This document shows positions 1 to 64,000 of a stretch of 64,000 nt of DNA, in pieces. Position 1 is the first letter of the stretch, and each line of letters opens with the position of its first letter. The notes under the pieces are model-generated. The model worked only from the letters and a program-made list of their open reading frames with translations. It was not told the DNA's origin and did not search any database. Source of the DNA: Podaxis mareebaensis (taxonomy: Eukaryota > Basidiomycota > Agaricomycetes > Agaricales > Agaricaceae); the NCBI GenBank assembly GCA_018524725.1, contig JAEUWP010000207.1:558001-622000 (forward strand). Direction: 5' to 3'. The translations under genes were made by a program, and so were the position numbers.

Positions 1-1355
1 CTCCAAGATTAGCTTCCTGGAACAGTGTTGATTTCCAAATTGACTTACCATCCAAACTTTCATCCAAGCCACGAGGCTCATACTGAGACCTATCCATAAA
101 ATGGCCATAACGTCTCCGAGCCACTCCCAGCCGGGTTGTAGCTCAAGCCACCAGAACATCGACATCGACGCCGCACAAACGAAAACAGAATATACCAGCC
201 CCATAAGAAAGAAGAGGTCTGCTTCAATCATCGCACCGACTGTTTTGGCCGGATTAAAATAGACAGCACTGAAAGACTACCATGTTAATATTTGCAAACA
301 GGACGTGAAGCGGATAAAGGCTCATACATAGTCGCGACCATATGTGCGCTTGGAGAGGGTCCCTTCGACCCAGGGCCGTAGGATGTCAAATCCCCAATGA
401 AGTTTGAGAGCGTGGGCGAAAAAGTGAACAGAGATGCGATAAAGTATGCAATAGCGCACTTGAGAACGTTCCGTTGAAGGAGCGTGAGGGTTGGAATATT
501 GGTTAACGAGAACCATCTGCGACTAGCATTGCCTCCACCAGCACCAGCATCTCCATTACCAGGTGGGCCAACAGTTCGTTGACTTGACGCGGACGTATCG
601 CTATCATACGCTGAATCGTAATCATGAGTCGGAAGGTCTTCTTGGCTTTGCGTCTCCGAAGATGATCCACCATTATACGCTTCTCTAAATACATCCTCCG
701 CGTGGGTCTCCTCCAATGGACTCTGCAACACATCAGCAAGACCACCGCTCCTCACATTTGAAGCACTGCCCCTCGACCTCCATCCCCTGGCCAAATTAGG
801 GGACGTCGACGCCACCTGTGAGGTCCTCGGGGGACCGGATGGCAATTGTCCTTCGATCTCCATCATCTGTTCAAAGAGGGACCATTCATGGTTCGAAGTC
901 TGATGGTGAGGATGGTGCTGCGTCAGTTGCTTTAAACCACTGGACATACGTGCCGTGATAGAGCCGCTGCTCCTTCCTGTAGCCGCAGCCAGTGGAGAAG
1001 AGAGGCTACGACTCCCTAATGGGGGTCGAAGACTTGAACGAGACGGTCGAGGAATGCTATTGGAGGAGCTTGGTCCTGTCCCCTGTTCGTTAGGCGCGCT
1101 ACTTCCCGTGGCGAATACGCTTGAGGTTCCCGGTAGGGAAGATGCGAATACGCCTTCTGGAATAGCTTCAGGGGAACCATACATGAAAGCAGGCGCGGCA
1201 TTATCAGTCAACGCTGACGGCCCCGCATCCGAATCCTGTCGAGTCTGCCCATCCGAATAACGAATGCTGATACTTGTAGGATAGGCGATATGGTCAGAAG
1301 CCTCCAGATGTAAGGCTGATACGTCTGGGGAGTTGCGGCGACGTTGAGAAGACAT
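1..1355 (-). CDS. ArAE_2/Bre4-type membrane transporter, 5' part (runs off the left edge)
   Basis: This is the N-terminal part of a multi-pass membrane protein of the fungal 'putative ER transporter, 6TM N-terminal' family (aromatic acid exporter 2, DUF2421, brefeldin-A-sensitivity type). Seen: ATG at 1355 and a long Ser/Pro-rich cytosolic N-terminus of about 300 residues, then RNVLKCAIAYFIASLFTFSP, the typical first membrane segment, followed by SAHMVAT. A GT..AG intron (about 269-327) joins exon 1 (328-1355) to exon 2 (about 49-268). Exon 2 carries the hallmark segment VYFNPAKTVGAMIEADLFF and further hydrophobic helices ending near MKVWM, where a GTAAGT donor opens the next intron. The rest lies outside the window. 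An upstream in-frame TTG was not used as start. Family placement is confident; the transported substrate is unknown for most members. It lies downstream of a Zn2Cys6 regulator in the same orientation, but 1.2 kb apart, so a functional link is only a guess. Confidence 0.8.
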
Positions 1356-2519
1356 GGTTAAGCGTAGACGAGGACGCAGGGCCGGCAATTAGGCTTCGGG
1401 TATAAGTCTGGGGTGGGGAAAGGCTACGAGTTAACGAAGGGTGGGTATATAATAGATGGCAGGATTTCAGAGGCTGTTGAGCTCCAGCATCCAGCAAGGG
1501 ACTGGGTAGCGACGCGTGGTGGGAAGAAAGAAGAGTGTTGTCGTTAGTAGTCTGTGGAGAGGGTGCATTGATAGAAGAACGGGACGCGTCGCTTGTCACG
1601 CATGACGTCACAACACTTGTTCGCATCTGGCGGTGTCCTGCTGCTGCCGGGGGGCTTGGGGGAACCAAAGCTGTAGGATGGGAATGACATGGGCATAGTC
1701 GTAGTATCATTGAGCGGACGAGCCGATTCTAACTTTCTGAATTAAAGGGGATCACCCAGTACCAACGAGCCAGTGATCACTTCTTGACCTGATCTGAAAA
1801 TAGATGCGCTGGCTTCGTAGAAAGAAACTTTAAGGGTAGGGAGCAGTATCCATTAGTCGAAGGGACACAAGGAACAAATGAGCGGATACAGGCAAAAACG
1901 AACGAAACGGATATCTACCGCAGGGAATGTAAGTAATAGGGGGACGCCGTCCATAAGGTCGACCAGCGCAATAATCGTCCAAAAAGCTATAGTCCACGAA
2001 ACTATCCAGTAGATACTACGGCGAAAATATACGAAATATAAGTAAAGCAAGATAATCCTTATAGTCTGGAAAGCATAAGGGGGAACACGACGGGCTAGCT
2101 ACCGCACAATCAACAAATAACAAAAATGATACACCAACAAGTAAACCGTCCACGAGCGAATCTACAGATACATGTAACAAATTATTTTGTTTACTTTTCG
2201 AGTCCGTGAAAGTCCAAGTCCATGAGTTGGGATTGTCCATGCGTCCAAAAGCGGTCCTCGTAAAGACGAGCAAGAAGAGAGAAAAACGTCCGGGTCGTGA
2301 ATAAGAGTCGTGAAAGCATCAACGCAGCAAAAGGAGAAAGGGAAATTAAAGAAAGTATACGAAGCATTGGTCCGGGGAGGCGGGGACATCTGGACAAGCA
2401 CGTGTACATGAAAAAAAGTTTTGCGAGTCCACGAAGATCAAGAAAAGTCCAAGTTCATCAAGTCCGTCATGACGTTAAAAGGGGAAAGAGAGTGCGTAGT
2501 CCATTTTAGCAGAAAGGGT
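1356..2519. other. Intergenic, no gene seen
   Basis: About 1.2 kb between the transporter start and the stop of the regulator upstream of it. Short open frames on the minus strand have no recognisable protein features or conserved splice structure. The part near 2190-2470 holds imperfect, purine-rich repeated phrases built around AAGTCCAAGT and GAGTCC (see findings). Confidence 0.5.
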
Positions 2520-4793
2520 TCATGCAATGAGTCGTTTCTGGAGCTTGTTCAGAGCAGGCGCTAAAACAGATTTGAGCTTGGGCATCCCTCGTTTGCGAAC
2601 AACTTACTGATGACCGGGTACCGGGCAGAGAACATGGTCATGACGCGGAGGATAGTATTAAGTTCATCGCGCACTTCGCTTGTGCTCATCGTAGGCCAGG
2701 CAGTTTCTAGAGTGTCGAGCTCCACCACAAGGTGATCGGCAACAATTGACCAACAAGGCTAGGGACACCATGAGCGAACTGGTCTGACATTAATTATGAT
2801 GACGCGACGCTTACTGCAAGAACAGGATCGAGGAATGGATAGTCCTGATCACTGATGTGTTTCATCACGGTCACGCATGTCCTTGCTGCCTGAGAACACT
2901 TTTCAAAAGATACAGAATGATCATGAGCAGAAGCACGGTGGAGATGAATCATAGCGCAGTTGGCCAGAGTGTGAGCCAAAATTAGACTCTGTCTCTCTTC
3001 GGGGATAACTTGGTTCAGCTGATTAACCGGAACGAGCACTGAGAGGAAGAGGCAAATAGTCTGGTCCAGGTTCGCCACTTCATCAGAGAATCTTCCATTT
3101 TGCTTCATCCCAGCCAAACCTATGAAATGAAGTGTTCCGTTAGGAGATTAGGCGGTAGGGTGGGTCGGTTGAGTTCACATACTGGCGATAGTATCGGCAT
3201 GAGCAAGAAGTGCTGACGATTTGGCACGGAGTGCCATGGCCGAAAATCCTCCCGATGACACGTCTCCGTTCAGGAAAGCACGGACCGTAGGAATATTAGA
3301 CGTCCCTCTACCGACGAAGCCCTGGAAACAGCCGAGAATGGTTCAGGGTTAGCCAAAACACCCTCGCGAATGCACAAGTCCATGGAACACGAACTGTTTC
3401 GTAATCCCTCATCTCCTGAGGCCACGGGCAGCTGATGATATTCCTAGAGTCCGGACCGTCGGAGATAATTGACGGTCTCTGAAGAAAGACCGACCAACAA
3501 TGATCAAGAGCGAATATCTGCCAAAATGCCAAGATGCGGGTTCCTTCTTGAACTGAAGATTTCACGGGTTTCAAGTCAAAGTCCTCGAAATGGCAGGTTG
3601 GTAACCAGAGATCATGCTGGAACAGGTCACGGCTTAAGCCAGCTTGGACTGCCAGTGCAGCAGCAGCACTGGCGTGATATCCTCCTTCGCACATCCTGCC
3701 ATTCGCAAGATAATACATCGATAAAAGGCAGGAGGCTTGGATGACGTCGATGAGTTTGTCAGTTGACTTGAGTGCGTCAGGGAGTGCCTCGAGGACATGA
3801 CGAAGATAAAGATCTTCGTGCTGACAAAGTGGTCCCGGCCGGGAAACAAAGCAGGCCCAGAGGTAAATAGAGTTCATCAGGACGGGGTGTGGTTGTTCTG
3901 AAGAGGGTCGATGTAGGCTTTCGCGCAGCCTTTGAATGTTGAGACCCAAACCGCATTGTTGTTGATGTGGAGCGAAGATGTCGAGTCTGGAACACGTGTT
4001 AGTCGACGCTGGGCATTTGGGTGTGGTTGAACAAGAAATACTAACAGCAAGGCGCTCAATTCAAGTGATACATGCAAGTGTGACTGTGGTTCCTCATAGT
4101 AGACGGGGTCGGCCAAGAATGGCGATGGGGACGGGGATGGGACACTCTGACACAACATTAGTAAGAACAGGAATGTAGGACACAATGGATACTAACTTGG
4201 AGCCAAGCACCTGCGGGTGACGTTGGTGAGCCTAGGAAGAGAGATGTGAGCGGAGAAAATAAAAACAGACAAGGGGATGAAGAGTACCTGACGGGAAGGG
4301 CGAATGGGAGACGGATAGGAAAGAGCTATCTGGCGAGCCAATGGAGGAGGCAGAGGACCCCGAGCGAGAGTGCCCATGAGGGTCATAGAGAGTGACGGCT
4401 GGAGAAACGTACTCTGGATCCTCGAGTTCCCGAACGCGACGCTCGAGGCGTGCAATGGTTTCGCGCATGATCTGGGTACGGGTCTTGCCCTTTCCATCGT
4501 CGTACTCGCATGCATCTGGCTTCTTTGCTCGTGTACACTGTTGGCAGGCGGGTTTAACGCCATCACATTTCTGAGATGGAAGTTGACGGTGAGGGGTGAG
4601 CGGAATGGAAATGAATTTGGCGAGAGACACACCATCTTCCGTTTTCTGAAAAAGGAAGGAAGAGGCGGGGAAGGGGACCATAAGCGGAGTGTGAGTGTGA
4701 CGGGGACGGAGAGACCGACCTGCAGCGCAGACATGCTTTTCCCCTCTGGAGAGTGGTTTGGGAAGCCTTGTCGGCAGGAGGTTTGTTGGCCAT
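2520..4793 (-). CDS. Zn2Cys6 fungal transcription factor
   Basis: Nuclear DNA-binding regulator with a Gal4-type zinc cluster and a fungal-specific regulatory domain. Seen: ATG at 4793 (MANKPPADKASQ). The zinc cluster is assembled from three exons: 4720-4793 gives KACLRC, a 13-base micro-exon at 4633-4645 gives RKRKM, and the exon starting at about 4576 gives KCDGVKPACQQC then KPDAC. This yields the expected six cysteines with C-x2-C-x6-C...C-x2-C-x7-C spacing. A coiled-coil linker follows (ETIARLERRVRELE). Later exons (3308-3949 region) carry the middle homology domain with helices such as ASCLLSMYYLANGRMCEGGYH and the typical FLQRPSIISD...ISCPWP stretch. The last exon is reached through a GTAAGT intron and ends in NKLQKRLIA with stop at 2520-2522. 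The target genes cannot be told from sequence. Exons around 3880-4240 were resolved only roughly. Confidence 0.85.
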
Positions 4794-6336
4794 TAATGAA
4801 AGAATATATTAGGATAGAGGGCAGACGGAAGGGGAATCTAAGAGGGCAGAGAGACGGAGGACAATACGGAGGGCGTGACAACAGGAGTGAAAACGAGAAG
4901 AAGGCTATGCAGACATAGAGGAATCGAGGGAGAATGGGGAGGAGTGTCCGGCAGAAGAGCCAATCTCATAAATACACTCCGATATATGTCCTCGAGCACA
5001 GCCGCTTCCAAATTTGGCAGTGTCCCACTCCGCCTCCCCTTTCCTCCACCCGTCCGTCCCATCCCTCCATCCCAGTTCTCCCACCACCACCGACCGACTC
5101 TCTCCAGTCCCTGTCGTCTCCTCCCCTCCCCGGCCTCGTTCTCCTCTCACCTTCTGCTGACCCCCCCTTCCTAATCCACATATCTCCCATCACGGCCATC
5201 TCTGCCCGCACAGGCTCATTCCGGTCCGCTTTTGCTCTGGCTGCCGCACCTCGCAAATAGCCGTGACCATCTCATCACTATCTCTTCTTGATAATCCTGA
5301 CAGATCTCCTCCTGCACTCGCCCTCCCTTCACCCACTTGTCTCTCGGATTCTTGCTATCGGCTCTTTCATCCCATCCTGCGAAAATATCTCGAGTTCCGA
5401 CATCGCACCTTCTTCACGAGCGCGCAGAGTTTGATCAAATAGTTCCTGTCGATCTCCTGGCAACTAGGTGCCGCGTAACAACCACCAGTGGACCTTGTAC
5501 TGTATTTTTCGAGACCCTGGGTCACACTACCCCATCCCCGCTTTCCCCTTTCGTGATCAAGTGATTTCCCTTATTGTTAAGTCTTCTGTTTTCACTCGTA
5601 AACAACAACAGTCTCCACCAGGCCTGTTCCTGCTTGAGATAAGTAATCCCATTTCGTCTCGCCTGCACCGCGTAGACACTTCTCCTAGTGTCACATGCTG
5701 CCCAACTTGATGCCTTACACGCTCTCAGCGCACCTGATTGTAACATTATGTTGTACCATTCATATATATTGGACCTGCACACTGGAACCCGACGACGCGC
5801 TCATTCCTGTCATCTTGTGGGACTCCATGCGCTCATCCCTGTACTAGGGTATTAGGGGATATTCAAATTCCAAACGCGGCAATCAGGATAAGATGCATAC
5901 ACGTCACATCATAGGAGTTGTACCTTACTTCAAAAAAAGCTCACATTAGCACAGCATGACATTCCCTATTCCCTATTACTATGCACATGAGATCAAACAA
6001 AGCTTGTCTAATCAATCTCACACATACACCAGTGCATGAAGAGTCACCAGCAGCAAAAAAAAAAGCAGAAGAAAAAACATCTGAAATCTTGGTTCCTACC
6101 AGGAATAAAAACGCTCAATACAAATACAACTAGAACAAAAAGCGGGTAAACAAAGAAAACACAAACGTGAACGTGAACCACAAGACCAAAAGCGAAAAGT
6201 TAGCACTGGTGTATACCGATAAAATACTTAGATATTCGTTACGGTGATTGATCCAGATGATCTGGGAACGCCGCGTAGACCGGGAGATCCACACATGTGC
6301 GAGCCAAATACAGCCTTCATCGCATGCTGTGTGCCG
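4794..6336. other. Long intergenic region with pyrimidine-rich leader-like stretch on the plus strand
   Basis: 1.5 kb between the regulator start and the AFI1 stop, both genes being minus. The plus strand is strongly C/T rich at about 5000-5180 and stays T/C rich to about 5700, then turns A/T rich. No open frame in it shows domains or coding-like splice structure. It could hold the regulator promoter, or a plus-strand non-coding transcript (see findings). An A-rich tract lies near 6052-6066. Confidence 0.45.
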
Positions 6337-9300
6337 CTAGAAATTGCCGTTGACGACGGAATTTGAATGCATCCGTGGGGTATATGTCCCAGGCAACGAA
6401 AAATTAGATTCGGTCCGTGAATCTGGTTGTTGCTGTTGCTGCTGCTGCTGCTGCTTCTTTTCCTTTGCATGCGCCTGTCGCACATAAGCGTAACGCTGGA
6501 AATGATTGAGACCTTGGAGGAACGATACGCCGACCTGATCGCAGCATCATCACGACCGCGAATCAAAATTAGCCACTATCAACTGCGGATATTACAAAAC
6601 CACATACAGGATATGCTCGCAAATTGTTGAAAAGGTCAACTGTGGCATCTCGAACTGCCTCTTTCTGGTGGAAAAGGCCAAAGGCGAGGTGGAGTAGTCC
6701 TTGTCCTTGAGGCACAGCGTACGACAATAGCTGGAACACCAGTTCATCAATAACACTGCGCATAGTCATTGTGAAACAGACAACAAACCTCGACCACTTG
6801 TTCGTACGTTCTGACATTGTCTGCCAGTGCACGCATGATCGCCAGAATCTCCGCATCCGCCAAATTTTTCGCATGCCGGACTCTGACTAGTTGGTGCAGC
6901 ACGTCAAAACCTTTGATTGCGGAATTAGCCACGAGCTTCTCATGATCCTGAATTGCCACAAAGCACATGAATATCAGAAAACCTGTACACACTATCATCC
7001 ACCCAACAGGATCAGGATGATGACGCACCGCAACGCAGTATTGGTATGAACTTGTTTTTCGCCATGCTTCTATGCGGTGCGCATTGGCAGCAAGCTCTCG
7101 CGAGCACGTGGCTTCATCAACAAATGCTATGCCGCTTCCAAGTTTCGGTGCTTGTCCAGGAATCTCCGTGAAAAAAGTGCTAGGATGGCCAAATTTGGTT
7201 GCGCCTGTCACCTCTTCTTCGTACCGTGAGGCCAGGCGTACAAAGCGATAGACATATTCCGTGAAACGCATGCGGACGAGTCCTTCGCCGAAGTGCTCCT
7301 CAATGGCAACCCGGATCTATCCAATGTTCCAGGTCAGTGAACTGCTAGCACATCGGAGACGGATTGTCACCCACATCGTCGATAAAGATTTTGTCACTAT
7401 TAGTAGTGATTCCTTCACTTTTTCCCCCTTCCTTGCGGTCCAAGTCGCTCTCAGAGCTCACCGAGTTTTCAGCCTTTAATGTGCCGGACCGAGTGATTAT
7501 GGGTGCTCCGTATGCCGGTGCGACAACGGGATAGGTGGTATGGATATCCCTTGCGATCGTTACGCTTCCCGAGCCGATGTCAAACAGAAGGTCCCATGCT
7601 CGGGAAGATTCGAAGATTGGATTGGTGACGCCAGCTATGTACGCCGGTCTATATGTAGCGTCCTAAGTGGGCAATCGCACTGGGCAGAATATAACACTTA
7701 CACGGACTCCCATTCTTCTCTATTCTCTAGGTTGGCGTATGGGAACGCTCGCTCTATGAAACCCCGAAGAACAGCACCGCAGCCGGAAGCGAGAGCACAT
7801 GCCGATAAAACAAAGTTTGAAACATCCCCAGCGGGGCGCTTATGGCCCAAGAAGATGATCCGCTTCCCTGTGATTAGGCCATTGAACAGGATTATGATTG
7901 GATGGGTCAAAGGTCCGCTTGTATGCAGGTGCGGGTGCACTGGACCTGAGACTAGCTGAGGAGAGTTGAATACTTTGATTAGCGATATTAGCGAATACTA
8001 AAGGCCCCCCGTTAGCGCAGACAAACAGCAGAAACTCGAGTGACATACATCTCCAACCTCCTCGGGGAAAGTGGCCAGTGGCATCTTTATAGGTAGGGGG
8101 TGATCACGGTAGGTGACCGTCGTGTGGTAGAAGTGCGTATCCTTGACCACGGCGTGCCGTAGATGGGCATCATAATATGAATGAGAAGCGTTGATCTGGC
8201 GAGCATGGTGTTCACGACTGGCAGCTTGGGAGGATGATGAAGAGGCACCTGTTGATCTTCGCTTGCGGGAGGATGCAACAGTGCTGCTGGTCATGGAAGC
8301 GACGCTGTTTGAATCACCAATCCCATCTTTCGCAAGCTCTAGGCCGCTTTCATCTCCCACCCACACCGCGCTGCCTCCGAGTGTGAATGATGAATCTGAC
8401 GGTGAACCTTGCGATTGGCCGGATGCTTGAGCAGAAGGAACGGTGACACTTGATTCCGTGTCAGTTCGAGTGCGGACGCCATTTTCCCGTTTCCCCTTCC
8501 TGTCTTCCCCAGGCTGCGCTTTTTCTTTGTCTTTATTGCGTATGAGAAGCCCTTCTTCAAAGCTTGAATATGATCCACCCGAGTTTGTTGGCTTATGAAG
8601 GTTGCCTCTAGACCCATTGGCAGCGTGCGAGACGGGTTGAATGAACTTTTCAGCGAAGATGTCCTTACGCTCAGAACACCGCATGACGAGCTTCTCTTGC
8701 CGAGTGAGAAGTGGCACCGCCGACAGATCCATGGAGTTGACTGCGTCGAATAACCGAGCAAGACAGTCTTGTGAAGGATCTGTGAAGTAGTCCTCAATTG
8801 CCAGTAATAGAAACGGCTGGTGAGCAATGGTTAGATCGTAGGACTTTGTGGCCATGAGGGAACAGTCACTTGCTTTGAAGATTTGAATGAACGAATGTCG
8901 AGTACATATTGCGAGGGCCAGGACTTTGGCACCACTGGTGGTCATACGATCAATGGGGTTGAAGGCCAGTTATCATGGTATGGGACAAACCGGTCTAAGG
9001 TTTTATCGTGCTTTGTTCGGACAAGGTTTAACACACAAAGTAGCTCTGGTTTATCTCCTTTGCTGTTTGAATCCTCCGTACCGGGTAGACCAACGGACTT
9101 AACCTCTGGGGTATCAAGGGCGAGGACAGGGGATATTGTATTGAATGGGGTTTGATTGAGGAAAAACACGGTCCAATCGTCCAGCTGCGCTTCCGCGCCA
9201 TCAGGGAGCATGGATGTGGCGAGAAGGCTAGTATAAGGTGGGGATAATTTAATTTTGTTACAAGTGGACAGCTGTAAGGCGGACATGTACCTCTCATCAA

Positions 9301-9400
9301 CACCAAGAGGCTGAGGGAACTGGTACTTGAGTTGGGGGCCTTCATAGATGTGGAACTCTGCAAGGAGAACGAAAGAACAATGGTTTCCGGAGCCTGCCAT
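6337..9400 (-). CDS. AFI1: Afi1-like protein (Arf3-docking and SPA domains), polarity and vesicle traffic
   Basis: Homologue of yeast Arf3-interacting protein 1, which binds the GTPase Arf3/Arf6 and helps keep the polarity axis at the cell cortex. Seen: ATG at 9400; the first exon opens with [20 protein letters not shown] and runs to [20 protein letters not shown], the DENN-like longin segment that starts the Afi1 docking domain (Pfam Afi1, PF07792). The next exon (about 7998-8945) has the [15 protein letters not shown] core followed by a Ser-rich insert of about 120 residues. Downstream exons carry SPA-type segments (PF08616), for example [16 protein letters not shown] and [16 protein letters not shown]. 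The C-terminal tail contains a run of nine glutamines after QAHAKEKK, then ends VVNGNF with stop at 6337-6339. Family assignment rests on the N-terminal block and overall order; the exon joins between 6600 and 8000 were not all fixed. Confidence 0.8.
6427..6456. repeat. CAG/CAA trinucleotide repeat encoding polyglutamine in AFI1
   Basis: Run of TGC/TGT triplets on the plus strand, read as CAG/CAA on the coding strand and giving nine consecutive Gln near the Afi1 C-terminus. The mix of two codons suggests a moderately old, partly stabilised repeat. Confidence 0.8.
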
Positions 9401-10374
9401 CTCCAGTCCTACGGATACCTACAGCCAGACGAGCAGAGAGAAACGAAAAGTGGTCGCGTCAACGACATTTGACCTAACCGGATGGCTGCGACGCTATGGT
9501 GCTTATGTAATGATGTCAGGATTGAATATTGAATATTGATGTTGAATATGTATGCACAGTTACTCTCGAGCCTTACCCAAGCCTGGACCTTGGACCAAGT
9601 ACATAGATTCCCAGCGAAAGCGTGTAGCTACCCAAACGCAACTCTTTGTTGAATCATAGCAGAATATATAATATATCAGGTTTGTCGCATAATGCCAAAA
9701 TACGGCAGACCGCGAGTGAGTCCGGGAGTGCGGAAACCGGTTCTCCAGAGTGGAGATCCTTCGAAGTGTGCGACCATCCTCACGCTACGCAGCGCTGATA
9801 CTTACCACACAAGTACAGGCCGTCGCTGGAGAAGATAGTCGTCCACGTCCGCTGCTTGAATAGGTCATTAAAAGGCCCCACTAAAAAACTGAGTCTGTTG
9901 TCACGTAGAGGTCACGCTGACAGATGACTCAATACCCGTGACCACGACCGGTGACCTTCATGCACAGAGCCATTGTCTGAGTAGATATGCGAACATCGAT
10001 CCTTTAGGTATATCCAAAACATTCTTGGTGATGTGGCCAAACGTCATAGCTATTATCTTGTTTCAGTGTGCCAAGTGATCATCGGTCATTAATGTGCTAT
10101 ATACCTCCTGCGCCAAGCTATTCTTCGCTATTTTTCAGTATGTACAATGAGATTCCCTTTGGTGGCAACTCCATCTAAGTATACTTACACTCATACCGGC
10201 ACTCGCATTTATCTTCTGCGCCCAAATACAGACTCTTCTGCACATGGAGGACATAATTGGCACAGCAATGAGGGTCGCAGCCCCCGCGTACCGACTGCCT
10301 CGGCACTTAAAAAGGATTGGAGCGATCAATTACTCCACCGCCTTTATAACTGACTATTACCTCGTTCGAACCTC
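9401..10374. promoter_or_regulatory. Divergent intergenic region between AFI1 and NHA1
   Basis: About 970 bases between two divergently transcribed starts, so it must hold both promoters. It is A/T richer than the flanking genes. Short tandem ATTGAATA-type repeats lie at about 9520-9550. No coding frame with recognisable content was found. Confidence 0.5.
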
Positions 10375-12805
10375 ATGGTCAGTTTGCTCGAGGTGAGATC
10401 CTCTTGTGCAGTGCCCATTCCTTCGTTCAACAAGATATTTCAGATTACACCTACCTCCCTCGCCTATATATGTCTCGGAGGGTTTATCGTAACGGTATTG
10501 CCCACCCCTTGCCCACATTACATCCCATATACTCATCTGCTGTCGCAGTTCTCTGTATTTTCGCTACTCGTCAGGGAAAAGGTATTTTTCATTCTGTCTC
10601 TTTGGATATATCTTATTTTCCGTCCTTCAGGTGTACATCAATGAAGTCGTTATCGGTACTGTGTTCGGCATCCTCATGGGCCCACTTTGTGCTGGAATTT
10701 TCGACCCTCGCTCGTGGACACACGATACTAATCGTATCACCCTCGAAATCACGCGTGTAGTTCTTGCCACCGGCTTATTCGCCATCGGGGTTGAGTTACC
10801 AAAGTCGTACATGTATCGGCATATGAAGGGGCTTTTGGCCATGGTAGTGCCCACTATGGCTATTGGCTGGGTTATTGTTGCTGGTGCGTGCATCATTCCT
10901 ATCTACCTGGGGTCCTAGTCGCCACTGAACTTCTTTCCAGCATTACTGAAAGCACTCTTCCACCGTTTCAACTTCATCACTTGCCTGGCCTTGGCAGCTT
11001 GTGTAACCCCCACGGATCCCATTATCAGCGCTGCGATCATTGGTATGATTGTTCACACCCTGCGCCATCCGGATCCTACTCCTGACATTTCCACAAGGTG
11101 GCAAGTTCGCCAGGAAGCATGTACCAGTCAATCTACGGCAAATTCTTGCGGCAGGTTGGTCTCTTGCCGGTTTCGCCAACTTCAAGCCACTTTATCTAAT
11201 CCTGTATATACCACAGAATCTGCGGCGAACGATGGTCTTGCATATCCATTCCTCAGCATTTCGCTTTACTTGACCCTGGAGCCCGATCGACGAAAGGACG
11301 TTACCGATTGGATCCTCGTCGGTTGGTTATGTATGTCCATCCCTTTTAGCTACTGGCCTTGCGAGAGGCTTATACAGAGTGAAGATCAGGTCTTTCTTGG
11401 AATATTCATTGGTGCCGTCATAGGTAAATGGACTTGATCAGCTGACTATCTGAAATACTTATCTTGTGTCAGGCCTTCTGTTCTCGCATATCATGAAGTT
11501 CTCACACAAGCGAGGATACATTGACCGCGAGTCATATGTCGCTCAGTACCTTGCCTTATCCATTTTTACCATGGGTGTTGTAAACACGATTGGCAGCGAT
11601 GATCTACTGGCTGCATTTGCTGCAGGTAAGTACCTCAGTCTGCAACCTCTGTACCTTTCCTCTAAGCAAATTTACCCATTTTTTCCCAACTAGGCTCTGC
11701 CATTTCCTGGGATGGAGACTTTAATACCCACACGGAGGGCGAAGCGTTCGCCTCCGTCATTGAGTATATCCTTAATTGCGCTTGTTTCTTCTATATCGGG
11801 GCTTGGCTCCCCTGGAAGGACTTCACTATGCCAGACCTTGGCATAACTCCGTGGAGATTGGTCGTTCTTTGCATTGGCGTCTTGTTCTTGCGTCGAATCC
11901 CCGCGATTCTAGCCTTGTATAAACTGGTTCCCGAGATCTCCAGCTGGAAAGAAGCATTGTTCTGTGGACATTTTGGTGAGGATCCTTTACATGTTCTCAT
12001 GGTCCTCAAGTTCTTACTTACACCCATGTCTATTTCAGGGCCTGTAAGTAATGGTTCATGAAACTTGGGTAAAGATGGATATTGACTCAGCCTACTAGAT
12101 GGGTGTTGGCGCTATCTTCATTTCTACCTTAGCAATCCATCGTCTTCCGGAACCGCGTAGCCCTGTTGAAACACAACAAGATATCCTTGCTACCGCCCTT
12201 CATCCCGTCGTAGGGTTTGTCGTATTCATTTCCATTCTCATTCGTAAGTGTCTAGCATGTCCCAGACGCACTCCGAATCTCAACCTGGCTCAGATGGTCT
12301 CTCAATTCCCTTCTTCAACGTCGGAAGGAACATACACACATTGACCCTCACTAATACCCTTGGAACGCGTAGCAGAACTGTCGGGGGTTCCATTCGGACT
12401 CCCGATTGGCTTCTCTCCGTCCGTCACTCGCCAGTCAACACCCCTCTGCCTCAATACCAATCGGCGGAGGCATACTCTCCCCAAGTGCCGCCCACCGCCG
12501 TCACCCGAAACGACAAGGGTTCCCAATTGGACGTCAGTAAAATCAAAACTGCTGACGTCCCAGACTCGCCTCCCGTTCCTGGTGCATCCTCGAACACGAA
12601 TACTAAGAAGGTGGTAGTCGACGTTGCGCCTCCCGTCATTATCAACGAGGACCAACAGGCAGTATTCGCCGCTGACACCGATGGAGATACGATCCTCGAC
12701 AATAGTGCGAGCGATATCGCTGATGCCCAATATGCAGATGTCGTCCCAGCAAGCGATACTTCCAGCAAAGGAAATACCCAAGTTCGCGCCATCCCAGCGC
12801 AATAA
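10375..12805 (+). CDS. NHA1: Nha1-type Na+(K+)/H+ antiporter, plasma membrane
   Basis: Exchanges Na+ or K+ for protons across the plasma membrane and supports salt and pH tolerance. Seen: ATG at 10375; exon 1 to 10494 ends LAYICLGGFIVT; exon 2 is only 33 bases (10549-10581, FSVFSLLVREK); exon 3 (10631-10883) reads VYINEVVIGTVFGILMGP, then ITLEITRVVLATGLFAIGVE. After further introns come LAACVTPTDPI (ion-site TDP motif), GGKFARKHVP, ESAANDGLAYPF (the acidic ND pair of this family), WLYQVFLGIFIGAVIGLLFS, NTIGSDDLLAAFAAG and YIGAWLPWKDF. The last helices end near PVVGFVVFISIL and are followed by HGLSIPFF. The cytosolic tail after that is only about 170 residues, ending VRAIPAQ at 12805, far shorter than in Saccharomyces Nha1. 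The order of motifs matches Nha1/Sod2 closely. Ion preference cannot be read directly. Confidence 0.93.
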
Positions 12806-13290
12806 CATTTATTGCGGGGCCCCATCTTGGCGGCGATGCGGGCCTTGGGTTTGAAAACGTCTGGCTGGAGTGATCTGCTCCTCCATCCTTCCACCATCTT
12901 TGAATGCACATCGACACCAGTATTTCTTTTTTTTTTCACGTCCGCTTATTCACGACAATGATGTTGCGATGATTTGTACATGCGAATTGATACAATTGGT
13001 ACCAGAAAAGCCTTACGTTCAACATTACATGCTGAAATAAAAAGTGGGAGGTGAAAGGGAAAGAAAGAGTCGTGAATGGAAAGTGTTCGAAGGCAAATGT
13101 AAGGTCCAGTTCGATTTTAGTGTGATTCTATACATATACCAAGAATGAGCAAGTGGGAGGTCCCAATGCACGGGATCATTACAACAAGTATAGTACCCAG
13201 ACAAGAAAGAAAGCGTACCAACACTGGGTTCTGTGACAAAATGAGGTATATCTGTGATCAAAAACGGGATATAGTACCATGTAGAATAAC
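12806..13290. other. Convergent intergenic region
   Basis: 3' ends of NHA1 (plus) and the next minus-strand gene meet here. It includes a T-rich run near 12927-12936 and AATAAA-like words near 13035. No gene seen. Confidence 0.5.
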
Positions 13291-14403
13291 TTATTCGAAA
13301 GGGTTCGTTTTGCCAGCCTATCAAGAACCGTTGAACATGCTCGAAATTCTGAAGAGATGAGATCGGGCTTACCTGGTAGTCACCTCCCCTATCTGGCCCC
13401 TCACCGCACCCACACAACCATTCGTGCCACCACCGTACAGGTTTCTCAGCCTCATTAGCCTCTTGCACACCACGTGTCGCATCTGGGGGGTGGGTAGGTG
13501 TAGGCGGTGTGGATATTGCAACAGGTGGTGGTGTCTTGGGTCGAGGGAGGCCAAGGGGCATAGGCGGAGGCGGTCGAGAACGGCGTTTCTCTGCCGCGCG
13601 GGATTTAGATTTCCTGATCGGTGTTTGCGGATTGTCGTCCACATCTACTCGGTGGGTATCTGCAAAGGGTGATACTGCCTCAAGAGCAGTGGGTGTTGTT
13701 GGATTCTCAAAAGGATTATCTGCGGTGGTATCTTTGCTTATTATGATGGTCTTCTTGACTGCATCAGCAACAAGGTCTGTATCTGTACTCGGTTGACGTA
13801 GGGAAGGGGTAGAGGAAGGGCTGGGTGAGGGAGAGGGTGTCGGTGTTGGGCTGGCATTAATATCCTCTAGCGGGACAGCATCCAGGTTGTCCGTTGACTG
13901 TAGAGCGGTGTGTCTTCCTCCAATCGAAGGATTCTGTCTTCGGCTCCCGCTCTTCCAAAGTAAGCTTGCACGTCTAGTGACATCGCTGAGGAGAGACGGG
14001 GATGTTGCTATGGTGTTTGAGGACGTTGACTCTCTAGCAGCCTTCCGACGGTGTCTTTCAGCGATTTCCCATCGTCGCAGTGTCTGCGGATTGTGGCCAG
14101 TTAGTTCACGGGAGGAAGCGCATCGGTGAGCTACGAACGCACTGCTTCAATACGACGTGTTTCAGCCTCTTGTTCGCTCGTGGGTGGATAAGAATTTGCG
14201 TCCGAGAGTTCTGCATTGTCTTCACCGAGATCAACGTACTGTTGCCGGGCTTCGCCCTTGCCGTGGCCAACTTCGGAACTAGCAGCGCCGTCATGTTCAA
14301 CCCACGCTCTGGTTTGTGCAATGTCATCTTCTAGAGTGGGCGAGGATGCTGGTGACGGGGATCGTGTCGGTTTTATGGTGTCTAAAGAGGATATAGAGGT
14401 CAT
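13291..14403 (-). CDS. Unrecognised low-complexity protein with conserved-looking C-terminal WWHEWLCGCGEG motif
   Basis: Not recognised as any named family. Three exons: 14143-14403 (MTSISSLDTIKPTRSPSPAS...), 13373-14083 and a final 27-base exon 13291-13317. The middle exon begins TLRRWEIAERHRRKAARES, then becomes Ser/Pro/Thr rich, with a basic patch (RKSKSRAAEKRRSRPPPP) and a proline-rich stretch. The only compact, probably structured part is the end: KPVRWWHEWLCGCGEG, then GGDYQ, then AGKTNPFE from the last exon. The clean splicing (GTGCGT and GTAAGC donors, CTAAC branch-like site) and the tight C-terminus argue it is real. A W/C-rich C-terminal motif after a disordered body would suit membrane association or a docking peptide, but that is inference. 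It lies 160 bases downstream of a membrane-protein gene on the same strand. Confidence 0.7.
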
Positions 14404-14563
14404 GGTGGCTGGGGAGAGAGCCGTGGAGCAGTGACAGGCTCGGCTTGTAGCATTCCAAACTTAGCAAGCACACCGCTGATACACTCAACGAAAATTATTG
14501 AGAAGATAGAAAGTATCCGGGTAACAAAGTCCAGTCAGTCTACGATATTGCTAGCTATTACTG

Positions 14564-15911
14564 TCAGAATCGCCTCCCGTCCTGTGTCTTTCTCGGTTGC
14601 ATCATAACGCCCTCGTCATTGTCAGAACTGTCATCGCGAGCCATGTAGTTCCGCAGCCCAGACGCCTTTGGCGTAACGTTTTGTAGGATAGGTTGGGCGT
14701 CATCGCTTCGACTGTACATCGTGCTCCGGGCACTCCTGTCATTCAAGGAAAGAATAGACATACGGGCCGCTTCACGCATGTTCTTGAGGTTTTGGTGGAA
14801 TGCGTTCTGGGTTGCCGTGAGAAGCGTGCTCCAACTGCGTGTATTCTTAAACGCACCTGCTCCTTCCAGTACTGCAGACGTTTCTCGCGCTCGGCATCAC
14901 GTTGCTTGCGATGAAGGAAGAAGAGGCCAATGAGAGTACCAAACATACCTAGGCACTGTCAAATCGAAGTTCTTGAGACCCCTTAACGACACAACTGACC
15001 TCCAAAGATACCCAGGGCAACGAGAATGTAAACATAGATGCCGAAGTGGTGAGGTTCAGCAGCAGGCTTGCCGCAGACACCAGACTCCAGGCAGTTCCAG
15101 GATTGACACCTGAAAAAAAAAAAAGACCATCAGATGCAAAGGAGAGCGTAGGCGTCTTCCACATACTCCTTGTCAGCAGTACAAGCTTCACCAAGAGCCT
15201 TCTCGTTCAGGCAGACTTTCTGGGCGGAATCACAGTACATTCCAGGAGAGCAGTTATCCCGCGAGACGATAAGGGGGAATTCTCCTCCAATCTCATAAGC
15301 GATGTACCCTGTGTTCTCAACCGTGCATGGGTTTTGGAGGGTGGCATTAGCCCACCTAGATATGAATTGAGGTGTATTGTTCCAGGGAACTTGGACGAAA
15401 TGTCTTACATGCAGATGTTGTTCAGACAGACCGATCCATTGAAATTAAGGCCTCTTCCGGTAGTATCAGCAAGTTCCTTGAAGTTGGGCGGCGCTTCACA
15501 TTGATCTTTAGGGGGGATACTATGAGGAGAGTTCGGGCAAAATAATAAGAAGATTAACCCACCATCACGGTTCATTTGGCATGGACTGCCGACGGGGAGT
15601 AGAGGCTGGCAGTCAGTGCCCTCATCAGGGCAAAACATGCCCTTGGCGCATTTATCCGGAATTTCATGTGATCCCTGTGCATAACCAAACGGAAAGTCGT
15701 CCCTTCTGCATCGCTTCGCCTCACAAACTCCAGCGTCCGAGCAGTAGTTGCTCGCGGTGCATTCGCTCCAAAACTGATAGGTTCCTGTCTGGAGACGGTT
15801 GTTGCCCTGGTTGCATGGCTGGCCTCTTGTTGCTGATCCAGCATAAACTGCTGCAAAGGAAGATAGTAAAAGGAGCGTAAAAGGGAGGGAATGCATTAGG
15901 GAGGGAAGCAC
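14564..15911 (-). CDS. Cys-rich single-pass membrane protein with signal peptide; function unknown
   Basis: Predicted type I surface protein. Seen: a hydrophobic leader (LPFTLLLLSSFAAVYA) after ATG at 15911 or the in-frame ATG at 15896; an ectodomain with about 20 cysteines in short loops (SECTASNYCSDAGVCEAKRC, KCAKGMFCPDEGTDC, DNCSPGMYCDSAQKVC, CLESGVCG), several N-glycosylation sequons, then a membrane helix (YVYILVALGIFGGMFGTLIGLFF). A juxtamembrane basic, charged helix follows (HRKQRDAEREKRLQYWKEQ), then a cytosolic tail with SILSLNDRSARSTMYSRSDD ending in GRRF. At least four introns are needed; the one near 15555 uses a GTTAAT donor. The layout (disulfide-rich ectodomain, single helix, short Ser/Arg tail) resembles a sensor or cell-surface adhesion component, but I recognise no named family. 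The ectodomain was assembled by frame and Cys pattern, so small boundary errors are possible. Confidence 0.78.
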
Positions 15912-16664
15912 AGAGGAAAGGAATAAAAGAGATGGCCTAGGTGGCCGCCATCCCCGTTGCTGATGGTCTCCTTGTCACACCACCTTCCCACGCTCTACTT
16001 CTGACCTTCATCCCCTAATAAACCAACTCAACTTTCGATGCGAGCTCGTTGCCTGCCGTATCGATCAGAGGCCGATATAATTGTCCAACGCCTGCCCTTT
16101 CGTTTCACTTTTGGAGGTCATATCCGCATGTTGTTGAAGCAAATGTTCTTTCACTATGTAGCAACTCTCTTTCCGGGATCAAGGACCTCTCCTGACTCCT
16201 AGGTCCTAGTCACGTTCTCGTCGTTACTTATATAGTGCCAGAAGCGAATGTCTGGGGCCAGTAGCACCTATCAGCAGGACACCACCCCTTGTCAGGAGGA
16301 TGCCATAGCTAAAATACGCCCAACGAGCGGATGATCGATGATCTTTTGAACCTTCTGCTTCACTTCGAGGTTGAGTCCCGAGAGCTCAAACGCTCAAGGA
16401 TTCTACAACCAAAAATCAGCGATTACTTCGGTACTTGACACCGCTTGGCATCCGTTGTGATATTTCGGGTTCCATCCAAAAACTCCTGAGTGTAGCTTCC
16501 GGGGGCATGATGGGCTTTTTTGATGACGGGCGACGCGCTGAACAAGAAGCGCTCAAATCCGATTGTCCCTCTCCACCAGCCTCGTGTCTTCCTGTGCCGG
16601 CATAAGGGCTTGTCTCCTTGGGTCGTCCTCTTCTTTCCTCCTTATCCCACCTCACAGCGCCAAG
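15912..16664. promoter_or_regulatory. Divergent intergenic region
   Basis: 750 bases between the start of the Cys-rich membrane protein (minus) and the Smr gene (plus); holds both promoters. No gene or RNA recognised. Confidence 0.45.
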
Positions 16665-17727
16665 ATGCTTGGGCTCCTCAAGACCATCTACAACTTTTTT
16701 TGTGGCAGCACCGAATCGAAACCGCAGTCCCCGCCTCCCCAGCAGCAGTATCAACAGCATTATCCGCAATATCAACATCAACAACAACAGCAACACTGGC
16801 AACGACCTCCTGCTGAGAGCAGACCGCAGCATGTTCCTCAGAAGCCACAGAAGCCATATGTCCAGCAGTATCAACAACAGCCTCCGCAGCCTCCACAGAA
16901 ACCTACTCATTATGGTGCTATACCCTATAACAAGGTCTGTCACAGCCGCCTTGTTTACTATACAACTAGTCGATCAACCTGCGGACTTTTGACAGGACCA
17001 GAATCTAATTAACCAGCAAAACCCCCATTACGTCTCGCTTCGTAGCCAGGCGAATGAGGAAGGCGATCTTATGGCCAAATGCTTTGAGGAGAGCCACCAA
17101 GCCTATGAGAGACGCGATGGTGCTCTTGCAAAAGAGCTTTCCAACAAGGGCAAGCAACACCAAAAACGTATGGAAGAGCTAAACAAACAGGCTAGCGACT
17201 GGATTTTCGCTGGTAAGGACTCTTTCCCTTTTGCAAAATGGAGGTCTGATATATGGTATACATCACCGGTTTCAGAGAACAACAAAGTTCGTTCAATTCT
17301 CTTCAGTTCCCATTTTCAGCCTGCTTAGAGCCTGTAACAGGACAGTGGCCCGCACGAAATTGACCTCCACGGTCTATACGTCAAGGAAGCTATCACCTAC
17401 ACGGAACGTGCCCTTCAACGGGCTCGGGCACGAGGCGACAGGGAGATCCACCTTATTGTCGGCAAAGGTCTTCACTCCAAGAATGGTGCTGCCAAGATCA
17501 AGCCTGCAATCGAAGAGCTTATGCAGAAGTATGTTATCTCCATCGTTCCTTAATTCCCGCTTATATTGTTCCTGATTCTTTAAAGGTACCAGCTTTCCGC
17601 GGAACTTGACCCGAACAATGCCGGCGTTCTTATCGTTCAACTTGACTCCACACGCGGCCGTGGTGTGGGTGCCGATGAAATTGCACGTCGTATCGAGCGT
17701 AGCGACGATGGTTGCCTCATCATGTAA
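16665..17727 (+). CDS. DUF1771-Smr domain protein with C-terminal CaaX-like box
   Basis: Small protein of the eukaryotic DUF1771+Smr family; Smr domains act as nucleases or nucleic-acid-binding modules, and family members are linked to mRNA quality control and DNA processing. Five exons: 16665-16934, 16996-17212, a micro-exon of 11 bases at 17276-17286, 17341-17528, 17586-17727 (275 residues). The N-terminus (MLGLLKTIYNFFCG) is followed by a Gln/Pro-rich linker. DUF1771 covers about residues 100-165 (QNPHYVSLRSQANEEGDLM ... AKELSNKGKQHQKRMEEL). The Smr domain starts EIDLHGLYVKEAI (DLHG motif) and includes HLIVGKGLHSKNGAAKI (GKGxHS motif). The last four residues before TAA are CLIM, a CaaX-type farnesylation signal. 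All junctions keep frame, including the micro-exon (ENNK). Function in this organism is inference. Confidence 0.9.
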
Positions 17728-18094
17728 AGCCTACGGTGTGTTCATTAACGTTGTGGTACCCTTTGACCGTCACGGCCCATCTCTTTTGATCGAATTGTGT
17801 ATAATAATGTATCTGCTACGTCTTGAAATCCAAATCTTTGAATACGAGCATAGTTATACCCAGTTGAAGGCAGTGGCTACAAGAGAGGTGGTATATATGA
17901 TTACAGGAGGGATGTGGAAAGATAAGGAGAAAGAAGAATGATGAAGCATAAATCGAAACAAGCGAAAGCTTTCTTATTTAGGTATTATCTCCTCGTCGCA
18001 TCCTATAGTTCAATGCACGAAACAGACCCCATTTTTCCCTTCCCAAGTTGACGGAAACCAATCCCTCACCTTTCAACAATCCTTACCGATCACT
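17728..18094. other. Convergent intergenic region
   Basis: 3' ends of the Smr gene (plus) and the antizyme gene (minus). A/T-rich, no gene seen. Confidence 0.5.
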
Positions 18095-19419
18095 TCAAAT
18101 TTCCAAGCCAACGAGGACAAACGCGGGGTCGACTGCGAAAGGAGGCTTTGTAACAACTGAACCACCGACATACATCAAAGCATGCAGCAACTCGCCCAAG
18201 TTGGGTGCGGACCGCTCCAAGACAATAACCAGGGCACTGCAGTCTAGATTCTCCGAAGCTAAATCTAGTAATGCCACAATGCTACACAAAGGAAGAACAT
18301 GTGAGTAAACTTTCGGGGACTGAGGAGCAGGTGACCACCATGATCCGTCCCACTTATGGCGAAGGACAAGACAATAGATGTGGGGGACGTACCTTTCACG
18401 GAGATTAACTGAAGCCGCATTTTTGCCATCCACATACAGCGTCTTGGGTTTTCCAGGTAATTCAAGAACGACACCCTCAAACGCCGCGCCAAAGGTAGGT
18501 GCAGAGATAGAAACGCTTTTCGAGTGAGGTAAGGCCTTGAGTCCGTCCTTCGGGAATATGGTCATCAAATAGTCCAAGGCATCCTGAGATTGAGTACCGG
18601 GCCTCGTTTTGGACCCAGCTGGAGTATATCCCGTGGGCTTGGTGGACTCGAGCGCAATGCTGTCGATGCTGCCGCCGCTACTATAGCTGCCGTCGTCCGG
18701 AGTCAATGGGGGTGTAGAAAAGCCCGAGGAACTGGTGCTTGAGCCAGAGCGAGCCGGAGCAGGAATAGGACGTGAAGTAACCGTAGTGATGGTTGAAAGA
18801 GCCCTACCATTACTGCGGTGTGGTTGCTGGAATCTTCCGTGGGTATAGTCGATGGTGGTGATGGGAGCAGCTTTTGTTGGAGAACAAGCGATGCTCTTTG
18901 TGAACACCCTCGTGCCGGAAACAGAAGTGGGTGAGGTAGAGAAAGAGGAAGGAGGAGAGGAGCAAATGGAGGGGGATGGAGAGGAGAAGTACGACGCCGG
19001 ACTGCCTGTCACACAATCCGACGACCCTCTGTCTGGAGGGCATTTACTCTTAGGGGCGTCAAAAGCGCCACTTTATCAGATGAAAAGTGATAAATACGAA
19101 AAGCACGAGGCAGAAAAGAGGCAGAGGGTTGCAGGAGGAAGTGGTGAGTTTGCGGAACGAAAACAGAGAATGGATGGTCTTACCCCAGGTCCCCCAGAGA
19201 ACGTGGTGGAGTAGTAGTACATGTCATCGTTGCCCTCTAGGTGGCAGACGGCGAGCACGCTAGGCACGGAGGTGTCGAAAGAAGCAGCCCCATCTCCAAC
19301 GCTTTGACGAGCGTTGCTGCACGAAATACCGGTATGAGCATCAGGTGCAAAAGAAATCAAAGCGAAATGGTAACATACGTGGGGCGAAGACTAGATTGTT
19401 GATTTGTAAAATTCGACAT
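18095..19419 (-). CDS. OAZ1: Ornithine decarboxylase antizyme, expressed by +1 ribosomal frameshift
   Basis: Antizyme binds ornithine decarboxylase and sends it to the proteasome without ubiquitin, closing the polyamine feedback loop. Seen: ORF1 starts at 19419 (MSNFTNQQSSLRP), is spliced 19379-19419 / 19184-19316 / from 19070, and ends GGPG-WRF then TGA at 19059-19061 (61 codons). If one base is skipped at TTT-TGA-C, translation continues GAC GCC CCT AAG (DAPK), the same place and reading as in animal antizymes, into ORF2 (284 codons; exons 18393-19070 and 18095-18281). ORF2 holds a Ser/Thr/Pro-rich spacer and the conserved antizyme fold: DALDYLMTIFP, GVVLELPGKPKTLYVDG, ESIVALLDLASENLDCSALV, and the end GGSVVTKPPFAVDPAFVLVG LEI. 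Total 345 residues after the shift, longer than usual because of the spacer. The shift is expected to rise with polyamines. A standard caller will truncate or wrongly splice this gene. Confidence 0.9.
19058..19064 (-). promoter_or_regulatory. Programmed +1 frameshift site (TTT TGA C) of antizyme
   Basis: Coding-strand codons CGC TTT TGA C: the zero frame stops at TGA (19059-19061); skipping the T gives GAC GCC CCT in the +1 frame, which is open to the antizyme C-terminus. It lies 9 bases after a splice acceptor, so the site only forms in spliced mRNA. TGA followed by C is a weak stop context. Confidence 0.85.
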
Positions 19420-19988
19420 GGTACTTAGTGACATATCGTGCCAACTTGGTAACTTGGAAGGGGGGAGAAAGTGCAAGAGTTTGGTCGAGTATTTCAACTG
19501 CAATAAAAAATCAGCGGTGTGATGGCAGGAAAATGAAGCCGAATAGAACTCACAGTGGTGGTGGGAACGGGATAAGCCAGCGAACGCCCAATCGTGCCTG
19601 ACGCTACCCACTTGTCTCAGGCTGACTAAGCCGGCTCACTCCTCCTCACACGTGATGTCGCCGCTTGCCGATTCCCACGCTTGCCACCCGCGACTAAGGA
19701 TGTGGTACCGAAATCAGGCCAACAAAAGGGCAAGAGAGCTCAACGCCGTCCCCAACAGCGACCTCAAGACTGTGAGTGCCAGTTTTTGACACTATGCAAC
19801 TTCAAGGTGCACGATCTTCTTCGGTGGGCCGGTTTGAATGGCTGGAATGCTGGCTTTCGGGTGGATGTTGCTGCAAGTTTATGGATAGACTCTGGAGGGA
19901 TCACTTGCACCAGGGAGCTCTGCACTCGATTAAGCGATGAACTGACGTTCAGACCCATGCAGTTTCCGACTCTCAATAAACCCAAAAA
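19420..19988. promoter_or_regulatory. Divergent promoter region, antizyme / RPS2
   Basis: About 570 bases between the antizyme start (minus) and RPS2 start (plus). It must hold a strong ribosomal-protein promoter. A plus-strand open frame running through it into RPS2 exon 1 (from 19681) is in the wrong frame for RPS2 and is taken as leader sequence. Confidence 0.5.
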
Positions 19989-20862
19989 ATGGCTGACGCT
20001 CCCCGAGGACGTGGTGGATTTGGGCGTGGACGCGGCGAGCGCGGCAGGGGCCGCCGTGGACCCCGCCGTGGCGGTCGCAAGGAAGAGGACAAGGAGTGGT
20101 ATGGGACCTATACTGACTGAAGGAAACGGTGATCTCACATTGGTGTAGGGTCCCCGTCACTAAGCTCGGTCGTCTCGTGAAGGACGGAAAGATCAAGTCA
20201 ATGGAGGAAATCTATCTCTTCTCCCTCCCGGTCAAGGAGTACCAGATCATCGACTTCTTCCTCCCCAAACTCAAGGACGAGGTCATGAAGATTATGCCAG
20301 TGCAAAAGCAAACCCGTGCCGGTCAGCGCACGCGTTTCAAGGCCTTTGTTGCCATTGGTGACTTTGACGGTCACGTCGGTCTCGGTGTCAAGTGCGCAAA
20401 GGAAGTCGCAACTGCCATCCGTGGTGCTATTATTCTGGCGAAGCTCTCTGTCATTCCTGTCCGTCGTGGCTACTGGGGTGCCGCTCTTGGTGAGCCCCAC
20501 ACTGTACCCTCCAAGGTCAGTGGCAAGGTTGGATCGGTCATGTGCCGTCTGATCCCTGCTCCCCGCGGAACTGGTATCGTCGCTGCACCGGCGTCGAAGC
20601 GTCTGCTGCAACTTGCTGGTGTTGAGGATGTTTACACGCAATCGAAAGGTTCGACAGCGACGATGGGTAATTTCTTGAAGGCTACATTTGCTGCTGTGAG
20701 TGGATGGGCGACGGTTCGAGTTGGGACAGTTGCTGATATACAGGGCAGATCACCAAGACTTATGCATTCCTTACACCTGATTTGTGGCGAGAGATTCCTC
20801 TATCGAAACTGCCATACGACGAGTACAGTGCCCATCTTGCACTTGCGGCCAAGAAGTACTAG
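19989..20862 (+). CDS. RPS2: 40S ribosomal protein S2 (uS5)
   Basis: Core protein of the small ribosomal subunit, near the mRNA entry site, important for decoding accuracy. Three exons: 19989-20098, 20149-20695, 20749-20862 (256 residues, as in other eukaryotes). Seen: N-terminal RGG-rich tail ([20 protein letters not shown]), a usual arginine-methylation target; [16 protein letters not shown]; the S5 core [20 protein letters not shown] and [40 protein letters not shown]; and the C-terminal [18 protein letters not shown], ending LALAAKKY. Identity is certain. Introns are 50 and 53 bases, with donors GTATGG and GTGAGT. Confidence 0.97.
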
Positions 20863-21029
20863 ATCCTTGCTGTAGTCTAAAATTCGCTAGCTGTCCATGC
20901 ATTTTTTTTTGATATAAAAGGCGAGGTTCCTTCCCGATATGGCAAGACAAGTGGGTGAGCAAGGAAGAACGCGAATAATTCTGAATAAATTCTACCATTT
21001 TGTGCGTATGCCTTTCCACTACCTAGTTA

Positions 21030-22508
21030 ATGGCGGATATCTCTCCAAGACTCAACTCTCCTCCGCACCCCGACCATCTCTCCTTCACAGATTCAGAGGC
21101 GGACGCCTCTAGCAACGACAGCGATGTCAACTTTACCTTGGTTTTTCCCCGCCCACCACCCATGAGCCGCGTCCTCGCCCGTATGCCCAGTTGGCCCCGG
21201 TACCCCCAGCCCCTTGCTGCTTATCCGAAACCTGAGCGCCGTCACTCTGCATCACCCCTCATTCCACACCCTTATGGACCGCCACAGCCCCAACCTCACA
21301 AAGAACCTCGCTACTCCCCAAACACCAGCAAGCTACTGGAGTATGATCACAGCAGAGAAACGGCTGGTGGGGCTCCTTTGGCGCATGAAATCCTGAACAG
21401 ACTGGAGCAAGCTTCAGAGACCTGCCAATTTCAGGCACCGCCAATCAATCAGGAAACCGTCCGCCGACTGGAGCCACTGCCTCCTCCTGCTTCGGCACCG
21501 TCTGCCCCTCTTCCTCGCCTTCCCCGTACTATCAGGAAGGCCGCGAGTGTGCGCTTAGACCCGAAGAGAAAGCCCACGGAATCCCCAACATCGTCGCTGG
21601 GACCAGCACCGAAGATCAAGTCCCCCGAGTTCATTTCTGGACCCGCGGACTTCGGTGGTACCACAACGCAGCTACACGAGCACGAGGAGAAGAAACACGA
21701 CCTGCCGTTCAGCCAACCCAACATGGTCTCGCGGGTGGCAGGATCCCTCCGTACAGGTTGGGACGCGAGTACGAGCAACCGTTCGAACTACGCGTCATAC
21801 AATCAGACGGCTCTAGGACATGCCTCCCCTTTAGCCTACTCAAATCCACTTTTTGTTAGGAACACGACAGATCAGCATACAAGCAACATTACGGTCAAGC
21901 AGAGACGTCAGTTTGACCTCAGCAAAGGGAATATGTCTTCGAACCCTCCGTTCACATGTCGGGTGACGAACAGTAATCCCGGCATTCTTCATCGCCGCCT
22001 TGATAATAGCTGTATCGATGGGATGGTTCTTAAACACGGCATGAGTCCGGGGGAGTCAGGTACATGCACCCGCCCTGGCTACCCTGCCGCTCTGCAGCGA
22101 CCGCCGCACTCCTTCGACGCGGGTAACGGCAGTAAAAATGGAAATGCGAATTCTGGTACCCCGCTCCAAAGCGCGGCATCTTTTATCGATATAAAACCTG
22201 AGAGGAGGAAACACGGGAGGAGAAGGTCGAAATCTCGGAGCGGTATTCCTGGCTTCGGAAACGAAAAAGGAACTATTGAGCATCAGGTAGGGTCAAGCAT
22301 GAAGCAGAAGGGTGAGAAAGTGAGGAGGCTGGTTGCTCGTGCTAGCAGCAGCGTTGTTGATTGGGGACGACAATTGACGGGGAGAACGGCGAAGCCAACA
22401 GCTACGAGTTCAGCTTCAGGGAGTCTAGCTTCGGGGAGTCTGGCTTCAGGGAGTCTGGCTTCGGGGAATCTGGCTTCGGGGAGTCTGGCTCCGTTGACTG
22501 GTTGGTGA
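21030..22508 (+). CDS. Unrecognised intronless low-complexity protein (492 aa) with C-terminal SGSLA repeats
   Basis: Single-exon gene, not recognised. It starts 168 bases after the RPS2 stop on the same strand. The protein is Pro/Ser-rich and probably disordered throughout: SFTDSEADASSNDSDVNFTLVFPRPPP near the N-terminus, a Pro-rich block near residue 150, a basic patch RRKHGRRRSKSRSGI near residue 400 that could serve as a nuclear signal, and a short predicted helix KGEKVRRLVARASSSVVDWGRQL just before the end. The last part is five tandem copies of Ser-Gly-Ser/Asn-Leu-Ala. A 1.5 kb open frame without stops and with coding-like codon use supports a real gene, but no domain gives a function. 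Confidence 0.7.
   Translation: MADISPRLNSPPHPDHLSFTDSEADASSNDSDVNFTLVFPRPPPMSRVLARMPSWPRYPQPLAAYPKPERRHSASPLIPHPYGPPQPQPHKEPRYSPNTSKLLEYDHSRETAGGAPLAHEILNRLEQASETCQFQAPPINQETVRRLEPLPPPASAPSAPLPRLPRTIRKAASVRLDPKRKPTESPTSSLGPAPKIKSPEFISGPADFGGTTTQLHEHEEKKHDLPFSQPNMVSRVAGSLRTGWDASTSNRSNYASYNQTALGHASPLAYSNPLFVRNTTDQHTSNITVKQRRQFDLSKGNMSSNPPFTCRVTNSNPGILHRRLDNSCIDGMVLKHGMSPGESGTCTRPGYPAALQRPPHSFDAGNGSKNGNANSGTPLQSAASFIDIKPERRKHGRRRSKSRSGIPGFGNEKGTIEHQVGSSMKQKGEKVRRLVARASSSVVDWGRQLTGRTAKPTATSSASGSLASGSLASGSLASGNLASGSLAPLTGW
22416..22490 (+). repeat. 15-base coding minisatellite, five units
   Basis: Five near-identical 15-base units (TCRGGGARTCTRGCT-like) in frame, each encoding SGSLA or SGNLA, at the C-terminus of the intronless gene. 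Units differ by one or two bases, so copy number probably varies between strains. Confidence 0.9.
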
Positions 22509-22836
22509 TTGTAGTCTTTCTTTTTCTTTTTCCATAGCTGTCGAGCGATTGTGTCACAGTCTTGCAATTCTTCGAATCTCTTGTTGTACCCCGTATATTA
22601 TGTATTTTGTGAGTGTGTATGCCCTTTTGTAATATCCGTATTGTCTGTGTATGTACCATGTAAGCGGCACTTCCACCCTATTAACTGGATTTCCATGACC
22701 GTCGAGGTTTCTTGGTACAATGCTATGCAAAATATGGACCACAAAGCCGAGGACATGAAAGATGACATTATGAACGAACACGAATGTAAGATACACGATA
22801 CCTGCCACAAAAATACCAAACAAGAGTACCCAGCTC
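22509..22836. other. Convergent intergenic region
   Basis: 3' flanks of the intronless gene (plus) and the P450 (minus); TA-rich, no gene seen. Confidence 0.5.
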
Positions 22837-24965
22837 TTAGTCCTTGGTAGAAGCAGCTTGTTCACAGGGAAGTACATTCGGGTTGTAGGGCTTGACTACT
22901 AACGGGAGCTGACTCCCGTCCGTGTACTTGCCTGAAACAAAGGGTCGGGTCAAGACACTAATACACCCAAGTCAGCGCCCAAACGAGGATTGCTGGGAAG
23001 GTCGGCTTACACATTGACCTTGCGGATCTTCTCGCCTGTCGGGAGGAAGACAAAGTGGGTGAGGAGGATATAGAGGAAAGTTTTGATCTCGATGAGAGAG
23101 AACCGCATGCCAATGCAAGACTAGGTAGGAAGTGGGATGAGTGACAATCTCGTGGAACATCTAGCGCATGCGTGCTCACTCGCGGTCCAGCGGAGAAAGT
23201 AAGGGTATTTGAGAAAAGTCCAGGTAGCCCCTGCGCCTTTTCGGGGAGCGCGTCCCATCGGTCAGGACTGTATCGAACATTTAGCTCAAAGTCATAACGC
23301 CAGAGCAAGAAACTAAACCAACTTGAATTCCCAAGCATCCTCGCCCCACATCTCCTTGTCGAGGTTGAACCCCTCAACAGCGACATGGACAAAGCTTCCC
23401 TTGGGTACAGTGACGCTCCTCTTTCCCTCTTCCACCGTTCCATCCCTCCTATACACAGGATACATCGTCGGCACTTCATCATCCTGCGTTGCCACACGGA
23501 TCGAAGAATGCACAGGTGGGATCAACCTCAACGACTCCCTTGTGACGTTGTGCAAATATGGCAGACTTGAGAGATTACTGTACAAAGACTGTATCTCTTC
23601 TTCTGTCAAGTTGGATATGTCCGTCGTAGGGGCAATGGAGAGGAGCTCGTTCCGGAGGCGCGTTTGGATGTCAGCATGTTGTGCGAGGAGGTGGAGTGTC
23701 CATGTAAGCGAGAGTGAGGAAGTGTCGGAACCAGCGAACATGAAGGTGTTGATGTTATGGAGGATGTCTTCGTCCGATATTCTGTTTTCAGGCGCCAGGT
23801 CATTTGAGGCGTTCGATTTCACTGGGAGTCTTGGGTGAATAGTAAGATGTATTGTAGGCAAGTCAAACTTACGCAGGAGACTCAAAAGGTCCTTTCCGTC
23901 GTAAGCTTTGCCGCTGTTGGCAGCTTCCTGGATTTTGCGTTTTTTCTCTTGTATGAGTCTGCCTGCGACACGACGAATAGTGTCCTGACAACGCTCAACA
24001 GTACGCTGTCGTTCATCAGGCTGCAAAAATGGTTGATTGCTATTAGCATTTACGAAAATAGAGTTCTTACTATGAATTTATTGATCCAGGGTGCGTAAAT
24101 CGACAAGGTCGTTCTCCAAGGGTTGCCTTGCGAGATGGCCACCTCGAACATTTCCTTGTAAGCGAGAAAGAGTGCGTTGGTCTCGTCATGGATGGCGTTG
24201 AAGTTGTAATCGAAGCCTATGGTAGGAGAGGTCAGCGGAAAGCAACCCGACACAAAACGTCCCCCCTTACCAGCAATTCCAATAACATCAAACGTCGCTC
24301 TACTAATCCAGTGACAAGCATCCAACACCAGCGAGGGATCTTCGGGTTTTTCGCATCCTTCTGAAATCATTGTCTTCCATTTATCCTTCAACTGACTCCC
24401 TTTCTCAAACACCAGAGGCACCAATTCGCGGAGGTTCTGTATTGAGAACGCGGGTGTAGCAACCCGTCGCTGTCGCCTGTGTACGTGGCCTTCTGCTGAA
24501 AGCATGCCGCAACCAATCAGGCTCGTGATAAGGGTTCTGGATTGCCATGGCTTTTCGTAGATGGTGGAGTTTTTCAGGACATGTTGGACGGAGAGGGGGT
24601 CCAGTGTCAAGAGACGCTCGTCCCACTAGATGGATCTATGCTTAGCATGGGCCCAACGTCAGATGGGTAACGCACCCACTGGACCGATACCGCGAATGCG
24701 TATTGACCGCCCGTACCGCTTCACGTATATTTCATGGGCTTTTGGCGAACACACAGGGCTTGCATGCCGCAGTGAGACTTTTAACCTTTACCATTGAAAG
24801 CAATAGAGCCTACTCGAGTACTCGGGACAAATTCCCCATGAAACCCTTACAAGGTGGACCTGCAATCTTCTGTAAAGGATTGAATTTGGGTGCAATGAAT
24901 AATTGGTAGAACGCCCAGCCAGTAAAAGCGCCCAGAGTCAATAAGAGTGCCAGACATAGCGACAT
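22837..24965 (-). CDS. Cytochrome P450 monooxygenase
   Basis: Membrane-bound heme-thiolate monooxygenase, expected at the endoplasmic reticulum. ATG at 24965 gives an anchor helix (LCLALLLTLGAFTGWAFYQL) and the proline hinge KIAGPP. The next exons read EIYVKRYGRSIRIRGIGP, then WDERLLTLDPLSVQHVLKN, then the helix-C region HVHRRQRRVATPAFS. The I-helix oxygen motif is AGSDTSSLSLTW, the K-helix ExxR is ESLRL, then a PDRW motif, and the heme loop FSAGPRSCIGMRFS, which is split by an intron after the arginine. The end is PLVVKPYNPN and the stop lies at 22837-22839. The full set of motifs implies an active enzyme. The heme loop and AGSDT motif resemble the large, diversified P450 clans of Agaricomycetes, but I cannot assign a CYP number or substrate. 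At least seven introns; some short exon joins are approximate. Confidence 0.92.
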
Positions 24966-25136
24966 TTCGATTAAGAGAAGAGTTGTGAGGTATTAGATAT
25001 AGGAAGAACGTGAAGAACGCAAGGCCATCGTGTGCTAATTGTTAGTTGTTAATTGTTATCTCGGCTCCAACATTCAGCACGCGTCCCACGTGCCGCACGT
25101 GAACGACTTGACATGAGCTGGCGAATAAAAATAGAA

Positions 25137-26172
25137 CTAGACTTGTATCTCTGACAAGCACGCATCCAACCATTCAGACACTCTAAAATTGAAATCCGAA
25201 GGCGGTAAAAGGAACTCGCACAAACACCGAAACACTGCTGATGCTGGGTCTTGTGGCAATGGAATCACAGAGGGCTGTGCGGCTTCACAGTGGAATAAGG
25301 ATCTTGAGGAGCCCAGAGACTCGACGTTTTCCGGGTTGGGTGCAAGAGAGGATTTTTGGGTACCCCAGCCGACCAGAATGTTCTTCTTGATTTCCACGTT
25401 CTGCACCCGTGCTCGTGTGATTTCGAATACCATTTCGGCGCCCGTGTCCTCGTGAATCTCGTCGTTCGCAACCGCGTCTCGAACCTCGCTGCCGTGGTTG
25501 ATCTCTGTGACGGAAGTCGAAGGTTAACACATAGCCGTGATCGAAAAATATGCCGATTTCGTGGCCGGCTTGGTTGAATGAGACACTTCAGGATCCTGTC
25601 CAGCAGTATCGAGACTATCTTGCTCTGTCGTTTTCTTGTAGCTTTCCCTGAACTTGGAATTCAAATACGCACAGTCCCTGAGTGCGATTTGAATAGCCAG
25701 AGCAATGTTCGCTTCTTCCGCATCTACACGCTGCTGGAAACTGGCCATAGTCGGTATATCGTAGTTCGTGCATATAGCAAGACTGCCATCCGGGAAAGAG
25801 GGTGGTGAGGTCCTAGTTGTAATCAACGAGTCTGGACAATCCGCGGCGTTGGGCTGCGTGCTCGGCGATGATGATGCAAATGCTGGTTGGGGTGTATATT
25901 GTTCCGATAGTGCCGAGCTGGGGATGATCTGTGTATGCAACGGAGGTGATGGTGAGTAGGGGGTGTAGCTGTCGTTTATGGTATCGGCGGCACTGGCCTG
26001 TTGGTCTTCCGCAGCGCAGTGTACCAGAGTCAAGGCCAGACGCCGTCCTCGTTTGTGAAACAGATTGAATTCGGAACAGCTTCCGTTAAAAGTGGCTCAA
26101 GGATCTAGTAACACGAAATGGATGAAGGTGGTGGGTGTCATCGGCGGCATAGAGGCGGGGTATATCTAGGCG
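25137..26172 (-). CDS. Unrecognised protein (orphan), start uncertain
   Basis: Not recognised. Two blocks are clearly coding: a Ser/Pro-rich half (25590-26030; QIIPSSALSEQYTPQPAFAS) ending with a helix DAEEANIALAIQIALRDCAYLN, and, after an intron of about 85 bases, a compact C-terminal half: INHGSEVRDAVANDEIHEDT, then MVFEITRARVQNVEIKKNIL, then VGWGTQ, and DFNFRVSEWLDACLSEIQV with stop at 25137. The C-terminal half looks like a folded alpha/beta segment. The first exon is unclear: an ATG at 26172 (MPPMTPTTFIHF) hits a stop after 17 codons unless spliced, and the coding frame is open only from about 26090. It sits 171 bases upstream of the P450 start, on the same strand. Confidence 0.55.
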
Positions 26173-26354
26173 ATGAAGAGAACGTTTGGGAAATGCAAAG
26201 AGATGTCTCACAGATGACAACTCACAATGTCTCTCAAGTTAATAATAGCACGCGTTATCCACAGCACAACTGGCGACATCCATATACGAAAGCAATAAAT
26301 AATACAAATTCCAAGTCTATTTTACAATTACCGACCGTTCCGATCTGCAATCCG

Positions 26355-29001
26355 TCAATCCTTCTTCGAAAATATCCGGTGAATGTTCTCCAAGTCCTCA
26401 TGCTGGTGGTAATATTCTGACGCCAATTTCTTCAGCTCCTCAGGATCTAGCAAGTCACCATCTCCATCAGACTCTGTAACACTCCCAGAGCTCCCCTTGT
26501 CCATCTTCCTGAGCAGGTTGTATATCTTCGCCCTTTGGTTCACCAGCATCTGGAAGTTGCCTAGGTAGGGAGGATAAGAAGACTCGTAGTGGGTTCGGAG
26601 GGCAGCGTGATCGTGAGCGGGAGGAAGTTTGGATGTATGAGGCCGCGACTGGGAAGATATTTCATCGCGACGAGTATTGGTAGCGGCGGGAGACAGAGCG
26701 GTTGGCGCAGGATCGCGTTTGACAGGTGGCCGAATCTCTCCTTCATCTTCACTCGATGTGTATATGTCCGAGCCTCGCCGCCGCTTGATGGGCGGTTTGG
26801 GTTTCGAGCCCGACGTCTGGCTCGATGACGTGGAAGAGGAAGCCTTGGCAGGCGGAGCAGAAACTTTGGGAGCAGGGGTGGGTTCCTTCTTGATCCTTGG
26901 TAGAGGCGGCAATGGGGAGGGTTCCTTCTTGATTCTGGGTAGAGGGGGCGGCGGGGAGGGCTCCCTTTTGGCCATCTTAGGCCGTGGGGGAGGATCCATG
27001 TCTGGTTTCTTTGGCAGGCTAAGGTCTCTGGGCTTTACGTCCCTAGCCGGATCCGACTCCATCTTCCGCTTCTTCGTCGCCACTCGCGGAGAACCTCCGT
27101 ACTCCCCCTCTTCTCTGCTTGCCTTCTTCCGTTTAGGTGGACGGAGGCTATCATCTGAATGTTCCCCTTCCTCCCGCTCCTGTGACCACTCTCGTTCGCG
27201 TGCCTTCTTCCTCGCCCGCTCGCGTTCCCTATCACTCTCGTACTCGGCTTCTCTCCGCTTTGTCCTCTCCCTCTCTCTTTGTTTCTCAAGCTCCCTCCTA
27301 TCCCTGTCCCTATCCCTGTCCCGTTCCTTCTCTCGCTCGTTCTCCCGTTCTCTTCTATCCCTTTCTCGCGCCCCTCTCTCCTTTTCCTTACTCTTGAAAA
27401 CCCTCTCCCGCTCTCTCTCCCGCTCTCTATCCCTAGCGCGGTCTAAACGCTCCGAGTCTGAAACGGCAACGTCATCCCTGCGCAGCTTCTCAGCCTTCTG
27501 GGTTGGAACACCACTAAGCCTTCGTTCTGCTGCCTGAGAAGAACTCGATATCTGGGAATGACGCGGATCCCTGTCTCGGGTATCATTCGATGGTTCCCCA
27601 AGAACCGCCTTCCCATTGATGATTGGACTCCGGCCATTTGCACGTTCACGCGATTCGGTAGGCGTGGGTTGTTTAGCCTTGAAACCAGAACCTGGCCGAG
27701 GTCGAGTCGCCGGCGGTTTCAGTGGCAACGTTCTAGCTGCGTCGTCATCTCGGGTGCTGCTGCTCGTGGATGGTCGCGAACTCGAAGCTTTGATACTCTC
27801 GTTCTTCATCATGATTTCGCCAGAATCCTTGGGCTTCGTCGCTTTCTTCTCTTTCGCTGAGGTGGATGTGAGTCCGCGCTTGGGTTCAACTGCCTGACCA
27901 GCTTTGGAGGGTCCGGCTCCGTTAGCAGGTTGTTTACGAGCCACGTTGGAAGGAGTGGTACCATTTAGGTTCCGGTACTGAACATGAGCCCATGCGGGGT
28001 CGGATTCTGGGATTTTGAGGTCTCGAAGCGCGCGTTTCGCGGCTCTGGCGAGACTTGTGCGTTCGCTCTCCGTTAATCCCGGAAGTTCGTAAGGGCGGAC
28101 TTCAAGCCACGATGTAGTCTTTAAACGATAGGTTTTCGGCGCCTTGGAGTTGTTGGGTAAGGGGATGGGCTCAGCAATCTGGTGTCATTATGTAAATATT
28201 AATTGATAGTGCAATATATGACAGCATACCTCCTCTAACAGCTCGAGAATGTCTCGTTTCGTTGTTTCGCTGCAGTCGTTGCCACCAACCAATCTGACAA
28301 CTTGCTCCGAGGTGCGTTCAGCAGCAGTAATGCAACGAATCATTCGATTGCGTAGAGATTGGAGTACCTCTTTATTCCTTTGTGGCGGAGCAGGGGTTTG
28401 GGAAGCTCCTCCAGGCGAGCCTGCAGCTGAGATAGGAGGTGCAGGGCGACGAGGTTGATCGGGTTGCCGCCCAAGGCTAGACCTGAACATGGTAGGCTCC
28501 TTCCTCTTCTTGCCGCTGGGGGGTGGCAGGTCTGTGGGCGTCTCTAAGAAGATAGTGGTGCGACCAGCGCGTTCCTTTTGGGCATCTACAGTGCTTGCTC
28601 GAACCTTGTCTGTTATTCGGTCATCTAGTTGTCGTTCAACGGTGAATTTGCCAGTAACATTTGCATAGAGCTTGAGCGGCGTGTTTTTCTTAGCTGCCGA
28701 GGAGGTGCGGAGGTAGAGGTCATGTGGAGAAGTTTCCGGGACAGACGTCACAGGGAAGAATGTATCACCAATGGTTACACCCTGTGAATTGGTAAGGAGA
28801 TTGCTGGCGAGCAGGTAAGTGGGTTTTGGAACGTACTGGGTTCTCTGAGAATTCGAAATGAAGCTGTGGAAAGGACTCGAGCAAGTCCAGGGTCTTGTCT
28901 GACATGCGAATGATCATGGCTTGCTTAGGGCGTGACTGGGAGGTTTCTCCGGGCCTGGATGATCCCAGGAGTGATATGGTGGCATCGGGAGGGAGAGGCA
29001 T
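26355..29001 (-). CDS. ELL1: ELL-type RNA polymerase II elongation factor
   Basis: Homologue of ELL, which suppresses pausing by RNA polymerase II; fungal Ell1 works with Eaf1. ATG at 29001 (MPLPPDATISLLGSSR). The N-terminal ELL domain is built from several exons: QAMIIRMSDKTLDLLESFPQ, GVTIGDTFFPV, DLYLRTSSAAKKNTPLKLYA, then QSLRNRMIRCITAAERTSEQ and TTKRDILELLEE. A winged-helix-like block follows (KTYRLKTTSWLEVRPYELPG, TESERTSLARAAKRAL). A very long charged linker in the 1.6 kb last exon has dense Arg/Glu/Asp repeats (RDRERERERERVF...). The C-terminus is the occludin/ELL domain: LRTHYESSYPPYLGNFQMLV, ELKKLASEYYHQHEDLENIH, ending RIFSKKD. Domain order N-ELL, linker, occludin homology is diagnostic. 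Nuclear localisation is expected from basic patches such as PPKRKKASREE. Confidence 0.92.
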
Positions 29002-29345
29002 GATGACGGAAGGAGGTTAAGGATGAATTTGGGGAGTGGAGAGAAGCAGGGAACGACTAGATTGGGTAAGATTAGGGCGGGCGGGTAGCAGGGAACAAGG
29101 ATTGGAGAACAATGGGGACAGGGATTGGCCAGTGGCTGGGCGACGAGGACGGGCCCCGTCTCACTCGGTGCTTGCCGACCACGTGGGCGAGCGGAAAACA
29201 CCGCCTGGACACAGCGTAACGACGGCTGGACAAAGGCAAGAGCGGTACTTGGAGCGGTGCACAGCGACGGTGATTCAGTCCAAGAACGCTCAAAAGCACC
29301 ATCAGCCACTCAAGCTACGTGTTTGGCTTTGTTGTCTATTCCCTA
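29002..29345. other. Tandem intergenic region (ELL1 promoter, KTI12 3' flank)
   Basis: About 340 bases between the ELL1 start and the KTI12 stop, both minus. No separate gene seen. Confidence 0.5.
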
Positions 29346-30463
29346 CTACTGCCTCATATTCTCCTCTAAATATCTCCCAAATTTCTTCGCAATATTCTCC
29401 TCTTCCCAGTCAACCTCTCCCTTTTCCGTCGTTCCCAGTGTAATCGCCTTTCTGTGTATAGTCACAAACTGCCGCTTCAGCCGCTGTAGCTCAGATAGCG
29501 TGATGTTACGTTCCGGTAGTGAGATCCTCGCTTTCACCCCTCCGCTTAACGTCAAGCTGACAGCTCCTCCCATCGACGACCCAGCGCCTCGCTCAGCCAT
29601 GATGGCGGACACCATCGCCGTCGTGGTTTGTTCAAGAATATGAAGTGCATCAGTAGGGGCCTTCGCAACCTATCAAACCCCGTAATTCAGCGTCAGACTA
29701 TTTTGAAATAAGCTCCGGAGACCGACATTGAGCGTCCCAGAGTTGGGTGGCTTGATATTCCCTTTTGTGATAGCTTCCCATATAGAATCATTTGGAGGGC
29801 TCTCATCGGTCCAGAGGACCGTGAACAGAGGCGAATCCCATCGAACCATCGACGATGGCTCTTCATAGCGCATGAATAAATTCTCTAACCTGCGAGCGTG
29901 TTATGAGCAAACAATAAGTCATGCGATCAGATAGAAGGGACACACGTCTCGGGGGTATACTTGCGCCCATCTTGGCGGGCATCATTCCACCCTCGGCAGA
30001 TATCAGGCGTCGCCACCACGTAAATCTACACTCCATGACTAAGTTAGCCGTGCCTTGAGTGTGACGGTTGCTGAAACGCACGGTGCAAACGCGCACTTTA
30101 GACTCTCTCGCCGCGCAGTAGAGCTGATAGCGAAAGCCCTTGATGTAATTAAGCGAATCAAGTATGACAATTTTGTCGAGAGCAAGAGCTCGCTGTACTG
30201 CAGTGAAGAGAGCACCTCTTGTGGGCTTTTCAGAGCAGCTTTCTATTCATACATTTAGTAAAATTTCTGTTGGAAACCCGAGACTGCACACCATCATAAA
30301 CCATTCTTTCAAGTCCAAGAGTGTCATCTGAGATGATCTCAATGGTGCGGAAAGGGCCCTCATAGGAAGGATCTTGAAGTTTAGACAATAGATACTCATG
30401 AACTTGAGTAGCACGCCGACTCTTGCCAGAAGATGGATAACCAGATATTGTGACAAAGGCCAT
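29346..30463 (-). CDS. KTI12: KTI12, Elongator-associated P-loop protein
   Basis: Kti12 is a P-loop protein related to PSTK that binds tRNA and regulates the Elongator complex in wobble-uridine modification. ATG at 30463 gives MAFVTISGYPSSGKS with the Walker A motif GYPSSGKS, then RRATQVHEYLLSKLQ and IEIISDDTLGLERMVYDG. After splicing come EKPTRGALFTAVQRALALDK, IVILDSLNYIKGFRYQLYC (Walker B-like strand and the invariant LNYIKGFRYQLYC block), then ATPDICRGWNDARQ, YEEPSSMVRWDSPLFTVLW, and the C-terminal SLTLSGGVKARISLPERNIT ... LKRQFVTIHRK, ending GRYLEENMRQ. All motifs of the family are present. The first intron uses a GTTTCC donor and is the least certain. It shares the window with a tRNA-Gln gene by chance. 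Confidence 0.93.
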
Positions 30464-31503
30464 TTTGCTCAGGACACAATGATAGATGGTAGTAGAGCAC
30501 AAAGAGCGATTTTTTTATTGATCTATTTACTCCTAGTAAATCCTGAAGATATCAGGAAGGGGTTTCCAAAAATTGCTGAAGGCCGAAGCCAACAGACGGG
30601 TTCGGATGTGTAATTTGCAATCAGCAAAAGACTGTGCCTCGGTAAAGACCTCACTGGCGACAGTACATGCCCGAGCACAAGAGATAAAGAATCAACATGC
30701 ACCCTGCGCTGCTTATAACCAAAACTGGGTGCGCACGGACCAGTGGCTGATGGCATTGCTCAAATTGGACATTGAGTTGTGATGGGTCGTGATGGCTTGA
30801 TGAATATGTAATCTTGATCCAGCGAGAATTGATAATATCTGAGTGATCAGAACCGTTTTTGACGGGATCTGGTGAACTGCATCCTGGTTTCGTTTATCGT
30901 GCTATTGTGGGGTTGTTTCAACACTGCTGGATGATAGACGCGGCACGGACGGTAAACCCGAAGAAGGTTGGACGGTCATGTACGGGTTCCCCCAATTTCG
31001 ATGGGGACGAAACGAATACGTTGCGACATCGGGTGCTGTTGCGAATGATAACAGGGAAGTGTCGATGGTTGCAACGTGGTGATTGAGGTTGCCAGCTTAC
31101 TGCCAGTGGGATTTGTGGAGTCGCCTGTCCAGGGGAAACAGCACCGCCACGATGCAGTGGCGGAAAAAGAATAAAAATAACAGCTGGTATTCCGAATAAG
31201 GTTACAGATTCCTTTCCAGACATGGGGCGTGACAGGGGAGGTGACAAGTGTGACGCGCTCGCGTTGAAACGGTTCCGCCAAGTTCAGACAACTACATTTC
31301 TATCACTTGGAATTCCACACATCTCGTCCGTTTCTACCTTTCTCTACATCCAACGTTGCCCCTCCCTTGTGTCCCCTGCTCATCCACAGATATACGGTCC
31401 TATACGTTCCAGTCTCGCTCGCCCCGTCCAACCCTGGCCTCCAACGCGCCACACACGTCCAGTATTTCCCCCCGCCGTGTGATAATTGCTTGACAACCAA
31501 GAT
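30464..31503. promoter_or_regulatory. Divergent intergenic region, KTI12 / LIM-RhoGAP
   Basis: About 1 kb with no convincing gene. The plus-strand portion just before 31504 is pyrimidine rich (about 31310-31480), as expected for the leader of the LIM-RhoGAP gene. Confidence 0.5.
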
Positions 31504-34500
31504 ATGCTTGCTTCCATGGCTTCTTCTCCAGCCTCTGTTCCCCTTCGCGAGCAGTCGCATCTCGACGTCCAACAGGCTACTCATGATCTCCCAGACTCCG
31601 TTAATCTCGAGGACAGGATATGTCCTGGTTGTAAGAGGTCGGCTGTGAGCGAACAAGGTGGTCTCGTCGTAGCGTTTGGGTGAGTTTTTCCCGTCGGCCT
31701 CTGTTTTCGTCGCCATGGCTGGGTCTGTCGCTGGGATACGATAAGAATTCCTGATATGACTCCAACGCGCGTGAACGAAAACATCGTGGGTCATCTGATC
31801 AATGAATCTAATTTCCTTTTGCTTATAGGCAATCGTTCTTTCATGTCGACTGCTTCAAGTGCGCAAAGTGTAGTAATCAAGTGACCGCGGATACCAACCT
31901 CCTCTTGCTGTCCGATGGTTCCCCCATTTGTGCCAACTGCTCCTATAATTGCAATGTCTGCCACCTTCCCATTCTCGATGAAGCTATTATGACTGGCGAT
32001 GACTCCTATCATGCTCATTGCTTCAAATGTAAAGTATGCAAGAATCGAATCGACGAGCTTGTTTTCGCCAAGACTAGCCAGGGTATATACTGCATGAAGT
32101 GTCATAACGAACGCATGATCAAAATCAGAAAATATACCCAGAAAAAGGCCGAACGCGAACGGAACGGTGGTGGTAGCGGATCTTCAAGGACACGAGATAG
32201 GGAGGCTCGGAAATATCACCAGGATAGCGGCGTAAGTTCCCTTATTTCTTGCCAGGTTAGGGGGTGGAATAATTCATAATCTGTAGTTATCGAATGCAGG
32301 ACATGATTCGCTTTCGCGTCCATCGTCGTCCAGGTCGAATGGAAATCTCTCAGCAGCTACGCAGCAGGATACATCCCGCCCAAACACGGCACGCAGTACC
32401 GAAAGCTCTGCATATACACGTCCCGCTGTCAAACCTAAAGGTCCACCTCCACTTTATAATGGGCAGGACCCCCGGACTTCCCCTTCGCAATCCAACTCCC
32501 ATCCTAACAGCGCGTCTACAATCACCCCCTCGCTCTCATCTTCCATTTCCTCGAGTCCTGCTGTGACGGTTGCACCTCCACCTGAGAGCGAGCGCCCTAG
32601 TCCCATGAAATCGTCCACTCTTCCAATACCTCCTATTGGTCCAAATACAGATCCCGATGGCAGACGCCGAAGCTATGACGATGGTGTCCGCCCATTGCAT
32701 GTATTATTCGGTCAGAAATCAGCGTCAAACAATGCTACTCTTCGACCTGACGGCCGTCCAACCACGTCGGAAGGCCTTACTGTCACGTCCAAACAGGAAA
32801 GGCGTCATTCTATCAATCCCGGCTTGACTCTTCCTAATTTCAGCGCTGCGCTGCCTTCCAGAACCGCGAATGCAACTCTATCCCCCGTCTCCGCTGCCTT
32901 TCCTGACCACAGGTCTACTCGTTCACCAACGCTTCCTAAAGGCCCTGAATCTCCCCAATCTCGAGGTGGACAGGGGCAGGTTTCCCGCCCCACTTCTCAG
33001 AGCAGCTCTACGAATAGCTATCACTCCTTCGTTACACAGGCGGATAAAGAGTTGGCCCGCTCTCGGTCGTCTTCTATAGCTACCCTGGATAATGAGGATC
33101 AAACAGTGATCCTCAAACCTCGAAGTGGATCAAGGGAGCCATCTCGATCTCCGAGCCCTGCAATTCATACGGGTGATGTTGACAGACGGTTACACCATCA
33201 GGACAATGGCAATAGGTTATCATCAACGTCAAATCTCAGTGCTGAAGAACGAGGATCAGCCGTGAGCTCGAGATCTAACTCTCCGTACCGTCAAATAGAC
33301 GTACCACGCGGTATAGAGGACGGTTCGGATTCCGATGCAGCAGGCGAGTTAGCAAGTCCCATGCCCGACCAACGCCACTCCCTTCCCCCGATACCTCCTT
33401 CAAAGGACGGCGACGAGCATCTGGATGTTCAGTCGCCCGTCTTGAGCGAGGATCCAGATGCTTCTGGCTTATCCCAGCACGATGCCTCGGATGACATGTC
33501 CGAGTCATCACCTGTTGAACGCACTTCTCATGCGACCTTCATCGCTCCCGCCCTCCCGCCTATCCGATTTTCCTTAAGCGGTGCGGACTTCAGCGAGCTT
33601 CTGAACTCGGTTCAAGGACCTTCTGCGTTGAAATCTTTGGATGGGATGGCAACACTCTTACAAGAGTCTGACGACCTTTCCACGCCACCCAAAACATCTT
33701 CGGAAAGGACATCGACGGCTCCGACGCCTCCACCCGCAACAGCTGGCGAACACACGCCTCATGACACTCCAAAATCTTCCGCGGCGGAAGAGCGTCATGG
33801 TTTCAACAAGTATGTTTCAAAGAATCGCGCACCTAGTTCTCGTACTCAACATCATTGCAGACCCTTGGAAATTAAAAAGAAGGCCTCGGTAGAGGACAAA
33901 CCACTGCCTGTTCTCAACTTGCCCCCGAACCCCATAGAACCCCAACAGTCAAATGATCAGTTGACAGATCCTATCAATGGTACTCATATAACCGTGACGG
34001 ATTCAAGCTCGGGTGAGACGACGGTTCGACATCATGCGTCAGATCCAATTGCTGCGCGGTTGCGGGAAGCTATCAAGGGTTCGCGGGACCAAGGGGTCAA
34101 GCAAATCCGTCTGGATGTTGAGCTTATAGAAGCCGCTATTGCGACCCTGGATTCGAGCAAGGTGGCCTATGATGAACTCAAAGAGAAATTTGATGGAATG
34201 AAGGTTCGTGCGCCGTGAAAATGCTGATTAGTGCCTAACGTCGTGCATTCCCTGTAGAGAACGAGCAAAAACTTTATTGACGGAGTACTGGTAGCCCAGG
34301 CTGAGTACGACCGAGAGCAGAAGGCTAGACGTGATGCTGAAGCAGAAGTCACTCGATTGCGTGTTCTGTTGTCTGGCCAAGCGGCCAAGTTGACGGCGAT
34401 GTCTAGCGAGGACCGGCGTCAAGAACTGAGGCAACAGATGTCGAAAGAGCTGAATGATAGTCTGTCTGGTCTGGAACACGATCTGTCCAGGTTGAAGCTC

Positions 34501-36221
34501 GAGCGGGATATGGCACTGGCAGAAATGGAGGAACTATCGTCGACTAAGAGGTACGTTGCCTCGTAATGGCCTCCATGATATCCCATCTCTGATTTGACTT
34601 CACAGCTCACCCGAGAAACCTGTGGCGAGCCTTGGGCGCTCCATGACGAAACGCCTTGATACCCTCAAGAGGCAGTACCAACGAGAGTTGATTCCGCTTA
34701 CCGAGCGACGAGAAACTCTCAGTAGGGAGATCGCGGAGCTCAAGGCAATCAGAGACGTGTTCCTCGAGGAGACCACTGCCCTCAACGCCCGTAATGAGGA
34801 ACTTGCACAGCTTAGCCACATTTACTCCCGCAGGTTGGAAGCAATCCCTGAAGCGCCTCTCAAACAAGGCCAGATCGTCGGCACACCTGTTTCTCGCCCC
34901 TCTTTTGAGAAGCTAAAGAGCAATGTTCCTGCGCAATCGGCCCCCACACTGGCGCCTTCCCTGAGTGCCTCGACTAGTGGATCATCGACCGTTACTATTC
35001 ATGAAGATGGCGACAGGTATATCAAGCCACCAAAACCAGACACGGACATGCACACACCCCGCAAACTCAAGTGGATGCCGTCCAACAAACCGAAGGTTAC
35101 TGCTTCTCCGGCGACCGTACAAGAGTCTTATAGAGGGAGGGGACATTTGGAACATAATTTCCAGCAACTGAGCGTGTTGCGGTTTACTCGATGTGACCAT
35201 TGTGGAGACAAGCTGTGGGGTTCCCAGCTCCGATGCACAAGTATGCCTCAGTCCAAATCACTCTCGATAATATTGCTGAGTTTGTGTTATCAGTTTGCCA
35301 CGCTTCGATACATGTCCGCTGCATAGCTGGCGTGCAGTTGCCTTGCGCGCAACATAAAAAGGATGACTCGCAGGCGACCCTAAGTGAGTTCGGCTACTAG
35401 GATACCCTGCTTAATGTGGTCTCATCCCATCACCACAGTTCCTTCGATGTTCGGTCGGGATCTTGTTGAACAGGTGCACACCGACAGCCAAGGCGATGAT
35501 CGACAGGTGCCAATCATTGTCGAGAAATGTATACAAGCCGTTGAGGCAATAGGTATGAGAATACAATTATGCTTGGCCGGGCATGACTAACGACTTGTCG
35601 ATAGCCCTCGATTATGAAGGCATCTACCGAAAAACCGGTGGTTCAAGCCAGTCCAAGATGATCACACAACTTTTCGAACGCGGAGATTACACCACGTTTG
35701 ATTTGCTCGACACTGACAGGTTTAATGACATCTGCAGTGTCACCTCCGTCCTCAAGAATTACTTTCGCTCGTTGCCCAACCCACTTCTTACGTTTGAGTT
35801 ATATGAGCAATTCGTACAAGGCATTACCATTAAAGATTCCGCACTGAAAAATAAGACGCTGTCCGATCTTGTCAAGCAGCTGCCCAGTGAACATTACTAT
35901 ACCCTTCGTATGCTGATGATTCACCTCAACCGGTGGGTATCCGTATCTTCATTCGTAACGCTAACTGATGTATCTAATCATTTTGCAGCGTCCATCAACG
36001 AAGTGAAAAGAACTTGATGAATGCAAGGAACTTGGGAGTCGTATTTGGACGTCAGTACTTACCAACATTGCATCTTTCCGATCATCCTGACTCGGTTTTT
36101 CCTAGCCACGTTGATCAAGTCTCAAGACCCAGGTGCTGAATTCGGTGATATGGCCCAGCGAGCTCTTTTCGTCGAATGGCTCGTTGAAAATGCACCTCAA
36201 CTGTTTAACGGGGACGCTTAA
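31504..36221 (+). CDS. LIM-C1-RhoGAP protein (Rga-type GTPase activator for Cdc42/Rho)
   Basis: GTPase-activating protein expected to switch off Cdc42 or Rho1 at growth sites. ATG at 31504. Two LIM domains at about residues 40-160: ICPGCKRSAVSEQGG...FFHVDCFKCAKC and CNVCHLPILDEAIMTGDD...HCFKCKVC, with YCMKCHNERM. A Ser/Pro-rich linker of over 550 residues follows (exons to 34218), then coiled coil (AQAEYDREQKARRDAEAEVT; KRLDTLKRQYQRELIPLTER). A C1-type zinc finger reads HNFQQLSVLRFTRCDHCGDK ... CHASIHVRC. The RhoGAP domain begins FGRDLVEQV and IVEKCIQAVE; the arginine finger is in EGIYRKTGG; then LKNYFRSLPNPLLTFELYEQ and RNLGVVFG. It ends FVEWLVENAPQLFNGDA. The order LIM-LIM-coiled coil-C1-GAP is close to yeast Rga1/Rga2 and fission yeast Rga4, with an added C1 finger typical of filamentous fungi. 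Target GTPase not proven. Confidence 0.92.
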
Positions 36222-36599
36222 GTCCCCGTATTTGTTATATGTTTATCACATTTCTTTGTATTTGCTTCTGGGTTTTTTCGTTCTGCTCGGACCTCTGTCA
36301 ATTACTGCCACCTATATCATGTTGTGTCAGGTAACCATGGTTATTTATCGTGAGAGCTTCCTCCATATTCGCTCATTTTGTTTCTTTTGCATATCAGACC
36401 ATTATTTCATTTCATTCATGTTCTGAATACCCACTCATACCCTTCAATTCGAGGATGTATCTTAGAACAAAGACAGTCATTACAGAAGAATGTTAATTTT
36501 TGTTATACCATTACAACGCTGGATCCCAAGGTCTAACGAGGTTAGAGAGAAAATAAGAGGGAAGGAGGAATAAATAGAAGAAAGTAAAAGAGGCGGATA
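36222..36599. other. Convergent intergenic region
   Basis: 3' flanks of the LIM-RhoGAP gene (plus) and BTB gene (minus); T-rich then A-rich, no gene seen. Confidence 0.5.
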
Positions 36600-38495
36600 T
36601 CATCTCTGTAATTCAGAGGATTTCTTGGGTTTATGGCCATGATCAGGTTTGAGTGTGCAATATAGAAAGTGGCGCCGCGGTCCTGTCGCTGCGCCAGCAA
36701 CTGCTGCGGCAGTGACACGTCCGTTCATTGGCACACTTTCCGCTCTCACACCGAGAGAGAACATGCGGTCGAAAACTGGTGTGCCAGATCAGATACAATT
36801 ATGAATCATAGCAGGGTAAAGTACGTACGGGTAGCAGTGAAAGCCTTCGCACTGGCTTGACAGGCAGTCTGTGTAAGGGAAAGAGGCGGACTGACGCCCT
36901 CGAGCTGTCGCAGGTATCTGAAAACCATCGAAGGTTGGGGAGGCCCGAAACGAAAGACCGCAGTATATGCTTGTCTCCATTTTTCGTCTAGAAGACGAGC
37001 ACAGGCGGCTGGATCGGGGCAAGTTGCGCACTAGAAGAGATGATGAGGGCGAGAAGAGGGAATCATAAAAGGGCCGCGTACGCATTGATATTCTTTGTTG
37101 ACTTGGGTCAGACCAAGTTTAAGGACTCGTTCAAGGAACCATGTACGTCTTGGAATCTAGTTAGCTGGGTCAATCGAGAGTCGCGAGAAACAGTACCGTT
37201 TTTCAAGCTTGAGAAGGGTTTCCTTGCTGAGGGTATTGAGTTCATGCTCCGACCATCCACCAGGGTTATCCAATACGAAGCGGCTTGCTTCACGATAGAG
37301 CTCCTCTTCTTCAAAGAGTTCGGCTATGCGCATAGCCTTGATCGGCCGACCAGCGGCATGAGTGATGAGGAATTTGAGGCATTCCTGTTGGAGTGATGTA
37401 ACACAGAGTTTGTGGGAGATATTCATTAAGCTTTCAACGTTGTTCCAGGTGATGGTACATTCCAGGCTGGCATGGAGTTAGTGAATGAATATGTGGGGTC
37501 CGAAGACTGTAGCTGCGCACTGAGGGTAAACGAATTTGAGGAAGTCATGAAAGGTGCTCGCCTAGTGAACGATCAAAGAAAAGAAAATCAAGAGTCTCGC
37601 CAGGACAAGGCTGTGGAAGCTGGCTCACCCGTTCCTCGTTAAGAACAATAACTGCATCCGGTCCGTCTTTCGGCCGCCTTTTAACTTTTGCGCGGGCAGT
37701 CGAAACCTTGCGTAAGCTAGAAGTTGAATCTTCCGAAGCAGACTTGGCATGCGCCGGGCTTGATCCTTGTAATTTCGCTAGGCTATCACCCCGCGCCTGG
37801 GACCTGCATTGGCTTCCTGCTTCCGAACCGCTACCTTCATTTTCGCTCAGTCTAGCGGCATCAGTATCAAAGAGGGCGTCGACTTCGGCGGGATCGCTGT
37901 CTGGATCCATGGGCGCAAAAGTCATTTCGGCTTCTACTTCGGGTCTGTCACCTGGGACGGTGGGAGGCTGGGAGATGGTAATGACAGAAGACATGGAGGG
38001 CGGTCGACCGGTTTCAGACCAGTGGCCACTTAGAGCGGCCTCAAAGAACGGAGAAGCAAAGTAGAGCACTTCTTTGTGAGCCCTGAGAGCAAGTCAATGA
38101 ATGAGGTCTTGCGAAGATAGGGGGTTTGTGGTGACGAACCAGAAGGTAGTGTTTTCAACTACAATCTTGACCGTGCCTGGAAACCTACTATTCTTTGTAA
38201 AGGTCTCGTCGAGCTCTATGGTCTCGTCGGGGTCCTCGATACTCATTTCAGAAACGAGATCGTCAGATTCGTATTCCTGTAGCACCCATGGGGGCGACCC
38301 GGACGAGCGGAAGATTCCAGCAGCCGCGGCGTGTGTTTCTGTGGGAGAGCTGAGAGAGGCTATTGGGTTGTTGGGTCCCCGTGAGTTGCGTGCAATCAGT
38401 ATGTGCGACGGATTCGTGGCCATTCCTGCCATCTTCCTTCCCCTGGTCCGGTCCTCATATCCACTCCCATAGTCCTTGCTGTTATGCTGCTTCAT
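36600..38495 (-). CDS. BTB/POZ domain protein
   Basis: Probable adaptor with a split BTB domain; such proteins often bring substrates to Cullin-3 ligases or form homodimers. ATG at 38495 (MKQHNSKDYGSGYEDRTR). BTB start: SRFPGTVKIVVENTTFW, then after an intron AHKEVLYFASPFFEAALSGHW. A disordered insert of about 110 residues rich in Ser/Asp (ENEGSGSEAGSQCRSQ; basic KVKRRPKDGP) interrupts the domain before FLKFVYPQCECTITWNNVE and NISHKLCVTSLQQECLKFLI. A BACK-like helical part follows (FEEEELYREASRFVLDNPGG, ETLLKLEKR, TWFLERVLKLGLTQV). The C-terminus reads AVFRFGPPQPSMVFRYLRQL and ends KPKKSSELQR with stop at 36600. Internal exon joins near 36800-37030 are approximate. The substrate or partner is unknown. 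The start codon is only 17 bases from a tRNA gene on the other strand. Confidence 0.85.
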
Positions 38496-38512
38496 TAGTA
38501 AGCCCAGACCAA

Positions 38513-38590
38513 GGCGCTATAGTGTAGTGGTTATCACTCAGGATTCTGATGAACATTCCTGAAACCCAGGTTCGAACCCTGGTAGCGCCT
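38513..38590 (+). tRNA. tRNA-Gln (anticodon CTG) with a 6-base intron
   Basis: Complete cloverleaf: acceptor GGCGCTA pairs with TAGCGCC (38583-38589), discriminator T; D arm GTG..CAC; anticodon stem CAGGA/TCCTG; T arm CCAGG-TTCGAAC-CCTGG; variable loop AAAC. Loop TTCTGA gives T33 and anticodon CTG at 38546-38548. After A37 there are six extra bases (TGAACA, 38550-38555) before base 38, taken as an intron at the canonical 37/38 site. A box (TAGTGTAGTGG) and B box (GGTTCGAACCC) are intact, and a T-rich terminator follows at about 38604-38610. Confidence 0.92.
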
Positions 38591-38680
38591 CTGTGCAAGC
38601 GTTTGTTTTTGTGACCTCCATGCTCGGGACACCCAGCAAAGCTCTTGGATACTATTCATACACAAAACAAAAATGGGTAA

Positions 38681-39840
38681 CTACTTGGACTTTTTCCGCT
38701 TCGTTTTGGCAGGTTCTGAAACTTGTTCATCCTCCTTGTGCCCTTTCCGTTTTTTCTTCTTTGGCCCCTCGGGTTGTGTTTCTTCGAGTTTCCGTTTCTG
38801 CTTGTCAACTGCGACTGCTTCAGCAGCTTGGTGACCAAGTAATTTGAAGGTGTCCACGTCGCTCCCGGCTTCGTCATCCTCTGATTCGTCTTCTACTTCT
38901 GCTTCAATGTTGTCAACGTCCGTTTCAGCATCCTCAACCTGCCGCGTTGTGTGCGTTTGCACAACATGGGTTGGAGAAAAAGGATCAGGTTGTATCGATC
39001 CTTGCAGGGAAAGCATTTCATTCGCCACAGTCAACCTGTAGAGTCCATATAGCAATAATCGAGACCCAATTACGAAGCAGAAACTCACCCAATGACTGTA
39101 AACTCAAGGTATCCTTGCTCTCCACCCAACTTCTCTCCAGTGTGTCGATTCACCCATTTCCCTGCACTCTCTTGTCCCTCTTGTTCAGATTTTTCCTCCG
39201 AGTCCTCATTATCTTGTGCTTCTGGCCCAAATTCCGGGTCGTTTTCAGCGGGCCCGTATTCGAAATGCCAGTCGTCCGTTGTTATATGATGTCTGGGTAT
39301 CGAGGCGTTGAACGTTCGGTGAATTAGAAGTGATACATGATCGGGCGAACAGAGGTTCACTTTGCCCACTACAAAGAGATATGAGGAAGTGATAGATCTG
39401 TGAATCGTAAAGAAACATACCTAGTTTCATGCCAACCTTTGGACACCATACTGTTGCATCGAAACTGACACTGCAGACAAGGAATGGACAGTCGGCTTTA
39501 ATTGTTGCTCGTTTCTCGGTGAATGATAAATTGGAGTGCGATAGGACGACGCCCCGGAAGGCGGGTATATACCTGAAGCAAGAGACCGTTCGCATGTTGT
39601 TGATTTCTGGTGTGCACAGCGGATATACCTCATAACCATAGAGTCCAGCATCTCTTCTACCCCTGCGCGAGGATTATTTGCGAATATAGGAGGCACGGAG
39701 AGCGTGAGGGAGGCATTGATAACATGGAATTCGCTTTCGGAATTGTCGGTGTCCGGCTTAGATTTTTTCTTCGGTAGTGAAGGAGTATCTGTATGTGATT
39801 TCCGCTTTTTTGAAGGTGATTTGTGGGCGGGCTGAGCCAT
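38681..39840 (-). CDS. RPA43: RNA polymerase I subunit A43 (RPA43)
   Basis: Stalk subunit of RNA polymerase I, contacting the initiation factor Rrn3/TIF-IA. ATG at 39840 (MAQPAHKSPSKKRKSHTD, basic N-terminus). The N-terminal domain reads INASLTLSVPPIFANNPRAG, VEEMLDSMVMRYIPAFRGVV, LSHSNLSF. The S1/OB-like domain reads FDATVWCPKVGMKLVGKVNL and SPDHVSLLIHRTFNASIPRH, interrupted by an acidic insert (NEDSEEKSEQEGQESAG) before WVNRHTGEKLGGEQGYLEFT. The C-terminal tail is very acidic then Lys-rich (PEGPKKKKRKGHKED; ends KTKRKKSK), suiting a nucleolar signal. Order and motifs match A43; confidence is high. It is divergent from PAM16 with only 118 bases between start codons. Confidence 0.9.
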
Positions 39841-39958
39841 TGACAGAGTGAGAGGGGAAACCAAAAATTTGGCAAGTTCTCACGTGCACAAAGACTGGTG
39901 CATTTCGGAATTTTCGCGTCGTCGAGCTTTAGTCCCAAGCTCTCTAGCCCTCTCTTCC
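39841..39958. promoter_or_regulatory. Compact bidirectional promoter RPA43 / PAM16
   Basis: Only 118 bases separate the RPA43 (minus) and PAM16 (plus) start codons, so both promoters and 5' leaders must fit or overlap here. No TATA box is obvious. Confidence 0.6.
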
Positions 39959-40625
39959 ATGGCAAGTGTCTCTACCCTTATGTCTTCGATTTTCTTGCTC
40001 ACAGATGCTGTAGTCTTCTCCAAAGGCCATTGTCCAGATCTTCATCACAGGAACCCGCATCCTGGGTAAGGCCTTTTACGAAGCTGGACGGCAGGCCGTT
40101 AAGAGTACGCATACTTCCTCACATACCGGACAAGGTCGTTAAAACTCCCTCCAGATGCGAAGCACTCGCCACAGGCAGCTATGGGCAATGACGTTGCGGG
40201 TGTTGGCAATGCTACCTCTGGGTCCGTCACTGACAATCTGACCCGGCAACATCGAATGACGTTGGACGAGGCGCAGTTGATTCTAAACGTGAAGCGGAGT
40301 GATGACATGGAGAAGATCCTCAAGGTGCGCCATGGAATGTCCCGTTGACGTTGCCCTATGATAACCCAAACTCCAACTCCAGAGCTACGAGCACTTGTTC
40401 AAGGCCAACTCACCACCCGCACCCAAAGCTGCTGAAAAGCCTGCGACTGGCAAGCAAGCACCACCTGCATACTCACACTATCTGCAGTCCAAGGTCGTGC
40501 GGGCGCGCGAGCGATTAGAGGCGGAACTCAAAGCAACAGAACCGGCAGCCGAGGCGACTCAACCACCACCTGCCGCATCGAATACGCAGTCGCCGCCGAG
40601 CGGAAGTTCTAATGCTCAATCGTGA
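39959..40625 (+). CDS. PAM16: PAM16/TIM16, J-like subunit of the mitochondrial import motor
   Basis: Peripheral inner-membrane protein that pairs with Pam18 and controls mtHsp70 at the TIM23 channel. Four exons: the ATG alone (39959-39961), 40014-40104, 40155-40324, 40383-40625 (168 residues). Joined, the N-terminus reads MSSPKAIVQIFITGTRILGK, then AFYEAGRQAVKNAKHSP, the usual Pam16 start. The degenerate J domain reads RQHRMTLDEAQLILNVKR, SDDMEKILKSYEHLFKAN, lacking the HPD triad as expected, followed by SHYLQSKVVRARERLEAEL and a Pro/Ala/Ser-rich tail (ends SSNAQS). The first intron must start GCAAGT, a GC-AG intron directly after ATG; no GT donor restores the frame. Tail length exceeds the yeast protein. 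Confidence 0.88.
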
Positions 40626-40798
40626 TATCTTATACGGACCACTACTACTTTAGACATCTAATCGTTATGCCACCCCATTCACTAATTTATATTGCATGTC
40701 CATTGCTATGATTCCGCCGTGTTGCTTGTTTTAAGCCGTCCTATGGATGGATACGATTACATGGCCACAAAAACGTGTATTCCCCATAAATAAAATAG

Positions 40799-42148
40799 CT
40801 AATCCAAGACGGCGTATTTCTTGAGATGTGGTGGTATAACGTCCTCCAAGCCCTTTGAAGCTAGCCATTTCTTTGAGAAAAGACGGCTTTGGTATCGATA
40901 GGCACCATCGCAAAGGATTGTGGCGACCTTGGAACCTGAGAATATCATCAACGAGAAGCACTAAGGTTCTAACTGCGCCTACCCACCTTTACCCAACTTC
41001 TCCGCTAGCTCAACAGCAGCCACAACGTTGAGAGCGGAACTTGCGCCGAGGTAAAGACCCTCAGAGTCGAGGAGCTCGTAAAGCATGACGATCGACTTTT
41101 CGTCAGAAATTGTGAATGCGCCGTCAATATCCTTCACAAAGGTGGCCAAGTTATCCGTAACACGACCTTGACCAATGCCTGACGGTATTTTGTCAGTAAA
41201 ACGTGTTTTGTGGGTGTATGGATAGTCAGATTACCTTCTGTGATCGAAGAACCCGTCCTTTCAATGAGCTTACCACCACTAGTGATATAGCTAGTCAAGA
41301 CACTGCCAGGGGGGTCGGCCAACCAGACTTTGATCCTTCCACCACTCTTCTCCTTGAGATACTTGCCGGCACCAGCAAGTGTGCCACCAGTACCGGTTGA
41401 GCAAGTGAAACCATCCAGATCTCCGCCTGTCTGTTCCCAGATTTCTGGACCAGTGGAGATGTAATGCGCGTATGCATTGGCAGTATTGTCGAATTGGTTA
41501 GTCCAAATTGCGTTCTCCAAGGATTCTGCGTATTCTCGTGCTTGGTGGTTGTAGTTGGCAGGGTTCTCGTAGGCAACCGCTGGGACAGGACGAACATCGG
41601 CGCCGAGCATACGCAGGAGGTCAATTTTTTCTTGGCTCTATAGGAAGTGAGATAGGGTCCTCGCTGATGGGATATTTCGTGAACCTACCTGGGTATTGGG
41701 CATGTAAATTACGCATTTGTATCCGCGAGCTCTGCAGACATGCGCGAGTCCAATACCGGTATTCCCGGCAGTCCCTTCCACGACAGTGCCTCCAGGTTTG
41801 ATTCTACCACCGTAGGTCAGTACTATGGCCAGAGGTTGAAAGATAGGCTCGAGCGTACAGGCCCTTCTCTTCTGCCTGCCGGATTAGTCCGAGAGCAGCA
41901 CGGTCTTTGACGCTACCACCAGGATTCTGAAACTCTGCCTTGCCATAGATCTTGTACCCCGTCTTCTCCGACAGTCCTTTCAGATAAATCTGAAGCCAGG
42001 CCAGGAATCAAGTCAGAAAGTAGATTGAGTTGAGGAAAATCACGCGACGTACGAGGGGTGTGTTTCCGATGGCACCAATGAAGGTTTCCACGGGAGCGTT
42101 GGTGGAGAAGGCACGACTCCTGGTCACAGCACGAAGGGCCGACAACAT
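40799..42148 (-). CDS. Cysteine synthase (O-acetylserine sulfhydrylase), probably mitochondrial
   Basis: PLP enzyme making cysteine from O-acetylserine and sulfide. ATG at 42148; the first 20 residues ([18 protein letters not shown]) are Arg/Ser-rich without acids, a typical mitochondrial targeting peptide. Motifs in order: [32 protein letters not shown] with the PLP-binding lysine, [19 protein letters not shown] (substrate loop TAGNTG), [39 protein letters not shown] (phosphate-binding GTGGT), [22 protein letters not shown] and [34 protein letters not shown], then [17 protein letters not shown]. It ends HLKKYAVLD at 40799. At least four introns. The same fold includes cystathionine beta-synthase; lack of a heme or CBS domain and the length favour cysteine synthase. 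Confidence 0.92.
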
Positions 42149-42757
42149 TATTCAGGCCTAAAGATTAAGGGAAAAGAAAAGATTGAGGGCGATATAATTG
42201 CTACATGGCGAATGATGTGCCGGTGTCGAGTAAAGCACGACATCATTATTCCTTTCCTCTCACGTAAGCCCACTCTCCCCTAATCCAGTTTGAATTTCAC
42301 CCTCTCTCCAAAAAGACATCATGAATCTCGGGGGCGTTTGTTGTCAGCGGCGATCATCATTGACACTCTCATAAACAGCCGGCTGAAAATAACTTGCTGA
42401 CGAAAATTGTCATGCTTACACATTTCTCGGCGTTTCCAAGCACCCCGAAGCAAGTGTATGGATTCATCCAAGCAACGGGCATCCATTAGAGTGTATATAG
42501 ACCTACCACCCTTTCAAAGTAAGAACAAGGCTCAGATATAGGCATGGGAATAACGGATAACGGTATAAGAACAAAGGAGAAAAAGAGAAAAGACGTGGGG
42601 AGCGAGATAGCGTCCGTTCATACGTGGACATTTCGTGCATGGCCATGAATAGCGAATTGTAGCGGCATGAAGGGGTATTCGAGACGAGAGAGCTCATATG
42701 GAAGCAGGCGTCGTAGAAGGAAGAGAGGAATAAGTATGAAGGAACGTCAGGGTGCAT
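42149..42757. other. Tandem intergenic region
   Basis: About 600 bases between the cysteine synthase start and the ARF1 stop (both minus). Holds the synthase promoter and ARF1 3' flank; no gene seen. Confidence 0.5.
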
Positions 42758-43609
<852 letters not shown>

Positions 43610-43681
43610 GTTTGTGTTATTTGTTGGATAGAAGTGGTAAAGAACGACGTGGAAGGCGTGGGCAGGCCGGGTGGAAGAACT

Positions 43682-43703
43682 GAGAGAGAGAGAGAGAGAG
43701 AGA
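43682..43703. repeat. GA/CT dinucleotide repeat in the ARF1 leader
   Basis: Eleven GA units on the plus strand (CT on the ARF1 coding strand), about 73-94 bases upstream of the ARF1 start codon, so in its 5' leader or core promoter. Confidence 0.9.
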
Positions 43704-43831
43704 AAAGGATTGGAACTGGGACGAGAAATCACCCAAACCCTTGACTGCCGCTCCCGTCACACCCTGTCACACTAACACACGCCCCTTTCCAACTCATTCC
43801 GCACTATAACATACATTGTAATCATAGACTT

Positions 43832-46156
43832 CTACGACCCAGACTTGACCTGTGTCTGACTATATACCTTCAGCCACCCATCTCCCATATCCTTCTTCAA
43901 TGCTTCTAACCGTTTCCTGTACGCCTCTGCGTTGTTCAGAATTTCTCCGCTCTCCTCGTCCCCATCAGAATGTGACGCCGGTGCTTCATATACCGACGCA
44001 CTTACTCGCGCACGACGCGCACCCGAACGTGATCCCAGAGTTCCACTATTGCGACTCCGGCGATTCTCCGGTGAATCTGGAGAGGTCGCCAATCCTGAAC
44101 CACTCGTTTCCGCTTCTGAGATAGACGCCACAGGAATGAATTCCGTCTGATAGCGACTGTGTCGCGAACGTCGCGGTGATAACGACCCAAAATCCATTGT
44201 ATTGTGCCGAGATGGTGCGGGCGGTTTGGAAGGTAACTTGGATACTGTCGACTCCTGGGGAACAAGTGGATCAGCCGTGATGTTCTGAGCCTTTGGTGTC
44301 GGGGGTTCGTCCAGGTCGACTGTGCCGAATTGTCCCCACTTCCGCTCGGGCTTAGCTTCCGAGATCTCCTTCACCACGTCCTTCTTCTTCTTCTTCTCCT
44401 TCTCCTTGCTCTTCTCCTTCGTCGAATCTACAGAGCGAATGCGAGAGTGAGACCCCCCTTTGTAGCCATTTTCATTACTGTTTCCATCGAGGTCAACGAT
44501 GCGCTTGGCCTTTCTTCGTGGAGGGGCTTTTCCGCTGACCCCGACCACAGAAACGGGCGTGAGGTGAGGGGATGCATTGGAAGAGGGCGGAGACGGTGCC
44601 GAAGAATCATTGTTAGAAGCACCATTCATGGAAAGTGAATGTTGATGACCATGTGCTACTGTCACAACGGGTGGTGAGGAGGCAGTGGAGAGGGGTCTAG
44701 TCGATGTCATTTGTTCTGGCGGTGCAGACGTAAGACTTCTCTTCTCATAGAATCCAGGGGAAGATCCATCCAGAGTGATAGACTTCTTCTCCTTCCAGAA
44801 GTAGTCGAAGCAGGTGACCCGATAATTGTCCTCGACTTCGCAGAGAGGATTGCCCTCTACCCAGACCTGGGCAATGTTAGGCAACGTTGCAAGCCGTCCA
44901 ATTTCGGCACTCTCCTCAATATGGTTATTACGGAGATCCACCCGCTCCAGACCCTGCAAACGTTCGAGTCCGCAAATGGATTCAAGGCGATTGGAAGACA
45001 GGTTGATGTGGAGAACTTGTCCTAAGTTGAGGTAGATACCTAGCACAGAGTCGATCATATTGTCAGAAAGATTGAGGTAGATGAGATTATGGAGAACGCC
45101 CAGTCCAGCAGGGATAGATACGAATAGATTTGAGGAGAGGTCGAGATGAGTAAGAGAGGTGAGGTAAGGGAAGATATCCTGGGGGATGAAAGTAAGGCCA
45201 TTATCTGCGAGAGACAGGTGTCGAAGGAAAGCCCATTTCAGAGAGGAGAGCTGGGTCGATGGAGTAGGAGAGGTAGTTCCGCTTTCTACCTCGACATTTT
45301 CCTCGACCTCTGGAACGGAGTCTGGTAGCTGAGTGGACTGGAAGGAGAACTGTGCATCGGAGCGGCGAGGGATGTTCCGCCGTCGCTTGCGGCTACTACT
45401 CCCTGCTCTTCTCGCCTGGTCATCAACAACTGCGCCAATGAACGTGTCTGCAACATCCTCCAACCCGCTCTTTCTAACCTTGAGACTCCTGAGGCTCTCC
45501 GCTAATCGGTCCCACCCTAATAATAGACGGGGGTCGATGTCCGTGCACTCGAGGCTCTGGAGGTTCTTGAAGGCGTCCAATGGGAGGGCGTTCTTTGAGG
45601 GCATGTCGTTTAGGGTTTCTGTGATGACCTTCTTTCCTGGCCCTCTTATGGAGAGTGCGGGGAGTTTGGTGAAGCTGCTATAGATATACTTGAGTTCTGA
45701 GTTGATATCTGCCACCTCGGGACGGGACCACCAACCAACGCCAAGGGAAAGGTTAGAAACCGCTGAAAACGATGAGCGGAAGGAGGCGAGGGATAAGGTG
45801 TCCGATTTATCTTCCTGTGCAAAGTTTATGTAGCTGGTTGGTCGAGAAGGATTGTCGATCTCGACGTCCAGAGTGCCGACATCATAGCCCAAACCTTCGA
45901 GCCGCATGAGAATATAGAAGAGGTGGTGCAGGTCTGTGGAAAGAACCACGGGTTTCGGGGGTCGAGATGTAGATGGGACAGTGGAGTCGTAGTTGAGCCA
46001 TGTGAGGGGATTGATGAAGGACACAGTCTGTGTTGTGGCCGGCTGCTGGGGAGAACGTCTTCGGCGAGTGAAGGCAGCCTCTGCGAGACCCTTTTCGTTT
46101 GTGCGAATGAAGGCAGCTAGCTCACGGATGTAGTCGTCTCCCGACTGTTGTTCCAT
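43832..46156 (-). CDS. Leucine-rich repeat protein (774 aa), intronless
   Basis: Single-exon gene. ATG at 46156. The N-terminal part (about 1-260) includes SFINPLTWLNYDSTVPS and LSTDLHHLFYILMRLEGLGY, with LQSLECTDIDPRLLLGWDRL. At least five leucine-rich repeats follow at about residues 300-420: RHLSLADNGLTFIPQDIFPY, THLDLSSNLFVSIPAGLGVL, IYLNLSDNMIDSVLGIYLNL, HINLSSNRLESICGLERLQG, RVDLRNNHIEESAEIGRLAT, with the cap NIAQVWVEGNPLCEVEDNYR. The remainder is low complexity with basic patches (KAPPRRKAKRIVDLDGN; EKSKEKEKKKKKDVVKE). Layout resembles the fission-yeast LRR protein SPAC926.06c and animal STK11-interacting protein, scaffolds rather than enzymes; that relation is from memory of the layout and not tested. 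It is head-to-head with RAD23. Confidence 0.85.
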   Translation of the reverse strand: MEQQSGDDYIRELAAFIRTNEKGLAEAAFTRRRRSPQQPATTQTVSFINPLTWLNYDSTVPSTSRPPKPVVLSTDLHHLFYILMRLEGLGYDVGTLDVEIDNPSRPTSYINFAQEDKSDTLSLASFRSSFSAVSNLSLGVGWWSRPEVADINSELKYIYSSFTKLPALSIRGPGKKVITETLNDMPSKNALPLDAFKNLQSLECTDIDPRLLLGWDRLAESLRSLKVRKSGLEDVADTFIGAVVDDQARRAGSSSRKRRRNIPRRSDAQFSFQSTQLPDSVPEVEENVEVESGTTSPTPSTQLSSLKWAFLRHLSLADNGLTFIPQDIFPYLTSLTHLDLSSNLFVSIPAGLGVLHNLIYLNLSDNMIDSVLGIYLNLGQVLHINLSSNRLESICGLERLQGLERVDLRNNHIEESAEIGRLATLPNIAQVWVEGNPLCEVEDNYRVTCFDYFWKEKKSITLDGSSPGFYEKRSLTSAPPEQMTSTRPLSTASSPPVVTVAHGHQHSLSMNGASNNDSSAPSPPSSNASPHLTPVSVVGVSGKAPPRRKAKRIVDLDGNSNENGYKGGSHSRIRSVDSTKEKSKEKEKKKKKDVVKEISEAKPERKWGQFGTVDLDEPPTPKAQNITADPLVPQESTVSKLPSKPPAPSRHNTMDFGSLSPRRSRHSRYQTEFIPVASISEAETSGSGLATSPDSPENRRSRNSGTLGSRSGARRARVSASVYEAPASHSDGDEESGEILNNAEAYRKRLEALKKDMGDGWLKVYSQTQVKSGS

Positions 46157-46472
46157 TGTGGTGATGGTGGTGGTAGTAGTAGTGCTATTGGGAGAAATGG
46201 AAATGGGAGGTGGCCCGAGTCCACGAGGCTTGGTTGGCAGGGTGAGGTGGGGAGGGCGTGACGGAGGGTGTGAGGCCTGAAGAAAAGGTGTTAGGTGTTG
46301 GGGGCGGTGAGTAAGTAATTTGTAGAATATATGAGGGGCACACGGACCTTGGGGACGGAGGAGGAGGGGTTGGGAATAGTTAGATATAATTAATTTTGGA
46401 TATTAACTAATTGTTTGGTGATGACATGACGCGTCTCTTGAACTCCCCACAGCTGGTCTCCTATACACCATC
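46157..46472. promoter_or_regulatory. Divergent promoter region, LRR gene / RAD23
   Basis: 316 bases between the LRR gene start (minus) and RAD23 start (plus). A short A/T-rich block (46375-46410) contains TTAATTTTGGATATTAACTA-like sequence, a weak inverted repeat. Confidence 0.5.
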
Positions 46473-47905
46473 ATGAAGATCACCATAAAGACAACCCAGC
46501 AGAAAATCTTTCAGGTATGTCCCCTCCATCGTCGTCTCGCACCCTTGCTTACATCCTATACAGATAGATGTCGAGCCTTCGGACACAATTGGCGAGCTCA
46601 AACAGAAGATCGAGGAAGCCCACAAACACCCCGCTGCGACTCAGAAAATCATCTATTCGGGTACTTCCTTCGCACACCCCAATCTCGAAATCCGCGCTGA
46701 CAAGTGCACTCAGGTAAAATCCTCACAGATGATAAGACTATCGAATCATGCGGTGTGAAAGAAAAGGATTTTTTTGTCCTCATGGTCGCCAAGGTAGTCT
46801 CGCTCATTACATGCTGTGCAAGATTCTCATCATCGTCCCAGCCCAAACCAACGCCAACGCCAAAACCCGAGCCTATCCCTGCACCTAGTACTGCAAAGCC
46901 TTCCTCTTCGACGACATCCACTCCTCCCTCTGCCGCACCCGCCGCCCAACCAGCACCTACCACACAAGAAACACCTGCCGCAACCACGGCACAGGGAACA
47001 TCACTCGGCGATGGTAGCAGTTTTGTCACTGGAGAGGCACTGCAGAGTACGATCAACAATATGGTGGACATGGGTTTCGAACGTGACCAAGTGCTTCGTG
47101 CTTTGCGTGCTAGTTTCAACAACCCGGATCGTGCGGTAGAATACTTGATGAATGTAAGGATTCCATCACATCAAAGGCGGCCAACGTCTGATAACAAATC
47201 ACAGGGTATTCCTGCTCATTTGGAAGCCGAGGCGTCTCGACCTACTCCCGCTCCATCCAATCCTTCCGCTCCTGCTGCTACCCCAGCAACTCAAAGCGCC
47301 CCTGCTCCTGCTCCTCCAACCAACCCTTCTAGCGAACCACAAAATCTATTTCAGGTGGGCTTCCCCTCTTGCTTGGTGATTCGATCTGATTCCAAGTTTG
47401 TTGTAGTTGGCTCAACAGCAACAACAAGCTGGCACAGGCATTGGCACAACTGGCGGTAGTGCGGGTCCCCGACTTGATCTATCTGCTCTGCAGAACAACC
47501 CTCAAATGCAACAGCTTCGGGAGCTGGTCGCGCAGAACCCCAACTTGGTCCAACCCTTGCTTCAACAACTTGCCCAGGGGAATCCCGCCCTTGCCCAACT
47601 TCTCGCACAAAACCCTGAAGCGCTTCTCCAGCTCCTCGGTGTCGACCCCTCAGCAGTGGAAGAGGGCAGTGAGGGCGATCTCCCTCCAGGTGCTCAGGTT
47701 ATCAGTGTGACCCCAGAGGAACGAGCAGCTATTGAACGGGTACGTTATATAATTCAGGGTTGCGGGTCATGCTGATTGATCTTGGCGCCCACAGCTGGAA
47801 GCGCTCGGGTTCCCCCGACACGCTGTACTTGAAGCTTATTTCGCGTGTGATAAGAATGAAGAACTGGCTGCGAACTACCTGTTCGAGAGTAATTTTGACG
47901 ACTGA
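46473..47905 (+). CDS. RAD23: RAD23, ubiquitin receptor for repair and proteasome delivery
   Basis: Shuttles ubiquitylated proteins to the proteasome and stabilises Rad4/XPC in nucleotide excision repair. ATG at 46473. Ubiquitin-like domain: [34 protein letters not shown], then [21 protein letters not shown] Pro/Thr/Ala linker follows. First [35 protein letters not shown]. Second linker, then the XPC/Rad4-binding (STI1-like) domain: [40 protein letters not shown]. Second [43 protein letters not shown], ending ESNFDD at 47905. All four domains are in the standard order. About six introns, several exactly at domain borders. Confidence 0.95.
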
Positions 47906-48083
47906 TAGTGTTTTGCGAGGTGTTTCGCTCCTGTAAGCTTGTAGTAGTACAATAAATACAGTTTTTGTTTGATAGTCTCCGCCATCACCGAACACACACG
48001 TTAACTCATCCTTGATCAAGTATTAATAGCCTTTGTTTCCACGCCGGTGCTCGTCAACATACCCTTCCTCGCCACTTCCACTC

Positions 48084-50626
48084 ATGTTTGTTCTTCCGCA
48101 CCCTTTGCGGTTGCTCGTACTGACTTGTCTTCTCCCACCTCTGCACGCTCAGGATCTCCCAGGCGGCTCCGTCACGGACTATGCTCCCCAAACAAATGTC
48201 CAATGCCCCGATTTCTCAACAACATCTTTCATTCGTCAATGGTCTCCTCAGAATCAAACACTGCATCCCCGAGAAGAAGAGTATCTGAATACGCGTGCCC
48301 AGAACGTTCTGCCTGGCGCATGGAAAGACTGGCTCGGAGACGGCTCGCGCATCGGTTATGACTTGAACGCATTGAACTTTACAGGCGCCTGGCCAAAAAT
48401 TGGCATTGCTCTTCCGGGGGGCGGATTACGGGCTGCACAGTTTGCTGCCGGTGCCCTCAGTGGCTTGGACGCGAGGAATGAAACTGCCAAAGCAGCCGGT
48501 ACTGGTGGCTTGCTGCAGGTGGCCAGTTACATTTCCGGGTTGTCAGGTGAGTCGCTCTCGAGCTGCGAGGCTGTGACAGAGACTACATCTAACTCAGGTG
48601 GCTCGTGGATTACTGGGTCTTTGTATTTCAACAATTTCCCCACACTCCATGACCTCGTCCTCGGCAACGGGAAGGATCTAAGCGGCTGGAAACTCGACTT
48701 GCCGTTTGCTACGCCGGATGGCACTAATCTGTTTTCGGACAAAAACCAAGCTTTCTACGGGAGTATCCTTTGGAGTGTCAGAGCCAAGGCAGAAAAAGGA
48801 ATGTAAGTGTGTTACTCTTGACTGCTGGCGAGCTGCTTCAGCGGGCAAGTCTGACGGCCGTCTAGTGATACCAGCTTGACAGATCCCTGGGCGAGAATGA
48901 TCTCGTATCATTTCCTCAATCAGACTTCAAGAGCTAACTTTTTCACAAATGACTCGGCGCACGGGGCTGGGCAGCTCTGGTCAAAGATACCCGAGATACC
49001 TGCATACCAACAATACCTGACGCCATTTCCTATTGTTGTTTCTGATTCGCGCCCGGTTGGATCAAATTTGACTACAGCTTTGGACCTGGTGCCCACTGTT
49101 TATGAGGTGTGAACGCAATCCATATTCACGCTTCTCCGACATCACTAACTAAACCTGGCAGATTACCCCTCTGGAAATTGCATCATACGACCCCAGCTTG
49201 TCTGCAGGGATGAACTTGACCTATGCAGGAACGCATCTTACAAACGGGAAACCTGACAACGGGTCGGCGTGCGTTACTGGATTTGATCAAGCCGGGTTTA
49301 TTATGGGAACCAGCGCAAGTTTGTTTAACGTCAGCAACCATTCCCATCGGGATTACAGCCTTATTGACATGCGCATCATTTTAGCAAATCTTGGACTTTG
49401 CGCAGAACACGATCACCGGCATGTCTGAAAGCGATGCTGCTGCATTGCTATATGTCCTTTCGCGGCAGCTGCGTGAAGTAAGAACAAGAGCTGATGATGT
49501 CGCCAACTGGCCGAGTCCTTTTACTGGCATCAAGGCGAACACATTCCAAGACTCCAAAGCGAATTGGCTCGAGCTATTAGATGGAGCTTCGAATGCCGAA
49601 AACGTTCCATATGCCCCTCTGTTCGTAAGAGCCCGAGGGTTGGATGTCATTGTCACCCTAGACGTCAGTGCGGACGATTCTAACAGCTTCCCCAAGTACG
49701 TCTCATTTGGTTTTGCGCGAGATTCCTTGTACTAATTATAAATCTCGCAGCGGCTCGAGCCCTATCACCACAAGCCGTAGGCTTTCGACACTGCTGCAAC
49801 CGTCGCACCAACACTTCCCCCCTATACCCGCAACCCCAGAGGACTGGATTGCAACTGGTGTGAATGCACGACCGACGTTCTTTGGGTGTGACCCTGCGAC
49901 ACCCACGGATTACCCAATGGTCATCTATCTTCCCAATACACCGCCCATCAACGGTGACGATCCAATTACCAAGTATGCTTAGCTCAGTATAAAATATGGT
50001 GTGCAACAGGAATTGACACTGACTTGTTCTTTAGCACGGCAACTTTCCGGTTGACCTATACCCCTAAGCATACCCAGCTCTTTCTTGATGCAGTGCAGAA
50101 ACTTATGATGGAAGGCTTCACGCCGAACGCCAACACTCCCGATCCCAACTTTGGAGCATGCCTCCAGTGCGCAGCATTTGACCGTGCTCGTCTAAAAATG
50201 ACCCCCGTCTTTACTCGGTCTGAAATCTGTTCAAAATGCTTCAAACGATACTGTTATGATCCTCGGAACCCGCCTAGTCGCGACGAGTTGCCAAATCGCA
50301 AGCAGGTATTTAAGGACCCTGATCCCGTGGGCCTGACGAATTTCTTGGCAAAGAACAAGTTTAGGTTTGTAGGTGGACTGGTTGGACTGGTTGTGCTCAT
50401 TGCTGTGCTTATTGGCGGATTGTTAGTGTTTCTGCTCCTCATGTTAATGAAATACTAATTCACTGTAAACAGGATCTGGTGGAAGAAACGTCAGAAGAAG
50501 GCTTTCTACCAGAGACTGAGTGAGACCTATCAGGCTGAGGCCTTTGCTATTCCCATATACCCTACGAGTCACAGTCGACCAGGAAGCCAGACTTATGATT
50601 TACCCAAGCATCGTGGCGAATTGTGA
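48084..50626 (+). CDS. Phospholipase B (lysophospholipase) with C-terminal transmembrane tail
   Basis: Secretory-pathway phospholipase of the fungal PLB family (patatin/cPLA2-like catalytic domain), releasing fatty acids from phospholipids and lysophospholipids. ATG at 48084 gives the signal peptide LRLLVLTCLLPPLHA. Motifs: WPKIGIALPGGGLRAAQFAA (oxyanion loop), YISGLSGGSWITGSLYF with the nucleophile serine in GLSGGSW, DPWARMISYHFL, YEITPLEIASYDPSLSAGM, and LDVIVTLDVSAD holding the catalytic-type aspartate. Several N-glycosylation sequons. A C-terminal Cys motif (CLQCAAFDR ... ICSKCFKRYCYDP) is followed by a strong membrane helix (FVGGLVGLVVLIAVLIGGLL); the last exon adds a basic anchor IWWKKRQKKAFYQ and a cytosolic tail ending HRGEL. 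Most fungal PLBs are secreted or GPI-anchored; this one looks type I membrane bound. Start choice: an upstream open frame lacks ATG. Confidence 0.9.
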
Positions 50627-50831
50627 TCTCCCTACTTGAACTTCATGGTGTTGCACTCTTTTTCGTTGTGTTTTGGACACTGGTTTGCTTTCGTTCTCGG
50701 TCACTACAGTGTTTTCGTTGCATTTCAGCACGCATGCCCATGTATACCCTTGTATAGTTGTGGTACATAATGAAATGTTAAAAGGTGAATATATATAATT
50801 TAGGGGTATAGATGATTGAGGGTCTAAGGTA

Positions 50832-53324
50832 CTACATAATCTCGTCTAATGTCATATCGCCAGGAATGCTGGAGATAGCTGGCTTAGTCACCTTGACTTG
50901 GGGGGCCGGTTGCATGTCGTTCGTGCCGGCGTTGAGACTGCGGGTAACGTTGGACAAGGGCATACGTTGGACACGAGTTATATGCGTCCTGGGTTTATCT
51001 GCGGTCATGACCGATTTGTACATGTCCAACTCGTGTTGGAGGTCGGCGTTGAGTCCAATAATGGTCTCTTGTTCCCTCGATAGCATGATAATTTTCTGTT
51101 GCGACGTGATACATGAGTGTGCTGGTGGCAGTTGAGAAGGTAAAGATAGCAACTGACATGTTTGGCCTCGGCCAACTCGCGTCGGATACGGTCCACGTAG
51201 GCAATGCGCTGCGCTGGGTTGCTATGACCCAGAATCTCGGCGTTGAACTTACTCAAGCGTTCCGCCTCTTCTTCAGCAAGTTGGTTCCGGGCGAATAGAG
51301 CCTCCACTTCTTCAGATAAGGAGTTATAGGCTTCTTGATATCGTTCCGCGTCGGCGAGCTCGGTTAACAGTCTGTTTCATTCGGAAAATTGTGGCGATAT
51401 CGATCAGGAACGGCACACATTGGAGGCTGTGATGCTATGCCATGGTAGACACAACACACGCAGCCTGTTATCAACTTACCTGTCAATTTCCGCCCGTAGG
51501 GCGTCCTCAGCCATCCTGCTCTTCTGAACGGCGTTTGTCAGTCGTTGCACTGTGTCCTTTTCCTTCTTCATTGCAGTCTCGTGGGCGAGAGTGGATTGTC
51601 GGTGCTGCTCCTTGAGGGTGGCGATCTGGTCTTCGAGGGAGGCGCAGGTTTGTTGGAGGGTGGTGCGATTGTCTTGAAGTGTTCGGAGCTGGTCCGAGAG
51701 GTTAGAGCGGTCTTTTTGTGCAGATTCGAGACTGGCGGCGATAGCTTCATGCGAGGCAAGCGCGCTTGCAAGATCTTGGGAGTGTTGTTTGGCGAGATTG
51801 GAGACTAGGGTGAGTTCTTTGTCTGCACAAGTGTATGCAAAGAGGAGTTGTTGGGATCGAAGGGAGTAGTAGGTGACCAGGAGTTCCTGAAGCCGCTGCT
51901 CGATGGCCTGAGATTCGCGACGGTACGTATCATCGTCTTTCACGAGTTGTTCAAACTGCAGGTGAAGAGAATCACCAGCTGAGTCAGTGGTTGATGGTGG
52001 GGAATTGTTGAGCAAGTCCTCATAAACAGACAGCTGATATAAGACATCAGCGAGCTGTTCTTCTAGAAGACCATTGCGGTCGTTGACTTGGCGGACCAAG
52101 TGGGCAAGCTCCAGAACTTGATCCTCGGTATTGCCGAGCTTGCGCTCAAGACGCAAGATTTTCAATTCAGCGGTGGTGTGGAGCTGTTTGAGTTTGTGAT
52201 GATCGGAACAGGGAACGGTGTTGGAGACGAGCTGGCCATACTGTTCGGCCGCCTGGGAGAGGAGAAAGCTGCGATGTGCAAGTCGGGCAAGGAATTCTTC
52301 TCGTTCTTGTGCGAACAGGTCTTGTGTGGTGACAAGTTCCTCGCGGGTTTTGGAGAGTTCCTGCTGGACGTTGGCAAGGTGTGCTTCGATTTGTTTCGCT
52401 CCATGACGCACAGCCTGTACATTGGCGTCATCCTTGGCTTTAAGCTCCTGGAGTCTGTTCTCAAGGGTCTCTCGCTTCTTCTGCTCCGACGAAACTGACT
52501 TTTCCAACTCTGTTATTCTCCTGTCTCGTTCTCTCAATTCGTCCTTGTGCCTGGACTCCAGGGTTTGCATTGCTTTCTTGGTTTCCACGATGTCTCCCTG
52601 TTTTCCAGCGAGTTGGGACCTTTCATGTTCGACCATTTTGAGCCTTGTCCTAAGTGCCTTGATTTCCGTTTGGTCTGTCTGAGCAGCCTTCTTCAGTTCT
52701 TGTATCCGGAAATCGAGGGCGTCATTTTGCTTCTTCTGTCTGTCTATCCGCTCCGTCTGCTCGGTTATTGTCTTTTGACGATGCGAGAGTTCTGCCTTGA
52801 GTCTCTCGACTTCGGCTTGGTGCTGGAAGACGATCTGAGCACCGAGTTGAAATATGTCTGCCTGCCCTTACTGCTTTCTTTCCCTCCTGATGGACCCGTT
52901 CAAGGTCTTCCAGCTTCTTCTGCAGAGCATTGTAGCGTTCGTTCATGGTTTGGTTAAATTTTACGAGGGACTTGGTGGAGGTTGGCTTGTTGTCAACGTT
53001 ATATGTCCCTGGACCTGGGAGAATCAGTTGATCGAGACCCGGAGGGAAGAGGGAATGTCTACCTGGGACATCGGAGTCTTTTTCCTTTGTGAAGCGGGAG
53101 GCCTTTTCGAGGAAGGCACCGCGCTTGTAAGCTTCTAGCTGGGAGTCTGTTGGCGGTCAGAATTGGGATTGGAGTAGACGGGGACAGGATGGACCTTGGG
53201 TGGGATTGTAAGCGTTGGGAGCTGGACCATCTGGTGCTGTTGTTTGTGGTGAGTAAGCTGGAACTTTGGCGATGGAAAAAGACAGACCTTTGAAGGGCTC
53301 GAAACGGGGGCCTCTTGGAAACAT
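50832..53324 (-). CDS. HMMR/RHAMM-like coiled-coil protein
   Basis: Long coiled-coil protein with both ends of the hyaluronan-mediated motility receptor (HMMR) family, which in animals is a spindle and centrosome protein. ATG at 53324: MFPRGPRFEPFKGL, then the repeated short motifs seen at HMMR N-termini, PDGPAPNAYNP and VPGPGTYNVDNKP, with AFLEKASRFTKEKDSD between them. The middle, about 650 residues, is almost pure heptad coiled coil (ALQKKLEDLERVHQEGKKA; LRERDRRITELEKSVSSEQK; LKILRLERKLGNTEDQVLEL). The C-terminus has the HMMR_C-like block LSKFNAEILGHSNPAQRIAY, VDRIRRELAEAK, then after an intron REQETIIGLNADLQHELDMY. It ends PGDMTLDEIM at 50832. N- and C-terminal signatures together make the family likely; a role at microtubule ends or spindle poles is inference. 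Confidence 0.8.
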
Positions 53325-53534
53325 GGTGGGGTATGTGTGTGTGGTAACTTGCGGGAGAAACAACCGCGTTCTGGACGCGACGGGTCACGTGGATGTCGTG
53401 GGAAGTTGTGTGACAAGGTTGCTGTGATTGGATGCATGTAAGGCGAGCAGACTTTATTCTCGACGCTCCTCATCGTCGCCCTCGTCGAGCACGGCACCTT
53501 CTCGTCGAGCTATTCATTCTCCACGTCTTTTCAA
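53325..53534. promoter_or_regulatory. Divergent promoter region, HMMR-like / Psr phosphatase
   Basis: 210 bases between start codons on opposite strands. No obvious TATA box; C/T-rich on the plus strand before 53535. Confidence 0.5.
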
Positions 53535-55316
53535 ATGGCTGCGCCAACAGACTCCTCACACCATGATCCTCCTAATGATTCTTCCAAAATCTCCGGCGGC
53601 GAGTCTCTTGCCCCTTCTCGTTCGAACGGTTCTGCGCATGTCCAGCTCAACAATGGCGACGTGACCTCTCTTCCCCCTTCGACCTCTACCGCCACACACC
53701 GTCCTGACAGAGGGCAGGTCCTTGATTCTTCTGTCCAGTCCCCTTCCTCATCTTCAAATCCTGATCCCAACCCGTCTCCCCCTCTTCCTTCAGACTCTCA
53801 GCCACGTGTTGCCTCCAAGGATGCTCACACCTCCGCTGATGCTGATAAAACAGAAGATGGTTCCACTACTCCTACTCTCACCCACAAGGGGACTGCTCAG
53901 TCTCGAAAGGCGAACGGCTCCTCATCCTCAGATCCTGCTCACGTTCCTGTCAACGGTAACGGTAAACCAAGATCATCCTCTCCTGTCAAGGCTACGAAAC
54001 CCTCTTTCCTCTCCAAACTCGTCCATCTCCTCGTCCCTTGCCTTTCATCTTCTAAATCCCATCCCGTCGAGGTTGACGCTCCCGCTCCCGCTACTAAAGA
54101 AGTTCCGGCAAAACTGCAGTCGGAAAAAGTTGAGGAGCCCACCCCCGGACCTGCTCCACAACCCGTGCAGCAGGAAGTGCCCAGCGCGAGGGATGCCCAG
54201 GAATCTGTGCTGGACGAGACCGGCCTTACTCAAACGCCTCTCCCTCCTCCAGTCGAGCCCACCTCTGAGGATGCTGAAGTCATTGTTCCACCCACCCCAA
54301 CAAAGACGCTACCTGTTGCAGAGACCGAGGGGGTTACTTCCGGTGCCGTTGTCCCTCCTGGTTCAGCAGGGACCTTAAACGAGAAGCATTCTCGCTCTTC
54401 GACTGTTCCCAGCACCGCCAGCACTGATGGTGACGAGTCCGACTTTACAGATGAAGATATGGACGACCTTCCAGATGAAGATCCTGATGAATTGATTCTA
54501 CTAAATGGTGGTGCAGGAATTCCGATAGGACCGGTAAGCTAATCTACCTTCTGTCTTGGCCCCTGCCTCATTCTCTGCAGGACGGTGTACCCAGGCCTCT
54601 ATTGCCTCCCATTGCACCACAACACATGGGTAGAAAATGCCTCATTCTTGATCTGGACGAGACCCTTGTTCACAGCAGTTTTAAGGTCCGTTTTAGCCCC
54701 GTGTCTCTCGCGACTGGTTTCTCAATCCTATCCCAACTCTTATCTTCCTTCTAGTCAATACAACAAGCTGACTATGTCGTTCCTGTGGAGATTGAATACC
54801 ATTGGCACAACGTCTACGTGATCAAACGCCCCGGCGTCGATAACTTCCTGAAAAAGATGGGCGAGATATATGAAATCGTAGTCTTTACTGCTAGTCTTAG
54901 TAAGGTAAGCTTTTCCAATTGTGGGCTGCTCCACATAATCTAATCCTTATACAGTATGCCGACCCCGTGTTGGACAAGCTGGATGTCCACAAGGTCGTTG
55001 CACATCGACTGTTCAGAGAAAGTTGCTACAACCACCGAGGAAATTACGTCAAAGTGGGTAATTTCTCCTCCTTCACTTCCGCACCTGTTCATGTTTCTCC
55101 CATTGTTAGGATCTTTCGCAACTTGGCCGTCCCATAACTGATACCATAATTTTGGACAACTCGCCAGCCTCGTATATTTTCCATCCTAATAACGCTGTTC
55201 CCGTTTCGTCATGGTTCAACGATCCCCATGACACCGAGCTCACGGACCTCGTCCCGTTTTTGGCGGATCTGAGTTCTGTTGATGATGTACGGGGGATATT
55301 AGACGGCGCACGGTAG
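53535..55316 (+). CDS. Psr-type HAD (FCP/SCP-like) protein phosphatase, copy A
   Basis: Plasma-membrane phosphatase of the Psr1/Psr2 (NIF/FCP1-like) family, linked in yeast to sodium stress and general stress signalling. ATG at 53535. A disordered N-terminal region of about 330 residues contains [19 protein letters not shown], whose hydrophobic helix and cysteine suit membrane association and palmitoylation. The catalytic domain is spread over four further exons: [17 protein letters not shown] (DLDET, nucleophile Asp), [96 protein letters not shown] (second motif with catalytic Lys/Asp pair, LDNSP), [17 protein letters not shown], ending VRGILDGAR at 55316. Complete and presumably active. A close paralogue lies at 62190-63810 on the opposite strand. 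Confidence 0.94.
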
Positions 55317-56175
55317 TGAATGCTGGCTCGTAGCCTGTGTCCTGTGACATAAGCCCCTTTCGTTCTGGGAGTTCTTTTTTGTTGGCCTTCAATACCCTCG
55401 TTTTGTTCTTTCCAGATTCCTTGACACCCGCGAAACTTTGGCTTCTGCCTTCCCACAGTGTTTCCTCTTCTCAGTCGCCGGTGCTCCTCTTGGGTCTACA
55501 CGCGCATCCACCTTCGATATACCCCCCGCAAGCTTTCCTCCCTTTTTTTTCACAACGTCTGGTCAGCTGGGCAGCATTCTGTTCACTTGTAATGGACATT
55601 CAACTACGCAGTCACTCGTTTACTTTGTCGATGTTACCTTCGTAAGCTGTATCCGCATTATCCCTACATCTCTTGATACAGCTTTGTGCTGGGGTGTTCA
55701 GCTCACAGCATCTCTCTTGTCATTTTCTTCGTTTCGGGTTTATGGTTTGGCTAGAGCGGATAAGCTTAACTATTTCTGCTATTGTTAAGTACTCGATATC
55801 CTTCTACTTGTTTTACCCTTCTCTTCAAAAAGCCTTTCTTCGACGTACAATACTTACGATCCGGCTACGATAGTTATGACTGACATGCAATAAAATCCAA
55901 TCAAACTCATGTCCCTTGGAATGTTTATTTTCCTATCTGAGTTGTCTAGAGGTGAAATGATCATTGTTTCATGAGTCGTAAATGCACTGATGTACAAAAA
56001 CTGTGACTGTATGAACAAGCACTACACTGCCTACCTAAAAACCGAGATCTAACAGGAAGAGATCTTGTTCTACAAATCACCTTTCAAAAGAAAGAAAAAA
56101 TTGGTTGCGACACAATAACACAAAACGAAAGACAATCGCGGGTGGAGCACGCCCTTCGACCTACGATCGCTGATA
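55317..56175. other. Convergent intergenic region
   Basis: About 860 bases between the Psr copy A stop (plus) and the stop of the membrane/coiled-coil gene (minus). Open frames here are short, T-rich and without domains. No gene seen; AATAAAATC at about 55889 could be a polyadenylation signal. Confidence 0.5.
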
Positions 56176-59100
56176 TCAACCAGAGGTCTTGCCAAAGTCC
56201 TTCGACGCTTCTTCATTCCCCCAGGGACTGAATTGGGATTTATGACTACGCGGAAAGGCTGGAAGCCAAGATGGCAACAGCTTGTTCGCGTGTGAACTAG
56301 GGGCGATGGGCAACGCGTGGATATGGGATGGCGAGGAAGGAATGCTTCCGACATTACTCAAACTGGGTAGACGCTCAAAACTCGTGTTGGCTCCACCCAA
56401 GGCACGTTGCAATGCCTCACGTTCTGCAGGCGAAGGTGCAAAAGCACGCAAAAACAGCGATTCGCTTGTAGACGCCGCCGACGACATCATGGAGGAACCA
56501 ATACCAGTGGGATTGAGATTGTCGAAGGAAGGTAGAGAATGGTGTGTAGGCGGCGCAGGTGCTTTGGACAGGCTGAATTCCTTGGCATCGGGATTGAGAC
56601 CCTTCTTCGGCTTGTCCTTCGGCAGCGTGGGGAACCATCTCCGCGCGCTAATCTTCGGCCCACTCGTGGTCTGCTCGGTGTCAAGGTGCAGTGGGCCGTT
56701 GTCTGTTTGTCTTGACGTTAACCATTGACCGTTGGCATGCTCATTCTCGTACGTAACAGGATATTCGTCCAGAGACCTGCGTCTAGGAGACGAAAATGAC
56801 GCGTCTGAGAGAGCGACTGGTGACATACAGAAGGGATCATAAGACGTCGACATGTCGTATCCTTCATTGCTTTGTGTATGATATGACTGGTCCTTGTCGC
56901 GCCATTCTTTTTCCAGGTAAGGGTCGGCATCAGATTTGAAAGATCTGGAGGTAGAGATGGCATCGGCACTGTCAAGGGAGGTGATCAAACTAGATGGTAT
57001 GAGTGATTGGCCTGTAGGTGACAAGACCGGCAAACCGAACGCCCCCGAAACCTCGTCTGCGAAACCGGAAAGATTGTATGCTGCCTGACGTGATGTAGAG
57101 AAAACATCGTACGAAGGCTGTGCAGAATCATCTGCAGATGAGGGGACCGAGTTGAGGGCCAGCGAAGTACCAACAGTCAGGTGAGGCTGGTAGGAAGGGA
57201 AGCTGACGGCTGATTGAAGCTTGGCCTGGCCATCTAGCTCGGTCGACGCGTTGTTGGAGTCCGTGAGGCCGTTCGGAGGAACGGATGTCCGCGAAGAATC
57301 CTGGATCAAGGTTTGCAATCGCTTCGCCCTTCGGTTCTCGATCGAGCTCTTCTTGTTCCTCAGCTTCTCCTGTTCCTCATTCAGTTGATCCTCCAACCCT
57401 CGCACTTGTTGATTGAGCGCAGCGACGATATCTTCAGCATCTTTAATCTCTTGCCTCTTGCGCTCGAGCTCTTCTGCAAGATCTCGCTCCACTGAGGAGG
57501 TCTCGCCAGTGCTCTGTCGCAAAACCTCTTCATCAGCACAAGCGCGCTCCTGTAATTCAACCATTTCTTTATCGAGAAATTCTATCCGTTGAGCCGTATG
57601 ATCGCGAGCAGATTGCGCCGTCTTGAGCTTCTTGTCGGCCTCCCGTTTGACGGCTTCGGCCGAGCGCTTCGCATCTTCGAGGGTCTTGGTGCGCGATTTA
57701 GTTTCAAGTTTGCCCGCATCTTCGACGCGTTTGCGCTCGCGGTAGGAAGTTACTTCCTCCTGGAGCAAAGCATGGGTATGAGAGGTCGATGTTTGGCAAT
57801 CATGAAGCTGTGCGTGAAGATCAACAAGCAATGCCTTTGAGGCACTGATCTGTTCCAGTACATGGGCGATACGAGGTGATTGATCAAACAACGTCGATGG
57901 CGATCGGGATGGCAGTGAAGCCCCCAAAACTGTTGGTTCAGATGCATTAAATGGCTGAAGCGGTTGGGCGGGCTGGGAATGAGGAACCACGGACGACGGT
58001 CGTTCAGAAGCCGTTGATATAACTCGAGTAGCGTGAAGAGGAAGCGAGGCAGATTTGGGCAAAGGAGGTGGTGTTGTACTGCGTGGTGCAGCAACAGCAT
58101 TTTTACAGGTTGTTCGTTCGCGGTTGCGTGGCTTGGGTGGCGATCCATTAACAAAACCACCGGAAATGCCCATTTTCGTCACAGAACCTGACCGGTGGAT
58201 CAGACACACTGGATACGAAACGCGACAAACATCATACCAGCAAAGTCCTGTAACATATCAAGGCTCTTCATGCTGAGGATTCCCGAGCTCCAACTTTCTT
58301 CATCCTTTGACCTTGAGATAACATCCTGATACCAAGTCTCTAAAACACCACCCCGCCACCATTTTCCAAATGCTCCGATGTACCAAGAATCCGAGATCAT
58401 TAGACCATCTCGATCGACACGCATTGATGATTTTGGAAGAGGGATCATGGCCGCAACGGTGAAGATACCAAAACTATGGAAGACGTGCTTGGGGGTCCGC
58501 AGCGAAACTGATGCACGATTAGCGAAATGAAACGGGGAAGATCCGTCGAATGGTAATATGTGACCGTTAGTAGTAGCTGTAGTAGTAGAGCTCCTGACTG
58601 AGGCCGTCCGGGAAACACCTTGACGGAGCTTGGTTGCGCCATCATCGCAGTTTTCATCGAGTCGGCTGAGATGTTGGCGAAAGGATTGTTCGGTGAGATA
58701 AGCACGAAACGAGTTCTCCGATGGGTTGGTGAGATAAGCTGCCGGAAATTGTGTAGAAAGGTAGGAACGAAGATCGGGGTAGAGAGAGAGTGCGTCAATA
58801 ACGTTGGAAAACGGCAAAACGGAGAAGAAAAGCTAACCGAGCACAAGCGAAACTAAGCAGAATACGAGTAGACAGAGCATAAACTTGATGTCACCGTTGC
58901 CTACGACCAAGCTGGCAAGCTCTGTGAAAGGATTTTGGAGCGAGACAATGCCAAGGCCAGCAAAGGAGATGGACATGATGAGAGCGAGGTAGTCCCACCA
59001 GGAGGAGGATAGGCGGAGGGAGGCACGACCCCAGGCAGAAAAAGGGCTTGAGGATGAGTGGGACGTCGACAGTGTTGCAGGACGACGAAGAACGGGGGGG

Positions 59101-59249
59101 TAGATGGTGGTCGATGGGAGAGCTGAGGAGACGGATGAAGAAAAGAACAAGTCAGAGAAAGTGCATTGGCGAAAAGAGGTGTTGACCACAAAGCCCGCAA
59201 TACTCTCAGCTTTCCCACGATCACAATCAACCCGATGAGTCACAGTCAC
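56176..59249 (-). CDS. Unrecognised membrane protein with large coiled-coil cytosolic region; start uncertain
   Basis: Not recognised. Exon 1 (about 58833-59249) has two hydrophobic helices: WWDYLALIMSISFAGLGIVS and FMLCLLVFCLVSLVL. Exon 2 begins at AYLTNPSENSFRAYLTEQSF, then GIFTVAAMIPLPKSSMRVDR and GLMISDSWYIGAFGKWWRGG. Exon 3 (to 56176), after a GTATGA donor, reads GSVTKMGISGGFVNGSPPKP, then a coiled coil of about 170 residues (HVLEQISASKALLVDLHAQL; DLAEELERKRQEIKDAEDIV; LNEEQEKLRNKKSSIENRRA) and a long Ser/Pro-rich tail with SPSPAEREALQRALGGAN-like helix and end EEASKDFGKTSG. The start is unclear: the open frame begins with GTG at 59249; the first in-frame ATG is at 58979 (MSISFAGL), inside the first helix, and a spliced upstream ATG near 59293 is also possible. 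Function unknown; a membrane tether is the likely general role. Confidence 0.65.
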
Positions 59250-59347
59250 CAGTCATCTTGTCACGCAGAACCAGTGTTGTTGGAGTTGCGACATGAATGA
59301 TTATCATCCCTGCTTCTATCAACAAATCCTTTCATCCACGAGGTCCA

Positions 59348-61659
59348 TTACGTCTCCACCAGTATCCTCTCCAGCTCCTTCCAGCTCAACCACGCCATAT
59401 CCTCCCTCTTCCTCTTTCGCAACCCTATCAGCCTCACTCCGTATCCCCCCAGTTTCATACCCGGCAATTCCCCAGGTGTTCTTCCTTCATCGCTGTTTTT
59501 CATAAAGCTCGGCTTACTCCATGCCCCCGGGTCGTGCTGAACCGGAGTCTCCGTTCGAGGCATCGCAGCGTCCGAAGTCGAAACAGGATTGTGGCCATTT
59601 GGACTAGCGTGACGGCTATTCTTATCGCTCGTCTTACTCGGTGGAAGCTTCCCTGTATCCGTCCGAAGCTTTTCCATTTTTGTTGAACCACCCCCCGTTA
59701 TTACTTTGCCTGTTTTCCCAAATATCCGTTCGTGGGTCTCTCCATCATCCTCACTCATCCTCTTGCCATTCTCGCTATCTGAATCCAACACCACATTTGA
59801 TTGCTCCTCATTCCGCCTTCCATCTTTAAGTGCCCCCTGTTCCGATGCTGCTTTCCGTGGTGTTTTCCGTGCTATTTGACGAATTGTATTTCGCTTGGCC
59901 ACTTCCTTCGTCTGCTCAAGCAACCTGGTGTCCTCTTCTTTTAGCCCCCGCATCGGGGAACTCCCTGGGTTTTTAATTCGTTGAGAAATGCCATAATATC
60001 GCTGCGACTGCGACTGAGACTGCGATTGTGACAGAGACATGGACGTATCCGAAGCCGGTACCAGTATCCTTTCGGGTCCGGAAGATTGCGTCAGTTCTTG
60101 GGGTTGTTTAGGAGGTGGTACTCTTCTCGTCACACGAGACCGTAGATCCTGGGAAGCGCGGGGGTCCTGTGCTGGCATAGAGAGCGGTAGGGGGGCTTCC
60201 AACTCGGCATATGAAGACATGGGTGGTATTGTCGGAGAAGAGAAGCCAATTCTGTGAGAACTTGGAAGCGGAGAATGTTGAGACGCATGGGGTACAGAAT
60301 CCTGGTTATTCAATTTCTCAGTGTTTGTGGGAAGGGAAACGTGAGCCTGCTTAGGGCTCAAAGACTGTTGTAGTCCCGGTGTGGGGGGTCGTTCACCCTC
60401 GTCGCTTGGGGACCAATCTGACAGCGGCTGCGACGATCGCTGGTCAGTGTCCCCAACATCAATTTCCACCCCTTGCAACGCTTCATTGTCTTCGCGGTTA
60501 GTGACAGTACATAATTTCAGGAACTGTTATTTACGTACTATTTTCAGTACGTCGTCGCTTGCGAGGACTCTCAACGGCCTTCCTGTCACCACCGTCATCT
60601 TGAGGTGATGGTTGGGCTTCCTCCCCCTCAACTATAGAGGTGATTTGTCAACCTGTTATATAATGAATTAAGAGCCACAAACTTACTCGGAAGGGCCTTC
60701 AGCGCAGCCAAAATCTCAGGAGGGACCTCATAGAATGAAGGCATTTTCTGCAACCACTCAAATGAGCAACATGGACAAAACAGGAAAAGGAACCACGCAC
60801 AGGCTTCCAGACAGGTTTGCGAGTTTTCGACGAGTCCACGGAAACTGACTTCGTGGATTTGGCCTGGGCCACCTGCTTAACCACAGACTGGCGCACAACA
60901 CCACCTAGGTTCTGTTGTTTGAGCACAGGCTCCGACTTTTCGGCGTTCTCGGGTTTTGGTTGTTCTTTTTCCCGTTCAATACGCCTCTGTTTTAGAATGT
61001 TCCTGATGCAATCAAAGTTCGGTCACGAAACGCGCATGTGGGTGGGCGTGAATAGTCCTTACACAGCACCTCCTCCCTGTCTGAGTCCATTAATCCATGC
61101 TTTGAGGTCCGGGTGCATGGTAACGTCCACCGGATTTCCTATTTTCTTGTCATCAAAACTCCCACTGGGCTTCGCGCTTGCGCATTCCAGAGCTAGAGTA
61201 GAATTCAGCGTCATCTTGTTTTCTTGCACAGCAACACGCCCAAAGAACAACTTGAAGTCCTTGATACGAATGATGCCAGTTTGGTGCTGTGTCAACCGTC
61301 TGCCCAGAGAAAGTCTTCGTCGAATGAGCCCCCCACAAATTGCTTCCCGGTTCATCCTTAGTACTCACCTCAGATATTCGGCGACAGCATCTGGCGTAAA
61401 CTTGACCGTTATGAATCTCGACGAGTCGGAGACACGAGCCCATACATTCGTGGCCTGCCCCTCGACGCCACGGCAAAGGAACTTTTTGTTGGTGGAGGAC
61501 ACACATAAGTCTTAATTGGAAGGACATATGGTCGGGAACGAGCACCTCAATGATTTGCACGGTTTTCCATTTGGGGTGTGGGGGGGCATTAAAGTAGTCT
61601 GCGCCAAACTGCTCTGCAACGCCAATCACGTAGTCTTGGATCCAAGGCTGCAGAGACAT
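59348..61659 (-). CDS. Candidate shelterin TPP1/Tpz1-type OB-fold protein
   Basis: Likely telomere-capping protein of the TPP1 (ACD)/Tpz1/Est3 OB-fold family, which bridges Pot1 to the complex and recruits telomerase. ATG at 61659: MSLQPWIQDYVIGVAEQFG, matching the LRPWI-type opening of TPP1 OB folds. Proper splicing (introns 61482-61545 and 61300-61368) gives WKTVQIIE, FLCRGVEGQATNVWARVSDS, SRFITVKFTPDAVAEYLR, then RRLTQHQTGIIRIKDFKLFF, GRVAVQENKMTLNSTLALEC and MHPDLKAWINGLRQ, a full five-strand OB layout. After this the protein is disordered: KMPSFYEVPPEILAALKALP, a bipartite basic stretch ESPRKRRRTENN, a Ser/Gln repeat, then the end LGGYGVRLIGLRKRKREDMA ... KELERILVET at 59348. Support is the PWI start, the 'VSDs...ITVKF' strand pair and order; sequence identity to known TPP1 is low, so it remains a candidate. 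Confidence 0.65.
60002..60038 (-). repeat. Short hexanucleotide-type coding repeat (Ser-Gln)
   Basis: Alternating Ser-Gln codons, SLSQSQSQSQSQ, inside the disordered part of the TPP1-like gene. SQ pairs are ATM/ATR-type kinase sites, so a cluster in a telomere candidate is notable. Confidence 0.7.
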
Positions 61660-62189
61660 GGTGAGGATGATGAAACTATGCGCGATCCGTCACCTTGTCA
61701 CATACTTCCGCGTCGCGTGACGTCAGTATGATCAACGGTATATTGAGGTCTGTATATACAGTATATGGCGTAAAATGCTTGCACAAGCTAAAGCATAACC
61801 GACACGAAGAAAACATGAAAACAGAAACTGGACAGCAGATCCCTGATAGATCACAAATAAGCTTACTGTTATACATACATATCGCTAGTAGGAAAGGCAA
61901 AGGAGTGTGTTTCAATATGTACAATGAGTAGATTTGATTCGTCGCTCCCAGGACGTGGGTTCATCCACGACCGTAACTGGTATCGAATCAAGTGGGTATC
62001 GGTAACAGGATTCCCCGCGCAGTTAGGAAGAATGCGGTGAACGGGGGACGAATGATGGGGGGGATTGTGAAGAGTGCACTTGACTCGCAAGCGTTCGCGA
62101 AGCAGCTGATTCATGTCGATAACAAGATACTCATCTTGCATCGCGGATTCAACGTGCAGTGAGCGTTGTCGAAGCAGGGCATGACGCAA
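61660..62189. other. Tandem intergenic region
   Basis: 530 bases between the TPP1-like start and the Psr copy B stop (both minus). No gene seen. Confidence 0.5.
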
Positions 62190-63810
62190 TCATCTTGCTC
62201 CATCCAGAATGCCTCGAACATCTGGGACAGAGGTAAGGTCAGCGAGAAACGGTATCAAGTCTGTTAGTTCTGCGTCGTGCGGATCGTTGAACCAGGACGA
62301 CACAGGTACTGCATTATGTGGGTGGAAAATGTAAGACGCAGGTGAGTTGTCCAATATTATGGTATCTGAGATGGGTCTCCCCAATTGAGATAAATCCTGT
62401 GCACTTGAGATATAATTTAAACTAGGATCCACAAGAGCAAACGAACCTTGACATAATTGCCTTTATGACTAAAGCAGCTCTCCCGAAAGAGTCGATGGGC
62501 TACAACGCGATGGACATCAAGTTTATCCAAGACAGGGTCAGCATACTACGTCAAAAGAACAGCATCAGACGGAATCGTTACAGAGTTGCTGGGAGGGACG
62601 TACTTTGCTTAAGCTGGCTGTAAAAACTACTACTTCATACAGCTCTCCCATTCTTCTCAAAAATTCGTCGACACCAGGTCGCTTGAGAACATGGAAATGA
62701 TGCCAGTGATATTCTATTTCTACAGGCACAACGAAATCTGCTTGTTGTACAGCCTAGACAAGCAATTAAACCGAGATGCGGACGGGGAAATAGAAAAAAA
62801 AATACCTTGAAACTGCTATGAACCAGGGTTTCATCAAGATCCAGAACCAAGCACTTCCGGCCAGCATGCTGTGGTGCAACAGGAGGTAAGAGAGGCTTCG
62901 GTAGGCCGTCCTGCAGCGCTCGTTGAACATAATTCTGGACATGAGCGAATGCAAACTCACAGGACCAATTGGTATTCCATTGCCACCGTTACGTATCAGC
63001 CTCTCCTCTTCTTCCTGCTCATCCAACATCGCAACCTCCTCGTCCGTCATGCTATCCGGATAATCAGACGACTCATTGGTCGGGATGCGAGTGATTTGTT
63101 CCCCAGTTGAACCAGGGGGCTGTACAGCACCTGACGTAACTCCATCTGTCTCCTCGATCGGAAGAAGCTGTGCAGCTGGGGGGACAATGACCTCTGCAGG
63201 GACTGGTAACATCGGATCATCAACAGGCGCTTGGCTTGTTTCCTGGTGCTGAGGAGCAACAGTAACAGAGTCGCCGGACTGGGAACTTGGTTCGCCATTC
63301 TTAGCCTCAACAACATCCATCTCCCCATTCTGAGTCTCCCTCGGCTGCTCGGTAGGCGGCGGGTTATCAGTGGGCGTTACACAAGGAACGACTTTGTTGA
63401 CAACGCGGGTGAAAAAGGAGGGCTTCGAGGGAGATGACCCTATCATGGGATAAGCCTGAAGGAACAAGGGGTATCACAGAAGGGGGACATGCCTTGGGAA
63501 GTAGCTAACTTGTTCTTGCGACGATAAAAGGGTATACGGTGGCTCTTGGAAGGAAGGGTGCTACGACTGGATGCGATGCTCGGGTCATCATTGTTCCAAG
63601 GATCCTGTCCCTGATTGTCAGTGCCATCCTGGGCAATATTCGTCAAGGTATCTGAGGAGGGATGAGGTGGAGGGGATTGGAAGTGTTGGGGGAACACATA
63701 CTGCTCGTGACCTCGGAATCATCCTGTGGATGTGAATTTGATTTGGAGTACTTTGGAGAGTTAGAAAAGAGACGTTTTCTGAGGGAAAACCGGGAAGACG
63801 AGGGAGGCAT
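62190..63810 (-). CDS. Psr-type HAD (FCP/SCP-like) protein phosphatase, copy B
   Basis: Paralogue of copy A. ATG at 63810 ([20 protein letters not shown]); an in-frame ATG at 63882 is possible. After a GTATGT intron comes [20 protein letters not shown], then (GTATAC donor) [19 protein letters not shown], the same KPSF...VPC membrane-anchor motif as copy A. Shared acidic linker and lead-in: [36 protein letters not shown]. Catalytic domain: [114 protein letters not shown], ending VRGILDGAR with stop at 62190. DLDET and LDNSP motifs are intact, so both copies look functional. Exon borders in the catalytic part sit at the same codons as in copy A, showing common descent. Confidence 0.92.
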
Positions 63811-64000
63811 AAGCGTAGGGGGGTGGAGGAGGATGGAGAGAGGGCTGAGCGCCAGGGCGAATGATGGGCTCGTCCTCCGCATGCCCAGTTGTACACGTGA
63901 TGGTGACTGTCAGGTGATACACATCGTCACGCGTCACAAGAGTGGTTGACCTTGAGCTCTCTCTTACTCAGCCTTACTCAGCCTCTTACTAATACTCGGT

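What the first reader, a model, noticed from the sequence alone, without database searches (positions are those of the whole stretch)
18095..19419. Antizyme gene needs a +1 frameshift at TTT-TGA-C created next to a splice junction
ORF1 ends GGPG-WRF-TGA; a one-base skip gives DAPK and opens the full antizyme domain. The shift codon is TTT, not the TCC of most animal and fission-yeast antizymes. The acceptor of the second intron lies 9 bases upstream of the stop, so the shift site exists only in spliced mRNA. Antizyme and polyamine feedback are established; the local codon choice and the splice proximity are what I see. Automatic annotation will probably have truncated it or invented an intron.
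Basis: partly seen in the sequence, partly recalled or inferred. Interest (0 to 1): 0.9.

Follow-up and report, generated by a model that had tools for sequence, protein, structure and literature searches.

The report
Mushroom antizyme gene with known frameshift
This is the ordinary mushroom version of a gene that senses polyamines by making ribosomes skip one base; the skip site is already described for this class of fungi, and what may be new is only that two introns, found at the same places in relatives, sit inside or beside its control elements.

Summary
The minus strand at 19434-18095 holds a four-exon antizyme gene (one match in the genome). ORF1 (66 codons) ends ...YYYSTTFSGGPG|WRF-TGA; skipping the T opens DAPK... 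and the ODC_AZ domain. TTT is not unusual here: Yordanova et al. 2015 (PMC4505036) report UUU-UGA in all 34 Agaricomycete antizymes and one Dacrymycete, and Ganoderma antizyme has the same site (PMC9604110). The elements described there are present: nascent-peptide signal, module A, AAAU and two stems 19 nt downstream, a 14-bp 5' stem (weaker than published), Ala-Val dipeptide.

Corrections: the shift site lies wholly in exon 3, so splicing does not create it. Splicing joins the nascent-peptide codons to module A (intron 2), and intron 1 splits the 5' arm of the stem 7|7. Relatives carry introns at these places. Of 49 assembled-contig proteins, 23 look spliced and all 23 read across the shift site; 24 carry intron 2; 2 are uninformative. 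The annotation forecast is right: 1 of 112 database models shows the frameshift; 100 bridge the frames with varying introns or retained intron sequence.

A new member of a known kind. Frameshifting and its polyamine response were not tested here.

The parts
19379..19434 (-). ORF1 exon 1 (ATG 19434; second in-frame ATG 19419)
   Evidence: homologous starts MSLxxMSN in the listing
19317..19378 (-). intron 1 (62 nt, GTATGT...CAG), splits the 5' arm of the 14-bp stem 7|7
   Evidence: read through at the same place in relatives P0147, P0151, P0171, P0172
19184..19316 (-). ORF1 exon 2
19287..19385 (-). 14-bp RNA stem in the spliced mRNA (19385-19379 joined to 19316-19310, pairing with 19303-19296 and 19292-19287); it ends 109 nt upstream of TTT
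   Evidence: -24.3 kcal/mol, z -5.0; element described in PMC4505036
19187..19219 (-). codons of the 11-residue nascent-peptide signal YYYSTTFSGGP (codons -15 to -5)
   Evidence: position and role from PMC4505036; exact in 91 of 112 database models
19071..19183 (-). intron 2 (113 nt, GTAAGA...AAAG), between codon -4 (GGG) and codon -3 (TGG)
   Evidence: of 49 assembled-contig proteins 24 carry intron 2 sequence here, 23 have it removed, 2 do not cover it
19065..19070 (-). module A (TGG CGC), first six bases of exon 3
   Evidence: PMC4505036
19059..19064 (-). shift site TTT-TGA (+1: skip T, read GAC)
18995..19045 (-). 3' stimulator: AAAU, then stem 1 (19041-19024) and stem 2 (19023-18995, 7-nt loop GUGACAG) directly adjacent, stem 1 starting 19 nt after UUU-U
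   Evidence: -26.1 kcal/mol, z -4.0, 0 of 200 shuffles as good
18393..19070 (-). exon 3 (module A, shift site, first part of ORF2)
18282..18392 (-). intron 3 (111 nt, GTACGT...TAG, in frame), 666 nt downstream of the ORF1 stop (arithmetic from the coordinates)
   Evidence: removed in the 22 contig proteins with junction 3 spliced, seen in 21 of the 24 that carry intron 2
18095..18281 (-). exon 4, end of ORF2 with the ODC_AZ match, stop TGA 18097-18095

Best explanation
An ornithine decarboxylase antizyme gene, the only one found in this genome, of an agaric mushroom (nearest database relatives Leucocoprinus and Leucoagaricus). After removal of three introns the mRNA has a 66-codon ORF1. At its end the ribosome holds UUU in the P site and UGA in the A site; part of the ribosomes slip +1 and go on in ORF2, which encodes the antizyme domain. 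The slip is helped by the 11-residue nascent peptide in the exit tunnel, by module A, and by the two-stem RNA structure 19 nt downstream, and more so when polyamines are high, so that antizyme shuts down ornithine decarboxylase. Shown here: anatomy, homology, presence of the elements, splicing pattern in relatives. Inferred from the published Coprinopsis work: that the shift happens here, and its polyamine response.
Against: No transcript of this species itself was seen. That P0006-type contigs are cDNA is inferred from the joint absence of introns 2 and 3. The +1-frame peptides are compatible with TTT-TGA but do not prove each base. The 5' stem folds at -24.3 kcal/mol here, weaker than the at least 30 kcal/mol stated in PMC4505036. 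P0125 (at codon -4) and P0138 depart from the exact peptide.
Confidence: 0.95

Rival explanations
1. Splicing, not frameshifting, joins the frames: an alternative acceptor 22 nt downstream (CCTAAG at 19049) removes the shift site and gives GGPG|SKCPPDR in one frame, constitutively or as a minor isoform.
For: The join is open (343 aa). By eye, a CTRAY-like branch sequence (consensus recalled), CTGAT, is very close to the 19071 acceptor and better spaced for 19049. 22 of 112 database models, including the two nearest relatives P0002 and P0003, use this kind of join.
Against: The other models bridge the same step in at least four further ways, as automatic annotation would do. Among the 17 assembled-contig hits to a query that is itself such a join (P0003 residues 1-90) none has it. 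The residue whose codon supplies the AG is K in only 58 of the 101 sequences that show it, T in 23, N in 15, other in 5 (models of this very class hide the residue, so the set leans against K), while the shift site is kept. WRF-TGA would have no reason to be conserved.
Confidence: 0.04
2. Intron 2 retention gives a frame-fused antizyme in some species, a polyamine-independent bypass.
For: In 15 assembled-contig proteins (P0137, P0146, P0147, P0150, P0151, P0153, P0155, P0156, P0161, P0167, P0171, P0174, P0176, P0178, P0179) intron 2 is stop-free in the ORF1 frame and of such length that ORF1 runs into ORF2. In the window the length, 113, would also join the frames.
Against: In the window the intron ends with in-frame TGA TAA. 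Other relatives have lengths that do not join ORF1 to ORF2 (P0048, P0141, P0143, P0144, P0149; P0169, P0172), some of them near relatives of joining ones by eye, so it is not conserved. The searches favoured forms with a long open frame, so no enrichment can be claimed.
Confidence: 0.03
3. Pseudogene or sequencing frameshift rather than programmed recoding.
For: Two frames and a stop inside the coding region.
Against: Only one copy found; the same stop and frame change at the same codon in relatives and in Ganoderma cDNA, with conserved flanking elements.
Confidence: 0.01

Closest known systems
Agaricomycete antizyme frameshift cassette, Coprinopsis cinerea (Yordanova et al. 2015, PMC4505036)
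   Same: UUU-UGA, nascent peptide at codons -15 to -5, module A, AAAU and two adjacent stems 19 nt downstream, 14-bp 5' stem (106 nt upstream there, 109 here), Ala-Val dipeptide
   Different: The held text has no occurrence of 'intron' or 'splic'; here the introns are placed relative to the elements. 5' stem weaker here (-24.3 kcal/mol) than the stated at least 30
Ganoderma lucidum antizyme GlAZ (PMC9604110)
   Same: 66-aa ORF1, TTTGA site, YYYSTTFSGG, AV dipeptide, one gene; the paper also notes a GT-AG intron region in one gene model (passages). Database record P0027 reads WRF-DLP
   Different: 333-aa full product against 350 here; DLPTAK against DAPKSK after the shift
Vertebrate antizyme 1 (human OAZ1)
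   Same: ODC_AZ fold; +1 shift at the last codon of ORF1 before UGA, followed by D-A-P (recalled)
   Different: UCC shift codon and a 3' pseudoknot (recalled)
Saccharomyces cerevisiae OAZ1
   Same: antizyme with +1 frameshift controlled through nascent peptide and polyamines
   Different: there the peptide signals inhibit, and lie near the start of ORF1 and near the end of ORF2 (PMC5009743, passages)

Membership tests
Agaricomycete antizyme | ODC_AZ domain in ORF2 | tested here: met
Agaricomycete antizyme | two ORFs in +1 relation, ORF1 ending in UGA | tested here: met
Agaricomycete antizyme | shift site UUU-UGA (35 of 35 in PMC4505036) | tested here: met
Agaricomycete antizyme | 11-residue nascent-peptide signal at codons -15 to -5 | tested here: met
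   YYYSTTFSGGP
Agaricomycete antizyme | 3' structure of two adjacent stems after AAAU, 19 nt from the shift site | tested here: met
   19 nt; -26.1 kcal/mol, z -4.0
Agaricomycete antizyme | 14-bp 5' stem of at least 30 kcal/mol | tested here: inconclusive
   14 bp at about the right place, z -5.0, but only -24.3 kcal/mol
Agaricomycete antizyme | Ala-Val dipeptide in ORF1 | tested here: met
   VLAVCH in ORF1; a similar string in 103 of 112 models
Agaricomycete antizyme | polyamine-stimulated frameshifting in cells | not testable with these tools
   needs a reporter
Agaricomycete antizyme | binds and destabilises ODC | not testable with these tools
   one ODC-type decarboxylase match in the genome is only consistent with it

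The most novel reading that the evidence does not exclude
The introns are part of the control. Intron 1 splits the 5' stem and intron 2 separates the nascent-peptide codons from module A, so that only fully spliced mRNA carries the complete polyamine sensor. Intron 3, kept in relatives and 666 nt downstream of the ORF1 stop, would mark mRNAs on which ribosomes terminate at ORF1 for nonsense-mediated decay; high polyamines would then raise both antizyme synthesis and antizyme mRNA. Drosophila antizyme mRNA is a known decay target (PMC1756896, passages).
Probability: 0.25. Interest if true: 0.5.

Novelty: new member of a known kind. Interest (0 to 1): 0.25.

Why it matters
It adds a well-marked case to a known regulatory circuit, and it shows that public gene models of this gene are very often wrong (1 of 112 classed keeps the frameshift). 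The intron placement, shared with relatives, gives a testable question about splicing, decay and recoding in one mRNA.

Tried and rejected
Alternative donors and acceptors that would join the frames without a shift were enumerated; many are open on paper, none was seen in transcript-like relatives. Upstream ORFs: the only ATG between 19990 and 19435 on this strand is at 19958, close to the divergent ribosomal-protein gene, so none is claimed. Viral contigs gave no relative. The PDB by sequence gave nothing at E up to 1; by fold it gave human antizyme. Rfam gave no match at E up to 0.1 in 17600-20000. P0158 and P0169 at first looked like loss of the stop (WRFW); compared with the +1 frame of relative P0155, five of the seven W in P0158 fit only TGA and two had no partner, so the record was most likely translated with TGA as W (P0169 not tested on its own). 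The ungapped run of that comparison breaks at residue 18 even with TGA allowed, as the two are different sequences. Folding the unspliced 5' region gives another structure (-34.0 kcal/mol, z -2.5) in which the lower six pairs of the stem remain and the upper eight do not form, so intron 1 does not abolish the stem altogether on paper. The 2007 survey by Ivanov and Atkins (recalled; a DOI from memory was tried) is not held, so whether it mentions these introns is unknown. Searches (20 of 139 papers listed; 10 of 12 listed) for antizyme with intron, splice, exon or intron position showed, in titles and abstracts, no paper on introns at this site; passages of PMC2375905, PMC12363938 and PMC9846516 had none either.

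Limits of the counts: classes 112 of the 120 proteins listed of 426 hits (the 8 from assembled contigs were taken out and put into the count of 49). The 49 come from three searches whose queries favour certain forms (the spliced +1 frame, another the fused ORF1 frame), so frequencies are not to be read from them; 2 of the 49 (P0014, P0045) say nothing about junction 2, and one (P0143) is held by an ncbi source as well. Classes were made by pattern, and near-variants (P0017, P0026, P0053) fell into 'other'.

Full report
What is there. On the minus strand, 19434 to 18095, lies a four-exon gene. Exon 1 19434-19379, intron 1 19378-19317 (62 nt), exon 2 19316-19184, intron 2 19183-19071 (113 nt), exon 3 19070-18393, intron 3 18392-18282 (111 nt), exon 4 18281-18095. 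All three introns are GT...AG. ORF1 of the spliced mRNA has 66 codons and ends YYYSTTFSGGPG-WRF-TGA. Skipping the T of TGA continues as DAPKSKCPPDR... to the TGA at 18097-18095, 350 residues in total.

Comparison with published work. Yordanova et al. 2015 (PMC4505036; outline, passages, part 1 of 2 of the Introduction, part 1 of 3 of the Results and the whole Discussion seen) compared 35 antizyme mRNAs with the 5' element (34 Agaricomycetes, 1 Dacrymycete): all have UUU-UGA. They showed, with C. cinerea sequence in mammalian cells, that an 11-residue nascent peptide at codons -15 to -5 stimulates the shift in response to polyamines and that module A matters, and describe two adjacent stem-loops starting 19 nt downstream behind an invariant AAAU. 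In the window the peptide is YYYSTTFSGGP, module A is TGG CGC, AAAU is followed by two adjacent stems starting 19 nt after UUU-U (-26.1 kcal/mol, z -4.0, 0 of 200 shuffles as good), and a 14-bp stem ends 109 nt upstream of TTT (106 in C. cinerea; -24.3 kcal/mol, z -5.0, against at least 30 kcal/mol stated in the paper). The review PMC5009743 (passages) repeats the UUU shift site for this group. The Ganoderma lucidum antizyme (PMC9604110, passages) has a 66-aa ORF1 and the site written TTTGA. So the codon choice is not new.

Splicing. [quoted passage not shown] TTT-TGA-C is therefore contiguous in the genome; splicing sets the frame and the upstream context, it does not create the site. Intron 1 divides the 5' arm of the 14-bp stem into 7 and 7 bases; folded unspliced, the lower six pairs remain and the upper eight are not formed. 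Relatives show introns at the same places. Of 49 assembled-contig proteins (from; classed), 23 run straight from exon 2 into exon 3 and across the shift site, 24 carry intron 2 sequence there, 2 do not cover it. Where junctions 2 and 3 are both visible they agree in every case (22 both spliced, 21 both unspliced), as expected if the former are cDNA and the latter genomic. Intron 1 is seen read through in 4 (P0147, P0151, P0171, P0172), and 7 more begin inside it. A two-frame test asked whether the +1-frame peptides of the 22 spliced ones read in that frame fit a DNA that also encodes YYYSTTFSGGPGWRF*: 20 of 22 fit in full and 21 of 22 fit GWRF* (P0125 departs at codon -4, P0138 further up); 0 of 200 shuffled peptides fit P0006, the one case used as control.

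Annotation. Of 112 database gene models, 1 (Ganoderma, P0027, most likely the cloned cDNA) has the shift; 22 move the acceptor down, 7 move the donor up, 22 move the donor down, 17 keep the end of the intron, 32 use another, deeper acceptor, 4 keep only the ORF2 frame, 7 are other. The scatter argues for model artefacts and against one real in-frame splice form.

Mechanism. Published steps: UUU in the P site, UGA in the A site, +1 slip helped by the nascent peptide, module A and the 3' structure, more at high polyamine; antizyme then inhibits ODC and uptake (PMC4505036). For this species all of that is inferred from shared anatomy.

What may be new. The placement of introns 1 and 2 with respect to the control elements, and of intron 3 666 nt downstream of the ORF1 stop, was not met in what was seen of the papers (search listings; PMC4505036 has no occurrence of 'intron' or 'splic'; PMC9604110 notes only that one Ganoderma model holds a GT-AG intron). 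Introns may simply lie where they lie, so function is a guess; nonsense-mediated decay of antizyme mRNA is known in Drosophila (PMC1756896, passages), which makes the intron 3 idea worth a test.

Noticed in passing
window 19990-20875 (+): Divergent neighbour whose 248-aa ORF looks like ribosomal protein uS5/RPS2 (recognised by eye, recalled), head to head with the antizyme gene.
   Followed up: no
window 16540-17720 (+): Convergent neighbour with a segment that looks like an Smr domain (IDLHGLYVKEA...IVGKGLHS; by eye, recalled).
   Followed up: no
window 19183-19071 (-): Intron 2 is 113 nt, a length that would join ORF1 to the ORF2 frame if retained, but for in-frame TGA TAA at its very end; in 15 assembled-contig relatives the same intron is stop-free and does join them.
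   Followed up: partly
proteins P0158 and P0169: Database proteins with WRFW at the shift site; P0158 most likely translated with TGA as Trp: 5 of its 7 W fit only TGA, 2 had no partner. P0169 not tested on its own.
   Followed up: partly
window 38513-38591 (+): ARAGORN reports a tRNA-like sequence with a four-base anticodon gatg, probably spurious.
   Followed up: no
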